Shown piece by piece: positions 1 to 64,000 of a stretch of DNA of 64,000 nt (its first letter is position 1; every line of letters begins with the position of its first letter). The notes beneath the pieces are model-generated. The model had not been told where the DNA came from, searched no databases, and saw nothing but the letters and a program-made list of their open reading frames with translations. Source of the DNA: Flavobacteriaceae bacterium (GTDB lineage: Bacteria > Bacteroidota > Bacteroidia > Flavobacteriales > Flavobacteriaceae); assembly GCA_016744415.1 (NCBI GenBank), contig JADGEL010000005.1, forward strand, positions 62,001 to 126,000. Reading direction: 5' to 3'. The translations under genes and the position numbers were made by a program.

Positions 1-838
1 GCAATTGTTTAAAAGAGTAATTGATATCATTGCTTTCTGATAACGCCTCAACCCGCTCAATTAATTTTAGTTTTTCTTCTAAGTTATGCTTAAAATCTAA
101 ATCTCTAAAATCATTGCTTAAATGTAAAAGGTCATAAAAACGCTCAACGTGATGATGAAATGTTCTCCATGTTCCGTTGTATTTTTCTCTTGCAACAGGA
201 CCAATTTTCCTCCAACGCTCTTGAATATCCCTAAACTTATTATACATCGTTTTAGGCTCTGCATCCTCAATCAAATCTTTTAATTGCTCAATTAAAATAA
301 ATCGCAATTCTAAATTACCGTTAAGTTTAGATTCTAAATCTTTGTAATATTTTGTACGCTTATCACGATACTCTTTACTTAATTCATTGAATTTTATCTT
401 AGATGGATTGGAATAACTAAAATCGATACTTTCACCACCATCAGCTAAAAATGCTGCTTTTTTATTAGCTAATATTTTTGAAAATTGCAAATTAAAAGAA
501 TCTTTAATCGCATTAAAATGGTTGTTTATTTTTTGAACAGGAAGTTCCTTTATATGCTTTTCAAATTTCAAAACTAAATCTTCAAGTCCCATTTTAGAAT
601 ACTCAGGAAGTGACTCTTTAGCAGTTTCTTGATGCTCTTCTTCATCATCTAACTTCTCTGAAGCTTGGGCAATATCATCATCAATTTGATTTACAACTTC
701 TTCTTCTGTTGTATCTTTCAGGTTGACTAAAGCAACAGTTACCTCTTCTTTGTTTGTTGGTTCAGAATTGTTTTCTGATTCGGTTGATTGTACATCTTCA
801 CTTTCTTCTGGAAGATTATTATTTTTTTCGTCTAACAT
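1..838 (-). CDS. DUF349 domain protein (3' end outside window)
   Basis: About 279 codons are visible, from the ATG at 836-838 to the window edge, so the C-terminus is missing. The first 75 or so residues are acidic and low in complexity (many E, S, N, T, Q). A charged helical region follows, with the W-R-x-I-G-P-V-A and H-H-x-V-E-R-F-Y-D patterns typical of DUF349 repeats. DUF349 proteins are abundant in Bacteroidota and their biochemical role is not settled; the predicted helices suggest a soluble coiled protein. A promoter-like sequence lies just upstream (926-952). Family call is from motif recognition; function is unknown. Confidence 0.8.
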   Translation of the reverse strand, partial: MLDEKNNNLPEESEDVQSTESENNSEPTNKEEVTVALVNLKDTTEEEVVNQIDDDIAQASEKLDDEEEHQETAKESLPEYSKMGLEDLVLKFEKHIKELPVQKINNHFNAIKDSFNLQFSKILANKKAAFLADGGESIDFSYSNPSKIKFNELSKEYRDKRTKYYKDLESKLNGNLELRFILIEQLKDLIEDAEPKTMYNKFRDIQERWRKIGPVAREKYNGTWRTFHHHVERFYDLLHLSNDFRDLDFKHNLEEKLKLIERVEALSESNDINYSFKQL

Positions 839-925
839 TTTTTGTAATGTTTAAAGGTCCAATATTCACTAAGTCTAAAAATTGATATTAACTTACAGTT
901 CAATCAAGCTTTATACTATTAGATA

Positions 926-952
926 CAAACTTAAGCAAAAAGTTGCGTACAA
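926..952 (-). promoter_or_regulatory. Promoter for the DUF349 gene
   Basis: On the minus strand a TAAGTTTG -7 box (926-933) matches TAnnTTTG exactly. A TTG (950-952) lies 16 bp upstream, one base shorter than the usual 17-23 bp spacer. The start codon is about 90 nt downstream. Confidence 0.4.
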
Positions 953-996
953 TCTGTGGTATAAACTGAAATAAAGATTTATTTTGAATTCTTTAA

Positions 997-1743
997 CTAA
1001 GAGTTCCAAATCTCCCAAGATTTTTCGGCTTGCAATTCTAACATCTCCAATCCATTTTTTGTGATTGCCCCTCTTTCATTTCCTTTTTTAAGAAAAGTGG
1101 TTTCTGACGGATTGTAAATCAAGTCGTATAAAAAGTGTTGATCCGATAAAAATTGATATGGGATCTCAGGGTAATTTTCTATGTTAGGATGTGTGCCTAA
1201 CGGCGTACAATTTATAATGAGTTGATGATTTTCTATTACTTCTTTTGACAAGTCAGCATAAGAAATGGCTTGTTCAGATTTTACTCTTGACACAAGTTGA
1301 TATCCAATATCTAATTTATCTAGCACAAAAGCAATTGCTTTTGATGCACCACCTGTTCCTAAAACCAATGCATTTTTATGATTCTGTTTTAACAAAGGAG
1401 ACAAAGAGTGTTCGAATCCATAAATATCAGTGTTATAACCAATCAATTCATTTTTATCTGTCACTTTAATTGTATTTACAGCTCCAATTTTTTGAGCATC
1501 AGCATCAATTTCTGATAAATAACACATTATTGATTGCTTGTAAGGAATGGTCACATTAAAGCCTTTGAATTCTTCTTCTTTTTGATAAATCAAAAAAGGA
1601 AATTCTGAAATTTCTGGAATATCAAAATTACGGTAAGTAAGGTTTGACAATTTTAAAACCTCAAACTTTTTTAAAAAATATACTTTAGAAAAAGAATAGG
1701 AAATATTTTTGCCCACTAATCCTAATTTTGTTCTTTCACTCAT
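997..1743 (-). CDS. aroE: Shikimate dehydrogenase
   Basis: Catalyses the NADPH-dependent reduction of 3-dehydroshikimate to shikimate in the cytoplasmic aromatic amino acid pathway. The 248 aa length is normal for flavobacterial AroE. The N-terminal substrate half has G-x-x-I-S-Y-S-F-S (about 11-20) and F-K-G-F-N-V-T-I-P-Y-K (about 58-68, containing the catalytic Lys). The nucleotide-binding G-T-G-G-A-S-K-A loop is near 128, followed by I-I-N-C-T-P-L-G-T and a C-terminal N-G-L-E-M-L-E-L-Q-A. It lies one base downstream of a DUF368 gene on the same strand, so co-transcription is likely. Confidence 0.95.
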   Translation of the reverse strand: MSERTKLGLVGKNISYSFSKVYFLKKFEVLKLSNLTYRNFDIPEISEFPFLIYQKEEEFKGFNVTIPYKQSIMCYLSEIDADAQKIGAVNTIKVTDKNELIGYNTDIYGFEHSLSPLLKQNHKNALVLGTGGASKAIAFVLDKLDIGYQLVSRVKSEQAISYADLSKEVIENHQLIINCTPLGTHPNIENYPEIPYQFLSDQHFLYDLIYNPSETTFLKKGNERGAITKNGLEMLELQAEKSWEIWNS

Positions 1744-1744
1744 A

Positions 1745-2758
1745 CTAACTTGTTTTTGTTCTTTTTGAATATTGATCTAAAACTAATAATAAACCAACAC
1801 CTAATAAAATAAAAATTACAGCAATCCAAGTTTCTTGCATGGTTACATCAGGTAAATAACGTTGGTAATTTTCAATAACTTCATCTCCGTTAAAATCGTA
1901 CAATAACTTTCCGTTCTCTGTTTTATAAATTTCTCTTTTCCAAGGCCAAACAATTCCAAGTGACCCCATAATAAATCCGATAATAACAGCAGTAACTATT
2001 TGATGCCACCTTTTTAAAACATAACCTAGAATATGCGATGTAACTACCAATCCAAAGGCTGAACCGCCTGTAAAAACAGCAACAATCTTAAGATAGCGCA
2101 TTCTAACTACATCTTGAATAAAATCAAAATTACCAGAAAAAATATCGATGATTGTTTTGTAAAGCATGTTCACAGAATCTACTAGCAACAAAACATAGTT
2201 CCCTACTAGAATCAAAATAAATGAACCTGACAACCCGGGTAATGTCATCCCGCTAACTCCAATTATTCCACAAAAAAAGACAAACCATAGATTGTCATTT
2301 TCTTTGGCTGGACTCATTAAACTGATAGAAACTCCGATAATAACACCTATAATAATTGAAATGATATTTTTGGCAGAAAAGTCATTAAAATCTTTTCCTA
2401 TATAATAAATAGAGCCTAGAATCATACCAAAAAATGCAGACCATACATAGAGTTCATAATTCTGAATCAAATAATCTAAAACAATGGAAATACTAAAATA
2501 ACTAAACATGCTCCCACCCATTACAAGAAATAAAAATGTGGCGTTGGTATATTGATAAAAAGATTTGAAACGCCCAGAGAAAAGCAATTTAATAGCGTTT
2601 AAATTTACTTTCTTAAATGAGTAAATAAGCTCTTCATAAAAATCGAGCACAAAAGCAACTGTACCTCCCGAAACCCCAGGAACTTTATTTGCGGCACCCA
2701 TAGACAAACCCTTGAAAAAGAGCCAAACTTTGTCCATAAACTTGCGCTCTTTACTCAT
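1745..2758 (-). CDS. DUF368 membrane protein, probable polyprenyl-phosphate transporter (copy 2)
   Basis: A polytopic membrane protein of 337 aa. It carries the two family signatures, P-G-V-S-G-G-T near residue 28 and L-P-G-L-S-G-S near 173, at the start of two related halves. DUF368 proteins (PopT) have been shown to recycle undecaprenyl phosphate across the cytoplasmic membrane for cell-wall and polymer synthesis; this role is transferred by family. It overlaps the upstream paralogue by 8 bp and ends one base before aroE, so translation is probably coupled. A soluble insert near residues 280-305 is longer than expected for a loop. The first Met is used; the third codon region is basic, as expected before a first membrane segment. 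Confidence 0.85.
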   Translation of the reverse strand: MSKERKFMDKVWLFFKGLSMGAANKVPGVSGGTVAFVLDFYEELIYSFKKVNLNAIKLLFSGRFKSFYQYTNATFLFLVMGGSMFSYFSISIVLDYLIQNYELYVWSAFFGMILGSIYYIGKDFNDFSAKNIISIIIGVIIGVSISLMSPAKENDNLWFVFFCGIIGVSGMTLPGLSGSFILILVGNYVLLLVDSVNMLYKTIIDIFSGNFDFIQDVVRMRYLKIVAVFTGGSAFGLVVTSHILGYVLKRWHQIVTAVIIGFIMGSLGIVWPWKREIYKTENGKLLYDFNGDEVIENYQRYLPDVTMQETWIAVIFILLGVGLLLVLDQYSKRTKTS

Positions 2759-3677
2759 TTTTTACAGCAATTTTTTCTAATAGAATAATAACTAAAAATC
2801 CAACTATTGCCAATGCAATCGCAAATAACAACTGCGGTTCTCCATCAAATGAAAAGGGAGAAATACTTTGTTCATTCAATGGCACTTTGATTCCGTGAGA
2901 ATTCTCGCGCCAAGTTAAAGTCTCTTTCCAAGGCCAAATTTTATTAAGTGAGCCAAATACAAAACCTGCTAATACAGCCAAAGTTAAGTTTTTATAATTA
3001 TGAAATAACCACTTTAAAACTCTAGAAAAAGTGAGTAATCCAGCTATAGCTCCTGCTGCAAAAAGCGCAATAATTTTAAAATCTTTATTATGAATTGCAT
3101 CCAATACAGGCTTGTATGCTCCCAATAAAACTAATATAAACGCTCCAGAAATTCCAGGTAATATCATAGCACAAATAGCTAAAGACCCTGCAAAAAATAA
3201 ATAAACAGGTGATGTGTTTTCAGTTATTAAAGGTGTTAGTGTTGTAACATAATAAGCCAATATTGCTCCACCTAAAAAGACGATTATTGTTAATGTCTTC
3301 CATTTGGTAATTTGTTTTCCTATGAACAATATACTCGCCAAAACCAATCCGAAAAAGAATGACCATAATAATATAGGTTCATTTTCTAACAACCATGAAA
3401 TCAATTTTGCCAAAGAAACAATACTGATAGCTATTCCTGATAAAAGTGCTGCTAAAAAATTGCCGTTGACTTGTTTCCAAACAGATTTGATTCCCTCAGT
3501 TTTAAGCAGTTTAATTGTATTAAAATTAACTGAACTTATAGACTCTAAAAGCTCTTCATAAATGCCTGAAATAAAAGCAATAGTGCCTCCAGAAACACCC
3601 GGAACAACATCTGCTGCTCCCATTGCAATTCCTTTTAAGGTGATAATAAAATAGTCTAGAAAAGTTCGTTGTTGCAT
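2751..3677 (-). CDS. DUF368 membrane protein, probable polyprenyl-phosphate transporter (copy 1)
   Basis: A 308 aa paralogue of the following gene with the same repeated signatures: V-P-G-V-S-G-G-T near residue 25 and L-P-G-I-S-G-A near 173. Both copies share an L-L/F-G-S-x-x-x-I-W-P-W-K stretch near residues 240-250. Probable role is return of undecaprenyl phosphate to the cytoplasmic face (PopT/DUF368 family knowledge). The 8 bp overlap with copy 2 indicates a tandem operon. The two proteins are clearly diverged in sequence, so this is an old duplication, perhaps with different lipid preference or a heteromeric partner. Confidence 0.85.
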   Translation of the reverse strand: MQQRTFLDYFIITLKGIAMGAADVVPGVSGGTIAFISGIYEELLESISSVNFNTIKLLKTEGIKSVWKQVNGNFLAALLSGIAISIVSLAKLISWLLENEPILLWSFFFGLVLASILFIGKQITKWKTLTIIVFLGGAILAYYVTTLTPLITENTSPVYLFFAGSLAICAMILPGISGAFILVLLGAYKPVLDAIHNKDFKIIALFAAGAIAGLLTFSRVLKWLFHNYKNLTLAVLAGFVFGSLNKIWPWKETLTWRENSHGIKVPLNEQSISPFSFDGEPQLLFAIALAIVGFLVIILLEKIAVKNE

Positions 3678-3728
3678 CTGTCAAATAGTTATTTGCACAA
3701 ATGTAATCTTTTAAAAGAGGAATGAAAA

Positions 3729-5114
3729 CTAAATTTTATATTCACTAATTAGTTTATTCACAATTTCTAAATCAAAGACTGTTGGAAAAATTTCTTTGAA
3801 AATTGTGTAGTATTCATAATCGGTTTTAAATCCTTTTCTTAAGAGTTTTTCACCTTTTATTTCATCTCCCAAAACAAAATAAACACACCCCAACCTGTAT
3901 TCTACCTCTGCATGATTTGGAAACAATCTCAATGCTTTCATTAATATTTTAGAAGAATCCTTAAACTCTCCAATAAAATTTAAAACGTCAGACAATCCTA
4001 TGAAGATATCTAACTCTTTATCTTTAAAACTCAAACATTTTTTAAAAGCAATGATTGCTTCTTCGTAAAAGTTTAATTTCAAATTTATTTCGGCAAATCG
4101 TCTCCAAAACAAAGTATTTGACTCATCAATTGCAATTGCTTTATTGATATAATAAAGTGCCTTTTGATAATTTTTATCTTCAAAATAAATATTGGTCAAA
4201 GCCAACCATCCTTTGTCTAACAACGGGTCTTCATTCACCGTTTTTTTATAGTATTGTAATGCTTGATCTTTTTTATCTAACCTATCATAACAACGACCAA
4301 TTCTGTAATATGCAAAAGCACTTGGGTCATCTAATTGAGTGGTTGATATATAATTTTCAATGGCATCTTCGTAAAGCTCTAGCTGCTCTTGTGTTTTGGC
4401 TTTTTCTAAATAAGCTCCCACAAAAAACTCATCAATTAACACCGCATAATCAAAAGCTCTCAAAGCTTCATCGTATTGTTCTAAAATAAAATATTGTCGT
4501 CCCAATTGATGCCATGCCACTTCTGAATATGGATCATTTTCAATAAAATCATTCAAGTAATCAATTGCTTCTTTGTGCTGATTTTGCATATCAAAACAAT
4601 ACACCACATTGTATAAAGAAGAGTAATCTTCAAAATCGACCGTTAGGCACTTTGCAAAATTTAAACGTGCATCATCAAAATTATCGAGATACAAATACTC
4701 CATCCCAATCATTGCCAAAATATCGGCATTGTGTTTTGTATAAGCCAATGCTGTTTTTAGTACATCAATTGCTTTTTGATGTTCATTTCGCTTAGAAAAA
4801 AGGCTTGCTTTTTGAATGTAAATTTCTTCATTGTTTGGCTCTAATGAATACAATGAATTCAATATAATGTCTGCCTCATCTAATTTGTTGATATATATTA
4901 AAGACTCTGCCTTTAGTAACCTCAAACTCACCGATATTGGATGTTGCTCAAGCCCTAAGGCAATTGCTTTTTCGGCTAATGATTGTCGACCTACATCTAA
5001 ATAATGTTGTATAATACTTTCGAACTCTGTGGAGTCAAAAAAGAATACGCTATTAGTTTTCAGCATCGATTCAAATTTTGAAAGGGACATTTTATTATAG
5101 GAGTTTTCGTGCAT
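3729..5114 (-). CDS. Tetratricopeptide repeat protein
   Basis: A 461 aa protein made almost entirely of TPR-like helix pairs, with the Y-x-x-A-I/L-x-x-Y/F spacing recurring about every 34 residues (for example Y-x-E-A-I near 353, Y-D-E-A-L-R-A-F near 215, and K-D-Q-A-L-Q-Y-Y near 281). There is no signal peptide or membrane segment, so it is predicted cytoplasmic. TPR arrays are protein-binding scaffolds; the partner cannot be told from sequence. A second Met at codon 9 (M-S-L-S-K-F-E) is an equally plausible start. It lies 51 bp upstream of the DUF368 pair on the same strand and could share their transcript. Confidence 0.85.
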   Translation of the reverse strand: MHENSYNKMSLSKFESMLKTNSVFFFDSTEFESIIQHYLDVGRQSLAEKAIALGLEQHPISVSLRLLKAESLIYINKLDEADIILNSLYSLEPNNEEIYIQKASLFSKRNEHQKAIDVLKTALAYTKHNADILAMIGMEYLYLDNFDDARLNFAKCLTVDFEDYSSLYNVVYCFDMQNQHKEAIDYLNDFIENDPYSEVAWHQLGRQYFILEQYDEALRAFDYAVLIDEFFVGAYLEKAKTQEQLELYEDAIENYISTTQLDDPSAFAYYRIGRCYDRLDKKDQALQYYKKTVNEDPLLDKGWLALTNIYFEDKNYQKALYYINKAIAIDESNTLFWRRFAEINLKLNFYEEAIIAFKKCLSFKDKELDIFIGLSDVLNFIGEFKDSSKILMKALRLFPNHAEVEYRLGCVYFVLGDEIKGEKLLRKGFKTDYEYYTIFKEIFPTVFDLEIVNKLISEYKI

Positions 5115-5209
5115 AAACGGTTGTTCATTGACATTTTAAAAGTAATCTAAGAAGCCTCGGTTTTTATAAAAAAAATTAATTGTTTTTAACAATTTAATTA
5201 ACAATAGCC

Positions 5210-5217
5210 TATCTTTG
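5210..5217 (+). promoter_or_regulatory. -7 box upstream of pyrR
   Basis: TATCTTTG is an exact TAnnTTTG match. No TTG sits 17-23 bp upstream, so the -33 element is weak. Transcription from here would begin near 5223, after the in-frame ATG at 5215 and before the ATG at 5248, which supports the shorter PyrR start. Confidence 0.45.
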
Positions 5218-5247
5218 TGCATCAATAGAGCGTTTTGGTACTATCTT

Positions 5248-5790
5248 ATGAGTCGAAAAATTTTACTTAACTCAACAGAAATTCACATCATTTTACATCG
5301 ATTGGCATGCCAGTTAATCGAAAATCACAATGACTTTTCTAATACCGTAATCATTGGTTTACAGCCACGTGGTGTTTTTTTAGCGGAAAGATTGACACAA
5401 ATGCTTACCCATGATTACAAAATTAAAGGGATTAATTCTGGCACTTTAGATATTACTTTTTATCGCGATGATTTTAGAAGAAGGGATGCCCCTTTAGAAG
5501 CAAATAGAACAGAAATTGATTTTATGATAGAGAATAAAAATGTTGTTTTTATCGATGACGTTTTGTATTCTGGCAGAAGTATTCGTGCTGCTTTATCTGC
5601 AATTCAATCTTTTGGCAGACCTAATACTATTGAATTATTGGTTTTGATTGATAGACGCTTTAGCAGACATTTACCTATTCAGCCTGATTATAAAGGTAGT
5701 CAAGTTGATGCCATTAACAATGAAAAGGTATTGGTGCATTGGAAAGAGAATGATGGAAAAGATATTATTTATCTAATAAAAAATGAATAA
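5248..5790 (+). CDS. pyrR: PyrR-type phosphoribosyltransferase / pyrimidine regulator
   Basis: About 180 aa starting at M-S-R-K-I-L-L; an upstream in-frame ATG at 5215 overlaps the probable promoter and is rejected. The PRPP-binding loop V-F-I-D-D-V-L-Y-S-G-R-S is present near residues 99-110, and G-L-Q-P-R-G-V-F near 36. PyrR proteins have uracil phosphoribosyltransferase activity and in Firmicutes bind pyr mRNA leaders; I see no obvious leader terminator here, so RNA attenuation is not supported by this locus. It overlaps pyrB by 8 bp, a typical pyrR-pyrB pair. Confidence 0.93.
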   Translation: MSRKILLNSTEIHIILHRLACQLIENHNDFSNTVIIGLQPRGVFLAERLTQMLTHDYKIKGINSGTLDITFYRDDFRRRDAPLEANRTEIDFMIENKNVVFIDDVLYSGRSIRAALSAIQSFGRPNTIELLVLIDRRFSRHLPIQPDYKGSQVDAINNEKVLVHWKENDGKDIIYLIKNE

Positions 5791-6724
5791 AATGAGTCAG
5801 TTAAGTGTAGCCCATTTAATCGGAATAAAATATCTCAATAAAAATGATATTGATTTAATTTTTAAAACTGCCGACCATTTTAAAGAAGTCATTAACCGTC
5901 CCATTAAAAAAGTTCCTTCACTACGAGACATTACCATTGCCAATTTATTTTTTGAAAACAGTACACGAACAAAACTCTCTTTTGAGTTAGCAGAAAAAAG
6001 ATTATCAGCAGATATTATCAACTTTTCAGCAAGCCAATCATCGGTTACAAAAGGAGAAACTTTAATTGATACGGTAAACAATATTTTATCAATGAAAGTT
6101 GATATTGTTGTGATGCGTCATCCAAATGTTGGTGCTGGAGTTTTCTTAAGCCAACATATAGATGCAAAAATTATAAATGCAGGTGATGGCACACACGAAC
6201 ATCCTACACAAGCATTACTCGACTCCTACTCTATCAGAGAAAAACTAGGAAGCGTAAAAGGAAAAAAAGTAGTGATTGTAGGAGATATTTTACACTCTCG
6301 GGTAGCACTATCAAATATCTTTGCTTTGAAGTTACAAGGTGCAGAAGTTAAAGTTTGTGGCCCAACAACACTCATCCCTAAACATATAAAAAGCTTAGGA
6401 GTTGAAGTTGAACTCAATCTTAAAAAAGCACTTGAATGGTGTGATGTAGCCAATGTTTTAAGAGTACAAAATGAGCGAATGGATGTAAACTATTTTCCAT
6501 CTACAAGAGAGTATACACAACTTTTTGGAATAGACAAAGCGCTACTAAATTCATTAAATAAAGAAATTATCATCATGCATCCAGGTCCTATTAATCGTGG
6601 TGTAGAAATTACAAGTGATGTTGCAGATTCAACCCAATCAATTATTTTGAATCAGGTAGAAAATGGTGTTGCTATTAGAATGGCGGTGATTTACTTATTA
6701 GCCCAACAAATAAAACGCAATTAA
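5783..6724 (+). CDS. pyrB: Aspartate carbamoyltransferase catalytic chain
   Basis: Joins carbamoyl phosphate and L-aspartate to form N-carbamoyl-aspartate, the first committed step of pyrimidine synthesis. The 313 aa length is normal for a catalytic chain. The carbamoyl-phosphate signature F-E-N-S-T-R-T-K-L-S-F-E is near residues 57-68, H-P-T-Q-A-L-L-D near 136-143, and the aspartate loop H-P-G-P-I-N-R-G-V-E near 272-281. Translation may begin at the ATG at 5783 inside pyrR or at the second ATG (5792). No pyrI-like regulatory gene is adjacent. carA, which makes its substrate, is at 45.3-46.4 kb. Confidence 0.95.
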   Translation: MNKMSQLSVAHLIGIKYLNKNDIDLIFKTADHFKEVINRPIKKVPSLRDITIANLFFENSTRTKLSFELAEKRLSADIINFSASQSSVTKGETLIDTVNNILSMKVDIVVMRHPNVGAGVFLSQHIDAKIINAGDGTHEHPTQALLDSYSIREKLGSVKGKKVVIVGDILHSRVALSNIFALKLQGAEVKVCGPTTLIPKHIKSLGVEVELNLKKALEWCDVANVLRVQNERMDVNYFPSTREYTQLFGIDKALLNSLNKEIIIMHPGPINRGVEITSDVADSTQSIILNQVENGVAIRMAVIYLLAQQIKRN

Positions 6725-6726
6725 TT

Positions 6727-7062
6727 ATGCAAGTAGAAAAAAAAGAAACACATACTATTATTAGACCTGAAGATGATTGCGATCAACGCTTTTTTAGTTC
6801 GCTTAAAAAACAAATTGCTGATTTTTCTAAGGAACATCTCATCATAGATTTTTCAACATTAGGTACTATTAAAGTTGATGACCTTCTTCAGTTTTTTGAT
6901 ATCGCTATAGAAAAAAGAGCTAAACATACTTCATTTGTTCTTGTTGCATCTGGAATAGCAATTGATGAAATTCCTGACAATTTAATTGTTGCCCCTACTC
7001 TCAATGAAGCACAAGATATTTTAGAAATGGATGCCATTGAACGGGATTTAATGGGATTGTAA
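6727..7062 (+). CDS. Small STAS-like protein linked to ribonuclease Z
   Basis: A 111 aa cytoplasmic protein with an L-I-I-D-F-S-T-L core near residues 38-45 and alternating strand and helix pattern, similar to small STAS-type domains. It lacks an obvious conserved phosphorylatable Ser motif, so classification as an anti-sigma antagonist is not supported. It begins 2 bp after pyrB and ends 9 bp before rnz, which places it firmly in the operon. Function is unknown; the pairing with ribonuclease Z is familiar from other flavobacteria. Confidence 0.7.
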   Translation: MQVEKKETHTIIRPEDDCDQRFFSSLKKQIADFSKEHLIIDFSTLGTIKVDDLLQFFDIAIEKRAKHTSFVLVASGIAIDEIPDNLIVAPTLNEAQDILEMDAIERDLMGL

Positions 7063-7071
7063 ATTAACCTT

Positions 7072-7983
7072 ATGAAGTTAACAATTTTAGGGTGTCACAG
7101 CGCTACACCAAGAGTGTCAGCGAATCCTACTTCACAAGTTCTAGAAATAAAAAATCACACTTTTTTAATTGACTGCGGTGAAGGCACCCAAGTACAACTG
7201 AGAAAGTATAAAGTCAAATTCTCAAAAATAAAACACATCTTCATTTCTCATTTACATGGCGATCATGTTTTTGGGCTGATTGGTTTAGTTTCAACTTTTA
7301 GATTGTTAAATAGAGAGACAGAAATCAATGTTTATGGACCAAAAGGAATTAAAGAATTAATTGTTACTCAGCTTAGGCTCACCGAATCACATGCTGGCTA
7401 CCCAATAAAATTTCATGAATTAACTTCCAAAAAAAGTGAAGTGATTTTTGAAGATAAAAAAGTAGAAGTGTATACTATCCCTCTAAATCATAGGATTTAC
7501 ACAAACGGATTTTTATTTAAAGAAAAATTAGGAGAGCGTAAACTTGATATGAGTGCTGTTTCAAAATATCCAGAAATTGAAATTTGCGATTATCAAAATT
7601 TAAAAAATGGAAAAGATTTTATATTACAAAATGGTGAACTCATTACAAATGATTCACTCACTTTTGAGCCAACAAAACCTTTAAGTTATGCTTTTTGTAG
7701 TGACACTGCTTACTCAGAGTCTATTGTGCCTATTATTAAAAACACAGACTTATTATACCACGAGGCAACATTTTTAGATGATAAAATTGAATTGGCGAAA
7801 ACCACAAAACACAGTACGGCATCACAAGCAGCAACTATTGCCAAAATGGCCAAAGTAAGTCAGTTGATTATTGGGCATTATTCTAATCGATATAAATCTA
7901 AAGATGACTTCTTGATAGAGTCCAAAGTTATTTTTAATAACACTCAATTGGCCGAAGAAGGAAAAACCTTTGAAATTTTATAA
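7072..7983 (+). CDS. rnz: Ribonuclease Z
   Basis: A metallo-beta-lactamase-fold endonuclease of 303 aa that trims tRNA 3' trailers. The zinc motif H60-L-H62-G-D64-H65 is intact, with S-D-T-A-Y near 210, a Y-H-E-A-T-F-L motif near 223-229 and a second H-x-S/T region (T-K-H-S-T-A) near 244. The N-terminal G-C-H-S-A-T-P opening and length match the short RNase Z (ElaC) class. Last gene of the pyrR-pyrB-STAS-rnz run; no clear terminator follows. Confidence 0.94.
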   Translation: MKLTILGCHSATPRVSANPTSQVLEIKNHTFLIDCGEGTQVQLRKYKVKFSKIKHIFISHLHGDHVFGLIGLVSTFRLLNRETEINVYGPKGIKELIVTQLRLTESHAGYPIKFHELTSKKSEVIFEDKKVEVYTIPLNHRIYTNGFLFKEKLGERKLDMSAVSKYPEIEICDYQNLKNGKDFILQNGELITNDSLTFEPTKPLSYAFCSDTAYSESIVPIIKNTDLLYHEATFLDDKIELAKTTKHSTASQAATIAKMAKVSQLIIGHYSNRYKSKDDFLIESKVIFNNTQLAEEGKTFEIL

Positions 7984-8059
7984 TCAATTCATAACAAGAG
8001 TATCCTATTTTCTCTTTGTTAAAGTCATGTTAAAGCCCCGTAAATGGGTAACAAGTTAG

Positions 8060-8089
8060 TTTTGTCATCGTCATATGGTCAAACATTTG
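8060..8089 (+). promoter_or_regulatory. Promoter of the TonB-dependent receptor gene
   Basis: A TTTTG -33 element (8060-8064) is followed 17 bp later by AACATTTG (8082-8089), which matches TAnnTTTG except in the first base. The start codon is 15 bp further on, giving a very short leader. Confidence 0.5.
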
Positions 8090-8104
8090 TAAACAAAACT
8101 AACA

Positions 8105-10561
8105 ATGAGAAAATTATTATGCCTTTGTGCATTATTTCTAGGCATTACACTAAATGCCATTAACAATTCTAATATTGATATCGCAAAAACTGGAACTATA
8201 TCTGGTACTGTAACTGATGCAACTACCAACGAAAAACTACCTTATGTATCTATCGTAATTAAAGACAGCGAAGACACTATCTTAACAGGAGGTATTACGA
8301 ACGATAAAGGCCAATTTATAATTGAAAAAATTCCGTTTGGAGAACAAACTATCGAGGTTCAATTTATTGGATATAAAACAGATTCTCGTAAAATTAATTT
8401 CACTAAAGACAATGCTAAACATGATATAGGTGCTGTTGCATTAAATATAGATGCCGCACAACTAGATGAAGTTGAAGTTAGAGCAGAAGTATCAACCGTA
8501 GTTCAAAAAATTGACCGCAAGGTAATCAATGTAGGTAAAGATTTAACTTCAGCAGGTACAACAGCTGCAGAGCTATTAAACAATGTACAATCTGTAACTG
8601 TAGATTCACAATCTGGAAATATCAGTTTACGTGGAAATGAAAATGTACGTGTATTGGTAGATGGAAAACCTACTAATGTTAGTGCTGCACAATTGCTAAA
8701 ACAAATTCCTTCAACATCAATCAAACAGATTGAGTTAATTACAAATCCATCTGCAAAATATAGCCCTGAAGGAATGAGCGGAATCATAAACATTGTATTA
8801 TATAAAAGTGCCAATCAAGGATTTAACGGCTCTGTTAATTTAGGTGTTACCCAAGGAATTAATACACGTTTTAACGGGTCGTTAGATTTAAACTACAAAA
8901 CTGGAATTGTAAATTTCTTTGCCAATTATGGACATAATAATGGCAAGAGTGATAATGAAGGATTTGTAAATAGATCAGACAATAACTCTCACCAAGAGTT
9001 TGAGTTTGATAGCGATAACAAATCAAATGTGCTTAAAATTGGAGCTGATGTCTATATCAATGAGAAAAATACAGTTTCGTTTTATACAACTCAGAATCAA
9101 TACGACAATAGTAGTGATGGAATCGTTCAAATTTCTGATGATGGAATCTTAGCAATAGATAGCTATAATAATTCTAAGACAGATAGTAAAAATGCTTCAT
9201 ATAATTTAAACTACAAATTAGATTTTGAAAAAGAAGGACACAATATTGAATTTGAAGCTTCTATTGCCAATTACAAAAGCCCTGAAGATGCAATTAATGG
9301 AGAGTTCCTATTTCCTTTAGATAAAGTCAATAATTATTTTACTGATATTGATAACAAGCGCAATAGTCATTTATACAATTTAGATTATGTGAATCCATTA
9401 TCAGAAAATGGCAAATTAGAACTAGGATTTGAAATTAGAGGAAGCCACTCTGAAAACGAGCAATTGACAGATCAACATCAATATCAATATGATGATATTA
9501 CTGGCGAGATGATTCCTGACTCTACAAATCCTGGATATTATTTAACCGACCCATTACCACCTAATTCAAGTTTTGATTATCAAAGAGATATTTATTCTGG
9601 ATATGCTACATATAGCCATCAATTTGAAAAATTGACTATGCAAATCGGTGCGCGAATTGAACAATATGAAATAGACGGTAAATTTGTTCAAGGGAGTGAA
9701 AATGAAACAGTGACCGATGAAATCTTTTCTATATACCCATCAGCATTCTTTACTTATAATGCAAGTGAAAAAAATCAATTTCAAGTGAGTTTTAGTAGAA
9801 GAGTTGATAGACCATCACTACAACAAATTAATCCTATCAGACAATGGAGTACTCCTAGAATCACTTCAGTTGGTAATCCAAATTTGAATCCTCAATTTAC
9901 AAATTCGTATGAATTTAATTATACGCGTCAATTAGAAAAAGGATCAGTTACTTTCGGAACTTTTTACCGTAAAGTAAATGATAACATTACCAGAATTTTA
10001 AATCTTGACCCTTTAGATGAGAATAAAGTTTTGTTAACCTATGCAAATACTGATAGTAATAACAGATACGGATTCGAAGCCTCTTTCAACTACGGTTTAA
10101 CTAAATGGTGGAGGATAAATGCAAGTACTGATTTGTATGTACAAAAAGAAGCGGGAGTAGCAAATGGAACCGAATTAGAAATTACGAATAACGCTTTTAA
10201 TGCAAGAATCAGCAACAATTTTAAAGTTACAAAAGATTTAAGATTGCAATTATTTACAATGTATAGAGGTGGTGGTAAAAGTATTCAATTTGAAGTTGAC
10301 CCAATGTGGATGATGAATGCTGGCGCAAGTTACAATGTCTTAAAAGGTAAAGGAACTATTTCATTTAGAGTGAATGACATTTTTGAAGGAATGAAATTCG
10401 CCTTTGAATCAGAAAATCCTTACCCATCTCAAGGAGAATTTAATTGGGAAAGCAGAACAGCTTATCTTGGATTTCAATACTCATTTGGTGGTGGAAAAAA
10501 TAAAGCTAGAAAAAGAAAAAGTAGAGATGATAACGAAACTTCAGGAAGTGGATTTCTATAA
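8105..10561 (+). CDS. TonB-dependent receptor-like outer membrane beta-barrel protein
   Basis: An 818 aa outer-membrane protein. A signal peptide covers residues 1-18 (ending L-N-A). A carboxypeptidase-like regulatory domain follows at about 30-115 (G-T-I-S-G-T-V-T-D-A...L-P-Y-V-S-I). The plug-like domain is at about 150-230 (L-L-N-N-V-Q-S-V...V-R-V-L-V-D-G-K-P, then P-S-A-K-Y-S-P-E-G-M-S-G-I-I-N-I). The C-terminal barrel is rich in alternating aromatic strands. It resembles the outer membrane beta-barrel family rather than SusC, and no susD partner is adjacent. The unusually basic, Gly/Ser-rich tail (residues 795-818) follows the last strand. Substrate cannot be inferred. Confidence 0.88.
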   Translation: MRKLLCLCALFLGITLNAINNSNIDIAKTGTISGTVTDATTNEKLPYVSIVIKDSEDTILTGGITNDKGQFIIEKIPFGEQTIEVQFIGYKTDSRKINFTKDNAKHDIGAVALNIDAAQLDEVEVRAEVSTVVQKIDRKVINVGKDLTSAGTTAAELLNNVQSVTVDSQSGNISLRGNENVRVLVDGKPTNVSAAQLLKQIPSTSIKQIELITNPSAKYSPEGMSGIINIVLYKSANQGFNGSVNLGVTQGINTRFNGSLDLNYKTGIVNFFANYGHNNGKSDNEGFVNRSDNNSHQEFEFDSDNKSNVLKIGADVYINEKNTVSFYTTQNQYDNSSDGIVQISDDGILAIDSYNNSKTDSKNASYNLNYKLDFEKEGHNIEFEASIANYKSPEDAINGEFLFPLDKVNNYFTDIDNKRNSHLYNLDYVNPLSENGKLELGFEIRGSHSENEQLTDQHQYQYDDITGEMIPDSTNPGYYLTDPLPPNSSFDYQRDIYSGYATYSHQFEKLTMQIGARIEQYEIDGKFVQGSENETVTDEIFSIYPSAFFTYNASEKNQFQVSFSRRVDRPSLQQINPIRQWSTPRITSVGNPNLNPQFTNSYEFNYTRQLEKGSVTFGTFYRKVNDNITRILNLDPLDENKVLLTYANTDSNNRYGFEASFNYGLTKWWRINASTDLYVQKEAGVANGTELEITNNAFNARISNNFKVTKDLRLQLFTMYRGGGKSIQFEVDPMWMMNAGASYNVLKGKGTISFRVNDIFEGMKFAFESENPYPSQGEFNWESRTAYLGFQYSFGGGKNKARKRKSRDDNETSGSGFL

Positions 10562-10606
10562 AATCTAATTTCTAATTAGTATAAAAGCAGTTTTTTTAAG
10601 TTGATG

Positions 10607-10647
10607 AAAAGAGGTTTTTGGTTTTTTATAATCAAGACCTCTTTTTT
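10607..10647 (+). terminator. Intrinsic terminator after the receptor gene
   Basis: Stem AAAAGAGGT / ACCTCTTTT closes a loop of about 22 nt and is followed by a T run. Confidence 0.7.
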
Positions 10648-10670
10648 ATTGCACCAACCTCAACCGCTTA

Positions 10671-10711
10671 CTAACGGTTTTCCGTGAGTAAATACTAACG
10701 GTTTTCCGTGA
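10671..10711 (+). promoter_or_regulatory. Direct pair of ACGG-N4-CCGT operator-like repeats
   Basis: CTAACGGTTTTCCGTGA occurs twice without change at 10671-10687 and 10695-10711, a 24 bp period. Each copy holds the inverted repeat ACGG-N4-CCGT. A related half-site, ATCACGG at 10719-10725, follows just upstream of the first small-RNA promoter. This is the arrangement expected for cooperative activator binding upstream of a -33 box. The cognate regulator is unknown. Confidence 0.6.
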
Positions 10712-10735
10712 AACTAAAATCACGGTTTATGGGTA

Positions 10736-10766
10736 TTGTTCTAATAACAATAGTGATGTATCTTTG
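10736..10766 (+). promoter_or_regulatory. Promoter of small RNA unit 1
   Basis: TTG at 10736-10738, a 20 bp spacer and TATCTTTG at 10759-10766 form a near-ideal Bacteroidota promoter. The 5' flank ATCACGG....TGGGTATTG is repeated exactly 200 bp downstream. A second TATCTTTG (10770-10777) lies 11 bp further but lacks a correctly spaced TTG. Confidence 0.75.
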
Positions 10767-10771
10767 AAATA

Positions 10772-10883
10772 TCTTTGTTCGTCATAAAACAAGTATAATT
10801 ATCAAAAAAAAATAATTTGAAGTGTTTGGGGTTCTTTAAATTATTTAATTGAAATCCACTGGTGTCATTGCTGGTGGATTTTT
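10772..10883 (+). ncRNA. Putative small RNA 1 of a tandem pair
   Basis: Predicted from a strong promoter (10736-10766) to an intrinsic terminator (10852-10883), about 112 nt, with no ORF of note. A central hairpin pairs AAATAATTT (about 10809-10817) with AAATTATTT (about 10838-10846) and displays a GTTTGGGG-type G-rich loop. Copy 2 shares the same order: A/T stem, GGGG loop, matching stem arm, then a terminator hairpin. No gene on the plus strand follows, so this is not a leader of a coding gene. I do not recognise the family. Ends are inferred, not measured. Confidence 0.6.
10852..10883 (+). terminator. Terminator of small RNA 1
   Basis: AAATCCAC pairs with GTGGATTT around a 14 nt loop and is followed by TTTT. 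Confidence 0.6.
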
Positions 10884-10895
10884 AATTTATAAAAC

Positions 10896-10912
10896 TCCCG
10901 GAAAACCGTTAG
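10896..10912 (+). promoter_or_regulatory. Third ACGG-N4-CCGT-type repeat, inverted
   Basis: TCCCGGAAAACCGTTAG is the reverse complement of the 17 bp repeats at 10671 and 10695 with one mismatch. It sits at the same distance upstream of promoter 2 (ATCACGG at 10919-10925) as repeat 2 does from promoter 1. Confidence 0.55.
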
Positions 10913-10935
10913 ATAAAAATCACGGAAACTGGGTA

Positions 10936-10966
10936 TTGCACAGAATGTAAATCACGTATATCTTTG
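10936..10966 (+). promoter_or_regulatory. Promoter of small RNA unit 2
   Basis: TTG at 10936-10938, a 20 bp spacer and TATCTTTG at 10959-10966: the same spacing and boxes as unit 1, shifted by exactly 200 bp, with the same ATCACGG....TGGGTATTG flank. Confidence 0.75.
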
Positions 10967-10971
10967 TAGTG

Positions 10972-11082
10972 TTATTATTGATAATCCGGAAAAAATTAAT
11001 AGCACAATATAATTTAGAAAGTGGGGACTTAATTAAATTATTTAAATAGAAAAACCATCTGCTTATGCAGATGGTTTTTTTT
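10972..11082 (+). ncRNA. Putative small RNA 2 of a tandem pair
   Basis: Predicted from its own promoter (10936-10966) to a strong terminator (11051-11082), about 111 nt. ATAATTTA (about 11009-11016) pairs with TAAATTAT (11035-11042). Inside, AAGT-GGGG-ACTT forms a short stem that presents a GGGG loop. The block from ATAATTT to the terminator aligns with small RNA 1, whereas the first 35-40 nt and the terminator stems differ, so the shared part is likely the functional core. It is oriented head-on to the fabH-like gene and ends 25 bp from it. Confidence 0.6.
11051..11082. terminator. Bidirectional terminator between small RNA 2 and the fabH-like gene
   Basis: A perfect 12 bp stem (AAAACCATCTGC / GCAGATGGTTTT) with a TTAT loop and T runs on both strands. 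It can end both the plus-strand small RNA and the minus-strand fabH-like gene. Confidence 0.85.
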
Positions 11083-11107
11083 ATTATTTTAAAGATTAGT
11101 GTTTAAA

Positions 11108-12115
11108 CTACCAGCGTATAATTACACTACCCCAGGTAAAGCCACTACCAAAAGCAGCAAGCACTACCAAATCATTTTCTTTAATTTTTCCTTTTTCCCA
11201 TGCTTCAGTCAAAGCTATAATAATAGAAGCCGCAGTCGTATTTCCATATTTCATAATATTATTATACACTTGATCATCTCTTAACTGAAACTTCTTTTGA
11301 ATGAATTGTGATATCCGTAAATTAGCTTGATGAGGAATTAACATATCAATATCAGATACTTCTAAGTTATTTGCTTTTATCCCTTCCATGATCACTTCAG
11401 AAAATCGAACTACAGCATTTTTAAATACAAAAGTTCCATTCATATAAGGATAATAAGATTCATCATCCGGATCATTATCTTCTAAAATTTGAGGAACCCA
11501 GTGTGCAATACTAGGCGCTTCAACAACCAATTCTCTAGCATGTTTCCCTTCAGAATGTAAGTGTGTAGATAAAATTCCTTTGTTATTATCTTCTGTTCTA
11601 CTCAATACTGCCGCTCCTGCTCCATCTCCAAAAATAACAGACACACCTCTACCCCGTGTTGTTAAATCCAATCCGCCAGAATGAAACTCAGCACCTATCA
11701 CCAAAACATTTTTATACATGCCTGTTTTTATAAATTGATCGGCAACTGACATGGCATATACAAAACCTGAACATTGGTTACGAACATCCAAAGCACCAAT
11801 GGTTGGCATATCTAAAATATCTTGAATTTGAACACCACAACCAGGAAAATACATGTCTGGGCTTAAGGTTGCAAACACAATAAAGTCAATATCATCTTTA
11901 GTTAAACCAGATCTCTCAATTGCAATTCTTGCTGCTTTTGCACCCATGGATGATGACGTTTCACTACTTCCTTTTTCTATCCAACGACGTTCTTTAATAC
12001 CGGTTCTTTCTTGAATCCATGCGTCATTGGTATCCATCATTTTAGATAAATCATCATTGGTTACCACATTGTCTGGAACAAAATATCCCATTCCTGTTAT
12101 CTTTGAGTTGTACAT
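11108..12115 (-). CDS. 3-oxoacyl-ACP synthase III family protein
   Basis: A KAS III-type condensing enzyme of 335 aa. The thiolase-fold triad is intact: Cys115 in R-N-Q-C-S-G-F, His262 in I-P-H-Q-A-N and Asn292 in Y-G-N-T-T-A-A-S. The G-x-G-A-G-A-A-V loop is near 163-170. FabH enzymes start fatty acid synthesis by joining an acyl-CoA to malonyl-ACP. Flavobacteria often carry several KAS III paralogues, and this one stands alone rather than beside rpmF-plsX, so it may serve a special lipid or starter unit. An insert near 205-225 (acidic, E-D-N-D-P-D-D-E-S) is longer than in E. coli FabH. Confidence 0.88.
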   Translation of the reverse strand: MYNSKITGMGYFVPDNVVTNDDLSKMMDTNDAWIQERTGIKERRWIEKGSSETSSSMGAKAARIAIERSGLTKDDIDFIVFATLSPDMYFPGCGVQIQDILDMPTIGALDVRNQCSGFVYAMSVADQFIKTGMYKNVLVIGAEFHSGGLDLTTRGRGVSVIFGDGAGAAVLSRTEDNNKGILSTHLHSEGKHARELVVEAPSIAHWVPQILEDNDPDDESYYPYMNGTFVFKNAVVRFSEVIMEGIKANNLEVSDIDMLIPHQANLRISQFIQKKFQLRDDQVYNNIMKYGNTTAASIIIALTEAWEKGKIKENDLVVLAAFGSGFTWGSVIIRW

Positions 12116-12315
12116 ATATATATCTATTCTAAAAAGTTAATTCAAAATTACTAAATATATATTTGTTATGCTTTGAATAATATTTTTAAATTTCTGAAAG
12201 TGATTTATAACTTTTGAATTTGTCATTTAGAATTTCTTCTGTCATCTTGTCACAAAGATTCAATTGGTATTTTTTTTGACTAAGAGATTTATATAAATTT
12301 AAAATACATATAATT

Positions 12316-14223
12316 ATGGCAACTGGAAACATTAATGTAACAGCCGAAAATATTTTCCCAATAATTAAAAAATTCTTGTACTCTGATCATGAAATTTTTT
12401 TACGCGAATTAATATCAAACGCAACTGATGCAACCTTAAAACTAAAACATCTATCTACTTTAGGTGAGGTAAAAGGAGATATTGGCAACCCAATGATTGA
12501 GGTTATTATTGACAAAGAAAATAAACAAATCAAAATTATTGACCAAGGTGTTGGTATGACAGCAGAAGAAGTTGAAAAATACATCAACCAAGTTGCTTTT
12601 TCTGGAGCTGAAGAATTTGTAGAAAAATATAAAGATGCAGATACAGGGATCATCGGTCACTTTGGCCTTGGATTTTACTCAGCCTTTATGGTAGCAGAAA
12701 AAGTAGAAATTTTTACAAAATCATTTAAAGAAAATTCTAAAGCGGTGCGTTGGGAATGTGACGGAAGTCCACAATACACATTAGAAGATACAGATAGAGA
12801 CGTAAGAGGTACAGAAATTGTTTTACATATTGACGAAGATTCTGTCGAGTTTTTAGAAGAAGCAAAAATTGGTGGCTTGTTAACTAAGTATAACAAGTTT
12901 ATGCCAATCCCTATTAAGTTTGGAACCAAAGAGGTTGATGATGCAACGCACACTCCAAAAACAACTAAAGATAAAGACGGAAAAGAAACGACTGAACCAC
13001 AGAAAAAAGTTACAGTTGATAATATCATCAACAATCCAACTCCGGCTTGGACTAAACAACCAAGTGAATTAGAAGATGAGGATTACAAATCTTTTTATAG
13101 AGAGTTGTATCCAATGCAGTTTGAAGAGCCATTGTTTAGCATACATTTGAATGTAGACTATCCTTTTAACTTGACAGGAATTTTATATTTTCCAAAAATC
13201 AGCAAAAATATAGATCCACAAAAGGATAAAATTCAACTATATCAAAACCAAGTTTTTGTAACAGACAATGTTGAGGGTATTGTACCAGATTTCTTACAAA
13301 TGTTGAGAGGTGTTATTGATTCTCCAGATATTCCGCTGAATGTTTCACGTAGTTATTTACAAGCTGATGGTGCGGTAAAAAAGATTTCAAGTTACATTAC
13401 AAAAAAAGTAGCTGACAAATTAATAAGTCTGTTTAAAAACGACAGAAAAGCTTTTGAAGAAAAATGGGATGATATTAAAATAATCATCGAATACGGTATG
13501 TTATCCGAAGATAAATTCTTTGATAAGGCAAACAAATTTGCATTATACCCTACTGTAGATAGTGAGTATTTTATTTGGGATGAATTGGTTGAAAAAATCA
13601 AAGACAACCAAACTGACAAAGATGACAAAACAGTAATTTTATATGCTTCAGATGCAAAAGCACAACACAGCTTTATACAAGATGCAAAAGATAAAGGATA
13701 CCAAGTATTATTACTAGATTCTCCTATCATTTCTCACTTAATTCAGAAATTAGAAACAAGCAATGAAAATGTTTCATTTGTAAGAGTTGATTCTGATCAT
13801 ATAGATAACCTCATCAAAAAAGATGATACTAAAATTAGTAAATTATCTGAAGATGAACAAGCGAGTTTAAAAACAGTATTGGAATCTAACATTCCAAAAG
13901 AAACATATACAATTCAGTTAGAGTCAATGGATTCTAGCGCAAATCCGTTTATTATTACTCAGCCAGAATTTATGCGTCGAATGAAAGAAATGCAAGCGAC
14001 TGGAGGTGGTGGCATGATGGGGATGAGTAATTTTCCAGACATGTATAATTTGGTTGTAAATACCAATAACGAATTGGTAGGTGAAATATTAAATACCAAA
14101 ACTGCTAAAAAGCAAGAACGTTTAATTAAACAAACTTTTGATTTAGCCAAATTATCTCAAAATCTATTGCATGGTGAGGAGTTAACAAACTTCATTAAAC
14201 GTAGTTATGAGTTAATTAAATAG
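12316..14223 (+). CDS. htpG: Molecular chaperone HtpG (Hsp90)
   Basis: The 635 aa cytoplasmic Hsp90 homologue. The N-terminal GHKL ATPase domain shows E-L-I-S-N-A-T-D-A near 31-39, D-Q-G-V-G-M-T near 76-82, and G-H-F-G-L-G-F-Y-S near 114-122. The middle domain contains the conserved N-V-S-R-S-Y-L-Q near 343-350. The C-terminal part has a Met-rich segment near 555-580 and ends in the dimerisation region. A charged insert at about 215-235 (many K, T, D) separates the N and middle domains, as in other Bacteroidota. It is monocistronic: a terminator follows, and no CIRCE element is visible upstream. Confidence 0.96.
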   Translation: MATGNINVTAENIFPIIKKFLYSDHEIFLRELISNATDATLKLKHLSTLGEVKGDIGNPMIEVIIDKENKQIKIIDQGVGMTAEEVEKYINQVAFSGAEEFVEKYKDADTGIIGHFGLGFYSAFMVAEKVEIFTKSFKENSKAVRWECDGSPQYTLEDTDRDVRGTEIVLHIDEDSVEFLEEAKIGGLLTKYNKFMPIPIKFGTKEVDDATHTPKTTKDKDGKETTEPQKKVTVDNIINNPTPAWTKQPSELEDEDYKSFYRELYPMQFEEPLFSIHLNVDYPFNLTGILYFPKISKNIDPQKDKIQLYQNQVFVTDNVEGIVPDFLQMLRGVIDSPDIPLNVSRSYLQADGAVKKISSYITKKVADKLISLFKNDRKAFEEKWDDIKIIIEYGMLSEDKFFDKANKFALYPTVDSEYFIWDELVEKIKDNQTDKDDKTVILYASDAKAQHSFIQDAKDKGYQVLLLDSPIISHLIQKLETSNENVSFVRVDSDHIDNLIKKDDTKISKLSEDEQASLKTVLESNIPKETYTIQLESMDSSANPFIITQPEFMRRMKEMQATGGGGMMGMSNFPDMYNLVVNTNNELVGEILNTKTAKKQERLIKQTFDLAKLSQNLLHGEELTNFIKRSYELIK

Positions 14224-14244
14224 TATCAACAAAATTTTTATAAT

Positions 14245-14285
14245 AAAGAGCCTTTTTGTATTCACAAAAGGGCTTTTCTTTTTCT
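14245..14285 (+). terminator. Terminator after htpG
   Basis: AAAGAGCCTTTTTGT pairs with ACAAAAGGGCTTTT (one G-U pair) and is followed by a T-rich tract. Confidence 0.8.
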
Positions 14286-14345
14286 CAAACTAACTAAAAA
14301 CATAATTACACTCAACCAAACGTACTGTTTACTCAACATTGATTT

Positions 14346-14373
14346 TTGAATTTAATAATGAATTATAAGTTTG
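14346..14373 (+). promoter_or_regulatory. Promoter for the Cys-motif regulatory-domain gene
   Basis: TTG (14346-14348), a 17 bp spacer and TAAGTTTG (14366-14373). The box overlaps an in-frame ATG at 14371, so the real start must be the ATG at 14404. Confidence 0.55.
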
Positions 14374-14403
14374 AACATGTTTAATCTTATAAATACTTTT
14401 ATT

Positions 14404-15066
14404 ATGAAAAATCAAATCAGCTTACAAATCAACACCCCTTGTTCAGAAAATTTTAATCAATTCACACCAACTTCAAATGGCGGGTTTTGTGGTAATTGCG
14501 AAAAAGAAGTCATTGACTTTTCTAAAATGAGTTCAGAAGAAATAACGAATTTCTTTAAAAACAACAGCCATCAAAATACATGTGGAAAATTTAAACAAAG
14601 CCAATTAAAAGTTTATTCAGAAAATAATTTTCAAAGAAAAAAGTTTAACTTATGGAGTGGCTTAGGTTTAGCTTGTTTATCTCTTTTCACATTCAACACA
14701 GTTCAGGCACAAACCAAAATTGTAAAACAAGAATCTTCAAAAACAATAACAAATCAACAAGAATCGAATATTATAGTCAAAGGAACTGTTTCTGATGATA
14801 CCACTGTATTGCCAGGAGTTAGCATTCTTTTACAAGGTACAACAATTGGTACCGAAACTGATTTTGATGGTAACTTTGAGTTTCCTAAACCATTAAAAAA
14901 TGGAGATGTTTTAGTTTTTAGTTTTTTAGGGTTAGAGTCTCGAAAAGTGGTTATTACCAATAGCAATTCTGCTTCAGATATTGAATTAAAAGTAGATATG
15001 ATTCTACCTACGTGTGTTATAATGGGTAAAGTTGCAGTTAATAAAGTTTACAAGTCTAAAAGGTAA
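14404..15066 (+). CDS. Cys-motif plus carboxypeptidase-like regulatory domain membrane protein
   Basis: About 220 aa from the ATG at 14404; the earlier ATG at 14371 lies inside the promoter. The N-terminal 65 residues carry four cysteines (C13, C29, C32, C60) around F-C-G-N-C-E-K-E-V-I-D-F-S, a pattern that could bind zinc. A single hydrophobic segment follows at about 83-102, ending V-Q-A-Q like a signal-peptide cleavage site. Beyond it lies a carboxypeptidase-regulatory-like beta domain at about 125-200 (V-K-G-T-V-S-D...L-P-G-V-S-I-L-L-Q-G-T). The layout suggests a cytoplasmic Cys domain tethered to a periplasmic domain. The next gene starts 5 bp later. Function is unknown. Confidence 0.75.
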   Translation: MKNQISLQINTPCSENFNQFTPTSNGGFCGNCEKEVIDFSKMSSEEITNFFKNNSHQNTCGKFKQSQLKVYSENNFQRKKFNLWSGLGLACLSLFTFNTVQAQTKIVKQESSKTITNQQESNIIVKGTVSDDTTVLPGVSILLQGTTIGTETDFDGNFEFPKPLKNGDVLVFSFLGLESRKVVITNSNSASDIELKVDMILPTCVIMGKVAVNKVYKSKR

Positions 15067-15071
15067 TTTTT

Positions 15072-16079
15072 ATGAAAATAATTATCCTACTATTTTCAAT
15101 TCTATTTTTTAATATATCGAATGCTCAAGTATCCGATTTTAAAAATATTGATTTTACTATAGCTGACAATATTGCTAAATTAAATGAAGGTGAAAGTTTA
15201 CAAAATTTAGCACTGCTCAGCCATAAACTAACTTCAAAACTCCATACAGAAGTTGAGAAATTTAGAGCAATTTACACATGGGTTTGTAATAATATTGAAG
15301 GAGATGTTTATCAACATAATAAAGTTGCTAGAAAGCGTAAAAAATTTAAAAACGATAGTGTTCAACTTATTAAATGGAATAATGAATATAAAATTGTCGC
15401 TTTTAAAAAGTTGCTAAAACACAACAAAACAATGTGTACTGGCTATGCTTATTTAATCAAAGAACTTGCTTTTTTGGCAAACATTGAGTGTGTAATTGTT
15501 GATGGATATGGTAGAACTGTAAATTCTAATATTGAAAAATTAGACATGGCTAACCATTCGTGGAACGCTGTAAAACTAGATAACAAGTGGTATCTGTGTG
15601 ATGCCACTTGGTCTAGCGGATATACGGATTCTAACAACTCTTTTGTAAGCGATTATAATGATGGGTATTTTTTAGCCAACCCCATATTGTTTTCTAAAAG
15701 CCATTACCCTATTGATAAAAAATGGCTGCTAAATTCAATAGTATCAAACTCAATTTTTGTTGATTCTCCACTTGTATATGCAGAGACATTCAAACATAAA
15801 GTTATCCTCGTTAGTCCATCTAAAATGAATATTGAAGTTAGTAAAAACACAGCGGTTAATTTTGAATTTAAAACGCTTAAACAAAATACTTCTGATAAAA
15901 TATCCCTAATCCAATTTTTAAAAAATAATGAAAGTGATTTCCCAATTTATGATATCAAAAATGAAAATGGAATTATTAAATTTAAAAGTAAGTTTAAATG
16001 GCTGGGTTTTTATGATGTTCATTTAAAAATTGACGATGATATAGTTGCTACCTATACTATAAAGGTAAAAAATAGTTAA
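15072..16079 (+). CDS. Secreted transglutaminase-like protein
   Basis: A 335 aa protein with a signal peptide (residues 1-18, ending N-I-S-N-A). The transglutaminase-like core is complete: Cys122 in T-M-C-T-G-Y-A, His162 in N-H-S-W-N-A-V and Asp177 in C-D-A-T-W. A beta-rich C-terminal region (about 225-335) follows. Similar proteins (kyphoscoliosis-peptidase-like) act as papain-fold peptidases or cross-linking enzymes; the substrate is unknown. It begins 5 bp after the Cys-motif protein, so the two are very probably co-transcribed and may act together in the periplasm. Confidence 0.85.
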   Translation: MKIIILLFSILFFNISNAQVSDFKNIDFTIADNIAKLNEGESLQNLALLSHKLTSKLHTEVEKFRAIYTWVCNNIEGDVYQHNKVARKRKKFKNDSVQLIKWNNEYKIVAFKKLLKHNKTMCTGYAYLIKELAFLANIECVIVDGYGRTVNSNIEKLDMANHSWNAVKLDNKWYLCDATWSSGYTDSNNSFVSDYNDGYFLANPILFSKSHYPIDKKWLLNSIVSNSIFVDSPLVYAETFKHKVILVSPSKMNIEVSKNTAVNFEFKTLKQNTSDKISLIQFLKNNESDFPIYDIKNENGIIKFKSKFKWLGFYDVHLKIDDDIVATYTIKVKNS

Positions 16080-16080
16080 T

Positions 16081-16192
16081 GTCATTACAAGGAATGAAGT
16101 GACGAAGTAATCTGTTTAAAGAACATAAGGTTGCTTCGTTACACTTGTAAAAACAACTAACTTCGTTTACCTGTACTGAACTTGTTTCAGTA
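16081..16192. repeat. Dispersed REP-like repeats
   Basis: GTCATTACAAGGAATGAAG followed by TGACGAAGTAATCT, with a partly complementary arm ending ACACTTGTAA near 16150, resembles the GTCATTGCGAGGAACGAAG class of dispersed repeats. Next to it, TACTGAA (16174-16180) and TTCAGTA (16186-16192) form a second small inverted repeat of the type CTGAAACAAGTTCAG. Both match patterns I know from many Bacteroidota genomes; copy number here cannot be tested. Confidence 0.5.
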
Positions 16193-16225
16193 TCAGACAA
16201 TAAACAAACCAATAGCTTAATTGGT

Positions 16226-16618
16226 TTATCCCGTATCATTTTTAGCTTGCGTAACGTAATGAAATGTTGGCGAATTCTCGGTAATACTGCCCGTACCCTT
16301 TTTATTAATTTTGAAAGTAACATCCTTTACTGTGGTAAATAACAACACAGATGAAAAAGACTTTCTGAGATGTGATTTTATGACCACAAAAGCTTCTTCT
16401 AATGTAAGTTCATCTTCCTCATCCTCGGTATCTCTAGATCTGTAACGCAATTTTACTAAGACCTTAAAGCCATCTTCAGAATAGACTGGTCTAACAAATA
16501 TATTTCTCAAGTTAGGTTTGCCAATGGTCTTTGCCATAGTTAACTTAGCAAAGCGGCCTTCTTGGACACTTTCTTTTACTTGTTCCCAAAAAAGAACAAA
16601 CACATCTTGGTACGGCAT
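16226..16618 (-). pseudogene. Truncated conserved protein (N-terminal domain of a methyltransferase-associated family)
   Basis: An open frame of 130 codons from M-P-Y-Q-D-V-F. Residues 1-115 look like a real conserved flavobacterial domain (F-A-K-L-T-M-A-K-T-I-G-K-P...L-F-T-T-V-K-D-V-T-F-K-I-N-K-K). In relatives as I remember them, this domain leads into a class I SAM methyltransferase. Here the last dozen residues read into the repeat-rich DNA at 16.2 kb and then stop, so the C-terminal part appears to have been lost. Expression is doubtful. It could still be a short functional protein; alignment with homologues would decide. Confidence 0.5.
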
Positions 16619-16859
16619 AAGCTAAAAACTGGTGATGAAGTATTTCAATATTTCAAAAGTAATACTAATTATTCAATTCATAAACCCATTTCACTAATTT
16701 GGAGTGGTTTTTTTAGTATTGACTTTCTCATAAAAAACAGCTAAATTTGTTTATCAGGCGATATAAGTCATTTAAACGATTCATATCTTAAAGTTGTATG
16801 CCATTGTGGGCAACTAAAGAAAGAATAACCAACAAAATGAATTAATCAAAATTTAAATT

Positions 16860-17963
16860 ATGAAAAACACAGTCTTAGCAGTAACAATGATTATTGCTCT
16901 AGCAAGCTGCCAATCAAACAAAAAAGCAGAATCAACAAAAACAGAGCAAGTAGCAACAAGCCAAATAGCAACCACAGAAGAAGCTTTTTTTGCTAAAAAT
17001 GGAAGAATTGTTACTCCAGAATCGTACCCTACAGACGAAACATCACGGCAAATACTAAAGAGCCAAGACTTGGTAGGCGTGAATATTTTTAATCATAAAC
17101 CCCAATTAACACCTACCGATAAGCAACCGGTTGTACGTATGAATAGGGACACTTACTATTCCATGGCGGTTATTGATGTATCTAAAGGGGCAAGTATAAC
17201 AATGCCCGAAATTCCAGAAGGAAAATATATGTCTATCCAACCGGTAACCGAAGATCACCGAATTCAAGTAATGCAATATGGTGCAGGCACATTTGACTTA
17301 ACAACACATACTGGTACACATTTATATGTAGTGGCTCGCCTTGATGCTACTTTTACCGAAGCAGAGGCAAAAGAAATTCATGCTAAAATGAGCATTAATG
17401 CGAATTCGGATAATTCATTTACAGCAATGCCCGTGGATGAGGAGTCATTTACCGCAGTAGAGAATTCATTAAAAGCTAAAATGCCATCTGTTATAAAGCG
17501 AGACGGAGTAGTTGCTTTAAAAGGTATGTTCACCGACCCTCGTGATTCATCTAATGAACTATTCACTCAAAAGAAGTACGAATTAGGTGCTGCTCTTGGT
17601 TGGGGTGGTGCACAAATGATTGATAATATTTATGAATTATCAGGAAACTATTCGGAAGATCGCTGCTATCAATTGACCTTTGAAGATCCTAAAAATCTTG
17701 CGTTCTGGTCTATCACAGTTTATGACAAAACAGGTTTTATGTTTAATGACCTTGCCAACTTTAGTTCTAATACAGCTCAGGCAAATGCCGATGGAACGTA
17801 CACTATAAGTTTTGGTTGTGATGCAAATGCCCCAAACAATATTGAGATTGCAAACCCATCGAAGGTATTTAACATTGCTGTGCGTCATTATCAACCATCA
17901 AAAAGAGTCTTTGAGGATGATTACCGCCTTGTACCATTTATGAAGGAAGTATCTAATGAATAA
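16860..17963 (+). CDS. DUF1254/DUF1214 lipoprotein
   Basis: A 367 aa protein with a lipoprotein signal (L-A-S-C, Cys17). The N-terminal DUF1254-like region spans about 50-190 (V-V-R-M-N-R-D-T-Y-Y-S-M-A near 90, P-E-G-K-Y-M-S-I-Q near 119-127), and the DUF1214-like C-terminus about 265-365 (L-A-F-W-S-I-T-V-Y-D...P-S-K-V-F-N-I-A-V-R-H-Y-Q-P). This two-domain arrangement is the standard one for the family, whose function is unknown; some members sit with transport or stress genes. It stands alone here. A large inverted-repeat region follows directly after its stop codon. Confidence 0.85.
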   Translation: MKNTVLAVTMIIALASCQSNKKAESTKTEQVATSQIATTEEAFFAKNGRIVTPESYPTDETSRQILKSQDLVGVNIFNHKPQLTPTDKQPVVRMNRDTYYSMAVIDVSKGASITMPEIPEGKYMSIQPVTEDHRIQVMQYGAGTFDLTTHTGTHLYVVARLDATFTEAEAKEIHAKMSINANSDNSFTAMPVDEESFTAVENSLKAKMPSVIKRDGVVALKGMFTDPRDSSNELFTQKKYELGAALGWGGAQMIDNIYELSGNYSEDRCYQLTFEDPKNLAFWSITVYDKTGFMFNDLANFSSNTAQANADGTYTISFGCDANAPNNIEIANPSKVFNIAVRHYQPSKRVFEDDYRLVPFMKEVSNE

Positions 17964-18315
17964 TAAAATGCAATATGCTGTATAGCTGCCTGAAGTGAAT
18001 TCTGAACAGAATGAAAAAGTGAAGTACGGCATACAGCATTGTATAAAGGGCATTAAAAACGCCTTTATACTTATTGTTGGTAACACATTCAGCTAAAGGC
18101 AATTTGGATCTGTCTTTTTTATTCGCAATAATCAGAATTTAACAAATGACGATAACCTTATTATCTATTTGGCGAATAATTATCGAAGATAAATCGGAAG
18201 TACCTTTCTCCGATAATTGTTATAAAATTCTTTATATTTACTCAAAAAATGCAGAACTGCGTTTAGCAGGTGCGTTTGCACTCATAAAAAACAGTTGTTT
18301 AAAAACAAAATACCT
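17964..18315. other. Gene-free stretch with large inverted repeats
   Basis: Three nested or adjacent hairpins follow the DUF1254 stop. CAATATGCTGTAT (17971-17983) pairs with ATACAGCATTG (18031-18041); inside it ATTCTG-AA-CAGAAT (17999-18012) is a perfect stem; and GTATAAAGG (18041-18049) pairs with CCTTTATAC (18062-18070). The last one leads straight into the GTTGG repeat at 18076. The remaining 200 bp before the esterase hold TTTAGCAGGT (18262-18271), also found at 19376-19385, and no convincing gene. Confidence 0.5.
18076..18112 (+). repeat. Short copy of the esterase-flanking repeat
   Basis: Positions 18076-18098 are identical to 19187-19209 (starting GTTGGTAACACATTC), and 18092-18112 are identical to 19353-19373 (GCTAAAGGCAATTTGG...). 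The two matching blocks overlap at GCTAAAG, so this copy looks like the long copy after a deletion between two GCTAAAG repeats. Confidence 0.65.
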
Positions 18316-19131
18316 ATGACACGAATATTTTTCTACATTTTAATTATAGCAATTACTGTTAGTTGTAAAAACAATGTAATCGTTTATAACGATCCAATTC
18401 CGAAACACGACAGTTTAAGAATAAATTCAAAAATTGTAAATGAAGAACGTGTAATAAATATATGGACACCTCCAAATTATGACAACTCTGATGATAGTTT
18501 ACCTGTACTCTATATGCCTGATGGAGGAATAAAAGAGGATTTTCCACATATCGCAAATACATTGGATACATTAATTAAACAAAATAAAATCCCTCGAATT
18601 ATATTGGTTGGAATTGAAAATACAGAAAGGAGAAGAGATTTAATTGGTCCAACAGAAGTTGAATATGATTTGAAACATATGCCAAATGCAGGCGGAGCCA
18701 ATAATTTTAGAGCATTTATAAAAAATGAATTATTTCCATTAATAAATCAGCAATATAGAACAACTAGTAAAAAGGCAATTATTGGCGAATCAGCAGCTGG
18801 TTTATTTGTTATCGAAACATTTATTTTAGACCCAAATATGTTTGACTATTTTATTGCAATGGATCCAGCATTGTGGTTTAATGAACAATACTTAGTTAAA
18901 AATTTCGATACATTAACAAAAGATAATATTTATAAAGATAATAAGCTTTGGTTTGCTGGTTCAAATGCAACAGATATTTCCCCATTCACAAAAGAATTAG
19001 AGCAGAAATTAAAAGACAATAGAAGTGAATTAGTTTGGAAATATAAAAACAAACCAAATGAAAAACACAATACCATATTCAGAGCAACAAAAGAAACAGC
19101 TTTAATATGGACGCTAAATCAAGAAAAATAA
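18316..19131 (+). CDS. Esterase-D-like alpha/beta hydrolase lipoprotein
   Basis: About 271 aa from M-T-R-I-F-F, with a lipoprotein signal ending V-S-C (Cys17); an in-frame ATG at 18295 adds seven residues before the signal and is less likely. The nucleophile elbow G-E-S159-A-A-G fits the esterase D / putative esterase family (PF00756 type). D-P-A-L-W-F follows about 40 residues later and a His (E-K-H-N-T) lies near the end, consistent with a Ser-Asp-His triad. Relatives hydrolyse enterobactin esters, S-formylglutathione or acyl sugars; the substrate here is unknown. The gene is flanked by matching repeats (18076 and 19187), so it may be an acquired cassette. Confidence 0.8.
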   Translation: MTRIFFYILIIAITVSCKNNVIVYNDPIPKHDSLRINSKIVNEERVINIWTPPNYDNSDDSLPVLYMPDGGIKEDFPHIANTLDTLIKQNKIPRIILVGIENTERRRDLIGPTEVEYDLKHMPNAGGANNFRAFIKNELFPLINQQYRTTSKKAIIGESAAGLFVIETFILDPNMFDYFIAMDPALWFNEQYLVKNFDTLTKDNIYKDNKLWFAGSNATDISPFTKELEQKLKDNRSELVWKYKNKPNEKHNTIFRATKETALIWTLNQEK

Positions 19132-19186
19132 CGAGTGCTAACACAAAAATTCGTACTTTTAAACACGCTACGTTTCATACACAAAC

Positions 19187-19385
19187 GTTGGTAACACATT
19201 CAGCTAAAGCTGATTTTGTTGCTACCTGCTTCACACTCCCACCCCAAAATAAATGTGTTGCCAACAACCTGCTAAACCAAATTGCAAGACATCATTTTTA
19301 CAAGGTTACAGCTTTAGACTGGGCATCGAGCCAAAACGATGTGACAACAGTTGCTAAAGGCAATTTGGATCTGCCTTTAGCAGGT
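19187..19385 (+). repeat. Long copy of the esterase-flanking repeat
   Basis: Starts with GTTGGTAACACATTC identical to 18076 and ends with a perfect hairpin (GCTAAAGGCA / TGCCTTTAGC, 19353-19381). A second long-range pair ACCTGCTAAA (near 19270) and TTTAGCAGGT (19376-19385) encloses much of the element. The region 19132-19548 holds no credible gene: a 94-codon frame through it is made of the repeat. Past 19390 there is only AT-rich spacer and the promoter at 19496. Confidence 0.55.
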
Positions 19386-19495
19386 CGATAAACAAGCCTC
19401 TAAAAAATTCAATATATTTTAACTTACTCTTACCTCCACAATTCAACGGTTTTACAATTCAACAATTCCTATTTTAACAGGAATATCAAAAAATT

Positions 19496-19526
19496 TTGTT
19501 TTATTAATCATTTCCTAGTACCTTTA
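19496..19526 (+). promoter_or_regulatory. Promoter for the kinase-fold-like protein gene
   Basis: TTG (19496-19498), a 20 bp spacer and TACCTTTA (19519-19526), which departs from TAnnTTTG only in the last base. The gene starts 22 bp later. Confidence 0.45.
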
Positions 19527-19548
19527 AAAAGATTCTATAAAAGCGCAC

Positions 19549-20610
19549 ATGGACAAAAAATTGATGTCAAAAAAAAAACCTGCTTTCCCTATTACAAAGC
19601 AGCTTTCTAACTACCTAACCGAACATAGTCGAAATATAAAAATTCCAATTTTTTATGATGATTTGTTACGCTTTCAAGGTGCTATAGAAATTTACGATGA
19701 AGACGGAAACGACACGCTTTGGGTAAGCACTTACTATGCTGAACACGAACGACAAGAAATAGATTTACGTTTAAAACAAATGTACACCATCTTACATGCC
19801 GATGGTAGTGATAGCATCCTACCCTTTTTAAATATTGACACTATTGACTTTTGTACTTTTGGAAATTCTAAACCTTTTAGAGTAAAAGTCCGAAATATTT
19901 TAAACGATAATTATATTTACTTGTATGTGAAAATTGCAGACGCATCACGTATTTATGGATTGGAATTAGAGCATCTTTTATCTCCCAACCTCATCAATTT
20001 CTTAGTTCATGAAAACACACTCATCGAAGAGCATATTTCTGGGATACCTGGTGATGCTTTTATTACTGATCAATTAGAAAAATGCTCACTACAAGACAAA
20101 ACGGCCATTGTTAAAGAATTTGTAAAATTTAATGAGCGGAGTTTTACTCGATTATTAGGTGATATGCGTTCTTACAATTACGTAATAGTTTTGACTCATG
20201 ATTTTGACAGAATTCAATACCGCATTAGGGCAATTGATTTTGATCAACAAAGTTTTGAAGGAAACCCAAAAGTATACAAGCCTCAATTTTTAAAAGAAAA
20301 TAATGTTTTGGTAAAAATGACTTCAGAAATTTTGAAAGAAGAATCTATTGAGCAGTATAAAAAGGAAGAAAGATCATTATTAGCCAAAAGGGCAAGTAGT
20401 GATATAGACCGACTCAATAAATTGTTAAATTGTATGCGGCATGACAAAATCTCTACTCCAGAAAAAGTCCAAGAATTAAAAACTGGTTTGTTAGAATTAA
20501 CAGGCGATGTTAATTTTAAAAAATCAAATAATATGGGTGATATTCTAAACACAGCTTTAGACTTTATTATCCGGAATTATAAAAATATCAATCCGTATAT
20601 TATTAGGTGA
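19549..20610 (+). CDS. Conserved protein of unknown function with kinase-like motifs
   Basis: A 353 aa cytoplasmic protein that I recognise only as a conserved flavobacterial hypothetical. Several motifs are placed as in phosphotransferase folds: L-Y-V-K-I-A-D-A near 123-130 (a possible ATP-binding Lys), L-I-E-E-H-I-S-G-I-P-G-D near 160-171 (hinge-like), G-D-M-R-S-Y-N-Y-V near 204-212 (like the catalytic G-D-x-H-x-x-N loop but with R in place of H), and R-A-I-D-F-D-Q-Q near 226-233 (like the metal-binding I-D-F-D). The C-terminal 110 residues are charged and helical. It may alternatively start at the second Met, M6. The kinase reading is inference. Confidence 0.6.
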   Translation: MDKKLMSKKKPAFPITKQLSNYLTEHSRNIKIPIFYDDLLRFQGAIEIYDEDGNDTLWVSTYYAEHERQEIDLRLKQMYTILHADGSDSILPFLNIDTIDFCTFGNSKPFRVKVRNILNDNYIYLYVKIADASRIYGLELEHLLSPNLINFLVHENTLIEEHISGIPGDAFITDQLEKCSLQDKTAIVKEFVKFNERSFTRLLGDMRSYNYVIVLTHDFDRIQYRIRAIDFDQQSFEGNPKVYKPQFLKENNVLVKMTSEILKEESIEQYKKEERSLLAKRASSDIDRLNKLLNCMRHDKISTPEKVQELKTGLLELTGDVNFKKSNNMGDILNTALDFIIRNYKNINPYIIR

Positions 20611-20654
20611 GCATTTGTTGATTAATATATGTGATTAATGGTTTAATTAATTAT

Positions 20655-20730
20655 TATCATTCCGAGTGAAGAATGAGAAGGAATCTCATCATCTTGAAGT
20701 TTCAGTTTCTTACTACGAAAGGATTTCAGT
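20655..20730. repeat. Dispersed repeat fragment upstream of pyc
   Basis: TCATTCCGAGTGAAGAATG followed by AGAAGGAATCTC, then a partial return arm with GAAAGGATTTCAG, resembles the GTCATTCTGAGCGAAGTCGAAG class of dispersed repeats common in this phylum. There is no ORF. Confidence 0.4.
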
Positions 20731-20769
20731 TAACAAAAAACTTTAGATTAATCAATAAAAAACAATTGC

Positions 20770-23700
20770 ATGAAAATCAAGAAAGTATTAGTTGCTAATC
20801 GCGGTGAAATTGCCATCAGAATTTTAAGAGCATGTACCGAACTAAATGTACCAACCCTTGCTGTGTACACTTATGAAGATCGCTACTCTCAACATCGCTA
20901 CAAGGCAGATGAATCATATCAAATAGGAAAAGACAATCAACCTTTAAAACCTTATTTAGACATTGATGAAATTATCAATTTGGCAAAAACTAAAAATGCC
21001 AATGCTATACATCCAGGGTATGGTTTCTTATCAGAAAATTCTGAATTTGCACGCAAGTGTGCTGAAAATAATATCATCTTCATTGGTCCAGACCCAAAAG
21101 TGATGGATGCCTTAGGCGATAAAATTACCGCCAAAAAAATTGCTAAAAAATGTAATGTACCAATCATTGAAGGAAATAAAAAAGATCTCACTTCTTTAGA
21201 AATTGCTTTATCCGAAGCTGAAAAAATTGGCTATCCTTTAATGCTAAAAGCTGCCTCTGGTGGCGGTGGTAGAGGTATGCGAATTATACGAATTCCTAGA
21301 GATTTAAAATCCACTTTTGATGGAGCTAAAAATGAAGCACTAAACGCATTTGGTGATGGCACTATGTTTTTAGAAAAATATGTCGAAAACCCTAAGCATA
21401 TCGAGGTACAAATTGTAGCTGATAATCATGGCAACATTCGCCATTTATTTGAACGTGATTGCTCAGTGCAAAGAAGACATCAAAAAGTTGTTGAAATTGC
21501 GCCTTCACATAATGTATCAGAAAAAGTTAAACAAAGTTTATACAAATATGCACTCTCAATTGCCAATGAAGTAAACTATAATAATATTGGTACTGTTGAA
21601 TTTTTAGTAGGTCAAAATGATGAAATTTATTTTATTGAAGTTAACCCACGTATTCAAGTAGAGCATACCGTTACCGAAATGGTTACTGGAATTGACTTAG
21701 TAAAAACTCAAATTTTTATTGCTGCAGGTTATAAATTAGATAGCAAGCAAATTAAAATATACGAGCAAGAAAGTTTATCAACTTATGGGTATGCTTTGCA
21801 ATGTAGAATCACCACCGAAGATCCTGAAAACAACTTTACCCCAGATTACGGAACCATCTCAACTTACAGATCAGCTGCAGGAATGGGAATTAGGTTAGAT
21901 GCAGGTTCTGTTTATCAGTCTTCTAAAATCAGTCCATTTTTTGATTCGATGCTCGTAAAAGTATCTGCTCAAGGCAGAACTTTAGATGGAGCTATCCGTA
22001 AAATGGTGAGAGCCTTAAAAGAGTTTAGAGTACGTGGAGTAAAAACCAATATGCAATTTTTGCAGAATGTGATTCAACATGAAACCTTTAAAGATGGAAA
22101 AGTAAATGTGAATTTTATTCAAAACACACCAGAGTTATTTAACATAGAACTACCACAAGATAGAACAAGTAAACTCACAAAATACTTAGGAGAAATCATT
22201 GTAAATGGCAATCCTGATGTTAAATCTATTAACAAGAATATAGAATTCCGAATTCCGAAAATTCCAAATTATAATGCATTATCAGATTATCCAAAAGGGA
22301 CTAAAGACTTACTCACCGAAATGGGCGCTGATAAATTTTGTGAATGGTTAAAGAACGATAACAAAATCCATTTTACTGATACCACTTTACGCGATGCACA
22401 TCAATCTTTATTAGCAACACGCATGCGTACATTTGATATGCTAAAAGTTGCAGAGAGCTTTGCAAAAAACCATGCCAATACTTTTAGCTTAGAAGTTTGG
22501 GGTGGCGCAACTTTTGATGTTTGTCTTCGGTTTTTACATGAGAGTCCGTGGACTCGACTACGCGAATTGCGAACTGCAATGCCAAATATTTTGTTTCAAA
22601 TGTTATTAAGAGGATCCAATGCTGTTGGCTATACTGCATATCCAGATAATTTGATAGAAAAATTCGTTGTCAAATCTTGGGAAAACGGTATTGATATTTT
22701 TAGAATATTTGATTCGTTAAACTGGGTAAAAGCAATGGAGCCAAGTATCAAATATGTTCGTAATCAAACGGGAGGAATTGCACAAGCGGCTATTAGTTAT
22801 ACAGGAGATATTTTAGATAAAAACAATTCTAAGTATAATCTCAACTACTATACACAACTGGCAAAAGATTTAGAAAATGCTGGAGCTCACATGATTGCCA
22901 TTAAAGACATGGCCGGATTGTTAAAACCTTTTGCCGTAGCAGAATTGATTCCAGCAATTAAAGATGCAGTCAATATTCCTATTCATTTGCATACGCACGA
23001 CACTTCATCATTGCAATCTGCAACGTATTTAAAAGCCATTGAATCTGGTGTTGATGTAGTAGATGTTGCTTTAGGTGGCTTGTCTGGTTTAACATCTCAA
23101 CCCAACTTTAATTCTATCGTTGAAATGTTAAAATACCATGACCGCCATCAGGATTTTGATTTAAACAATCTAAATCAATTCTCTAATTATTGGGAAGATA
23201 TTAGAGAATATTATTATCCTTTCGAATCTGGTTTAAAATCAGGTACTGCTGAAGTTTTTCAACATGAAATTCCGGGTGGACAATACTCAAATTTAAGACC
23301 ACAAGCAACAGCTTTAGGGCTTGGAAATCGTTTTGATGAAGTAAAAAAAATGTATCACGAAGTAAATACTATGTTTGGTGATTTAGTAAAAGTAACACCA
23401 AGTTCAAAGGTTGTTGGAGATATGGCAATTTTTATGGTAACTAATGATTTATTGCCACAAGATGTGATGGAACGCGGACATGAAATCTCATTTCCAGAAT
23501 CTGTCATCAACTTTTTTAAAGGAGACTTAGGACAACCTGTTGGCGGATTTCCAAAAGAGCTTCAAAAGATTGTATTAAAAAATAAAGAGGCTTATACCAA
23601 TCGGCCAAATGCACATTTAGAACCTATAAATTTTGATACAGCTTACAAGTCATTTCAATTAAAATTTCAAAAAGGGTTTACAAGAGCCATTGAATTTGAA

Positions 23701-24222
23701 GATTTCTTATCGTATAGTTTATATCCAAAAGTTTTTGAGCAGGCACATGTAATTTATAAAATGTATGGAAATTTAGCAACAATACCCACAAAAAATTTCT
23801 TTTATGGAATGGATATTCGCGAAGAAATTATGGTTGAGATTCAACCTGGAAAAACAGTTTTGGTCCAATTATTATCCGTGAGCAGTGCTAATGAAGAAGG
23901 TTTGAGGATTGTATTCTTTAAAGTAAATGGAGAAAACAGATCAGTAGAAGTGAAAGATACATCTCTAGATATTAAAAAAACAGAAAACAACAAAGCAACT
24001 TCTGAAAACGATAATGAAATTGGAGCACCATTACAAGGTATACTTTATAAAATATTGGTCAAAAATGGTCAGGAAATAAAAGAAAATGATGCCTTATTTA
24101 TTATTGAAGCAATGAAAATGGAAACTACCGTCACTGCAACAAAGTCTGGAAAAATAAAATTTATACATCTAAATGAAAGTGAAATGGTGATGCAAGACGA
24201 TCTAATTTTAACCTTAGAATAA
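20770..24222 (+). CDS. pyc: Pyruvate carboxylase
   Basis: A full-length single-chain enzyme (1150 aa) that makes oxaloacetate from pyruvate, bicarbonate and ATP. The biotin carboxylase domain is at about 1-455 (A-N-R-G-E-I-A-I-R at 9-17, G-G-G-G-R-G-M-R near 164-171, E-V-N-P-R-I-Q-V-E-H near 293-302). The carboxyltransferase domain is at about 530-810 (F-T-D-T-T-L-R-D-A-H-Q-S-L, and the metal ligands in H-L-H-T-H-D). A PYC/OADA domain follows to about 1030, then the biotinyl domain with E-A-M-K-M-E, the biotin Lys being residue 1116. It is monocistronic with a terminator. It supplies oxaloacetate to the citrate synthases at 40.8-43.6 kb. Confidence 0.96.
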   Translation: MKIKKVLVANRGEIAIRILRACTELNVPTLAVYTYEDRYSQHRYKADESYQIGKDNQPLKPYLDIDEIINLAKTKNANAIHPGYGFLSENSEFARKCAENNIIFIGPDPKVMDALGDKITAKKIAKKCNVPIIEGNKKDLTSLEIALSEAEKIGYPLMLKAASGGGGRGMRIIRIPRDLKSTFDGAKNEALNAFGDGTMFLEKYVENPKHIEVQIVADNHGNIRHLFERDCSVQRRHQKVVEIAPSHNVSEKVKQSLYKYALSIANEVNYNNIGTVEFLVGQNDEIYFIEVNPRIQVEHTVTEMVTGIDLVKTQIFIAAGYKLDSKQIKIYEQESLSTYGYALQCRITTEDPENNFTPDYGTISTYRSAAGMGIRLDAGSVYQSSKISPFFDSMLVKVSAQGRTLDGAIRKMVRALKEFRVRGVKTNMQFLQNVIQHETFKDGKVNVNFIQNTPELFNIELPQDRTSKLTKYLGEIIVNGNPDVKSINKNIEFRIPKIPNYNALSDYPKGTKDLLTEMGADKFCEWLKNDNKIHFTDTTLRDAHQSLLATRMRTFDMLKVAESFAKNHANTFSLEVWGGATFDVCLRFLHESPWTRLRELRTAMPNILFQMLLRGSNAVGYTAYPDNLIEKFVVKSWENGIDIFRIFDSLNWVKAMEPSIKYVRNQTGGIAQAAISYTGDILDKNNSKYNLNYYTQLAKDLENAGAHMIAIKDMAGLLKPFAVAELIPAIKDAVNIPIHLHTHDTSSLQSATYLKAIESGVDVVDVALGGLSGLTSQPNFNSIVEMLKYHDRHQDFDLNNLNQFSNYWEDIREYYYPFESGLKSGTAEVFQHEIPGGQYSNLRPQATALGLGNRFDEVKKMYHEVNTMFGDLVKVTPSSKVVGDMAIFMVTNDLLPQDVMERGHEISFPESVINFFKGDLGQPVGGFPKELQKIVLKNKEAYTNRPNAHLEPINFDTAYKSFQLKFQKGFTRAIEFEDFLSYSLYPKVFEQAHVIYKMYGNLATIPTKNFFYGMDIREEIMVEIQPGKTVLVQLLSVSSANEEGLRIVFFKVNGENRSVEVKDTSLDIKKTENNKATSENDNEIGAPLQGILYKILVKNGQEIKENDALFIIEAMKMETTVTATKSGKIKFIHLNESEMVMQDDLILTLE

Positions 24223-24230
24223 GCTTCAAC

Positions 24231-24260
24231 AAAAAAGAGGCTGATAATCAGCCTCTTTTT
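24231..24260. terminator. Bidirectional terminator between pyc and the sigma-factor operon
   Basis: AAAAAGAGGCTGA and TCAGCCTCTTTTT form a perfect stem with a short loop; A and T runs on both sides allow use from both strands. Confidence 0.85.
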
Positions 24261-24278
24261 ATATCAGTAACGTTTAGT

Positions 24279-24692
24279 TTAATTATACTGTCTATTGTAA
24301 TAATTTTTAATATACCCTATTTGGATACTTACCATAATTGCTAAAAATATAAATCCGTAAACAGTGATATTTGAAACTGTAAAACCAAGATTCATATCAA
24401 CTGAAAAAGTATTTGTAAATCTGCTTAAATTAATTTTTGATAAGACTCCGCTGTTAGAAAGCTCAGTACTTTTTAAAAGGTAAAAAGTAGCGGCAACTAG
24501 TATGCCTATAAATAAAGCCCACCCTTTTTTAGAGATTAATGGCTGATTCTTTTTCAATTCACTTTCAGCTTCTAGAGTATAAATTGCATCCATCACATTT
24601 TTAGAAAAATTGATTGATGGCTTTTCTTGTGGTGTTTCTTTAACCATTTTACTGGTCAAAGCATCTAACCTATCCGTTTGCTTGTCGCTCAT
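24279..24692 (-). CDS. Membrane protein paired with the ECF sigma factor, possible anti-sigma factor
   Basis: About 137 aa starting at M-S-D-K-Q-T-D (24692), inside the last 23 bp of the sigma gene; a start at 24716 is also open but less likely. The N-terminal 60 residues are soluble and charged, and two hydrophobic segments follow (W-A-L-F-I-G-I-L-V-A-A near 78-90, and I-T-V-Y-G-F-I-F-L-A-I-M near 108-120). No HxxxCxxC zinc anti-sigma motif is present. The coupling with the sigma gene and the cytoplasmic-tail plus membrane layout argue for a membrane-bound regulator of it; this is inference from context. Confidence 0.6.
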   Translation of the reverse strand: MSDKQTDRLDALTSKMVKETPQEKPSINFSKNVMDAIYTLEAESELKKNQPLISKKGWALFIGILVAATFYLLKSTELSNSGVLSKINLSRFTNTFSVDMNLGFTVSNITVYGFIFLAIMVSIQIGYIKNYYNRQYN

Positions 24693-25263
24693 AATCGCTA
24701 TATATTTCATGTTCAACAGAATTCTTAAAAATAGTAAATAATTTTTTACGTGCTCTAAATAATTTCACCTTAATATTACTTTCAGATATCGAAAGCACTT
24801 CTTTTATCTCTTTTAAACTTTGCTCTTCAAAATAAAAAAGGTGTAAAATAATACGCTCATCATCGGGTAATTGATTCATACAATCCTGAATGATTTCACT
24901 CCGTTCTTGGCGTTCAATGCCTTCAAAAATTGATTCTACAGATGACAATTCATTACTCGAAATTTTATCTATCTCAATATTTTGATTGTACTTTGCGTTT
25001 CCTTTAATTCTATCTAAGCAAGTGTTGTAGGCTATTCTATACAACCAAGTCGAAAATTTAGACTTTCCGCTAAACTTTGATAACGATTTATAAGCTTTGA
25101 TAAAAGTATCTTGAGCAACCTCCTCCGCTTCCTCTCTGTGTTTTAACATTTTAAATGCTAAAGAAAATATCATCGTCTGGTAATTTTCCACAAGAGTTCC
25201 AAAAGACTGTGTGTCTCCATTAAGCGTTTTTGCTATATAATAATCGTCATTATTATTTTCCAT
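24670..25263 (-). CDS. RNA polymerase ECF-type sigma factor
   Basis: About 197 aa from the ATG at 25261-25263; two extra codons upstream (TTG-GTG) are open but unnecessary. Region 2 is at about 10-85 (F-G-T-L-V-E-N-Y-Q near 21-29, A-E-E-V-A-Q-D-T-F-I-K-A-Y near 46-58, F-S-T-W-L-Y-R-I-A-Y-N near 70-80). Region 4 is at about 125-185 (L-P-D-D-E-R-I-I-L-H-L-F-Y-F-E-E near 132-147, followed by the HTH I-S-E-S-N-I-K-V-K-L-F-R-A-R-K). There is no C-terminal extension. A candidate self-recognised promoter lies directly upstream (25270-25298). Confidence 0.9.
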   Translation of the reverse strand: MENNNDDYYIAKTLNGDTQSFGTLVENYQTMIFSLAFKMLKHREEAEEVAQDTFIKAYKSLSKFSGKSKFSTWLYRIAYNTCLDRIKGNAKYNQNIEIDKISSNELSSVESIFEGIERQERSEIIQDCMNQLPDDERIILHLFYFEEQSLKEIKEVLSISESNIKVKLFRARKKLFTIFKNSVEHEIYSDYERQANG

Positions 25264-25269
25264 CACCAA

Positions 25270-25298
25270 TAAGACCTATAAGAAGTTGTAAAGGTTAC
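25270..25298 (-). promoter_or_regulatory. ECF-type promoter upstream of the sigma gene
   Basis: Minus strand GTAACC (25298-25293), a 16 bp spacer and GGTCTTA (25276-25270). GTAAC....GTC-type boxes recur ahead of ECF sigma genes in this phylum, suggesting autoregulation. The start codon is only 7 nt past the -10, which would make a leaderless or nearly leaderless mRNA. Confidence 0.4.
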
Positions 25299-25334
25299 GA
25301 AATTTACAATTTATTTTAATTGTAATAATTCAAA

Positions 25335-25356
25335 AAACATGATAATTATCATGTTT
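25335..25356. promoter_or_regulatory. Perfect 22 bp palindrome between the sigma and sulfatase genes
   Basis: AAACATGATAA and its exact reverse complement meet at 25345/25346. It lies midway between the divergent starts (25263 and 25441), a good place for an operator acting on one or both. There is no T run, so it is not a terminator. Confidence 0.5.
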
Positions 25357-25440
25357 CCAACTTTTTACTTAACTTTAATCCTTTAATTTAAAAATATTTT
25401 TACACTCAAGTATTAAGTTAATCTAATTAAAATCAAAATT

Positions 25441-27822
25441 ATGAAATCAAAATTCACCTCCATTCTTATCATACTCGGAGTTTTAGTAAGCTGCACTACT
25501 CCAGAGAATGTATCAAACAATGAAACAGATAAAGCCTTTAAAATAGACCGAACTGTTTTGCCGATTCAACCACCTAAAACTGCATTAGTCACCGAAATGG
25601 ATGCTAGGAATGTTGATAAACCAGAAGCTTTTACTATAACAGCTCCTTCTGGAGCTCCTAACGTTGTTGTTGTATTAATTGATGACATTGGTTTTGGAGC
25701 AACAAGTACTTTTGGCGGAGCAATAGAAACTCCAACATTTGATCGTTTAGCTGATAATGGATTAAAATTTAACCGCTTTCATACAACAGCCTTATGTTCA
25801 CCAACTAGAGCTTCTTTGCTTTCTGGTAGAAATCATCACAATGTAAATGTTGGATCTGTGATGGAGATTGCAACTGGTTTTTCTGGCAATCAAGGTATCA
25901 GACCCGATAATGCAAAATACTTCGCTGAGACACTTAGACAAAATGGATATAGTACTGCCGCATTTGGTAAGTGGCATGAAACGGCTACTTGGGAAGTGTC
26001 TGTATCTGGTCCATTTACACGTTGGCCAACCAACTCTGGTTTTGATAAATTCTATGGATTTATTGGCGGTGAAACGAACCTTTGGGATCCTGTAATTTTT
26101 GATGGTGTAACGAAAGTAAGTAAAAAGGATGATCCTAATTATCACTTCACAACTGACATGACTAATGAGGCTATTGAGTGGGTAAAGTTCCAACAAGCAA
26201 TGACACCAGACAAACCGTTTATGGTGTATTATGCACCAGGGGCAACACACGCTCCTCATCATGCACCAAAAGAATGGATTGAAAAGTATAAAGGTAAATT
26301 TGATCAAGGATGGTTAAAATTAAGAGAAGAAACTTTTGCAAAACAAAAAGAAATTGGGGTAATTCCTAAAAATGCTCAGTTAGCTCCAATGCCTTCTGAT
26401 ATTAAAGATTGGGAGTCATTAAGCACAAATGAAAAAGCATTGTTTGCTTTGCAAATGGAAACTTTTGCTGGATTTGCAGAACATACTGATAATGAAGTCG
26501 GAAGATTGGTTAATGCCATAGACGAAGTTGGCGAGTTAGACAATACCTTATTTGTCTATATTATGGGGGATAATGGTTCTAGTGCCGAAGGCGGTCTTGA
26601 AGGAACTTATAATGAATTGATTCACCTTAACGGAATTTTTGATGAAGAAACTGTAGAAAACATGTTAGAACATGCTGATGACTGGGGAGGGCCTAATTCA
26701 TTTCCACATATGAGCGCTGCATGGGCAGTTGCTACAGATGCTCCATTTAAATGGACCAAGCAAATGGCAGCTGATTTTGGTGGAACTAGAAACGGAATGG
26801 TAATGCACTGGCCAGTAGGAATCAAATCAAAAGGTGAAGTTCGTACACAATGGCATCATGTAAATGATATTGCGTCAACAGTACTTGAAGCTACAAATTT
26901 ACCAGCACCAAAATCAATTAATGGTGTAAATCAAATCCCTATGGATGGGGTGAGTATGTTATATGCTGTGGATAATGCAACTGCTGCTGAAAGACACCCT
27001 ACTCAGTATTTTGAAATGTTTGGTAATAGAGCAATTTATGACAAAGGATGGATGGCCCGTGTTGTTCATATGGTACCATGGGTTGGTAAGCCAAGAGCTA
27101 CATTTCAAGAAGAAAAATGGGAATTATACAATATAGAAGAGGATTTCAGTTTGGTCAATAACTTGGCTGAAAAGAACCCTGATAAATTGAATGAGTTAAA
27201 AACTTTATTTGAAAAAGAAGCAATTGCAAATAATGTATATCCATTAGATGATAGATTGTATGAACGATTCAATGCAGCAATAGCAGGCCGACCAGATTTA
27301 ATGGGCGATAGAACTTCCTTAACACTTGCTGATGGTATGGATGGTATTTTAGAAAATACATTCTTGAACATCAAAAATAATTCAAAATCAATTGTTGCCA
27401 ATGTAAGCCTAGAAGGAAAAGATAAAGGAATAATTCTTTGCCAAGGCGGTAAATTTGGTGGATGGGCCTTATATATGAACAATGGCAAACCAGCCTACAC
27501 ATATAACTACTTTGGATTGAAGCGCTATACAATTGAATCTTCAAAGGCTATTTCTAATAAAAATGCTGAAATAAAGCTAGAGTTTACTTATGATGGAGGT
27601 GGAACTGGTAAAGGCGGTTTAGCCAAATTGTTTATTGATGGTGAACAAGTTGGAGAAGGTAGAGTTGACAAAACACAGCCAGCTGTTTTCTCTGCTGATG
27701 AAACTGCAGACGTAGGTAAAGATGATGCAACACAAGTAGCAGACCTAGTATTTAAAGATGTTAAAGATTCTAAATTTACTGGATATGTAAATAATGTAAC
27801 CATTAGTATTCCAGAAAAATAA
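25441..27822 (+). CDS. Sulfatase lipoprotein (arylsulfatase A-type)
   Basis: A 793 aa type I sulfatase with a lipoprotein signal (Cys18 in V-S-C-T). The formylglycine site C119-S-P-T-R123 is intact, followed by A-S-L-L-S-G-R. The calcium-binding D81-D82 begins the domain, and M-G-D-N-G-S-S near 375-381 supplies further metal ligands. The catalytic domain runs to about 600; the last 150 residues are a beta-rich tail with G-G-G-T-G-K-G-G, perhaps a LamG-like module. It needs a formylglycine-generating enzyme, none of which is in the window. No SusCD pair or glycoside hydrolase is adjacent, so a polysaccharide substrate is not shown. Confidence 0.9.
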   Translation: MKSKFTSILIILGVLVSCTTPENVSNNETDKAFKIDRTVLPIQPPKTALVTEMDARNVDKPEAFTITAPSGAPNVVVVLIDDIGFGATSTFGGAIETPTFDRLADNGLKFNRFHTTALCSPTRASLLSGRNHHNVNVGSVMEIATGFSGNQGIRPDNAKYFAETLRQNGYSTAAFGKWHETATWEVSVSGPFTRWPTNSGFDKFYGFIGGETNLWDPVIFDGVTKVSKKDDPNYHFTTDMTNEAIEWVKFQQAMTPDKPFMVYYAPGATHAPHHAPKEWIEKYKGKFDQGWLKLREETFAKQKEIGVIPKNAQLAPMPSDIKDWESLSTNEKALFALQMETFAGFAEHTDNEVGRLVNAIDEVGELDNTLFVYIMGDNGSSAEGGLEGTYNELIHLNGIFDEETVENMLEHADDWGGPNSFPHMSAAWAVATDAPFKWTKQMAADFGGTRNGMVMHWPVGIKSKGEVRTQWHHVNDIASTVLEATNLPAPKSINGVNQIPMDGVSMLYAVDNATAAERHPTQYFEMFGNRAIYDKGWMARVVHMVPWVGKPRATFQEEKWELYNIEEDFSLVNNLAEKNPDKLNELKTLFEKEAIANNVYPLDDRLYERFNAAIAGRPDLMGDRTSLTLADGMDGILENTFLNIKNNSKSIVANVSLEGKDKGIILCQGGKFGGWALYMNNGKPAYTYNYFGLKRYTIESSKAISNKNAEIKLEFTYDGGGTGKGGLAKLFIDGEQVGEGRVDKTQPAVFSADETADVGKDDATQVADLVFKDVKDSKFTGYVNNVTISIPEK

Positions 27823-27846
27823 TATTAATTAAACTCAATAATTTAT

Positions 27847-27880
27847 TAAGAGTTGTATTATTAAAATAATACAACTCTTA
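27847..27880 (+). terminator. Terminator after the sulfatase gene
   Basis: TAAGAGTTGTATTATT and its complement AATAATACAACTCTTA form a 15-16 bp stem with almost no loop, followed by TTT. The next 150 bp up to 28032 show nothing further. Confidence 0.75.
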
Positions 27881-28031
27881 TTTAAAAAAATACGAATCCA
27901 ATGAATGATTAGTTTAAAAGCAAAAAGTAAAGTGTTCAAGAAAAAAAAAGTGATTTTCTGTAACCTAAACATAAACCCACAAGTCTTATTACTGAAACAC
28001 ATTAAAAAATAATCATTTAAAACAATTTATC

Positions 28032-28379
28032 ATGGGATCAGAAGTAATCATAGTACCAATCATTTTTGGAATATTTTTCGGAATCGTTTATTTATTCTTT
28101 ACAACACGTAACAAAGAACGTATGGCTTTGATTGAAAAAGGTATTGGAGCAGAAATATTTAATAAAGGAGCACGTAAAACAGCACCTATTTGGAAAGTAT
28201 TCATTTTAAACGTTGCCGTACTATTAATGGGAATTGGAGCTGGAACACTTATAAGTACTATTTTAGATGAATTCTTACATTTTGAAAATGAAGGTATCAT
28301 TGCAGGAATTATTTTCTTAACTGCCGGTATTGGGCTATTTGTTGGATTTCATTTAACCAAAAATCTAGACAAAGAATAA
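28032..28379 (+). CDS. Small DUF6249-like membrane protein
   Basis: A 115 aa protein with three hydrophobic segments (about 6-24, 55-75 and 88-106) separated by a charged loop (T-R-N-K-E-R-M-A-L-I-E-K-G near 25-37). This R-x-E-R-M-A-L-I-E-K-G pattern after the first membrane helix is typical of the DUF6249 group, often found beside ECF sigma genes in Bacteroidota. Here the sigma gene is about 2.8 kb away and in the opposite orientation. Function is unknown. Confidence 0.75.
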   Translation: MGSEVIIVPIIFGIFFGIVYLFFTTRNKERMALIEKGIGAEIFNKGARKTAPIWKVFILNVAVLLMGIGAGTLISTILDEFLHFENEGIIAGIIFLTAGIGLFVGFHLTKNLDKE

Positions 28380-28397
28380 CCGTCAATTTATTTTACT

Positions 28398-28434
28398 AAA
28401 AAATGCATTTTGAAATAAATCAAAATGCATTTTT
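28398..28434. terminator. Bidirectional terminator between convergent genes
   Basis: AAAAATGCATTTTG pairs with CAAAATGCATTTTT around a 9 nt loop. It separates the DUF6249-like gene (plus) from the nuclease gene (minus). Confidence 0.8.
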
Positions 28435-28459
28435 ACTTTTGAGCTGTTAATCAGAAATT

Positions 28460-29239
28460 CTAAAACAACTCATTTAACACTTTTGCTAAACGAATGCCTC
28501 CTATTTGTAATTGCTTTCTTGCTACAGCAAAATAATTGTAAGAATATCTGTAGCGTAAATTTTCACCCGATTCAGCTGAGGCATAAACTTCAATTGACAG
28601 TTTATGTACCTCATTAACCCAATCAACTACAGTTCCTTCTTGAATTGCTTTTACTTGATTTTTTGAAAGGTAGTCGGCATTCGCCGCCAACTCAATATAA
28701 CTCATTTGATAGCCGTCAATCATATCAGAATCCCAAACACGATGTAAATTAGTATCTTTATAATGCCATTTCACCTTGAAATCATTTCCTCCTTTGTCTT
28801 CTTTTAATCCAATATGCATTGGTTGATGCATGTCACCAATTAAATGAACCAAAAGTTTTAAATAAAAAGCACGGTCATCGTCACTTGCAGTTTCATCCTG
28901 AATAATTTTTTTACAGTACTCAATTCCTGTAACTAAATCTCCTTTCGAATTTTTCTCAGAATCTTCGTAATTCTCATCCAAATCCATATTAATATAATGC
29001 CAGGTATAAAACTCATTATATCTTTTATCTGATTTAATTTCATCAGCATAAGTAGAAACAAATGCTAAAGATTTTTGATTCAATAATTTTTTAATTTCTC
29101 GTTTTGCTTTATTGGTTAAATATTCATCCGCAATTTTACCAACTACTCTATGCCCCGTTTGCCCCCATTTTTTCGATGCATTTGCATTGAATGAAAAAGC
29201 TATTAAAGCCACCATAACATAAATAATTTTTGTTCTCAT
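28460..29239 (-). CDS. Secreted S1/P1-type nuclease
   Basis: About 259 aa from M-R-T-K-I-I-Y (29239); a further upstream ATG would bury the signal peptide and is rejected. The signal peptide covers about 1-22. The mature N-terminus begins near Trp25 in W-G-Q-T-G-H-R, and in this family the N-terminal Trp and first His bind zinc. Other ligand regions are D-E-I near 65, H-Y-I-N-M near 77, H-L-I-G-D-M-H-Q-P-M-H near 125-135 and H-R-V-W-D near 165. These zinc enzymes cut single-stranded DNA and RNA and 3'-nucleotides. A likely role is nutrient scavenging outside the cytoplasm. Confidence 0.9.
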   Translation of the reverse strand: MRTKIIYVMVALIAFSFNANASKKWGQTGHRVVGKIADEYLTNKAKREIKKLLNQKSLAFVSTYADEIKSDKRYNEFYTWHYINMDLDENYEDSEKNSKGDLVTGIEYCKKIIQDETASDDDRAFYLKLLVHLIGDMHQPMHIGLKEDKGGNDFKVKWHYKDTNLHRVWDSDMIDGYQMSYIELAANADYLSKNQVKAIQEGTVVDWVNEVHKLSIEVYASAESGENLRYRYSYNYFAVARKQLQIGGIRLAKVLNELF

Positions 29240-29285
29240 ACTACTATAATTTTTCGCTAAGTTAAAAATAAATATTGCAAAACAT

Positions 29286-29317
29286 TTGGAAATCTCAAAA
29301 ATTATTTGATATATTTG
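29286..29317 (+). promoter_or_regulatory. Promoter of the SPFH operon
   Basis: TTG (29286-29288), a 21 bp spacer and TATATTTG (29310-29317), an exact -7 match. The SPFH start codon is 35 bp downstream. Confidence 0.65.
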
Positions 29318-29344
29318 TGATATCATTTTAATATCATATCAAAT
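29304..29344. promoter_or_regulatory. Array of TGATAT half-sites over the SPFH promoter
   Basis: ATTTGATAT (29304-29312) and ATATCAAAT (29336-29344) form a perfect 9 bp inverted repeat that encloses the palindrome TGATATCA (29318-29325). A further ATATCA lies at 29331. The array covers the -7 box and start region, so a bound protein would repress. The ribbon-helix-helix gene at the end of the operon is the obvious candidate, by inference. Confidence 0.45.
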
Positions 29345-29352
29345 CACATATT

Positions 29353-30213
29353 ATGAAAGAAGAAAAAATTATAAAAATACCAAGCGGTTATTTAATGCTA
29401 TTTGTATTATTCACTTTAATTGTTACCATTATTTTTGGAATTACAAGAGCTAATCCATTTATTATAGTACCCGCAATTATTGTATTGATTACCGTTATTC
29501 CTGGGTTTATTATTGTTGCACCAAACACCTCTAAAGTGTTGTTGCTTTTTGGAAAATACATTGGTACGGTTACTCAAAATGGTTTTTATTGGGCAAATCC
29601 TTTTTATAAAAAAAGAAGTATTTCATTAAGAGCAAGTAACTTTGACAGTGAACGTGTAAAAGTAAACGACAAGTTAGGGAACCCTATTATGATTAGCACC
29701 ATTTTAGTCTGGAGAGTAAAAGATACTTTTAAAGCAGCATTTGATGTAGATAATTATGAAAACTTTGTAAGAGTGCAATCTGATGCAGCAGTTAGAAAGT
29801 TAGCGAGCTTATATCCTTATGATAATTTTGCTGATGATGGTCATGAAGAAGAAATTACGTTGAGAGCAAGTGTAAATGAAGTAAGTGAGGCTTTAGAAAA
29901 AGAATTATCTGAACGATTATCAATGGCAGGTATTGAGGTTTTAGAGGCCAGAATTGGATATTTAGCTTACGCACAAGAAATTGCAAATGCCATGTTAAAA
30001 CGTCAACAAGCTACAGCAATTGTTGCAGCAAGACATAAAATTGTTGAAGGTGCTGTAAGCATGGTAGAAATGGCATTACACGAATTAAGCAAAAAAGAAA
30101 TTGTTGAACTAGATGAGGAACGTAAAGCAGCGATGGTAAGTAATTTAATGGTGATATTATGCTCTGATAAAGAAGTAGCACCCGTATTAAATACAGGAAC
30201 TTTAAATCACTAA
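29353..30213 (+). CDS. SPFH (band 7/prohibitin) domain protein
   Basis: A 286 aa protein with two N-terminal hydrophobic segments (about 9-27 and 33-55) followed by an SPFH domain at about 55-220 (A-P-N-T-S-K-V-L-L-L-F-G-K-Y near 57-70, V-A-x-L-x-W-R-V near 117). A coiled helical part follows (A-N-A-M-L-K-R-Q-Q-A-T-A-I-V-A-A-R-H near 212-229). SPFH proteins form membrane microdomain rings and often control proteases or membrane order. It leads a run of tiny genes that ends with a ribbon-helix-helix protein. The promoter just upstream has operator-like repeats. Confidence 0.88.
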   Translation: MKEEKIIKIPSGYLMLFVLFTLIVTIIFGITRANPFIIVPAIIVLITVIPGFIIVAPNTSKVLLLFGKYIGTVTQNGFYWANPFYKKRSISLRASNFDSERVKVNDKLGNPIMISTILVWRVKDTFKAAFDVDNYENFVRVQSDAAVRKLASLYPYDNFADDGHEEEITLRASVNEVSEALEKELSERLSMAGIEVLEARIGYLAYAQEIANAMLKRQQATAIVAARHKIVEGAVSMVEMALHELSKKEIVELDEERKAAMVSNLMVILCSDKEVAPVLNTGTLNH

Positions 30214-30217
30214 AATC

Positions 30218-30380
30218 ATGACTGAATATAAAATACTATCAAGAAAAACTTTTGAGTGAGAAAGAAGCTTCATTCTTAGACGATATTAACAACGAAGCAA
30301 GAAATGGTTGGAGAGCAATGAGTTTTGGATACACGATGGATGGAGCCATTGTTAAAGCAGTTCTTGAACGTAATAAATAA
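30218..30380 (+). pseudogene. Frameshifted DUF4177-like small gene
   Basis: The first frame reads M-T-E-Y-K and soon stops. Shifting by one base after the fifth codon gives a continuous product ending G-W-R-A-M-S-F-G-Y-T-M-D-G-A-I-V-K-A-V-L-E-R, which lines up with the intact DUF4177-like protein at 30606 (M-K-E-Y-K...G-W-S-V-I...V-I-K-A-V-L-S-R). The span is 163 nt, one base more than 54 codons. The shift falls in an A-rich run, so a sequencing error, a true pseudogene or a programmed shift are all possible. It starts 5 bp after the SPFH gene. Confidence 0.6.
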
Positions 30381-30444
30381 AAATTTGTCATGATTTGGAT
30401 CCTATTCAATTTAATAATAACCCTTTTAGAAATCATCTTTTAAC

Positions 30445-30609
30445 ATGAAAAATTTATCTAAATATTTATATTTTGTACTATTAATTTTTGGGGCTATCTT
30501 GGCTTCGAATGTTGATGGTAGTACCAAAGCAATTGGAATTGTATTTATAGCAATTTCAGTTACAAAAACACCATCAATTATAAACTGTAATATAAAATTA
30601 AAGAGATGA
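30445..30609 (+). CDS. Tiny membrane protein in the SPFH operon
   Basis: A 54 aa frame with a hydrophobic helix at about 7-21 (Y-L-Y-F-V-L-L-I-F-G-A-I-L-A) and a second hydrophobic stretch at about 29-39 (A-I-G-I-V-F-I-A-I-S-V), ending in a basic tail. Its stop overlaps the ATG of the next DUF4177-like gene by 4 bp (ATGA), which supports real translation. I recognise no family. It could be a small SPFH partner. Confidence 0.5.
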   Translation: MKNLSKYLYFVLLIFGAILASNVDGSTKAIGIVFIAISVTKTPSIINCNIKLKR

Positions 30610-30767
30610 AAGAATATAAATTAATCAGGCAAAAAGCAACAACCATTAAAAAGGACGAAGATTTTGAAGCCTTATTAAACAGCTATGCTAAAACGGGTTG
30701 GTCGGTAATTAATGTGTTTAATCACAGAGGAGTTATTAAAGCCGTTTTATCTAGAGATAAAAAATAG
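30606..30767 (+). CDS. Small DUF4177-like protein
   Basis: A 53 aa protein, M-K-E-Y-K-L-I-R...G-W-S-V-I-N-V...V-I-K-A-V-L-S-R. The E-Y-K start, the central G-W and the C-terminal strand are the hallmarks of DUF4177-type small proteins, whose function is unknown. It overlaps the preceding small membrane gene and is 4 bp from the following PH-like gene. The broken relative at 30218 shows that the operon once held two copies. Confidence 0.7.
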   Translation: MKEYKLIRQKATTIKKDEDFEALLNSYAKTGWSVINVFNHRGVIKAVLSRDKK

Positions 30768-30771
30768 AAAA

Positions 30772-31287
30772 ATGAAAGTTTTTGTAGAAGAGCAACGATT
30801 TAAAAGATGGATACTAATATCTGTTATGGTGATTCCGCTTGTTGGCGGAATTATTCCATTAATTCTAGCAGAAAACGATATCCCAGAATTTAATTCAGAT
30901 GGATTCTGGGGACTCACAATTACTTTCATAACTATTTCATTAGTATTCCTTTTAATTCTATCTGTTCGCTTAAGAACAAAAATAAATGAACAAGGAGTTT
31001 ACTATCGGTTTATCCCAAATAATTTTAGCGAAAAATTTATTCCTTGGGATAAAATTGATAAGTGTTATATCAAAAATTCAAAGTCAGGTATTTTTGGTAG
31101 CGGAGGTTACGGTTACAGAATGTGCTTTTTTGGCAAAAGAGGATTGGTCATGAATCTTGGTGGTCAATTCGGGATTCAATTAGAATTAAAATCTGGAAAA
31201 AGAATTTTAATTGGCACTCAAAAAGATCAAGAAGCTGAGTCCGTTTTAAAAACCTATCAATCAAAATATATATTAAATGAAAAATAA
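30772..31287 (+). CDS. PH-like membrane protein of unknown function
   Basis: About 171 aa from M-K-V-F-V-E-E-Q-R-F; an upstream in-frame ATG at 30712 lies inside the previous gene and is rejected. Two membrane segments (about 14-32 and 48-65) are followed by a beta-rich domain at about 72-165 with Y-Y-R-F...I-P-W-D-K-I-D-K-C-Y and L-K-S-G-K-R-I-L-I-G-T-Q. That order (two helices, then a bacterial PH-type fold with a P-W-x-x-I motif) resembles YdbS/DUF3093-like membrane PH proteins. It overlaps the next tiny gene by 11 bp. Confidence 0.65.
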   Translation: MKVFVEEQRFKRWILISVMVIPLVGGIIPLILAENDIPEFNSDGFWGLTITFITISLVFLLILSVRLRTKINEQGVYYRFIPNNFSEKFIPWDKIDKCYIKNSKSGIFGSGGYGYRMCFFGKRGLVMNLGGQFGIQLELKSGKRILIGTQKDQEAESVLKTYQSKYILNEK

Positions 31288-31450
31288 TTTAGGCCTTATA
31301 ATTGGATTTTGTGTTGGTCTTAGCCTAAGCACATCGCTAAGCATTGCACTCGATAATTTCGCAATTGGATTTTCAATTGGAAGTGGTGCAGGTATTGCAA
31401 TAGGAACTGCATTCAACTTGCTATATAAGAAAAAGAGTTGTAAAAAATAA
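31277..31450 (+). CDS. Tiny glycine-zipper membrane protein
   Basis: A 57 aa protein whose middle is hydrophobic and Gly/Ser-rich (G-F-C-V-G-L-S-L-S at 10-18; G-F-S-I-G-S-G-A-G-I-A-I-G-T-A near 31-45), with a lysine-rich end. The small-residue spacing suggests a pair of packed membrane helices. Its start codon sits within the last 11 bp of the PH-like gene. No family recognised. Confidence 0.55.
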   Translation: MKNNLGLIIGFCVGLSLSTSLSIALDNFAIGFSIGSGAGIAIGTAFNLLYKKKSCKK

Positions 31451-31471
31451 ATTTGAAAATTATAAATTAGG

Positions 31472-31639
31472 ATGGCAAAGAAAAAGGCATTCGCATTACG
31501 CATTAACGAAGAAATGCTCAAAGCAGTTGAGAAATGGGCTGCAGATGAGTTTAGATCTACCAACGGGCAATTGGAATGGATGCTAAACAAATGTCTAAAA
31601 GATGCTAACCGGCAACCAAAAAAGAAAGCAGAAAACTAA
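31472..31639 (+). CDS. Arc-like ribbon-helix-helix protein
   Basis: A 55 aa protein: K-K-A-F-A-L-R-I-N near 4-12 is the DNA-contacting beta strand, followed by two helices (E-E-M-L-K-A-V-E-K-W-A-A-D-E-F and N-G-Q-L-E-W-M-L-N-K-C-L-K). This is the complete Arc/CopG-type fold; such proteins bind DNA as pairs of dimers on short repeated half-sites. Its position at the end of the SPFH cluster suggests autoregulation through the TGATAT repeats at 29304-29344. The basic tail (Q-P-K-K-K) may add contacts. Confidence 0.75.
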   Translation: MAKKKAFALRINEEMLKAVEKWAADEFRSTNGQLEWMLNKCLKDANRQPKKKAEN

Positions 31640-31706
31640 GTTCTTTGGTTTCTTTTTGATTTATGTTTATATTGTTATATTCGCCGGTATCAAATTTAAC
31701 TTATTT

Positions 31707-33101
31707 ATGAGCATTTCTGAAATCAATAGTGACATACCATTTTTTACTGGAGACACCACAATTTTTGGGGTTTTGTGTGTCATCTTAGCCGTAATTTTTT
31801 ACTCTTCTCAATTACCAAAATTTAAAAAATTTTACAGTATTGTACCCGCACTACTCCTTTGCTATTTTATTCCGTCTATATTTAGTTCTTTAGGAATAAT
31901 TGCTGATAAATGGATTGATGTTCAAGAGACTATTGCACATTTAAACAATTTATATGGAAACCTTAATGGAGTAACCAATTTAGATACACTAAAAGAATAT
32001 ATTGCTCAGAATAATATAAGAGAATCTGACTATAAACAGTTTGTTGATGGCAGCAAATTGTATTATGTTTCTTCAAGATTTTTACTCCCTGCATCTTTAG
32101 TTTTACTAACACTTAGCATTGATTTAAAAGGAGTTTTTAAACTAGGTTCAAAAGCGTTAATTATGTTTTTAACCGCTACAATTGGAGTTATGATTGGTGG
32201 TCCAATTGCTATTTTATTTTTTCATTATGTGTCTCCGGATATTTTAGTTCAGGTAGAAGGTACAGAATTATGGAAAGGATTATCTACAGTTGCTGGAAGT
32301 TGGATTGGTGGAGGAGCAAATCAATTAGCAATGAAAGAGCAATGGGAAGTTGGCGATAGCCTATTTAGTATCATGGCAGTAGTAGATGTTTTAGTTGCTG
32401 AAGTTTGGATGGCTTTCCTATTAATTGGTGTTGCTAAATCTGACAGAATTGATAAATGGCTTAAAGCAGATAATTCTTCAATTACAGAATTAAAAAACAA
32501 GATGGAAAAGTTTACAACAGAAACAGCTAGAATACCTTCTTTTAACGATCTCATGATATTATTAGGTATTGCTTTTGGCGTAACATCAATAGGTCATTTT
32601 GTTGGAGATAACTTAGGAAAATATATCACCAATAATGTTCAAACTCTTGTTGACTTTGGGCTAGGAAGTTCTTTCTTTTGGCTTATTATTACTGCAACAA
32701 CCATCGGAATTATATTGTCATTTACAAAAATCAAGAGTTTTGAAGGAGCTGGCGCCTCAAAAATAGGCACTGTATTTATTTATATTTTAGTCGCTTCGAT
32801 TGGAATGAAAATGAACTTAAACGCTATTGCCCAAAATTTAAGTCTATTTGCAATTGGTTTTGTTTGGATGATTATTCATGTTGGGCTACTAGTATTAGTT
32901 GCAAAAATTATTAAAGCACCTTATTTTTTCTTAGCAGTCGGTTCAAAAGCAAATATTGGAGGTGCTGCTTCAGCACCAGTTGTGGCAGGGGCATTTCACC
33001 CATCATTAGCACCAGTTGGTGTATTGTTAGCCGTTTTAGGATATGCATTAGGCACTTATGGAGCCTTTGCCTGTGCCTTAATGATGAAATGGGTAAGCTA
33101 A
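31707..33101 (+). CDS. DUF819 family membrane protein
   Basis: About 464 aa from M-S-I-S-E-I-N; an ATG at 31602 lies within the ribbon-helix-helix gene. There are about ten membrane helices, with W-I-G-G-G-A-N-Q-L-A-M-K near 194-205 and S-K-A-N-I-G-G-A-A-S-A-P-V-V-A near 413-427, the paired re-entrant-type motifs typical of DUF819 (YjcL-like). These resemble transporters, but no substrate is known. It starts 67 bp after the ribbon-helix-helix gene on the same strand. Confidence 0.88.
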   Translation: MSISEINSDIPFFTGDTTIFGVLCVILAVIFYSSQLPKFKKFYSIVPALLLCYFIPSIFSSLGIIADKWIDVQETIAHLNNLYGNLNGVTNLDTLKEYIAQNNIRESDYKQFVDGSKLYYVSSRFLLPASLVLLTLSIDLKGVFKLGSKALIMFLTATIGVMIGGPIAILFFHYVSPDILVQVEGTELWKGLSTVAGSWIGGGANQLAMKEQWEVGDSLFSIMAVVDVLVAEVWMAFLLIGVAKSDRIDKWLKADNSSITELKNKMEKFTTETARIPSFNDLMILLGIAFGVTSIGHFVGDNLGKYITNNVQTLVDFGLGSSFFWLIITATTIGIILSFTKIKSFEGAGASKIGTVFIYILVASIGMKMNLNAIAQNLSLFAIGFVWMIIHVGLLVLVAKIIKAPYFFLAVGSKANIGGAASAPVVAGAFHPSLAPVGVLLAVLGYALGTYGAFACALMMKWVS

Positions 33102-33176
33102 CATTTCTAATGATAATCTATTAGAATAAAATGAAATTGCGCATATTTGCAAACGAAAACTTAGACAGTTATAAAC

Positions 33177-33878
33177 ATGAATAAAAGCCTCATTTTAGTA
33201 GCCATTATAGCAATTAGTATTTTTTCTTGTAGTAAAAAAGAAGGCGCTATGACTGTTCAAGGAAACATCATTGGCCTACAAAAAGGAACCTTGTATTTAC
33301 AAAAATTTCAAGACACTCTTTTAGTTTCTGTAGATTCTATACATCTAAATGGTGAAAGTAATTTTATACTTGTTGATGATTTAAAAGATCCTGAAATGTA
33401 TTACTTAAAATTAGATAAAAACGGTGATAATAAAATTGACTTTTTTGGAGAAAAAGGAACTATCACTATTAATTCTAAGTTAGATAAGTATGTAACTTCA
33501 GCTAAAGTTACTGGTTCTAAATCGCATGATTTATTAATAGAATATCGACAAATGGCTAGTCAATTTAGTGGCAAACGTTTAGATTTACTAAAAGCAACTT
33601 TCGACGCCCAATCTGCAAAAGATGACGAAGAAATTGAAAAATTAGATAAAGATTTACAACGTCTAATTAAAAACAGGTATCGTTATACAGCCAGCTTTGC
33701 TTTAAGAAATAGCACAAGCGAAGTTGCTCCTTATTTGGCTTTAACAGAATTATTTGATGCTCACATTACATTACTAGATACTGTTAATAATTCATTATCT
33801 AAAAAAGTAAAAGCAAGTAAATACGGAATTGCACTAGATGATTTTATCAAAGAAATAAAAGAAACTGAAGCTAATTAG
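33177..33878 (+). CDS. DUF4369 lipoprotein
   Basis: A 233 aa protein with a lipoprotein signal (Cys18, S-C-S-K-K). The N-terminal beta domain (G-N-I-I-G-L-Q-K-G-T-L-Y-L-Q-K-F near 29-44) is DUF4369, which in many Bacteroidota proteins precedes a thioredoxin-like domain. Here no C-x-x-C thioredoxin part follows; the remainder is helical. It may be a stand-alone binding lipoprotein. Its end overlaps the convergent DUF4442 gene by 4 bp. Confidence 0.8.
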   Translation: MNKSLILVAIIAISIFSCSKKEGAMTVQGNIIGLQKGTLYLQKFQDTLLVSVDSIHLNGESNFILVDDLKDPEMYYLKLDKNGDNKIDFFGEKGTITINSKLDKYVTSAKVTGSKSHDLLIEYRQMASQFSGKRLDLLKATFDAQSAKDDEEIEKLDKDLQRLIKNRYRYTASFALRNSTSEVAPYLALTELFDAHITLLDTVNNSLSKKVKASKYGIALDDFIKEIKETEAN

Positions 33879-34330
33879 TTTTTCACCTTTATACTCCATT
33901 CATATTCAAAAGTTGAAACTACTTCACCCTGTTCATCAACTCCAGAAGATATCATATTGATAGTTTGTCCCTCACCTGTTGCTATAGTTTTGGCAATAGC
34001 ATCTTTTATTTTACTACCATCTTTACAAGAAAATAAAATTTTACCTCTAGCTTTTTTTGTAAATACTCCCTTTTGTTGAGTTACCAACATTGAAATTTTT
34101 TTTCCGCACGTATCAATTTCTTTCATAACCAAAATGCCTGTAGTCAATTCAGATGCCATTCCTTGTGTTGCCCAATAAAGTGATCTAAATGGATTCTGAT
34201 TGATCCAGCGGTGTGTTACTTTTGCAATAACTTCATTATCAGAAATTGATGACAGTCTCACTCCAGAAAAATAAGCCGAAGGTAATTTAGTGAGTAAAAA
34301 TAAATTTAATTTTTGTGGCGTAAACTTCAT
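33875..34330 (-). CDS. DUF4442 hotdog-fold protein
   Basis: A 151 aa cytoplasmic protein with the hotdog-thioesterase-like layout. N-Q-N-P-F-R-S-L-Y-W-A-T-Q-G-M-A-S-E near 44-61 forms the central helix, followed by strands (G-I-L-V-M-K-E, I-S-M-L-V-T-Q). DUF4442 proteins resemble YiiD-type thioesterases, but catalytic activity is unproven. It is convergent with the DUF4369 gene and stands alone on its strand. Confidence 0.85.
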   Translation of the reverse strand: MKFTPQKLNLFLLTKLPSAYFSGVRLSSISDNEVIAKVTHRWINQNPFRSLYWATQGMASELTTGILVMKEIDTCGKKISMLVTQQKGVFTKKARGKILFSCKDGSKIKDAIAKTIATGEGQTINMISSGVDEQGEVVSTFEYEWSIKVKN

Positions 34331-34480
34331 ATCAAAGATTGTTTTACATTTTTTTTATAAAAATAACAATAATAAGCTTCTAGACCAAAACACATCCCAA
34401 TCACTTAATATTATTGATATTCTTAATAATATTTTACTACATAAATCATTTTTACAAATGTTAAAGTTTGTTAATTTTAG

Positions 34481-34528
34481 TACTATGCCTTGCATACTAC
34501 CTTTTTTTATACATATCTTTGCATAGTA
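34481..34528. promoter_or_regulatory. Inverted repeats framing the PadR operon promoter
   Basis: TACTATGC (34481-34488) and GCATAGTA (34521-34528) are a perfect 8 bp inverted repeat at the two ends of the promoter, with a third related site, GCATACTA (34492-34499). They sit on the -33 and immediately after the -7, ideal for repression by the PadR protein encoded two genes down. Confidence 0.5.
34490..34521 (+). promoter_or_regulatory. Promoter of the DUF4870-PadR-PspC operon
   Basis: TTG (34490-34492), a 21 bp spacer and TATCTTTG (34514-34521). The DUF4870 start is 28 bp downstream. Confidence 0.7.
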
Positions 34529-34549
34529 AAATAAAAGGCATAACATATT

Positions 34550-34981
34550 ATGAATAATAAAAATACAAATAACAATGCATTCTTAATTCATATTTCTGCA
34601 TTTGCAGGTTACTTTTTTCCATTAGGAGGTATCATAGCTCCCTTAATTTTTTGGCAAGTAAAAAAGGATGAAAATGAATTTTTAGATGCAAATGGCAAAG
34701 AAGCTGTAAATTTTAACTTGAGTTTTATACTCTATATATTTATTCTCGGCTTAACATTTATCCCATTTTTTATTAGGTCGATATTTAATAATATCAACAA
34801 TTTAGATCACATGCGTGATGATTTCTATTTTGATTTGACAAGTATGTTTGGGTTTATGGGAGGGATCTCTCTTATTGGAATTCTTGGAGTTATACGATTT
34901 GCACTTATCATTCTTGCAGCTGTAAAAGCTAATAACGGAGAGCTTTATAAATATCCCCTAACAATTAAATTTATAAAATAA
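34550..34981 (+). CDS. DUF4870 membrane protein
   Basis: A 143 aa protein with three to four membrane helices and the family pattern A-F-A-G-Y-F-F-P-L-G-G-I-I-A-P-L-I-F-W near 18-36, D-A-N-G-K-E-A-V-N-F-N-L-S near 46-58, and a C-terminal A-A-V-K-A-N-N-G-E-L-Y-K-Y-P. DUF4870 proteins are common near PspC and PadR genes in this phylum; function is unknown. First gene of the operon, 22 bp ahead of padR. Confidence 0.85.
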   Translation: MNNKNTNNNAFLIHISAFAGYFFPLGGIIAPLIFWQVKKDENEFLDANGKEAVNFNLSFILYIFILGLTFIPFFIRSIFNNINNLDHMRDDFYFDLTSMFGFMGGISLIGILGVIRFALIILAAVKANNGELYKYPLTIKFIK

Positions 34982-35003
34982 TAACGCATTAAAGCATGTA
35001 AAC

Positions 35004-35345
35004 ATGAAGATTGAAAACACAAAAGCACAAATGCGAAAAGGAGTTTTAGAGTACTGCATCCTCTCTATTTTAAGAGGTGGTGATGCTTATACATCCGAAA
35101 TTCTTGGACACCTAAAAGACGCTAAATTACTGGTGGTAGAAGGCACAGTATATCCACTTCTTACTCGCTTAAAAAATGCGGGGTTGCTCAACTATCGCTG
35201 GGAAGAATCTACCTCTGGACCACCACGTAAATATTACGGACTAACAGAAACCGGTAAACTATTTTTAAAAGAATTAAACACAACTTGGAGCGACTTAGTA
35301 TCAGCCGTTGACCTGGTAACAACTAAAAAACCAACAAAAAAATGA
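35004..35345 (+). CDS. PadR family transcriptional regulator
   Basis: A 113 aa winged-helix regulator: V-L-E-Y-C-I-L-S-I-L-R near 14-24, Y-T-S-E-I-L-G-H-L near 30-38, V-E-G-T-V-Y-P-L-L-T-R-L near 46-57 (recognition helix) and G-P-P-R-K-Y-Y-G-L-T-E-T-G near 70-82 (wing). It is the short PadR-s2 type without a long dimerisation tail. It overlaps the PspC gene by 4 bp (ATGA) and probably binds the repeats at 34481-34528 to control its own operon. Confidence 0.92.
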   Translation: MKIENTKAQMRKGVLEYCILSILRGGDAYTSEILGHLKDAKLLVVEGTVYPLLTRLKNAGLLNYRWEESTSGPPRKYYGLTETGKLFLKELNTTWSDLVSAVDLVTTKKPTKK

Positions 35346-37066
35346 ACAAGACTATAAACATAAATCTCGGAGGATTGTTTTTTCATATCGATGAAATTGC
35401 ATATCAAAAACTAAACCGATATCTAAATTCAATTCGTAAATCTTTGAGTGATGACCCACAAGGTAAAGACGAAATCATTAAAGATATTGAAATGCGCATC
35501 AGCGAACTTTTATCTGACAGAATTGTTGATGAACGTCAAGTGGTTAGTGAAAATGATATTGACGAAATTGTAAACGTTATGGGGCAACCTGAAGATTACA
35601 ACGTCGATGAAGAGTTGTTTAACGAAACTCCTTATACTAAAAGAACTCGCAAATCAACCAAGAAATTATACCGAGATGGCAATGATAAATTTTTAGGTGG
35701 TGTTGCTTCTGGTACAGGACATTATATTGGTATTGAACCAATTTGGTCTAGAATTATCTGGTTGCTTTTAGCTTTTGGTACAGGTGTCGGATTCTTTGCT
35801 TATATCTTGTTATGGATTTTACTTCCTGAAGCAAAAACAACTGCTGAGAAATTAGAGATGGAAGGAGAGTCAGTAAATATTGACAACATCGAAAAAAAAA
35901 TTCGTGAAGAGTTTAGTGAAATTTCACAAAAGGTAAAGGATGGCGCCAATGATATGGGCGAAAAAATATCAAGTGCCGATTATAAAAAATACAAAACAAA
36001 AGCAAAATCTGGTTTGCAAGAATTTTTAGATACAATTGGTAATATCATTATGGTATTATTAAAAGTATTTGCTAAGTTTATTGGAGCCTTAATTGTATTT
36101 ATTGCTGCTATCACGTTAATTTCTTTAATCATTGGTTTCTTTTCTTGGGGTAGCATTGAAGCTTTAGGAATTCAAACAGAATGGCTACAGGTATCTCCAC
36201 ATTTTTTCAATACGGCATTACCATACTGGCTAATTATCCTATTTGTGTTTATGGCTATTGCCATTCCGTTTATTGTATTGTTTATGTTGGGTCTTAAAAT
36301 ATTATCTAACAACTCAAAATCATTTGGTAAAGTAACTGGACTTACACTGTTAGCTATATGGATTGTTGCAATATTAGGCTTAACATTTTCAGGAATCGAC
36401 TTTTCTAGCCGCTACAAAAATGCTGGTACTGATACAACAAAACACGAATTAAACATTTCTCCATTAGATACTTTAAAAATATCGATGATTAAAAATGAGG
36501 ATTTTGACGATTATAGAAATAACAACCTCAGAATTATTGATACCGATGGTAAAAAACAATTGTTTTCTAATAATGTAGATGTTGATATCAGAAACAGTGA
36601 TACAGGTAGTCCATATATTAAAATCAGAAAATATGCACATGGACGCAGTAGAACAAAAGCTAAAGAGAATGCTAGAAAAATAGAATATCAATTTAATTTA
36701 ACAGATAAAAACCTTCAATTAAATAGTTTTTTCTTAAATGATTTCCCCAATGGATTCTTTGATCAAGACATTGATGTAATTATTTATTTACCAGAAGGCT
36801 ATACTGTTTACTTAGACAAATCGACAAGATATTATTTAGACGATGTAGCTAATGTTCAAAATATTTATGACACTAAAATGGTAAAGCATCATTATATAAT
36901 GACCGATAGCGAATTGGATTGTTTGGATTGCAATAAAAGTGATTCTAACACCGACGATGAAAATATTTATCTCAAAATTGATGATGACAGTGTAAATTTA
37001 AAAATCAATTCTGAAGATGGAGATGCCGAAGTTAAAATTGACGAAAATGGGGTTACAATAAAATAA
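35342..37066 (+). CDS. PspC domain membrane protein
   Basis: A 574 aa protein. Residues 1-95 form a cytoplasmic HAAS-like helical domain (Y-L-N-S-I-R-K-S-L-S...V-M-G-Q-P-E-D-Y). The PspC domain covers about 100-165 (K-K-L-Y-R-D-G-N-D-K-F-L-G-G-V-A-S-G near 101-118, ending W-I-L-L-P-E). Several membrane helices lie at about 235-345, and a C-terminal extracytoplasmic beta-rich domain follows (about 365-574), with an acidic, D/E-rich end. PspC-type proteins sense envelope stress; the coupled PadR and downstream GIN-domain lipoprotein make a recurring Bacteroidota module. Translation is coupled to padR. Confidence 0.9.
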   Translation: MNKTININLGGLFFHIDEIAYQKLNRYLNSIRKSLSDDPQGKDEIIKDIEMRISELLSDRIVDERQVVSENDIDEIVNVMGQPEDYNVDEELFNETPYTKRTRKSTKKLYRDGNDKFLGGVASGTGHYIGIEPIWSRIIWLLLAFGTGVGFFAYILLWILLPEAKTTAEKLEMEGESVNIDNIEKKIREEFSEISQKVKDGANDMGEKISSADYKKYKTKAKSGLQEFLDTIGNIIMVLLKVFAKFIGALIVFIAAITLISLIIGFFSWGSIEALGIQTEWLQVSPHFFNTALPYWLIILFVFMAIAIPFIVLFMLGLKILSNNSKSFGKVTGLTLLAIWIVAILGLTFSGIDFSSRYKNAGTDTTKHELNISPLDTLKISMIKNEDFDDYRNNNLRIIDTDGKKQLFSNNVDVDIRNSDTGSPYIKIRKYAHGRSRTKAKENARKIEYQFNLTDKNLQLNSFFLNDFPNGFFDQDIDVIIYLPEGYTVYLDKSTRYYLDDVANVQNIYDTKMVKHHYIMTDSELDCLDCNKSDSNTDDENIYLKIDDDSVNLKINSEDGDAEVKIDENGVTIK

Positions 37067-37143
37067 GATTGGTTTTATAAACAGTTCATCCAATAAATAT
37101 AACAGTTGAGTCAGTTAAAATATTCCTAGCAAGACTGAATACA

Positions 37144-37151
37144 TACATTTG
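37144..37151 (+). promoter_or_regulatory. -7 box upstream of the GIN-domain gene
   Basis: TACATTTG matches TAnnTTTG, but no TTG is correctly spaced. It covers an in-frame ATG at 37149, supporting the ATG at 37173 as the real start. The gene may have both its own promoter and read-through from pspC. Confidence 0.4.
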
Positions 37152-37172
37152 ATCAAACTAAATACTATTATT

Positions 37173-37886
37173 ATGAAAACAACAAAAATCACATTATTAC
37201 TCCTAGTTCTTTTGTCTGCAACATCTTGTATGTTTGACGGGTTTGGAATTCAAGGAAACAGAAATGTCGTTTCTGAAGACAGAAAAATAAATTCAGATTT
37301 CGAAACTATTAAAGTCAGTCAAGGAATTACAGTTTATTTAACTCAATCTGATGATATTGAAATGAGAGTCGAAGCCGATGAAAATATCATTGATCTATTG
37401 GTAACCGAAGTTGAAGGAGATGTATTAAAAATTTATTTCGACAAAAACGTATCGCGAGCAAAAGCTAAAAATGTTTATTTAAGTGCCAAAAAAATCAATA
37501 GTATAAAAACAAGTAGTGGTGCTGAAGTAAGGGCTGATGGGGTTATTAAATCAAAAAATATTGTTCTAAAATCTTCTAGCGGAAGTGAAATAAATGCAAC
37601 TGTTGAAGCGCTTTCGGTTACAGCATCTACCTCTAGTGGTTCTGAAATTGAAGTGAGCGGGTTTACAGAATCTTTTAATGGAAATGCTAGCAGTGGTAGC
37701 GAAATTGATGCTAGCGATTTAATTGCCAAAAATGGCAATGTCGGTGTATCTAGCGGAGCAGGAATTGATGTTCATGTTACTGACGAATTAACAGCTCGTG
37801 CTAGCAGTGGCGGAAATATAAGCTACGAAGGCAACCCCAGCTTAAACAAATCTAAATCTTCTGGAGGAAGTATATCTAAACACTAA
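37173..37886 (+). CDS. GIN-domain (DUF2807) lipoprotein
   Basis: About 237 aa from M-K-T-T-K-I, with a lipoprotein signal (A-T-S-C, Cys19). The rest is a repetitive beta-helix-like domain: S-S-G-A/S-E-V/I recurs about every 20 residues (for example S-S-G-A-E-V, S-S-G-S-E-I, S-S-G-S-E-I-D, S-S-G-A-G-I), typical of head-GIN domains. These proteins are thought to sit at the cell surface or periplasm, and their role is unknown. It follows the PspC gene by 106 bp, completing the DUF4870-PadR-PspC-GIN set. Confidence 0.88.
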   Translation: MKTTKITLLLLVLLSATSCMFDGFGIQGNRNVVSEDRKINSDFETIKVSQGITVYLTQSDDIEMRVEADENIIDLLVTEVEGDVLKIYFDKNVSRAKAKNVYLSAKKINSIKTSSGAEVRADGVIKSKNIVLKSSSGSEINATVEALSVTASTSSGSEIEVSGFTESFNGNASSGSEIDASDLIAKNGNVGVSSGAGIDVHVTDELTARASSGGNISYEGNPSLNKSKSSGGSISKH

Positions 37887-37991
37887 CTAACCGCAGTGTT
37901 TAAATTTTGGTTGAATAAAAGTTATATTCAAAGTCATTTTAAAAAACATGATTCTCTTTTAAAATCGATTAATTAACAACAACCAATCTTT

Positions 37992-38036
37992 GCAGTAACG
38001 TCTATTTTGTTGTTAAAAGGCGTTGCTGCTTTTTTT
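37992..38036 (+). terminator. Terminator after the GIN-domain gene
   Basis: GCAGTAACG (37992-38000) pairs fully, with one G-U, with CGTTGCTGC (38021-38029) and is followed by seven T. It lies about 105 bp past the stop, with AT-rich spacer between. Confidence 0.7.
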
Positions 38037-38097
38037 ATTCTGAATTTATTTCCGGATCTTTTGTTTAGTTTAGTAGCTGAGAAAAAATGAAGATATT

Positions 38098-39039
38098 CTA
38101 TTTCTTTGGTAAGAAAACTTCTGCCATCATACAACGTGCACTCCCACCACCACATGCTTCGATAGTTGCTAATGAGCTTGATAAAATAATACTACTCAAT
38201 TCAATTGTAGCTCTTTGTTCTTTGGTGAGGATTTTATCAGCTGAAGATGACATTACTGTATATCTTTGATTATTGTATCCGATAACTTGCAACATATTTC
38301 CTGCAAAATGAATCACTTGCTCTTCGGTAATATTAATGATTTTTTTTCCATCTTCTTTTAGATAATTCACTAACTGTTTACGCTCTTTTTTATCATCAAT
38401 TGTTTGCAAACAAATCACCACAAAATCTTCTGCCAATGCCATCATAACATTAGTATGATAAATTGTCATTCGCTCTCCGTTTACCGTTTGATTTGCGACA
38501 AAAGGAACAGGTGTATACTCAAAGTCCTCACAAAATTCGATTAGTAAATCTTCATCTGCTCTGGGAGATAAAGCACAGTATGCTTTCTTATTAATTCTGT
38601 CTAACAACAAACTTCCTGTGCCTTCTAAATAAATTTCTTCATCCTCTGCTGAAGTGTAGTCAACCACGTTCTCAATAACAAACCCTTTTTCTTCTAAGAC
38701 ATCTAAAACATCTTCTCTTCGTTCTTGTCTTCTATTCTCAGCAAACATTGGGTAAATAGCAATCGTACCATCCTGATGAAAAGAAATCCAATTATTAGGA
38801 AAAATAGAGTCTGGTGTATTGGGTTCTAGCATGTCTTCAAGAACAATAACCTCTACTCCAACGCTTCTTAATTTTACAACAAAATCATCAAACTCTTTTA
38901 AGGCTTTAGCCTGTATAGTCGCAGGCAATACATCATCAAATACTTTTTGATAATAATTATTTACAGTCGTTTGTTCATTCATCCTAAAGTTTACAGGACG
39001 AATCATGACTATAGTATTTGTTATTTGTTGCACTTTCAT
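38098..39039 (-). CDS. ctlX: Citrulline hydrolase-type amidinotransferase-fold protein (CtlX-like)
   Basis: A 313 aa guanidino-group-modifying enzyme. F-P-N-N-W-I-S-F-H near 88-96 and E-G-T-G-S-L-L-L-D near 143-151 are substrate-site motifs, H-T-N-V-M-M near 189-194 contains the catalytic His, and Cys303 in G-G-S-A-R-C-M is the nucleophile. The CtlX group is assigned to citrulline breakdown to ornithine. The arginase gene at 39.8 kb on the same strand yields ornithine as well, so both feed the same pool. A promoter on the minus strand starts close to the ATG. Confidence 0.82.
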   Translation of the reverse strand: MKVQQITNTIVMIRPVNFRMNEQTTVNNYYQKVFDDVLPATIQAKALKEFDDFVVKLRSVGVEVIVLEDMLEPNTPDSIFPNNWISFHQDGTIAIYPMFAENRRQERREDVLDVLEEKGFVIENVVDYTSAEDEEIYLEGTGSLLLDRINKKAYCALSPRADEDLLIEFCEDFEYTPVPFVANQTVNGERMTIYHTNVMMALAEDFVVICLQTIDDKKERKQLVNYLKEDGKKIINITEEQVIHFAGNMLQVIGYNNQRYTVMSSSADKILTKEQRATIELSSIILSSSLATIEACGGGSARCMMAEVFLPKK

Positions 39040-39046
39040 TTTTTTA

Positions 39047-39075
39047 CAAATTTAGTTGATTTTATTAACCTTCAA
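39047..39075 (-). promoter_or_regulatory. Promoter of the ctlX-like gene
   Basis: Minus strand TTG (39075-39073), an 18 bp spacer and TAAATTTG (39054-39047). The start codon at 39039 would leave a leader of only a few bases. Confidence 0.55.
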
Positions 39076-39119
39076 ATACAAAAAAGATACATATCACTTT
39101 TTTCTTTCGTGATAACTTC

Positions 39120-39127
39120 TATATTTG
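39120..39127 (+). promoter_or_regulatory. -7 box upstream of the sulfotransferase gene
   Basis: TATATTTG is an exact TAnnTTTG match; the -33 is not clear. It precedes the ATG at 39143 and overlaps an alternative start at 39125, favouring the later start. Confidence 0.45.
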
Positions 39128-39142
39128 TTTAAAAAATTAACT

Positions 39143-39748
39143 ATGAGCAAAGTATTCGGAATTGGATGGGCAAAAACAGGAACTACAACCTTGGGTAGTT
39201 GTTTTAAATTATTAGGCTACAATCATCAAACACAAGATTTAAAACTAACTTTAGATTTAGAAAAAAATGATTTTTCTAGAATCTTTGCAAGTGTTGATGC
39301 GCATGACACTTTTGAGGATTGGCCGTGGTTACTGCTCTACAAAGAAATGGATGCCCAATATCCAAATAGTAAATTTATTTTAACCACAAGAGAGCAAACT
39401 GGTTGGGTAAAAAGTTATAAAAACATGCTAAAAACTCAGGGTAGGGCTTCTGGACATATGAACAAAATAAGAACAATTCTTTACAGCTTACCTTTTCCTA
39501 ATGTAACAGAAGAACAATTGATTGAACGCTATGATAAGCATGTTTCAGATGTAAAAGAATATTTTAAAGACAGACCAAATGACCTGCTAATTTTAAATTG
39601 GAAAGATGGTGATGGGTGGAAAGAACTGTGCGGATTTTTAGGAAAGGATATTCCGACAGAAGATTTCCCACATGCCAATAAAGGTGATTACAAAAAGGAA
39701 GAACCCAATTATATTTTAAAGAGAATTAAAGGATTGTTTAATCGTTAA
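39143..39748 (+). CDS. Sulfotransferase family protein
   Basis: About 201 aa from M-S-K-V-F-G-I-G. The PAPS-binding P-loop G-W-A-K-T-G-T-T-T-L is at about 8-17, D-W-P-W near 59-62, and the T-T-R-E-x-x-x-W-V-K-S-Y element near 84-96 matches the PAPS 3'-phosphate site. It resembles the small eukaryote-like sulfotransferases found sporadically in marine bacteria. It stands alone, diverging from ctlX, with no glycan cluster nearby. Acceptor is unknown. Confidence 0.82.
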   Translation: MSKVFGIGWAKTGTTTLGSCFKLLGYNHQTQDLKLTLDLEKNDFSRIFASVDAHDTFEDWPWLLLYKEMDAQYPNSKFILTTREQTGWVKSYKNMLKTQGRASGHMNKIRTILYSLPFPNVTEEQLIERYDKHVSDVKEYFKDRPNDLLILNWKDGDGWKELCGFLGKDIPTEDFPHANKGDYKKEEPNYILKRIKGLFNR

Positions 39749-39822
39749 TATCTCTACACGCTAACTGGGGAGGCATTTCGACATATAACATATAAATAAC
39801 TGTAAACCTATTCTTGAGAAGT

Positions 39823-40788
39823 TTAATTTTTAAGCGATTTTTTTATTGTTTTAGTAATACAATCAAGAACGTCAAAGGCTGTTTCAGCCATTTTATTACC
39901 TTTTAAATCTAAAAGTGGGTTTACCTCAACAAACTCTACACAAACAACTTTATTAGATTTTATAATTTGATTCATAATTTGGGTTGCTTCTTCTTGATCA
40001 AATCCTTTTTTAACTGGAGTCCCAGTACCGTAAGAAATCATATCACAATCCATACTATCTACATCAAAAGAAATATAAATAACATCACAATTATCTAGCT
40101 TTAATAAAGCTTCATCTACACATTTCTCTAATCCTCTATATCTAATTTCTGAAACCGAATAATTTTTAATATTTAGACTTTCAATTTGTTTATCTTCTGG
40201 TTCTTCAGTATCTCGTACTCCAAAATAAACTACATCTTCTGCTAAAACTTTTACACCTGGTAAAGCAATATTTTTCATGCGCTCCCATAACTCCGATGTT
40301 TCACGATCAATTTCATTTATTTGAAAATCTAAATTATCTTCAGATAAAGCAGCAGCTAGAGGCATTCCATGAATATTTCCTGAGGGAGAAGTATATGGTG
40401 AATGAATGTCTGCGTGAGCATCAATCCATACAACTCCAATTCTTTTATTAGAATATGCGGCTTTAACTCCACTGATAGTTCCTAAAGCTGATGAATGGTC
40501 TCCTGATATAACTATAGGAAAAACTTTTTCTTGTAAAGTAACTTCTACATGATTACTCAATCTAGTGCATTGCCTTAAAACTTTACCAATCCTTTTAGCA
40601 AATGAATTGTTTACCTTGTTATAAATTGATTCATTCTCAGTGTCTACATCAACAAAATCAAATTGTTCAAAATAATTATTTTGTTTGTTTATTGCCGCAA
40701 TTTCTATCGCATCAATACCCATATCAGAACCTCTAGTTCCAGCTCCTATATCGGATCTGTTTTTAATTATTTTAATTGAACTCAACAT
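39823..40788 (-). CDS. rocF: Arginase family protein
   Basis: A 321 aa ureohydrolase with the dimanganese-binding motifs complete: G-D-H-S near 95-98, W-I-D-A-H-A-D-I-H near 121-129, and S-F-D-V-D-S-M-D near 238-245. Y-G-T-G-T-P-V-K-K-G-F follows, a form closer to arginase than to agmatinase. It converts arginine to ornithine and urea. It begins 14 bp after the citrate synthase gene on the same strand, an arrangement I consider characteristic of some Flavobacteriaceae. Substrate specificity is by similarity. Confidence 0.85.
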   Translation of the reverse strand: MLSSIKIIKNRSDIGAGTRGSDMGIDAIEIAAINKQNNYFEQFDFVDVDTENESIYNKVNNSFAKRIGKVLRQCTRLSNHVEVTLQEKVFPIVISGDHSSALGTISGVKAAYSNKRIGVVWIDAHADIHSPYTSPSGNIHGMPLAAALSEDNLDFQINEIDRETSELWERMKNIALPGVKVLAEDVVYFGVRDTEEPEDKQIESLNIKNYSVSEIRYRGLEKCVDEALLKLDNCDVIYISFDVDSMDCDMISYGTGTPVKKGFDQEEATQIMNQIIKSNKVVCVEFVEVNPLLDLKGNKMAETAFDVLDCITKTIKKSLKN

Positions 40789-40802
40789 ATCATTATAAAT
40801 AT

Positions 40803-42089
40803 TTATCTTTTTTCTACAGGAACAAAAGTTCTTAATGTAGCACCTGTATATATTTGTCTTGGTCTACCAATTGGCTCTTTCATCAATCTCATTTCTCTCC
40901 ATTGGGCAATCCAACCTGGTAAACGGCCTAGTGCAAACATTACTGTAAACATTTCTGTTGGTATCCCCATAGCACGATAAATAATACCAGAATAGAAATC
41001 TACGTTTGGATATAATTTACGATCTACAAAGTATGGATCATTTAATGCTTCTTGTTCCAAACCTTTTGCAATGGCTAAAATTGGATCGTCCACACCTAAA
41101 TCGGCTAATACCTCATCAGCTGCTACTTTAATAATAGTTGCTCTTGGATCAAAGTTTTTATAAACTCTATGCCCGAATCCCATTAAACGGAAAGGATCAT
41201 TTTTATCTTTTGCTTTAGCCATATACTTTGCTGTATCACCTCCATCTTCTTGAATATCTTTCAACATTTCTAATACCGCTTGATTTGCACCACCGTGCAA
41301 TGGCCCCCATAGAGCAGAAATACCTGCTGATAAAGAAGCGAATAAACCAGCATGAGATGAACCTACAATTCTTACGGTTGATGTAGAACAGTTCTGCTCA
41401 TGATCTGCATGTAAGATTAATAATTTATTTAAGGCGTTGGAAAGAATTGGGTTAATAACATATTCTTCATTTGGTTGTCTAAACATCATTTTTAAAACGT
41501 TTTCAACATAACCTAAGGAACTATCTCCATAATCTAAAGGTAGTCCTTGTTTTTTACGCATAGTCCAAGCGACCAATACAGGAAATTTTCCTAATATTTT
41601 TACAACTGAATTATACATATCTTCTTCTGAATCAACATTTACTGAAGATGGGTTAAAAGCAGTTAATGCACTTGTTAAAGAAGACAAGACACCCATTGGA
41701 TGTGCGGTCTTTGGAAATGCATCTATAATTTTTCTAACGTCTTCATCAACAATTGATTTCTTTTTAATATCGCTATGAAATTTATCATACTGTTCTTGGT
41801 TAGGTAGCTCACCAAAAATTAATAAATAAGCAATTTCTAAAAAGTCAGCTTTATCAGCTAACTCTTCGATAGAATATCCGCGATAGCGCAGGATTCCTTT
41901 TTCTCCTTCTAAAAAAGTAATTCCGCTTAAACATGCACCTGTATTTTTGTATCCAGGATCTATGGTAATTACACCATTTGTATTGCCTCTAAGTTTAGAA
42001 ATATCTATGGCCTTTTCATTCTCTGTACCAATGTATGTTGGAAATTCATACACTTCACTATTCACCTCTAATCTTGCTATATCTGCCAT
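40803..42089 (-). CDS. gltA: Citrate synthase (bacterial type II)
   Basis: A 428 aa enzyme that condenses acetyl-CoA with oxaloacetate. The N-terminal beta domain with T-I-D-P-G-Y-K-N-T and G-I-L-R-Y-R-G-Y marks the type II, GltA-like class. Catalytic residues appear in H-A-D-H-E-Q-N-C-S-T near 230-239, G-P-L-H-G-G-A-N near 267-274, and M-G-F-G-H-R-V-Y-K-N-F-D-P-R near 308-321. The following arginase gene is 14 bp away. A second, clearly different citrate synthase lies just upstream. Confidence 0.95.
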   Translation of the reverse strand: MADIARLEVNSEVYEFPTYIGTENEKAIDISKLRGNTNGVITIDPGYKNTGACLSGITFLEGEKGILRYRGYSIEELADKADFLEIAYLLIFGELPNQEQYDKFHSDIKKKSIVDEDVRKIIDAFPKTAHPMGVLSSLTSALTAFNPSSVNVDSEEDMYNSVVKILGKFPVLVAWTMRKKQGLPLDYGDSSLGYVENVLKMMFRQPNEEYVINPILSNALNKLLILHADHEQNCSTSTVRIVGSSHAGLFASLSAGISALWGPLHGGANQAVLEMLKDIQEDGGDTAKYMAKAKDKNDPFRLMGFGHRVYKNFDPRATIIKVAADEVLADLGVDDPILAIAKGLEQEALNDPYFVDRKLYPNVDFYSGIIYRAMGIPTEMFTVMFALGRLPGWIAQWREMRLMKEPIGRPRQIYTGATLRTFVPVEKR

Positions 42090-42192
42090 ATTTAAATCTT
42101 ATTATATTTTGTGTTTATTTTATTTTTTTTTCGCCATCAAATTTACAATTTTTAAATGTTCTTTAAAAGTATTTTAACATGGTTTATAACGA

Positions 42193-42227
42193 AGCCCTCA
42201 CTATTTAAAAGATAAATAATGAGGGCT
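42193..42227 (-). terminator. Hairpin after the second citrate synthase gene
   Basis: TAGCCCTCA and TGAGGGCT pair around a 19 nt AT-rich loop. The T run is weak, so termination may be partial. Confidence 0.5.
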
Positions 42228-42252
42228 AATCAACTATTAAAAACTAAAAAAC

Positions 42253-43584
42253 CTAATGCGTTTCTATCAAGTTTTCTTTATCAACTCCAACCATTTTTTC
42301 TAACATGTCGGTTGTAACGGATTTTGGACGCTCTAAGGAGTACCCTAAAGCTCTATCCCAAATAATATTAGAAAGAACACCGAAAGATCTACCAATAGAA
42401 AATAATACTGTATAGAAATCAAATTCTTTAACTCCATAATGCCATTGCACTACGCCAGATTGTGCATCTACATTTGGCCAAGGGTTTTTCGCTTTACCTT
42501 GTTCTACTAAAATATCTGGAACTACTTTGTAAAGTGCATCAACGTATTTAAATAACTCATCATCTTTCATATGTGTTAAGCAAAAATCTCTTTGCACTGA
42601 ATAGCGTGGATCAGTTTTACGCAATACCGCATGTCCATATCCTGGAATTACCTGACCTCGTTTTAAGGTTCCCCAAACATATTTCTTTAATTCTTCTTCA
42701 GTTGGAAATTTTCCTCCCATTCTTTCTTTCAATCCTTGTAACCAACGTAGTACTTCTTGATTTGCCAATCCATGTAATGGTCCCGCCAAACCATTAATCA
42801 TAGCTGATGTTGCATAATACACATCAGATAATGAGCTTGCTACCAAGTGGCCTGTATGAGCACTTACATTTCCACTTTCATGATCAGCATGAATGATAAA
42901 ATACATTCGAGATACATCATCGTAAGGTTTATCTTTACCCATCATATAAGCAAAATTAGCTCCTAAATCTAAGGTTGAATCTGGATAACGATGACCGTTT
43001 TCTGGATTGTATAACTTGTTATAAATGTAAGCTCCAATCAACGGCATTTTTGCTAATAAATTAGTTGAATCTTCATAAGTAGCATCCCAATAATCCATTT
43101 TACTCATGCCTTTTTTATACTTGACATTAAAAACAGATTCTCTTTGCAAACTCATAACTGCAGCCGAAAGAATTGCCATTGGGTGACTATCAGAAGGGAA
43201 AGAATCTATTACGTCCCAAACATACTTTGGAATTCCTCTCCTGTTATTAAAATCTATTATGAGTTCTTCAACTTCATCTTGCGTTGGAATATCACCAGTT
43301 AATAAGAGATGATACAAACCTTCGACATATGGCATCTCTGCTCCTTCTGGTTTTGGTAATTTTTCTAAAACTTCAGGCAATGTAAAACCTCTATATCTAA
43401 TTCCTTCCATTGGGTCTAAATAGGAGATGTCTGTTACCAAACTTTTAATTCCTCTCATGCCTCCCAAAGCTTGGGCAACGGTTACCTGATCTATAACCTT
43501 ATCACCATGTTCTTTCAATAATTTGGTTGTTCTAGGTCTGTGGTTTTGTATCTTGTTATACAATTTCTCTTTTAATTTGCTCAT
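42253..43584 (-). CDS. Citrate synthase (eukaryote-like type)
   Basis: A 443 aa citrate synthase of the mitochondrial-like class: G-M-R-G-I-K-S-L near 42-49, the S-Y-L-D-P-M-E-G-I-R-Y-R-G opening, H-A-D-H-E-S-G-N-V-S-A-H near 236-247, G-P-L-H-G-L-A-N-Q-E near 271-280 and P-G-Y-G-H-A-V-L-R-K-T-D-P-R near 317-330. It shares little with the gltA product next door beyond these motifs, so it is not a recent duplicate. It could serve a distinct metabolic state or be the methylcitrate synthase; no prp genes are near, so 2-methylcitrate activity is not supported. Confidence 0.88.
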   Translation of the reverse strand: MSKLKEKLYNKIQNHRPRTTKLLKEHGDKVIDQVTVAQALGGMRGIKSLVTDISYLDPMEGIRYRGFTLPEVLEKLPKPEGAEMPYVEGLYHLLLTGDIPTQDEVEELIIDFNNRRGIPKYVWDVIDSFPSDSHPMAILSAAVMSLQRESVFNVKYKKGMSKMDYWDATYEDSTNLLAKMPLIGAYIYNKLYNPENGHRYPDSTLDLGANFAYMMGKDKPYDDVSRMYFIIHADHESGNVSAHTGHLVASSLSDVYYATSAMINGLAGPLHGLANQEVLRWLQGLKERMGGKFPTEEELKKYVWGTLKRGQVIPGYGHAVLRKTDPRYSVQRDFCLTHMKDDELFKYVDALYKVVPDILVEQGKAKNPWPNVDAQSGVVQWHYGVKEFDFYTVLFSIGRSFGVLSNIIWDRALGYSLERPKSVTTDMLEKMVGVDKENLIETH

Positions 43585-43706
43585 AATGTATCCTTTAAAA
43601 TTTGACGATATAAATATACAACCAAAGAGAAAATTTAAAACTGATTTTTATCATGTTATAGCGAATGTAACATTTGTTACACACTAGTTTTTAGTAAGTT
43701 ACAAGC

Positions 43707-43736
43707 AAAAAAAGCCGACTCTAACGAGTCGGATTT
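43707..43736 (-). terminator. Terminator after eno
   Basis: AATCCGACTC-GTTA-GAGTCGGCTT on the minus strand is a strong GC-rich stem followed by seven T. Confidence 0.9.
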
Positions 43737-43758
43737 CATAAATATAGTAGAATTATAT

Positions 43759-45147
<1,389 letters not shown>

Positions 45148-45266
45148 TTATGTAATTTTATTTGAGTTACTTACGAAAACGATTTTGGGTAGCAGGAACT
45201 ATTTACTGCTGTATGAATTTTATTTCCTCGGATACAAAGGCAAAAAATTCCAAAAGAATTACATAT

Positions 45267-45300
45267 AAAAAAAGAGGGTTAATTTTTATTAACCCTCTAC
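45267..45300 (-). terminator. Terminator after carA
   Basis: AGAGGGTTAAT pairs with ATTAACCCTCT around a short loop, followed on the minus strand by a run of T. Confidence 0.85.
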
Positions 45301-45303
45301 CTT

Positions 45304-46410
45304 TTACTTTACTTTTTTAATGTTTTCTATAAATTCATCAAATAAATAAGATGAATCGTGTGGCCCTGGACTTGCTTCTGGATGGTATTGAACGGAAAAA
45401 CAATTCTTGTTTTTCATACGCATACCTGCAACAGTGTTGTCATTTAAATGCTGATGCGTCATTTCAAAATCTTGATTTGCTTCTAGTGATTCTTTACGAA
45501 CTACAAAACCATGATTCTGCGAAGTGATTTCTCCTTTACCTGTCAACAAATTTTTAACGGGATGATTGACTCCTCTATGTCCATTGTGCATTTTATAGGT
45601 TTCAATTCCATTTGCTAAGGCAATTACTTGATGTCCTAAACAGATACCGAACAATGGTAAATTTCTTTTAATAATTTCTTGTGCTACTTTTTGAGCATCA
45701 ACTAAAGGTGTTGGGTCTCCAGGTCCATTTGACAAAAAATATCCATCAGGTTTAAAAGAAGCCAAGTCTTTAAAAGATGTGTTGTAAGGAAATACCTTTA
45801 TATAACAATCTCTCTTTACCAAATTGCGAAGAATATTCTTTTTGACACCAATATCTAAGGTTGAAATTTTATAGGTTGCATTTTCATTACCTACAAAATA
45901 TGGCTCTTTAGTTGATACCTTTGAAGCCAATTCTAATCCGTCCATATTTGGTTGAAAAGCCAACTGCTTTTTTAAATCTTCTAAATTTTCTACATCAGTA
46001 GAGATTATAGAATTCATAGCTCCTTTATCTCGAATATATCTAACAACTGCTCTTGTATCAACATCAGAAATAGCAATTAAATTTTGCTTTTCAAAATAGT
46101 TTTCTAACGAATCATTTGCGCTTTCTCTAGAGTAATTGAAACTAAAATTACGGCATACCAAACCTGAAATTTTGATAGAATCAGATTCAACCTCATCTAT
46201 ATTCACTCCGTAGTTACCAATATGAGCATTGGTTGTCAACATCATTTGCCCGTAATACGAAGGGTCTGTAAAAATTTCTTGATACCCAGTCATACCTGTA
46301 TTAAAGCAAATTTCTCCGAATGTAGTACCATCAATTCCGATAGATTTCCCTTCAAAGATGGTTCCATCTTCTAATAATAAAATGGCTTTTTTGCGATTAG
46401 AATAATTCAT
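45304..46410 (-). CDS. carA: Carbamoyl-phosphate synthase small subunit
   Basis: The 368 aa glutaminase subunit that supplies ammonia to CarB for carbamoyl phosphate. The N-terminal domain has G-M-T-G-Y-Q-E-I-F-T-D-P-S-Y near 39-52. The class I amidotransferase domain has L-S-N-G-P-G-D-P near 231-238, the nucleophile Cys in F-G-I-C-L-G-H-Q near 255-262 and the His-Glu pair in Q-Y-H-P-E-A-S near 340-346. The carB gene is not in the window. The product feeds pyrB (5.8 kb). It follows a secreted-protein gene by 20 bp. Confidence 0.95.
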   Translation of the reverse strand: MNYSNRKKAILLLEDGTIFEGKSIGIDGTTFGEICFNTGMTGYQEIFTDPSYYGQMMLTTNAHIGNYGVNIDEVESDSIKISGLVCRNFSFNYSRESANDSLENYFEKQNLIAISDVDTRAVVRYIRDKGAMNSIISTDVENLEDLKKQLAFQPNMDGLELASKVSTKEPYFVGNENATYKISTLDIGVKKNILRNLVKRDCYIKVFPYNTSFKDLASFKPDGYFLSNGPGDPTPLVDAQKVAQEIIKRNLPLFGICLGHQVIALANGIETYKMHNGHRGVNHPVKNLLTGKGEITSQNHGFVVRKESLEANQDFEMTHQHLNDNTVAGMRMKNKNCFSVQYHPEASPGPHDSSYLFDEFIENIKKVK

Positions 46411-46430
46411 GGTTTAAACTAATAATTTGG

Positions 46431-47105
46431 TTATGATAGTTTACTTTCAAATTTTAGCATATGGCTAATAATAGTAATTAAGTCTTCTTCTCTTTTATAA
46501 GAAAGGTCATTTTCTTTTACAAATCTTTTTAACTCTTCTTGTTGATCTTCAAACAGGCTTAAAATACTTTTCTTACTAAGTTCTATCGTTTTAGATTCAT
46601 TTCCTTTCTTAATCAAATAAGCAAAAGATGTAGACATCCTTCCTGAACCAACAGTTCCTCCACCAATACGATGTGTTACACCTTCATGGTACCTTACATC
46701 ATAGCGTTTGTAAAAATAGGTATTATCCTCCTCTACTAGCACCTCATAATATGACCTCCCATTTTTCTTAAAATACTTATTGTTAATTGAAAATTCACGA
46801 ACATCGACACTATTAAATACAAAATATTTTCCATTTTTCAATTTACAACTTACTTCATTTCTAGAAATATTAAAATTAATATTTCTTATGGTATGTTTCT
46901 TTCCATCAACAAGTAACTCTCCTTTATTATTCCAAGTAGGGTTTAGATAAATATCATTTTTTTCTTTCTCAGCAACATTACCAAAAAACTCTAATCCTTG
47001 GTTAGTAATTAATTTTGTTTCTACTCTTTGAATTGTTAGAGCTTGACTAATAGCAGGAACTATTACTAGACAACTAAATATTATTGTTAAAATTATTTTC
47101 TTCAT
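46431..47105 (-). CDS. Secreted protein of unknown function between rplQ and carA
   Basis: About 224 aa from M-K-K-I-I-L-T; an upstream ATG at 47132 lies in the rplQ terminator and is rejected. A signal peptide covers about 1-22 (ending A-I-S-Q-A). The mature part is beta-rich with G-K-Y-F-V-F-N-S-V-D-V-R-E-F near 92-105 and a charged helical C-terminus. No family recognised. It is 20 bp upstream of carA and could be co-transcribed, though no functional link is evident. Confidence 0.65.
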   Translation of the reverse strand: MKKIILTIIFSCLVIVPAISQALTIQRVETKLITNQGLEFFGNVAEKEKNDIYLNPTWNNKGELLVDGKKHTIRNINFNISRNEVSCKLKNGKYFVFNSVDVREFSINNKYFKKNGRSYYEVLVEEDNTYFYKRYDVRYHEGVTHRIGGGTVGSGRMSTSFAYLIKKGNESKTIELSKKSILSLFEDQQEELKRFVKENDLSYKREEDLITIISHMLKFESKLS

Positions 47106-47120
47106 ATATTTTGTAATAAA

Positions 47121-47158
47121 CAAAAAGGACAAACTAACTACTAGTTTATCCTTTTTTG
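47121..47158. terminator. Terminator of the ribosomal protein superoperon
   Basis: AAAAAGGACAAACTA pairs with TAGTTTATCCTTTTT (one mismatch) and has T runs on both strands; it ends the rplQ transcript. Confidence 0.8.
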
Positions 47159-47182
47159 TTATAAATTAATTATTTAATTTCA

Positions 47183-47674
47183 TTATTCTTCAGTCGCTTC
47201 TGGTTCAGAAGTTGAAGGAGCTTCTGTTGTTTCTTCAACAACCACAGCCTCTACTTTTTTAGTTTTACCTCTTCGAGTAGTTTTCTTTTTCTTCTTACCG
47301 TTAGGATTGTAGAGTTCGTTATAATCAACTAATTCTACCATTGCCATAGAAGCATTATCTCCTTGACGGTTTCCTAACTTGATAATTCTAAGGTATCCTC
47401 CTGGACGATCTGCAACTTTTACTGATATTTCTTTAAACAATTCAGTAACTGCATATTTATCTCTTAAATAACTAAATACAATTCTACGGTTATGAGTAGT
47501 ATCATTTTTAGATTTTGTAATTAATGGCTCAACATATTTACGCAAAGCTTTTGCTTTTGCAACAGTTGTATTAATACGTTTATGCTCAATTAATGAACAA
47601 GCCATATTTGATAACATCGCTTTTCTGTGCGCTGTTTTTCTTCCTAAGTGATTGAATTTTTTTCCGTGTCTCAT
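47183..47674 (-). CDS. rplQ: 50S ribosomal protein L17 with acidic tail
   Basis: The first 120 residues are standard L17 ([12 protein letters not shown] start, P-L-I-T-K-S-K-N-D near 52-60). After a K/R-rich stretch ([14 protein letters not shown]) the protein has a 25-residue E/T/S-rich tail, giving 163 aa against about 120-130 in E. coli. Such extended tails are usual in Bacteroidota. Last gene of the operon; a strong hairpin precedes its start codon. Confidence 0.96.
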
Positions 47675-47689
47675 GACATTTTCTTTTAG

Positions 47690-47735
47690 CTTTCATCTTG
47701 CATCAACCCTAGTCTAGGGGCGCAAAATATGAAAG
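47690..47735 (-). promoter_or_regulatory. Structured spacer before rplQ, possible leader RNA
   Basis: On the minus strand CTTTCAT pairs with ATGAAAG, then TTGC with GCAA, then CCCTA-GAC-TAGGG forms the apical stem. The nested hairpin fills almost the whole rpoA-rplQ gap and ends 15 nt before the start codon. There is no T run, so it is not a terminator; translational control or RNA processing would fit. Confidence 0.5.
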
Positions 47736-47736
47736 A

Positions 47737-48729
47737 TTACTCTTTATCTAATTTATATTTTCCTAAATCCATTCCAAACTGTAAGCCTTTATTATGAACT
47801 AATTCATCAAGTTCTGTTAAAGATTTCTTACCGAAATTACGGAATTTCATCAAGTCATTTTTATTGAAAGATACTAAGTCTCCTAAAGTATCTACTTCTG
47901 CAGCTTTTAAACAATTTAATGCTCTAACTGATAAATCCATATCAATTAATTTTGTTTTAAGCAATTGTCTCATATGTAATGATTCCTCATCATATGTTTC
48001 AGTTTGAGCAATTTCATCAGATTCTAAAGTGATACGTTCATCAGAGAATAACATGAAGTGGTGAATCAAAATTTTAGCTGCTTCGGTCAATGCTTCTTGT
48101 GGTACAATAGAACCATCAGTAACGATATCAAAAACTAATTTTTCATAATCTGTTTTTTGCTCTACACGGAAGTTTTCTACTGCATATTTTACATTTTTAA
48201 TTGGTGTAAAAATTGCGTCAGTAAAAATAGTACCTAATGCAGCTCCTGGTTTTTTATTTTCCTCAGCCGGCACAAATCCTCTTCCTTTTTCAATAGTAAG
48301 CTCGAACTGTAAGTTTACAGATTTTTCCATATTACAGATAACTAAATCTGGATTTAATACTTGAAAACCTGAAATATGTTTTTGCAAATCTCCAGCAGTT
48401 AATTGCTCTTGATTAGATGATGAAATATTTACAGTTTCTCTATCTGTATCATCAATTTGCTTTTTAAAACGAACTTGTTTTAAATTCAAAATGATTTCAG
48501 TTACATCTTCTACAATTCCCTTGATAGTTGAAAACTCATGTTCAACACCTTCAACACGAATTGAAGTAATTGCATAACCTTCTAGAGATGATAATAACAC
48601 TCTTCTCAAAGCATTACCAACAGTTAAACCAAATCCTGGTTCTAAAGGTCTGAATTCAAATCTACCTTCAAATTCGGTAGAATCAATCATTATTACTTTA
48701 TCGGGCTTTTGAAAATTTAATATTGCCAT
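47737..48729 (-). CDS. rpoA: DNA-directed RNA polymerase subunit alpha
   Basis: A 330 aa subunit. The N-terminal assembly domain covers about 1-230 ([20 protein letters not shown] near 24-43). The C-terminal domain at about 250-330 binds UP elements and activators ([10 protein letters not shown] near 265-274, F-G-K-K-S-L-T-E near 298-305). Its placement between rpsD and rplQ is the conserved alpha operon order. Confidence 0.97.
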
Positions 48730-48825
48730 TTTTTCTTCGTTTTTAATTGATATTTAGTTGCGCGGTCTATAAGTTTGAAGAAGTCCTAATTTCCCCTTTG
48801 GCCAAATACCAATATGATTAATTTA

Positions 48826-49431
48826 TTATTTAGAGTATAACTCTACTATTAATTGTTCTTTGATATTCTCTGGAATTTGCAATCTTTCTGGTTCAGAAAC
48901 ATAAGTACCTTGTAAAGTAGCACTGTTCCAAGTTAACCATTCGAATACATTGCTAGAGTTAGCTAATGAATTTTCAATTGCTTCTAAAGATTTAGACTTC
49001 TCTCTTACAGCAATAACATCACCTGCTTTTAAAGCATAAGAAGGAATATTTACTAATTCTCCGTTTACAGTAATATGCCTGTGAGAAACTAACTGTCTCG
49101 AAGCATTACGCGTTGGAGCAATTCCTAAACGGAATACTACATTGTCTAATCTACCTTCACATAATTGAAGTAACACCTCACCAGTAATTCCTCTACTAGC
49201 TGATGCTTTTTTAAACAAGCCTCTAAACTGACGTTCTAAAATACCGTAAGTATATTTTGCTTTTTGTTTTTCTTGTAACTGAGTTGCGTATTCAGATTTT
49301 TTTCCTCTACGTCTGTTGTTACCGTGTTGTCCTGGAGGGTAGTTTCTTTTTTCGAAAGATTTGTCTGCTCCGTAGATTGCTTCGCCAAATTTACGAGCAA
49401 TTTTTGTTGTTGGTCCTGTATATCTTGCCAT
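48826..49431 (-). CDS. rpsD: 30S ribosomal protein S4
   Basis: A 201 aa primary 16S rRNA binder with N-Y-P-P-G-Q-H-G near 30-37 and an S4 RNA-binding domain ([10 protein letters not shown] near 93-102, [11 protein letters not shown] near 115-125). The N-terminal region lacks zinc-binding cysteines, so this is the Zn-independent form. S4 is a translational autoregulator in E. coli and Bacillus; a structured spacer precedes the gene here. A 96 bp gap separates it from rpoA. Confidence 0.97.
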
Positions 49432-49443
49432 TTCTTTGTTTAT

Positions 49444-49500
49444 ATAATAGGGATTATGAATTAAGGCTTAAACTCCTTCGATAATCTTTATCCTATTTAT
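49444..49500 (-). promoter_or_regulatory. Structured spacer before rpsD, possible S4 leader
   Basis: On the minus strand, ATAAATAGGAT and ATCCCTATTAT can form an imperfect stem enclosing a small AAGG / CCTT hairpin. It lies 12 nt before the S4 start codon. S4 autoregulation is known in other phyla; the assignment here is speculative. Confidence 0.3.
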
Positions 49501-49515
49501 TAGAATTAAATTTAA

Positions 49516-49896
49516 TTATACTCTTCTTCTCTTAGGAGGACGGCATCCATTATGTGGCATTGGTGTAACATCGATAATCTCAGTTACTTCAATTCCATTA
49601 TTATGTAGCGTTCTCATCGCATTTTCACGTCCATTACCTGGTCCTTTTACAAAAGCTTTCACTTTTCTTAAACCAGCTTCATGTGCAACCTTTGCACAAT
49701 CTTCAGCTGCAGTTTGAGCTGCATAAGGAGTGTTCTTTTTAGAACCTCTAAAACCCATTTTACCTGCTGATGACCATGAAATTACATCACCTCTTTTGTT
49801 TGTCAAAGAAATAATGATATTATTAAACGATGCAGTGATATGTGCTTCACCAACTGCCTCAACAACAACTTTACGTTTTTTGCTTGTCTTTGCCAT
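49516..49896 (-). CDS. rpsK: 30S ribosomal protein S11
   Basis: 126 aa, with [13 protein letters not shown] near 82-94 and the C-terminal [13 protein letters not shown] characteristic of S11. It forms part of the platform that contacts mRNA at the exit side. It is 11 bp downstream of rpsM. Confidence 0.97.
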
Positions 49897-49907
49897 AATA
49901 CTATATA

Positions 49908-50282
49908 TTATTTAGTTGCTATTTTTTTGTTTGCAACAGTTTTACGTTTACCTTTTCTAGTTCTAGAGTTATTTTTTGTTCTCTGACCTCTTAATGGTAA
50001 ACCAGATCTGTGACGAATACCTCTATAACATCCAATATCCATTAAACGTTTTATACTTAATTGGGTTTCTGAACGTAATTCACCTTCAATTGTGAAAGTA
50101 CCTACTTGCTCTCTAATTGCAGCGATTTCTTCATCACTCCAATCTTGAACTTTTTTACTTTCGTCAACTTTTGCAGCTGCTAAAACTTCTTTTGCTCTGC
50201 TTCTTCCAATTCCAAAAATGTAAGTTAATGCAATAACTCCTCTTTTGTTTTTCGGGATATCAATACCTGCTATTCTTGCCAT
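49908..50282 (-). CDS. rpsM: 30S ribosomal protein S13
   Basis: 124 aa, beginning [10 protein letters not shown] and containing [15 protein letters not shown] near 90-104; the basic tail reaches towards the P-site tRNA. It lies 2 bp after rpmJ. Confidence 0.97.
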
Positions 50283-50284
50283 AA

Positions 50285-50401
50285 TTATCCTTGTCTTTGT
50301 TTAAATCTAGGATTCTTTTTGTTGATTACATATAATCTGCCTTTTCTACGCACAATCTTGCACTCGGCACTTCTCTTTTTTACTGATGCTCTTACTTTCA
50401 T
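50285..50401 (-). CDS. rpmJ: 50S ribosomal protein L36
   Basis: A 38 aa gene reading [20 protein letters not shown] and ending F-K-Q-R-Q-G. Only one Cys is present where zinc-binding L36 has a C-x-x-C pair, so this is the Zn-independent version. It sits between infA and rpsM, in its conserved place. Confidence 0.95.
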
Positions 50402-50411
50402 CGTTTATTTT

Positions 50412-50627
50412 TTAATATCTATAAGTAATTCTTGCCTTAGTTAAATCATAAGGGCTCATTTCTAACTTTACTTTATCACCTGGTAATAACTTAATATAGT
50501 GCATTCTCATTTTTCCTGAAATATGCGCAGTTACTATATGTCCATTCTCTAGTTCAACTCTAAACATTGCGTTAGACAATGCTTCGGTAATTGTACCATC
50601 TTGTTCTATTGCTGGTTGCTTTGCCAT
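50412..50627 (-). CDS. infA: Translation initiation factor IF-1
   Basis: A 71 aa OB-fold protein that binds the 30S A site. It has [15 protein letters not shown] near 16-30 and the family end [10 protein letters not shown]. Its start codon shares one base with the secY stop (TAATG), so the two are translationally coupled. A map gene, often found between secY and infA elsewhere, is absent. Confidence 0.97.
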
Positions 50628-51994
50628 TATAGTCCAGTTTTTCTTTTAGTTCCAGTTTTCATTAAGCCATCATAATGACGATTTAATAAGTGAGCATTTA
50701 TTTGTTGAATGGTATCAATTGCAACTCCAACCATAATGATTAAAGATGTTCCTCCATAAAACATTGCCCAACCTTGTGATACTCCAAACATTGTTACAAA
50801 AGCAGGTAATACTGCTAACAATGCTAAAAATATTGATCCTGGAAATGTTATTAGTGATAAAATTCTATCTAAATAATTATCAGTGTCTTTTCCTGGTCTA
50901 ACACCTGGAATAAATCCATTGCTTCTTTTTAATGAAGCTGCCATCTCATTTGTCTTAACTGTAATTGCAGTATAAAAATAACTAAAGATGATAATTAAAA
51001 AGGCAAACAATAAGTTATAACCCAATCCATTAAAATCACTAAACCATCCTGCTACTGATTTTACTCCATCAGAACTAAAACTTGCATTTTGAATCGCAGA
51101 AGGTACAAACATAATTGCTTGTGCAAAAATGATAGGCATTACACCTGCTGAATTTAATTTCAACGGAATGTATTGTCTTGCTCCTGCAACATCTCGTACC
51201 GTACCTGCAACTGTTTTTCTTGCATATTGTACTGCTACTTTTCTGATAGCGGTTACTAAATATACGCTCAACATAATTACAATGAACCAAACAATTATTT
51301 CAATCAAAATCATCATCATACCTCCTGCACCACCACTAGCACCAGCACCTGCACCATTTACTTTAGCAGCAAACTCTAACATAAATGCTCCTGGGAAACG
51401 TGCAATAATACCAATCATAATTAATAATGAAATACCATTACCAATTCCTTTATCAGTTATTTTTTCACCTAACCACATTGCAAATACAGACCCTGTAGTT
51501 AACAATATTAATGATGTGAACCAAAATATTCCACCATGCCCCATTAAGAACGCACTTTCAGGAATACCTATATTACCTAAATTAGCAATATATGCTGGTC
51601 CCTGAACTAAAGTAATACCGATGGTTAACCAACGTGTAATTTGTGTGATTTTCTTTCTACCACTTTCACCATCTTTTTGTAGTTTTTGTAAATAAGGAAT
51701 TGCAATTCCCATTAACTGTACTACAATCGAAGCTGAAATATAAGGCATCACACCCAAAGCCATTACAGATGCACTAGAAAAACCACCACCTGTAAACATG
51801 TTGATGATATCTAACAATCCTCCTGTTCCTGATTTGTTATTCATTGCATCTGCAATCGCTGCTCCGTCCAAACCTGGAAGCGTAACTTGCGCTGCAAAAC
51901 GATAAACAACCATCAAACCTAAGGTCATAATGATTTTATTCCTAAGCTCTTCAATAGACCAAATATTCTTAACTGACTGTATAAATTTGTTCAT
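50627..51994 (-). CDS. secY: Protein translocase subunit SecY
   Basis: The 455 aa channel subunit of the Sec translocon with ten predicted membrane helices. The plug and gate region L-P-G-L-D-G-A near 39-45, [10 protein letters not shown] near 83-92 and the cytoplasmic loop G-F-I-P-G-V-R-P-G near 365-373 match. A Gly/Ala-rich segment near 215-225 ([12 protein letters not shown]) lengthens one loop. It lies between rplO and infA. Confidence 0.97.
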
Positions 51995-52006
51995 TTATAA
52001 AAAATA

Positions 52007-52459
52007 TTATAGAGTTGTTACTGAACCGCCAGCTGCTTCAATAGCCGCTTTTGCAGTTGCAGTGAATTTATGAACTGTAATATTCAATGATGCTTTTAAC
52101 TCTCCTCTACCTAATATTTTTACCAAATCATTTCTACGAGCCAAACGGTTTTCTACCAACACAGCCATATCAACTGTATCTTTAATTCTTCCGCTATCAA
52201 CATATTCTTGTAACTTGTCTAAGTTTACACCAACGTATTCTTTACGATTGATATTTGTAAAACCAAACTTAGGCACACGTCTTTGCAAAGGCATTTGCCC
52301 TCCTTCAAATCCTACTTTTCTAGAATATCCAGAACGAGATTTTTGACCATTGTGACCTCTTGATGCTGTTCCACCTTTACCTGATCCTTGTCCTCTACCG
52401 AGTCTTTTTCCAGCTCCTTTTACTGAACCTGCAGCTGGTTTTAAGTTATTTAATGCCAT
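52007..52459 (-). CDS. rplO: 50S ribosomal protein L15
   Basis: 150 aa, with the Gly/Arg-rich N-terminal extension (R-L-G-R-G-Q-G-S-G-K-G-G-T-A near 19-32) that penetrates the 23S rRNA, and the conserved K-V-G-F-E-G-G-Q-M-P-L near 48-58. It is 12 bp upstream of secY. Confidence 0.97.
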   Translation of the reverse strand: MALNNLKPAAGSVKGAGKRLGRGQGSGKGGTASRGHNGQKSRSGYSRKVGFEGGQMPLQRRVPKFGFTNINRKEYVGVNLDKLQEYVDSGRIKDTVDMAVLVENRLARRNDLVKILGRGELKASLNITVHKFTATAKAAIEAAGGSVTTL

Positions 52460-52475
52460 AACTACTTTATATCTG

Positions 52476-52658
52476 TTATTTAATTTCTTCTACAGAAATT
52501 AAGTGATTAACTGTTTTTATCATTCCAAGGATTGTAGGTGTAGCTTCGTGTTCTACTACCTGATCAATCTTACGTAAGCCTAATGCTTCTAACGTTCTCT
52601 TTTGGTTTTGAGGACGTCTTATCTTACTCTTAACTTGTGTAACTCTAATTTTTGCCAT
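52476..52658 (-). CDS. rpmD: 50S ribosomal protein L30
   Basis: 60 aa, with K-I-R-V-T-Q-V-K-S-K-I near 3-13 and T-L-E-A-L-G-L-R-K-I near 23-32, the typical L30 core. Short, single-domain and placed between rpsE and rplO. Confidence 0.95.
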   Translation of the reverse strand: MAKIRVTQVKSKIRRPQNQKRTLEALGLRKIDQVVEHEATPTILGMIKTVNHLISVEEIK

Positions 52659-52671
52659 CGTAATCTTGATT

Positions 52672-53196
52672 TTACCCTTTAAACACTTTATCTAAAGAAA
52701 TTCCTCTTTGTTTTGCTACTGTGCTAGCGCTACGTAATTGTAATAAAGCATCAAAAGTTGCTTTTACTACATTATGAGGGTTAGAAGAACCTTGTGATTT
52801 TGAAAGTACATCATGCACTCCAACTGATTCTAATACCGCACGCACTGCACCACCTGCAATAACTCCTGTACCGTGTGAAGCTGGTTTTAAGAAAACTCTT
52901 GCTCCACCAAACTTACCTTTTTGTTCATGAGGTAATGTTTGATTTAAAATAGGAATTCTCACCAAGTTCTTTTTTGCATCTTCAATTGCTTTTGCAATTG
53001 CTGAGGCAACATCTTTAGATTTTCCTAAACCGTGGCCTACAACTCCATTTCCATCACCAACAACAACAATTGCAGAAAAGCCAAATGCTCTACCTCCTTT
53101 TGTTACTTTGGTAACACGTTGTACACCTACTAAATGATCTTGTAGATCTAAACCGCTTGGCTTAACTGTTTCTACGTTTTTATATGATTTGCTCAT
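52672..53196 (-). CDS. rpsE: 30S ribosomal protein S5
   Basis: 174 aa, with the S5 signature [19 protein letters not shown] near 32-50 and G-L-G-K-S-K-D-V near 56-63. It helps decoding accuracy and mRNA unwinding at the entry site. The tail after residue 160 is short. Confidence 0.97.
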
Positions 53197-53203
53197 AATC
53201 TAA

Positions 53204-53554
53204 TTAAAATTTTAAACCTGCTTCTCTTGCAGCTTCTGCTAGAGTTTTAACTCTACCGTGATACAAATAACCATTTCTATCAAAAGCACACGATTCGATT
53301 CCTACTTTTGTTGCTGCCTCAGCCATTGCTTTTCCAACTGCTGTTGCTACCTCTCCTTTAGATCCTGAATCAATTCCTTTATCTCTAGATGACACAGATG
53401 CTAAAGTAGTACCTGCCTTGTCATCAATTAATTGAGCATAAATTTCTTTGTTACTTCTAAATACAGACAATCTTGGTTTAGTTGCAGTTCCAGAAACGAT
53501 TTTTCTGATTCTGTACTTAATTCTTTGTCTTCTTTCTAGCTTTGATAATGCCAT
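53204..53554 (-). CDS. rplR: 50S ribosomal protein L18
   Basis: 116 aa 5S rRNA-binding protein, with R-L-S-V-F-R-S-N-K near 28-36 and the C-terminal [12 protein letters not shown] near 90-101. 7 bp upstream of rpsE. Confidence 0.97.
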
Positions 53555-53566
53555 AATTTCTATAAA

Positions 53567-54109
53567 TTATGCAGTTTTACCTGCTTTTCTTCTTAATACT
53601 TCACCTACAAACTTAACTCCTTTACCTTTGTATGGTTCTGGTGCACGGAAAGAACGAATCTTTGCAGCAACTTGACCAACTAATTGTTTGTCATGAGAAG
53701 TTAATTTAACAATCGGGTTTTTCCCTTTTTCTGACACTGTCTCTACTTTTACTTCAGGAGCAACATTTAAAACAATGTTGTGAGAGAATCCTAAAGCTAA
53801 ATCAAGTTTTTGACCTTGATTAGATGCTCTATATCCTACACCAACTAATTCTAATTCTTTTGTCCATCCCTTAGAAACTCCTGTAATCATATTATTAATC
53901 AAAGCTCTGTATAAACCATGCTTTGCTTTATGATCTTTACTATCTGAAGGTCTTTCAATAGTTACTACACCATCTTCTACCTTTACAGTTACATCTTTAA
54001 TCTCTTGAGATAACTCTCCTAACTTTCCTTTTACGGTAACAACGTTGTCATTCAACTCAACTGTTACTCCTTCAGAAATTGCTATTGGACTATTTCCTAT
54101 TCTTGACAT
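53567..54109 (-). CDS. rplF: 50S ribosomal protein L6
   Basis: 180 aa with the two L6 repeats; M-S-R-I-G-N-S-P-I start and the C-terminal P-E-P-Y-K-G-K-G-V-K near 156-165. It binds near the sarcin-ricin loop and factor-binding site. 12 bp upstream of rplR. Confidence 0.97.
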   Translation of the reverse strand: MSRIGNSPIAISEGVTVELNDNVVTVKGKLGELSQEIKDVTVKVEDGVVTIERPSDSKDHKAKHGLYRALINNMITGVSKGWTKELELVGVGYRASNQGQKLDLALGFSHNIVLNVAPEVKVETVSEKGKNPIVKLTSHDKQLVGQVAAKIRSFRAPEPYKGKGVKFVGEVLRRKAGKTA

Positions 54110-54121
54110 CTCTCCTTATTT

Positions 54122-54520
54122 TTAATAAACGTAACATAAAACTTCACCTCCAACATTTTCTTGAATAGCTTGCTTGTTTGTCATCACTCCGTGAGAAGTT
54201 GATACAATTGCAATACCTAAACCATTCAATACTCTTGGCATTTCTGAAGCTCCGGCATACTGACGTAAACCAGGTGTACTTACTCTTTCTAAACTCTTAA
54301 TTACAGGTTCTCTTGTTGCTCTGTCATATTTTAATGCTATTTTGATAGTTCCCTGAACGGTAGTATCTTCAAATTTATAGCTTAAAATAAAACCTTGATC
54401 AAACAAGATTTTCGTGATTTCTTTCTTCACATTCGAAGAAGGAATTTCAACTACTCTGTGTCCTGCACTTGCAGCATTTCTAACTCTTGTTAGATAATCT
54501 GCTATTGGATCTGTATACAT
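54122..54520 (-). CDS. rpsH: 30S ribosomal protein S8
   Basis: 132 aa starting at M-Y-T-D-P-I-A-D (54520). An upstream in-frame ATG at 54592 would add 24 residues not seen in the family and is rejected. The C-terminal G-I-A-I-V-S-T-S-H-G-V-M-T near 104-116 is the S8 signature. S8 represses the spc operon in E. coli; the 75 bp gap to rpsN is one of the wider ones in this cluster, but I see no convincing structure in it. Confidence 0.96.
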   Translation of the reverse strand: MYTDPIADYLTRVRNAASAGHRVVEIPSSNVKKEITKILFDQGFILSYKFEDTTVQGTIKIALKYDRATREPVIKSLERVSTPGLRQYAGASEMPRVLNGLGIAIVSTSHGVMTNKQAIQENVGGEVLCYVY

Positions 54521-54595
54521 ATATATTAATTTGCGGTTTTGGTTTTTAATCTCAATTAGTTGAGAATAAACTTCAAACCATTTATAATTCAATTT

Positions 54596-54865
54596 TTACC
54601 AAGAAGCTTTTCTAACTCCAGGTATTAAACCTTTATTAGCCATTTCACGGAACATTACACGTGAAACACCAAACTGACGCATATATCCTTTTGGACGACC
54701 TGTTAATTTACAACGGTTGTGCATACGAACAGGTGATGCATTCTTAGGTAACTTTTGCAATCCTTCAAAATCTCCAGCTTCCTTTAAAGCTTTTCTTTTC
54801 TCAGCATATTTTGCAACTGTTTTTGCTCTTTTAACCTCGCGGGCTTTCATTGATTCTTTAGCCAT
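54596..54865 (-). CDS. rpsN: 30S ribosomal protein S14 (zinc-free type)
   Basis: 89 aa of the C-minus class: the region that holds C-x-x-C in zinc-binding S14 reads [13 protein letters not shown] near 48-60, with only one Cys. The end [11 protein letters not shown] is standard. 3 bp after rplE. Confidence 0.96.
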
Positions 54866-54868
54866 GTC

Positions 54869-55420
54869 TTAGTTCTTTTTAAAAGGTAAACCTAATTCAG
54901 TTAATAATGATTTTGCTTCTTTATCGGTTGGTGCAGTAGTAACAAAGTTAATATCCATACCTCCAATTTTGTTTACTTTGTCAATATCAATTTCAGGGAA
55001 AATGATTTGCTCAGTAATACCTAAATTGTAATTACCTCTACCATCAAAACCTGTAGCTTTGATTCCGTTGAAATCTCTTACACGTGGTAAAGATGCAGTA
55101 ACCAATCTATCTAAAAATTCATACATCTTTGTTCCTCTTAACGTAACTTTTACACCAATAGGCATTCCTTTACGTAATTTAAACGATGCAACATCTTTTT
55201 TAGACATTGTAGCTATTGCTTTTTGACCAGTAATTTTTGATAACTCTTCAAGAGCGTGATCAATTAATTTTTTATCAGCTATTGCAGCACCAACTCCTTT
55301 GCTAATTACAATTTTTTGTAATTTAGGAACTTGCATTACGTTTTTATAACCGAATTCTTCTGTAAGTGCAGAAACAATTCTACCCTTATATTCTTCTTTA
55401 AGTCTTGGTGAATATCCCAT
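54869..55420 (-). CDS. rplE: 50S ribosomal protein L5
   Basis: 183 aa 5S rRNA-binding protein, with the signature [11 protein letters not shown] near 34-44 and K-L-R-K-G-M-P-I-G near 86-94. It forms the intersubunit bridge to S13. 2 bp after rplX. Confidence 0.97.
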
Positions 55421-55422
55421 AA

Positions 55423-55731
55423 CTAAATTGCTTTATCTGTTTTTTTAGAGACTCTTACTTTCTTATCATCTTCCATTATGTATCCTACTCTAACAGTCGA
55501 ACCATTTTCTATCAAACCTAAGTTTGATATATGGATTGAAGCCTCTTTTTTGATAATTCCTCCTTGTGGATTCTCAGCACTAGGTTTAGCGTGTTTAGAT
55601 ACCATATTAACGCCTTCAACAATTGCTCTGTTTTTAGCTATAAGTACCTGTGCAACTTTACCTTCTTCGCCTTTATGATCTCCAGTTAAAACTCTAACTG
55701 TATCTCCTGTTTTAATCTTTAATTTTGCCAT
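55423..55731 (-). CDS. rplX: 50S ribosomal protein L24
   Basis: 102 aa with an N-terminal KOW motif ([20 protein letters not shown] near 4-23) and H-I-S-N-L-G-L-I near 67-74. It starts early 50S assembly. Confidence 0.96.
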
Positions 55732-55747
55732 CGTTTCTTATAGTTTA

Positions 55748-56119
55748 TTAAAGCACTTCAGGTGCTAGTGATACAATTTTCATGAATTGTTTATCACGAA
55801 GTTCTCTTGCTACTGGTCCAAAAACACGTGTCCCTTTCATTTCACCAGAAGTACTATCAATTAACACACATGCGTTATCATCAAAACGGATATAAGAACC
55901 GTCTTTTCTTCTGATTTCTTTTTTGGTACGAACTACAACTGCTTTTGCAACTTGTCCTTTTTTCACTGATCCGTTCGGTGTAGATTGTTTAATACTCACA
56001 ACAATTTGGTCACCAATTGAAGCATAACGTTTTTTAGTACCTCCTAAAACACGAATTACTAAAACTTCTTTTGCTCCAGTATTGTCAGCTACTCCTAATC
56101 TTGATTCTGTCTGTAACAT
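55748..56119 (-). CDS. rplN: 50S ribosomal protein L14
   Basis: 123 aa, M-L-Q-T-E-S-R-L start, V-R-T-K-K-E-I-R-R near 64-72 and the [11 protein letters not shown] near 98-108 signature. It lies at the subunit interface. 1 bp after rpsQ. Confidence 0.97.
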
Positions 56120-56120
56120 A

Positions 56121-56378
56121 TTATTTAGCTCTTTCTAAGATTTCTACTAATCTCCAACGTTTAGATTTACTCAACGGACGTGTTTCCATAATTTTAACAG
56201 TGTCTCCAATGTTACAATCATTAGTTTCGTCGTGTGCAACGTATTTCTTCGTTTTCAAAACGAATTTTCCGTACATAGGATGTTTTACTTTTTTTACTTC
56301 AGCAACAACAATAGACTTATCCATTTTGTTACTAGAAACAACACCTATTCTCTCTTTTCTAAGATTTCTTTTTTCCAT
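56121..56378 (-). CDS. rpsQ: 30S ribosomal protein S17
   Basis: 85 aa OB-fold protein, with [11 protein letters not shown] near 12-22 and the signature [13 protein letters not shown] near 58-70. 10 bp after rpmC. Confidence 0.97.
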
Positions 56379-56388
56379 CTTTACTACT

Positions 56389-56580
56389 CTATTGTACTTC
56401 TCTATTAGTTAATTCTGTAGCTAATCTAGCAACAGTTCTTCTAAGGCCCTTTAACTGCATTGGAGTTTCCAATGGAGATATAGCGTGTGCCATCTTAAGA
56501 TCAGTATAATTTTTTTTCAACTGTACAAATTGCTCTTGCAAATCTTCAGTTGACAATTCTTTAATTTCTGACTGTTTCAT
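56389..56580 (-). CDS. rpmC: 50S ribosomal protein L29
   Basis: 63 aa two-helix protein near the exit tunnel, where trigger factor and SRP dock. It has K-E-L-S-T-E-D-L near 8-15 and the end [11 protein letters not shown] near 48-58. Confidence 0.95.
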
Positions 56581-56592
56581 TCGTTCTATCGA

Positions 56593-57021
56593 TTAAGCGT
56601 TATCATAATCTCTTGCGATTATAAACTTTGTTCTAACCGGTAATTTTTGAGCTGCTAAACGCAATGCTTCTTTTGCTACTTCAAAAGGCACTCCACCTAC
56701 TTCGAACATAATTCTACCTGGTTTCACAACTGCAACAAAATATTCTGGAGCTCCTTTACCTTTACCCATACGTACTTCTAATGGTTTTTTAGTAATAGGT
56801 TTATCCGGAAATATTTTAATCCACAATTGACCTTCTCTTTTCATATGACGCGTTGCTGCAATACGTGCTGCCTCTATTTGACGAGAAGTAAGCAAATTTT
56901 GGTCTAATGATTTAAGACCAAACATTCCATTTGAAAGTTGCGTTCCACGATTGGAATTCCCCTTCATATTTCCTTTTGCTTTCTGTACTTTACGATATTT
57001 TACTCTCTTTGGCTGTAACAT
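56593..57021 (-). CDS. rplP: 50S ribosomal protein L16
   Basis: 142 aa, [11 protein letters not shown] start and [11 protein letters not shown] near 83-93, the loop that reaches the peptidyl transferase centre. 12 bp upstream of rpmC. Confidence 0.97.
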
Positions 57022-57051
57022 TTTCTATAGTTCTTTCTAAATTGAATAAAA

Positions 57052-57765
57052 TTATTTTCTTCTTCGAGGTTGTTGCCTTTTACCACCTTTACCACCGCTT
57101 TGTTTTTTAGACAAACCAACTAATGGAGAAAGTTCTCTTTTACCATAAACCTCACCTTTCATAATCCATACTTTAATACCTAATTTCCCATAGGTAGTAT
57201 TAGATTCAACAAATGCATAATCAATATCTGCTCTAAAAGTAGATAACGGAATTCGTCCTTCTTTAAAATGTTCAGATCGTGCCATTTCAGCACCATTTAA
57301 ACGACCAGAAATTTGGATCTTAATTCCTTCAGCATTCATTCTGGTTGCAGAAGCAATTGCCATTTTGATAGCACGCTTATATGAAATTCGGCTTTCAATT
57401 TGACGTGCAACACTTGCTGCTACTAGATGTGAATCTAACTCTGGGCGTTTGATTTCAAATATATTAATTTGAACATCTTTCCCTGTAATTTTCTTTAACT
57501 CTTCTTTTAACTTGTCTACCTCTTGTCCGCCTTTACCTATAATAATACCAGGTCTTGCAGTAGTGATAGTAACGGTTACAAGTTTAAGTGTGCGCTCAAT
57601 AATTACTCTAGATACACTTGCTTTAAATAATCTAGCACGTATGTACTTTCTTATTTTATCGTCCTCAGCTAATTTATCGCCATAGTCATTTCCACCATAC
57701 CAGTTAGATTCCCATCCTCTGATAATTCCTAAACGATTTCCTATTGGATTTGTCTTTTGTCCCAT
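57052..57765 (-). CDS. rpsC: 30S ribosomal protein S3
   Basis: 237 aa starting at M-G-Q-K-T-N-P-I-G (57765); an ATG at 57792 that overlaps rplV adds nine non-conserved residues and is rejected. The KH domain [11 protein letters not shown] near 71-81 and the helicase-site region are present. The basic, Gly-rich end ([14 protein letters not shown]) is typical of Bacteroidota. Confidence 0.97.
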
Positions 57766-57775
57766 TCTACTTTGA

Positions 57776-58183
57776 TTATTTGCTTTGAACAATTTTATTA
57801 CCCAACACTAAAGTCACGTGATTAGAACGTTTTCTAATTCTGTGAGCACGCCCTTGTGGTGCTGGTCTCAATCTTTTTAACATACCTGCGCTGTCAACGA
57901 AAATTTCTTTTACAAATAAATTCGCATCTTCAATACTTGCATCTTCATTCTTAGCTTGCCAATTTGCAATGGCAGATAACAATAATTTCTCAAGATTAAT
58001 TGAAGCCTCTTTTGCATTAAATTTTAAGATTTGAAGTGCTTTTTCAACTTCAACTCCCCTAATTAAATCTGCAACTAAACGCATCTTTCTTGGTGATGTA
58101 GGACAACCAGTAAGTTTAGCAAAAGCAATCTGCTTTTTCTCTTCCTTAATTTGTTGTGCTCTTAATTTTTTTCGAACTCCCAT
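57776..58183 (-). CDS. rplV: 50S ribosomal protein L22
   Basis: 135 aa, with the core [12 protein letters not shown] near 28-39 and the extended loop [13 protein letters not shown] near 107-119 that lines the exit tunnel. The N-terminus is longer and more basic than in E. coli. Confidence 0.97.
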
Positions 58184-58192
58184 GATTACCTA

Positions 58193-58474
58193 CTATTTTT
58201 TACCTTTATTTTTTCTATCAGCACCATGCCCTCTATAAGAACGTGTCGGTGAAAACTCTCCTAATTTATGACCAACCATGTTTTCAGTAATGTATACTGG
58301 TACAAATTGGCGTCCGTTATGAACAGCTACTGTTTGACCCACAAAATCAGGAATTATCATTGATGATCTTGACCATGTTTTGATAACTGATTTTTTACCT
58401 GAATCTACATTTGATAAAATTTTCTTTTCCAATTTATGGAAAACGTAAGGTCCTTTTTTTAATGAACGTGCCAT
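58193..58474 (-). CDS. rpsS: 30S ribosomal protein S19
   Basis: 93 aa, M-A-R-S-L-K-K-G-P start and the signature [12 protein letters not shown] near 67-78. It contacts S13 at the head of the 30S subunit. 6 bp after rplB. Confidence 0.97.
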
Positions 58475-58480
58475 ATCTTA

Positions 58481-59305
58481 TTATTTTTTTCTACGTTCTA
58501 AAATATACTTATTACTCGCTTTAGTCTTAGATCTAGTTTTGAATCCTTTAGCAGGAATTCCGTTCTTAGATCTTGGATGACCTCCTGAAGATTTACCTTC
58601 TCCACCACCCATTGGGTGATCAACTGGATTCATCACAACTGGTCTAACTCTAGATCTTCTACCCAACCATCTTGTTCTACCTGCTTTACCAGATACTAAT
58701 AATTGGTGATCAGAATTAGATACAACTCCGATAGTTGCCATACATGTTAACAAGATTAATCTTGTTTCACCTGATGGTAACTTTACCGTAGCATATTTTC
58801 CGTCTTTTGCCATTAACTGAGCAAATGAACCAGCACTACGCGCCATAACAGCACCTTGACCTGGACGTAACTCAATACAAGAAATCGTTGTTCCTAAAGG
58901 CATGTTACCAAGAGACATTGCATTTCCAATTTCTGGAGCAACCGTATCACCTGATACTACTTTTTGACCAACTTCCAATCCATTTTGAGCAATCACATAT
59001 CTCTTTGCTCCATCAGCATAAACTAATAAAGCGATAAAAGCTGTACGGTTTGGATCGTATTCTATTGATTTTACAGTTGCTGGAATACCAGACTTATCTC
59101 TTTTAAAATCGATAATACGATATCTCTGTTTATGACCACCACCTATGTGTTGCATGGTCATCTTTCCACTGTTGTTTCGACCTCCAGATCTTTTTTTCGG
59201 AGCAAGTAAACTTTTCTCCGGCTTATCAGTAGTTATGGCGTCGAACCCATTTACTACTCTAAAACGCTGACCTGGTGTTATTGGTTTTAATTTTCTAACT
59301 GACAT
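58481..59305 (-). CDS. rplB: 50S ribosomal protein L2
   Basis: 274 aa, essential for peptidyl transferase and subunit joining. [12 protein letters not shown] near 49-60 and the C-terminal [12 protein letters not shown] near 225-236, with the conserved His, are intact. Confidence 0.97.
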
Positions 59306-59315
59306 TTTATTCTAA

Positions 59316-59606
59316 TTAGATGTTGCTATAAAAATCAATGTTATCTCCTTCTGCTATTTGAACTATCGCTTTTTTATAAGCTCCTTTCTTGCCAGAAACA
59401 ACACCAGTTTTTGTAAACTTCGTTGTTCTTTTAACAGGATAATTCATAGTCCTAACTGCTTCAACAGAAACGCCGTAAGTTCCCTCTACGGCTTTTTTGA
59501 TTTCAACTTTGTTAGCATTCTTATCTACAACAAATCCATAACGATTATTTAGCTCGCTATCATTTGTCATTTTTTCCGTTATAATAGGTTTTATTAAAAT
59601 ATTCAT
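59316..59606 (-). CDS. rplW: 50S ribosomal protein L23
   Basis: 96 aa, with I-I-T-E-K-M-T near 8-14 and the family core A-N-K-V-E-I-K-K-A-V-E near 31-41. It docks trigger factor and SRP at the tunnel exit. Between rplD and rplB. Confidence 0.96.
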   Translation of the reverse strand: MNILIKPIITEKMTNDSELNNRYGFVVDKNANKVEIKKAVEGTYGVSVEAVRTMNYPVKRTTKFTKTGVVSGKKGAYKKAIVQIAEGDNIDFYSNI

Positions 59607-59621
59607 CGTGATACCTATTTC

Positions 59622-60242
59622 TTATAATTGATTAATTCCTTCTAAAGAGCCTTCTAAGAGAATGACTTTATTAGCATTTAAAATTTCATAAGTACTTAAA
59701 CCTGAATTTGTTATGGTTTTAGCGCGTTTTAAATTTCGTGATGACAAATATACATTATTATTTAAATCACCCAACACAAATAAAGTTTTTTTGTTTTCTA
59801 AACCAAGACCTTGCAAAACAGAGATAAAATTCTTAGTACTTGGAGCTTCAAAATTGAAGTTTTCAACCACTATAATATTGCTGTCTTTTGCTTGAGTACT
59901 TAAGGCAGATTTACGTGCCAGTTTTTTCAAACCTTTATTCAATTTGAAAGAATAATTTCTTGGTCTAGGACCAAACATTCTTCCTCCACCTCTAAAAACA
60001 CCAGACTTAATACTTCCCGCACGAGCTGTACCGGTTCCTTTTTGTTTTTTAATCTTCCTTGTAGATCCAGTAATCTCAGCTCTTTCTTTAGCCTTGTGAG
60101 TTCCCTGTCTTTTATTTGCCAAATGTTGTTTGACATCTAAATATACAGCATGATCATTTACCTCTACTCCAAATACACCATCTGAAAGCTCAACTTTCCT
60201 ACCTGTATCTTTTCCGTGTATGTCTAAAACTTTTACTTTCAT
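59622..60242 (-). CDS. rplD: 50S ribosomal protein L4
   Basis: 206 aa, with the extended loop K-Q-K-G-T-G-T-A-R-A-G-S near 68-79 that reaches the exit tunnel. In E. coli L4 regulates the S10 operon by binding its leader; here a terminator-bearing leader-like spacer lies upstream of rplC (60.9-61.0 kb), making L4 a natural candidate regulator. Its start overlaps the rplC end by one base. Confidence 0.97.
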   Translation of the reverse strand: MKVKVLDIHGKDTGRKVELSDGVFGVEVNDHAVYLDVKQHLANKRQGTHKAKERAEITGSTRKIKKQKGTGTARAGSIKSGVFRGGGRMFGPRPRNYSFKLNKGLKKLARKSALSTQAKDSNIIVVENFNFEAPSTKNFISVLQGLGLENKKTLFVLGDLNNNVYLSSRNLKRAKTITNSGLSTYEILNANKVILLEGSLEGINQL

Positions 60243-60859
60243 TATTTCTGAATGATTACATAAGCGTTTTTATGACCAGGAACACATCCCTTAACAACAA
60301 GCAGATTCTTATCAGCAACTACTTTTAAAACTCTTAAATTTTGAACTTTCACTTTATCACCTCCCATTCTACCTGCCATACGCATTCCTTTAAACACTCT
60401 TGCAGGATATGATGCAGCTCCAATAGAACCTGGTGCTCTTAAACGGTTATGTTGACCGTGAGTGGCTTGACCAACCCCAGCAAAACCGTGTCTTTTAACT
60501 ACCCCTTGAAAACCTTTACCTTTAGATGTTGCTGATACATCAACAAACTCTCCTTCGCTAAAGTGCTCAACAGTAATTGAATCACCTAATTTATACTCTT
60601 CTTCAAACCCTTGGAACTCAATGACTTTTTTCTTGGCTGTGGTACCTGCTTTTTTAAAGTGACCATCTAAAGCTTTATTAGAGCTCTTTGCCTTTTTGTC
60701 ATCGAAACCAAGCTGCAACGCATTGTAGCCGTCAACCTCTTCGGTTCTGACTTGGGTAACAACGCATGGACCAGCTTCGATAACTGTACAAGGAATGTTT
60801 TTCCCGTTGTCATCAAATAAGCTGGTCATTCCGATTTTTCTTCCTATTAACCCAGACAT
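60242..60859 (-). CDS. rplC: 50S ribosomal protein L3
   Basis: 205 aa, with G-R-K-I-G-M-T near 6-12 and the core loop [16 protein letters not shown] near 133-148, including the Gln that is methylated in some bacteria. It is preceded by a 173 bp structured spacer, by far the longest gap in the S10 cluster. Confidence 0.97.
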
Positions 60860-60896
60860 TTTAATTTAATTTATTATTAATACTCATTTATTATTC

Positions 60897-60927
60897 AAAA
60901 AAACAGGGTTAAAAAACTTCAACCCTG
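60897..60927 (-). terminator. Terminator-like hairpin between rpsJ and rplC
   Basis: Minus strand CAGGGTT, a 10 nt loop, AACCCTG and seven T. It is a complete intrinsic terminator placed 37 nt before the rplC start, inside the operon, so it is a likely attenuator. Confidence 0.7.
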
Positions 60928-61026
60928 ATGTTTTTTTACCGTTTTTCCCTCGACAACTGCTCGGGACATGTACTTCGATTCTATAATCGAATGTTCTCTT
61001 TAGATAAGATGTGAAAAATCACATCA
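60928..61026 (-). promoter_or_regulatory. Structured leader-like region upstream of rplC
   Basis: Three further hairpins precede the terminator on the minus strand: GATGTGA / TCACATC (61008-61025), TTCGATT / AATCGAA (60974-60991) and TCCC...GGGA with flanking CGA pairs (60946-60966). Together with the terminator this fills the gap. Part of it (CGACAACTGCTCGGG) also resembles a dispersed repeat, so origin by repeat insertion is possible. Confidence 0.5.
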
Positions 61027-61032
61027 TGCTAA

Positions 61033-61338
61033 CTAAACTTTAATTTCAACTTCAACTCCGCTAGGAAGCTCAAGTTTCATTAGTGCATCAATCGTTTTTG
61101 ATGATGAACTATAGATATCTAATAATCTTTTATAAGAACTTAATTGAAATTGTTCTCTAGATTTTTTATTTACGTGTGGTGAACGCAACACAGTAAAAAT
61201 CTTTTTGTTTGTTGGTAATGGTATTGGACCATTAACAACCGCACCAGTACTCTTCACTGTTTTTACGATTTTCTCAGCAGATTTATCTACTAAATTGTAA
61301 TCGTAAGACTTTAATTTTATTCTAATTTTTTGACTCAT
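61033..61338 (-). CDS. rpsJ: 30S ribosomal protein S10 (NusE)
   Basis: 101 aa, [10 protein letters not shown] start and G-P-I-P-L-P-T near 38-44, followed by [12 protein letters not shown] near 53-64. It also acts in transcription antitermination with NusB. It is 17 bp downstream of fusA and separated from rplC by a structured spacer. Confidence 0.97.
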
Positions 61339-61355
61339 CTTTTATAATTTAGTAA

Positions 61356-63479
61356 TTAACCTTTTGCTTTTTCAATTACTGCTTCTGAAATATTTGAAGG
61401 AGTTTGTGAGTAGTGAGAGAATTCCATTGTTGACGTTGCTCTACCAGAAGATAATGTTCTTAATGTAGTTACATATCCAAACATTTCTGATAATGGCACA
61501 TCAGCTTTTACAACTTTTGCTCCTGCTCTGTCATCCATTGCATTCACTTGACCTCTACGCCTATTTAAATCTCCAACGATATCACCCATATAATCTTCAG
61601 GTGTTACCACATCCATTTTCATCATTGGCTCAAGAATTACAGCACCTGCTGCTTTCGCTGCTGCTTTATAACCTAGCTTTGCTGCCAATTCAAAAGATAG
61701 AGCATCAGAATCCACAGGGTGGAACGACCCATCTTTCAATGTGATTTTCATTGTATCCATTTCAAATCCTGCTAAAGGACCATTTTTCATAGCCGCTGCA
61801 AAACCTTTTTCTACTGAAGGAATAAATTCTTTTGGAATACGTCCACCTTTAATTTGATCAACAAACTGCAATCCTGGACCTTTGAAATCTTCATCAGCTG
61901 GACCCATTTCAAATACGATATCACCAAACTTACCACGACCACCAGATTGCTTTTTATAAGTTTCTCTGTGTTCAGCCATTCTAGTTAAAGCTTCCTTGTA
62001 TTCTACTTGAGGCTCACCTTCATTAACTTCAACCTTAAATTCTCGCTTCAATCTATCAACGATAATATCCAAGTGCAATTCTCCCATTCCTGAGATAATT
62101 GTCTGCCCTGAAGCTTCATCAGTTTTTACTTGGAAAGTTGGATCTTCTTCAGCTAATTTTGCCAAAGCCATTCCTAATTTCTCAACATCAACTTTAGTTT
62201 TAGGCTCAACAGCAATACCAATTACTGGGTCAGGAAAGTCCATAGATTCTAAAACTATAGGGTGCTTTAAGTCTGACATTGTATCACCAGTTTTAATATC
62301 TTTAAATCCAACAGCAGCACCAATATCTCCAGCTTCAATATACTCAATTGCATTTTGCTTGTTAGAGTGCATTTGGTAAATTCTAGAAATACGCTCTTTT
62401 TTACCTGAACGATTATTTAAGATATAAGAACCCGCATCTAAATGACCTGAATATGCTCTAAAAAATGCTAAGCGTCCAACAAAAGGATCTGTTGCAATTT
62501 TAAATGCTAAAGCAGCAAATGGCTCCTTTACATCTGGCTTACGAATTTCTTCATTATTTGTATCTGGATTTACACCAACAATACCTTCTTTATCTAAAGG
62601 TGATGGTAAATAACGACAAACAGCATCTAATAAGAACTGTACACCTTTGTTTTTAAATGCAGAACCACAAATCATAGGAATGATTGCCATATCCATTACT
62701 GCAGCACGCAATGCATTGTGCACCTCCTCTTCAGTAATAGAATCTTCATCTTCCATGAATTTCTCTAAAAGATTCTCATCATAACTTGCTACTTCTTCAA
62801 TTAAAAGTGCACGATATTTACGAGCTTCTTCTTTCATATCCTCAGGAATATCGACAATATCGAAAGTCGCTCCTTGAGTTTGATCATGCCAAATAATAGC
62901 ACGGTTTTTTACTAAATCAACAACGCCTCTAAAATCTTCTTCATCACCTATGTTCAAAACGATTGGCACCGCGTTTGACTTTAACATGTCTTTAACCTGC
63001 TGACAAACCATCATAAAATCAGATCCTTGACGGTCCATTTTATTTACAAAACCAATTCTTGGCACCTTGTAATTATCAGCTAATCTCCAGTTAGTTTCAG
63101 ATTGTGGCTCAACACCATCAACGGCACTAAACAAAAACACCAAACCATCTAATACACGTAACGATCTATTTACCTCTACAGTAAAATCAACGTGACCCGG
63201 AGTGTCAATAATATTAAAGTGATATCCTTTCGTTTCGGAAGTTGGTTGCCCATTTTCAACTGGGAATTTCCATTCACAAGTTGTAGCTGCAGAAGTAATT
63301 GTAATACCTCTTTCTTGCTCTTGCTCCATCCAGTCCATTGTTGCAGCACCATCATGTACTTCACCAATTTTATGAGAAACTCCTGTGTAATATAGTACAC
63401 GCTCAGTTGTAGTTGTTTTCCCTGCATCAATATGTGCAGCAATACCAATATTTCTAGTGAATTTTAAATCTCTTGCCAT
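61356..63479 (-). CDS. fusA: Elongation factor G
   Basis: A 707 aa translocase GTPase. G1 is [10 protein letters not shown] near 15-24, G3 D-T-P-G-H near 92-96, G4 N-K-M-D near 146-149, and domain IV contains S-G-G-R-G-K-F-G-D near 524-532. Full length. It sits between rpsG and rpsJ as in the str operon, but tuf is not adjacent. Confidence 0.97.
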
Positions 63480-63482
63480 TTC

Positions 63483-63959
63483 TTAAAATCTGAAGTGTGA
63501 GAATGCTTTATTAGCTTCTGCCATTTTATGAACATCAACTCTTTTCTTAACAGCTGCACCTTCTTCTTTAGCCGCAGCTAAAATCTCTGCCGCTAATTTT
63601 TGAGCCATTGTTTTTTCGTTACGTTTCCTTGTATAAGAAATTAACCATTTAATCGCCATAGAAATTTTGCGATCTGGTCTAATTTGCATTGGAATTTGGA
63701 ATGTTGCGCCACCAACACGACGACTACGTACTTCTACTTGAGGCATCACATTTGTCAATGCATCTTTCCAAATTTCTAAAGCTGATTTTTCTTCGTCTTG
63801 TTTTCTTTCCTCTACAATGTCTAATGCATCATAAAATACTTTAAAAGCTGTAGATTTTTTACCATCCCACATTAAGTTATTTACAAAACGTGTAACTAAC
63901 TGATCATTAAATTTTGGATCTGGTAAAAGAATTCTTTTTTTCGCTCTTCTTTTTCTCAT
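63483..63959 (-). CDS. rpsG: 30S ribosomal protein S7
   Basis: 158 aa, with [14 protein letters not shown] near 15-28 and [13 protein letters not shown] near 74-86. It starts 30S head assembly. 3 bp upstream of fusA. Confidence 0.97.
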
Positions 63960-63985
63960 GTCTTTACTTTAAAAGTGTTATAAAT

Positions 63986-64000
63986 TTACTTTGGACGTTT
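63986..64000 (-). CDS. rpsL: 30S ribosomal protein S12 (last codons only)
   Basis: The last 15 bases read K-R-P-K-stop on the minus strand, the typical S12 C-terminus, 26 bp upstream of rpsG as in the str operon. Identified by position and these four residues alone. Confidence 0.6.
   Translation of the reverse strand, partial: KRPK

Follow-up and report, generated by a model that had tools for sequence, protein, structure and literature searches.

In the Gac/Rsm system, a LuxR/FixJ-type response regulator controls, through palindromic upstream sites, several sRNAs (RsmY and RsmZ) with a repeated loop motif. The Qrr RNAs of Vibrio are several sibling sRNAs under one response regulator, a sigma-54 activator, and they depend on Hfq. 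Bacteroidota make little use of Shine-Dalgarno signals, and to our knowledge few base-pairing sRNAs of this phylum are known with both an indicated regulator and predicted targets. Going by the parts of the papers available to us, FopS and GibS of Bacteroides are multicopy sRNAs that base-pair close to the start codons of mRNAs for surface proteins and so repress them; RbpB is a partner of FopS, and the authors describe any further regulator as unknown (PMC11697453). Rfp18 of Flavobacterium psychrophilum has one stem-loop predicted to pair with predicted targets, and the mRNA of two metalloproteases is reduced in its mutant, as far as the excerpt tells (PMC9723704).

Here we describe a twin-sRNA locus whose apparent logic resembles that of Gac/Rsm, Qrr and, among Bacteroidota, FopS. 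It lies in a window (the whole 64 kb stretch of DNA that was analysed) from a marine, Urechidicola-like member of the Flavobacteriaceae; the genome to which the window belongs (G000) has 3.13 Mb, and its nearest relative among the genomes compared is G007. Between an outer-membrane barrel gene (8105–10561, + strand) and fabH (11108–12115, - strand, recognized by a domain search), positions 10671–11085 hold two promoter–terminator units of about 110 nt each. A sequence-only reading of this stretch had claimed two TTG-N20-TATCTTTG promoters 200 bp apart, each with a terminator of its own and neither with an ORF, and all of this holds. TTG stands at 10736 and 10936 and TATCTTTG at 10759 and 10959, giving promoter A (10736–10777, with a second TATCTTTG at 10770) and promoter B (10936–10966), both on the + strand and both of the housekeeping form of Bacteroidota. 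With starts estimated from these promoters, sRNA unit A extends from 10773 to 10885 and unit B from 10969 to 11083 (+ strand; a 5' hairpin occupies 10969–11005), and no ORF of at least 60 aa overlaps either of them. A terminator scan of 9600–12400 called two sites, exactly those of the units: 10851–10882 for unit A and 11048–11081 for unit B, the latter also lying 3' of the convergent fabH.

Shuffled versions of 9600–12400 gave 1.0 terminators on average (sd 0.9), so two terminators are not above chance by number alone, and a sigma-70-type promoter scan, which does not cover Bacteroidota promoters, also stood at chance (14 found, 14.7 expected). With both counts near chance, it is conservation in relatives that lifts the locus above it. 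This conservation, which the earlier reading had named as a check, was found: the units are present in related genomes. The 200-bp spacing is kept in G007 and not in G005, the other genomes with at least two units in the spacer.

Ahead of its terminator each unit carries a hairpin with a G-rich loop (+ strand): in unit A at 10810–10846, with a 13 bp stem and the loop UGUUUGGGGUU at 10823–10833, and in unit B at 11008–11042, with GUGGGGAC at 11021–11028. The initial idea of a duplicated regulatory RNA gene survives in part. There are indeed two non-coding units side by side, each with its own promoter and terminator; a simple duplication was rejected, because loops, 5' parts and stems differ between the units, which are therefore not copies but two related types, A (loop UGUUUGGGGUU) and B (loop with GUGGGGA). 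That they belong to no assignable RNA family was borne out by a covariance-model search. Rfam, including the 6S-flavo and Flavo-1 models, has no match at gathering cut-offs at this locus, and the 28 permissive matches in 10560–11110 all fall below the cut-offs (e.g. 34.3 against 60 bits); no known Rfam RNA was found for the units or for the hairpin elements searched (see below). The only Rfam match at gathering in the window is an S4-Flavobacteria ribosomal leader (RF03141, 45.9 bits) at 49452–49486 (- strand). The part of the literature covered yielded no description of this locus.

The common flank of the two units, which the sequence-only reading had given as ATCACGG plus TGGGTATTG, is present at both and is longer than described; it appears to form an array of operators and not just the surroundings of a promoter. 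The candidate operator, CACGG-N4-CCGTG, recurs with a spacing of 24 bp in an array that ends on the -33 element. Upstream of unit A, box 1 (10673–10687) and box 2 (10697–10711, 24 bp after box 1), both reading AACGGTTTTCCGTGA on the + strand, contain ACTAACGGTTTTCCGTGA twice with this period, followed by a degenerate third site (10720–10738, + strand, TCACGGTTTATGGGTATTG) that ends in the TTG serving as the -33 element of promoter A. Upstream of unit B there is a box with one mismatch (10896–10910, - strand, AACGGTTTTCCGGGA) and a half site (10920–10938, + strand, TCACGGAAACTGGGTATTG) that overlaps the -33 element. The layout with a degenerate third site at -33 is similar in relatives.

Exact boxes number eight in the window's own genome, at five loci: the twin-sRNA locus, the gene of a LuxR-type response regulator (RR; three boxes upstream, 24 bp apart), two genes for putative lipoproteins of ~545 aa and one for a putative lipoprotein of 150 aa, where two further sites (two mismatches) extend the 24-bp spacing. 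Boxes with mismatches are not enriched, either in this genome (33 matches with at most two mismatches against 109 for the reversed control) or in 15 relatives (67 against 66, summed, with at most one mismatch), and the case is therefore built on exact matches and their positions. There are 34 exact boxes in 15 further genomes, with none in the RR-less genomes G003, G012 and G013, and none in G004 and G015, where the RR promoter is different. Among the 14 other RR loci read, 10 have boxes ahead of the RR gene; of the remaining four, G004, G015 and G059 have a different palindrome there, as judged by eye (CACTGAATTCAGTG in the RR promoter of G059), and G029 has none. The site may have changed together with the regulator in G004, G015 and G059. 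G059 also has TGGGTATTG with TCACTG half sites upstream of two similar secreted-protein genes (L055, 957 and 5024). The two genes for ~545-aa putative lipoproteins with a box upstream (L039, G000 C4:722449; L040, G000 C2:791463) have simple repeats, (AAAC)n and (CCAAAAA)n respectively, directly after the likely start codon, and could be phase variable.

The RR operon consists of the LuxR-type RR gene, a gene for a 96-aa protein (L058:3748-4038, - strand; found in several relatives and without a Pfam match) and a kinase gene encoding TPR and HATPase domains. Just after the RR gene in two genomes (L116 in G010 and L119 in G004), the small gene of the operon has a leader, AAAACCCCAAAA, that matches the A loop over 9 nt, a possible feedback site for that loop.

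We compared the presence of the RR gene and of the units in the 12 of 14 genus genomes that have a detected fabH and a readable spacer; G004 and G008, in which the RR gene is present, were left unscored because no fabH match was found. The spacer holds A and B in G000 and G007, A, B, A and B in G005, A alone in G010 and G001, and B alone in G009 and G002. All seven genomes with an intact RR gene have one to four spacer units, and none of the five others has an intact unit (two keep relics): neither G003 nor G012 has a unit at the fabH spacer or an RR match at E 1e-50; G013 likewise lacks an RR match and keeps a relic unit with neither promoter nor terminator; in G006 the RR gene is a pseudogene and the spacer is degraded; and G011 has no unit and an RR frame that, about 130 residues in, passes into another gene, perhaps through an assembly join. 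By hand, seven of seven against none of five gives 1/792 (1/330 without G011), a figure that ignores kinship and incomplete genomes; RR absence is counted at the E 1e-50 threshold in genomes 78–92% complete. A fabH tree places G006 as sister to G010 (support 0.98), G011 as sister to G002 (1.00) and G013 with G009 and G001 (0.97), with the placement of G003 and G012 not settled, which implies several separate losses of the units if their ancestor had them. Comparison makes RR-driven transcription probable, through the boxes common to the RR promoter and the co-occurrence of RR and sRNAs, and we consider it highly probable that the locus encodes RR-controlled sRNAs.

The seven A units differ in one loop base and in the 5' arm, whereas UUUGGGGUUC and the 3' arm CUUUAAAUUAUUU are invariant; the B units keep GUGGGGA (UUUUGGGGA in G002) on a changing stem. 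Across eight divergent units (a set that includes one relic and one unit folded with GGGG in place of its GGGA loop), a hairpin formed of a unit's own arms has a mean energy of -6.46 kcal/mol, against -2.35 for swapped arms (56 combinations); with all 11 units, 22 of 110 swaps are as good as or better than the unit's own pairing, six of 10 for G005A4. G005 has two further A-like units elsewhere, the second of them weak (34.6 bits) and located before a gene reading as a DEAD-box helicase, which brings its total to six. In another genus, G016 has a unit with UUGUGGGGA on a different stem, near a gene reading as S-adenosylhomocysteinase; a one-mismatch box lies about 100 nt before its likely promoter, perhaps by chance, as there are four such matches in this genome against two in the control. 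Run with filters that miss weak matches, model R1 finds type A in two Urechidicola genomes out of 299 of the family; its scores of 67.8–72.6 bits for seven units are no evidence, because it was built from those units. The exact A core occurs in four contigs of the species collection: three are those of G007, G010 and G001 (Flavobacteriaceae or Bacteroidetes bins), and a Ruminococcaceae contig was taken as chance.

Complements of both loops, GUCCCCAC (for B) and AACCCCAA (for A), are concentrated in two CAP-lipoprotein loci, on the sense strand. The loop B complement was searched as STCCCCACW in five genomes, with 20 sites against 14 for the reversed control in G000, 14 against 18 in G007, 18 against four in G005, 14 against two in G009 and 33 against 44 in G016, so that the count exceeds the control in only three of the five. 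Sites of GTCCCCACA fall within the two CAP-lipoprotein loci in seven of seven cases in G000, seven of nine in G009 (one other is the sRNA itself), three of six in G007 and four of seven in G005; no tight target cluster was found in G016 among the matches listed. Forty stretches around B-complement sites were fetched, and the 18 with clusters were kept (nine CAP1 and nine MarR loci; L221–L228 and L271–L285); several of the 22 left out are single sites in coding sequence. TCCCCAC is found 79 times on the sense strand of these 18 loci and five times on the antisense strand, a count that, like the ranking for B below, is partly circular, as the loci were picked by the B complement, and that comes from orthologous, hence not independent, loci. 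The A loop complement AACCCCAA, unused in the choice of loci, occurs 16 times on the sense strand, 15 of them in MarR loci, and never on the antisense strand. As background, the window has three AACCCCAA on both strands of its 64 kb, and CCCC at -20 to -1 in none of 63 genes.

GUCCCCAC often stands directly before start codons. Such a C-rich leader (C-leader) precedes a small gene (79–103 aa, MKLITYKP-type) in all nine CAP1 loci, the CAP lipoprotein gene in eight of nine (none was seen in G005) and the MarR gene in seven of nine MarR loci (in G005 the motif is missing from the MarR leader). Three CAP proteins, one MarR and one small protein were assigned with Pfam, and the others by likeness. 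When duplexes with 71 leaders were ranked, the top partners of loop B were CAP1, MarR and the small gene, an outcome that the choice of loci would lead one to expect. For loop A, CAP1 came third, the small gene fifth and MarR ninth, and two window leaders outscored every target leader. The best loop A duplex among the 71 leaders (-15.6 kcal/mol) is that of the window gene starting at 63479 (- strand). The 10-mer complement of A, GAACCCCAAA, was not seen before any gene start, i.e. with CCCCA at most 12 nt from the first ATG of a frame of at least 30 codons (31 sites, seven of them sRNA copies; 30 fetched). Before the MarR start in L222 (~1385–1425), an inverted repeat around TTGTATATACAATTGTTG, perhaps MarR's own operator, adjoins a CCCC-loop hairpin that contains the MarR start codon.

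The C-leaders are conserved and loop-complementary, yet they also occur in G003, G012, G011 and G006, which have neither an intact RR gene nor an intact sRNA; the motif is therefore not kept for the twin sRNAs alone, and these would be one input among others on the C-leader genes. The CAP and MarR loci also contain hairpin elements of ~85 nt with a B-type loop on the strand opposite to the target genes. Outside the RR units, 26 of 27 elements (sites without a hairpin left out) fold better on the G strand, opposite the CAP gene, for which reason a reading of the elements as C-loop decoys was dropped. On the G strand the loop is mostly GUUGUGGGGACGA, often followed by a U-rich tail. Several elements lie after the stop codon of an OmpA-like gene in convergent orientation, and a recognizable promoter precedes only one of the 27, so that promoters of their own were rejected and the elements look like 3'UTR hairpins. 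As they, like the C-leaders, are found in G003, G012, G011 and G006, the RR sRNAs are at most one source of G-loops, which is the main weakness of the target claim and also gives rise to the boldest reading, taken up below. Arrays of GTCCCC every 33–82 nt, mostly without a long hairpin, lie between the CAP region and the terminal hairpin (sense coordinates: L273 3261–3397, L274 2716–2894 and L271 3239–3428). The GUCCY-hairpin, a Bacteroidetes hairpin motif (PMC2864571, consulted as an excerpt), recalls by its name the C strand of the elements, which fold better on the G strand.

We slightly favor, on balance, a pair of trans-acting sRNAs that the RR activates and whose G-loops pair with C-rich leaders, repressing translation. 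A signal through the TPR histidine kinase would lead to phosphorylation of the LuxR-type RR, which would bind the tandem CACGG-N4-CCGTG operators touching -33 and activate transcription of sRNAs A and B; through the boxes upstream of its gene it would control its own operon too. The units, operators, RR co-inheritance, hairpin conservation and leader complementarity are supported by sequence comparison, from which the chain as far as the sRNAs is drawn; RR DNA binding and the direction of regulation we infer. Each sRNA would display a G-rich loop on an A/U-rich hairpin before the terminator, the type B loop pairing with GUCCCCAC and the type A loop with AACCCCA(A), in or near the translation starts of the CAP-domain lipoproteins, the ~100-aa protein and the MarR regulator. 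That such loop–leader pairing represses translation is our best guess, an even call; we infer pairing and its sign from complementarity and position.

The sequence-only reading had likened the units to Qrr or RsmY/Z. The design of one RR with several sRNAs is supported by the common boxes and the co-occurrence, and membership of either family does not: CsrA (PF02599) was found in none of the 14 genus genomes (completeness 69–99%; control matches in three of 14 known genomes) and Hfq (PF17209) likewise in none (control matches in five of 14 known genomes), so a CsrA sponge and an Hfq-dependent RNA were rejected. With Gac/Rsm the locus shares a LuxR-type RR as its indicated regulator, palindromic upstream sites, several sRNAs and a repeated loop motif; unlike RsmY and RsmZ, its units occur in a genus where no CsrA was found, their G-rich loop has complements in mRNA leaders, and their sites reach -33. 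Like the Qrr RNAs, they are several siblings, probably under one RR, with pairing in trans assumed; in contrast to Qrr, no Hfq was found in the genus, and a housekeeping-type promoter (TTG-N20-TATCTTTG by reading in both units, not a sigma-54 promoter) goes with a LuxR-type RR instead of a sigma-54 activator. FopS and GibS, as described in the portion of the paper available, are likewise multicopy Bacteroidota sRNAs pairing near the start codon of surface-protein mRNAs; the twin units differ from that description in their indicated response regulator and G-loop seed (PMC11697453). Rfp18, again by its partial description, is similar as a Flavobacteriaceae sRNA with predicted stem-loop pairing (PMC9723704). 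Taken together, the sequence data point to an undescribed RNA switch without Hfq or CsrA.

Could the locus amount to no more than a terminator and promoter region next to fabH, under RR control and with no functional RNA? Wherever the spacer carries units, in seven genomes, they do adjoin fabH, and terminator B also faces fabH, but the additional A-like units elsewhere in G005, the G-loop unit beside another gene in G016, hairpins that are kept by structure and RR-less species whose spacer lacks intact units make this very improbable. Even harder to credit is that the units encode tiny peptides. Some units, e.g. G005B2 and G016B, have short open frames with a start, and an LGFFKLF frame stays open in type A; however, no start or frame is common to the 14 units compared, the LGFFKLF frame, judged by eye, does not keep its amino acids where the sequence varies, and the second frame through the G-run is closed by a stop 1–6 codons upstream in all units and has a start in just five of 14. 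The peptide reading is therefore not supported.

RR-controlled protein sponges of the RsmY/Z type, whose G-loops, nearly the same on differing stems, would sequester an RNA-binding protein, would explain why the loop is kept while the stems change, the several units per genome (up to the six of G005, one of them weak) and an RR control as in Gac/Rsm. We regard such sponges as unlikely, given that CsrA was found in none of 14 genomes (the RNA-binding proteins searched for were CsrA and Hfq) and that the loops match C-motifs in mRNA leaders, a match needless for a sponge. A shade more plausible, though still improbable, is that the RNAs act on other targets and the network of C-leaders and G-hairpins belongs to another regulator or to the elements themselves, the loop match being due to chance or shared origin. 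The C-leaders that persist in RR-less genomes speak for this, as do the 27 G-loop elements outside the RR units, nearly all more stable on the G strand and some in RR-less genomes; against it, both loop types match two motif classes in the same loci, and the AACCCCAA bias arose in loci chosen without it.

Beyond the favored reading of an RR-activated sRNA pair, we tentatively suggest, as something rather short of an even prospect, a genus-wide G-loop/C-leader code in which the RR sRNAs and the terminator-like hairpins opposite the targets would show matching G-loops and together set translation of the CAP lipoproteins, the small protein and MarR by loop pairing next to the start codon, without Hfq or CsrA. 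The locus offers a testable chain from kinase to regulator to sRNA to leader, and a single genus supplies natural cases of gain and loss. If the code is true, C-rich leaders would be sRNA landing sites on mRNAs without Shine-Dalgarno sequences.
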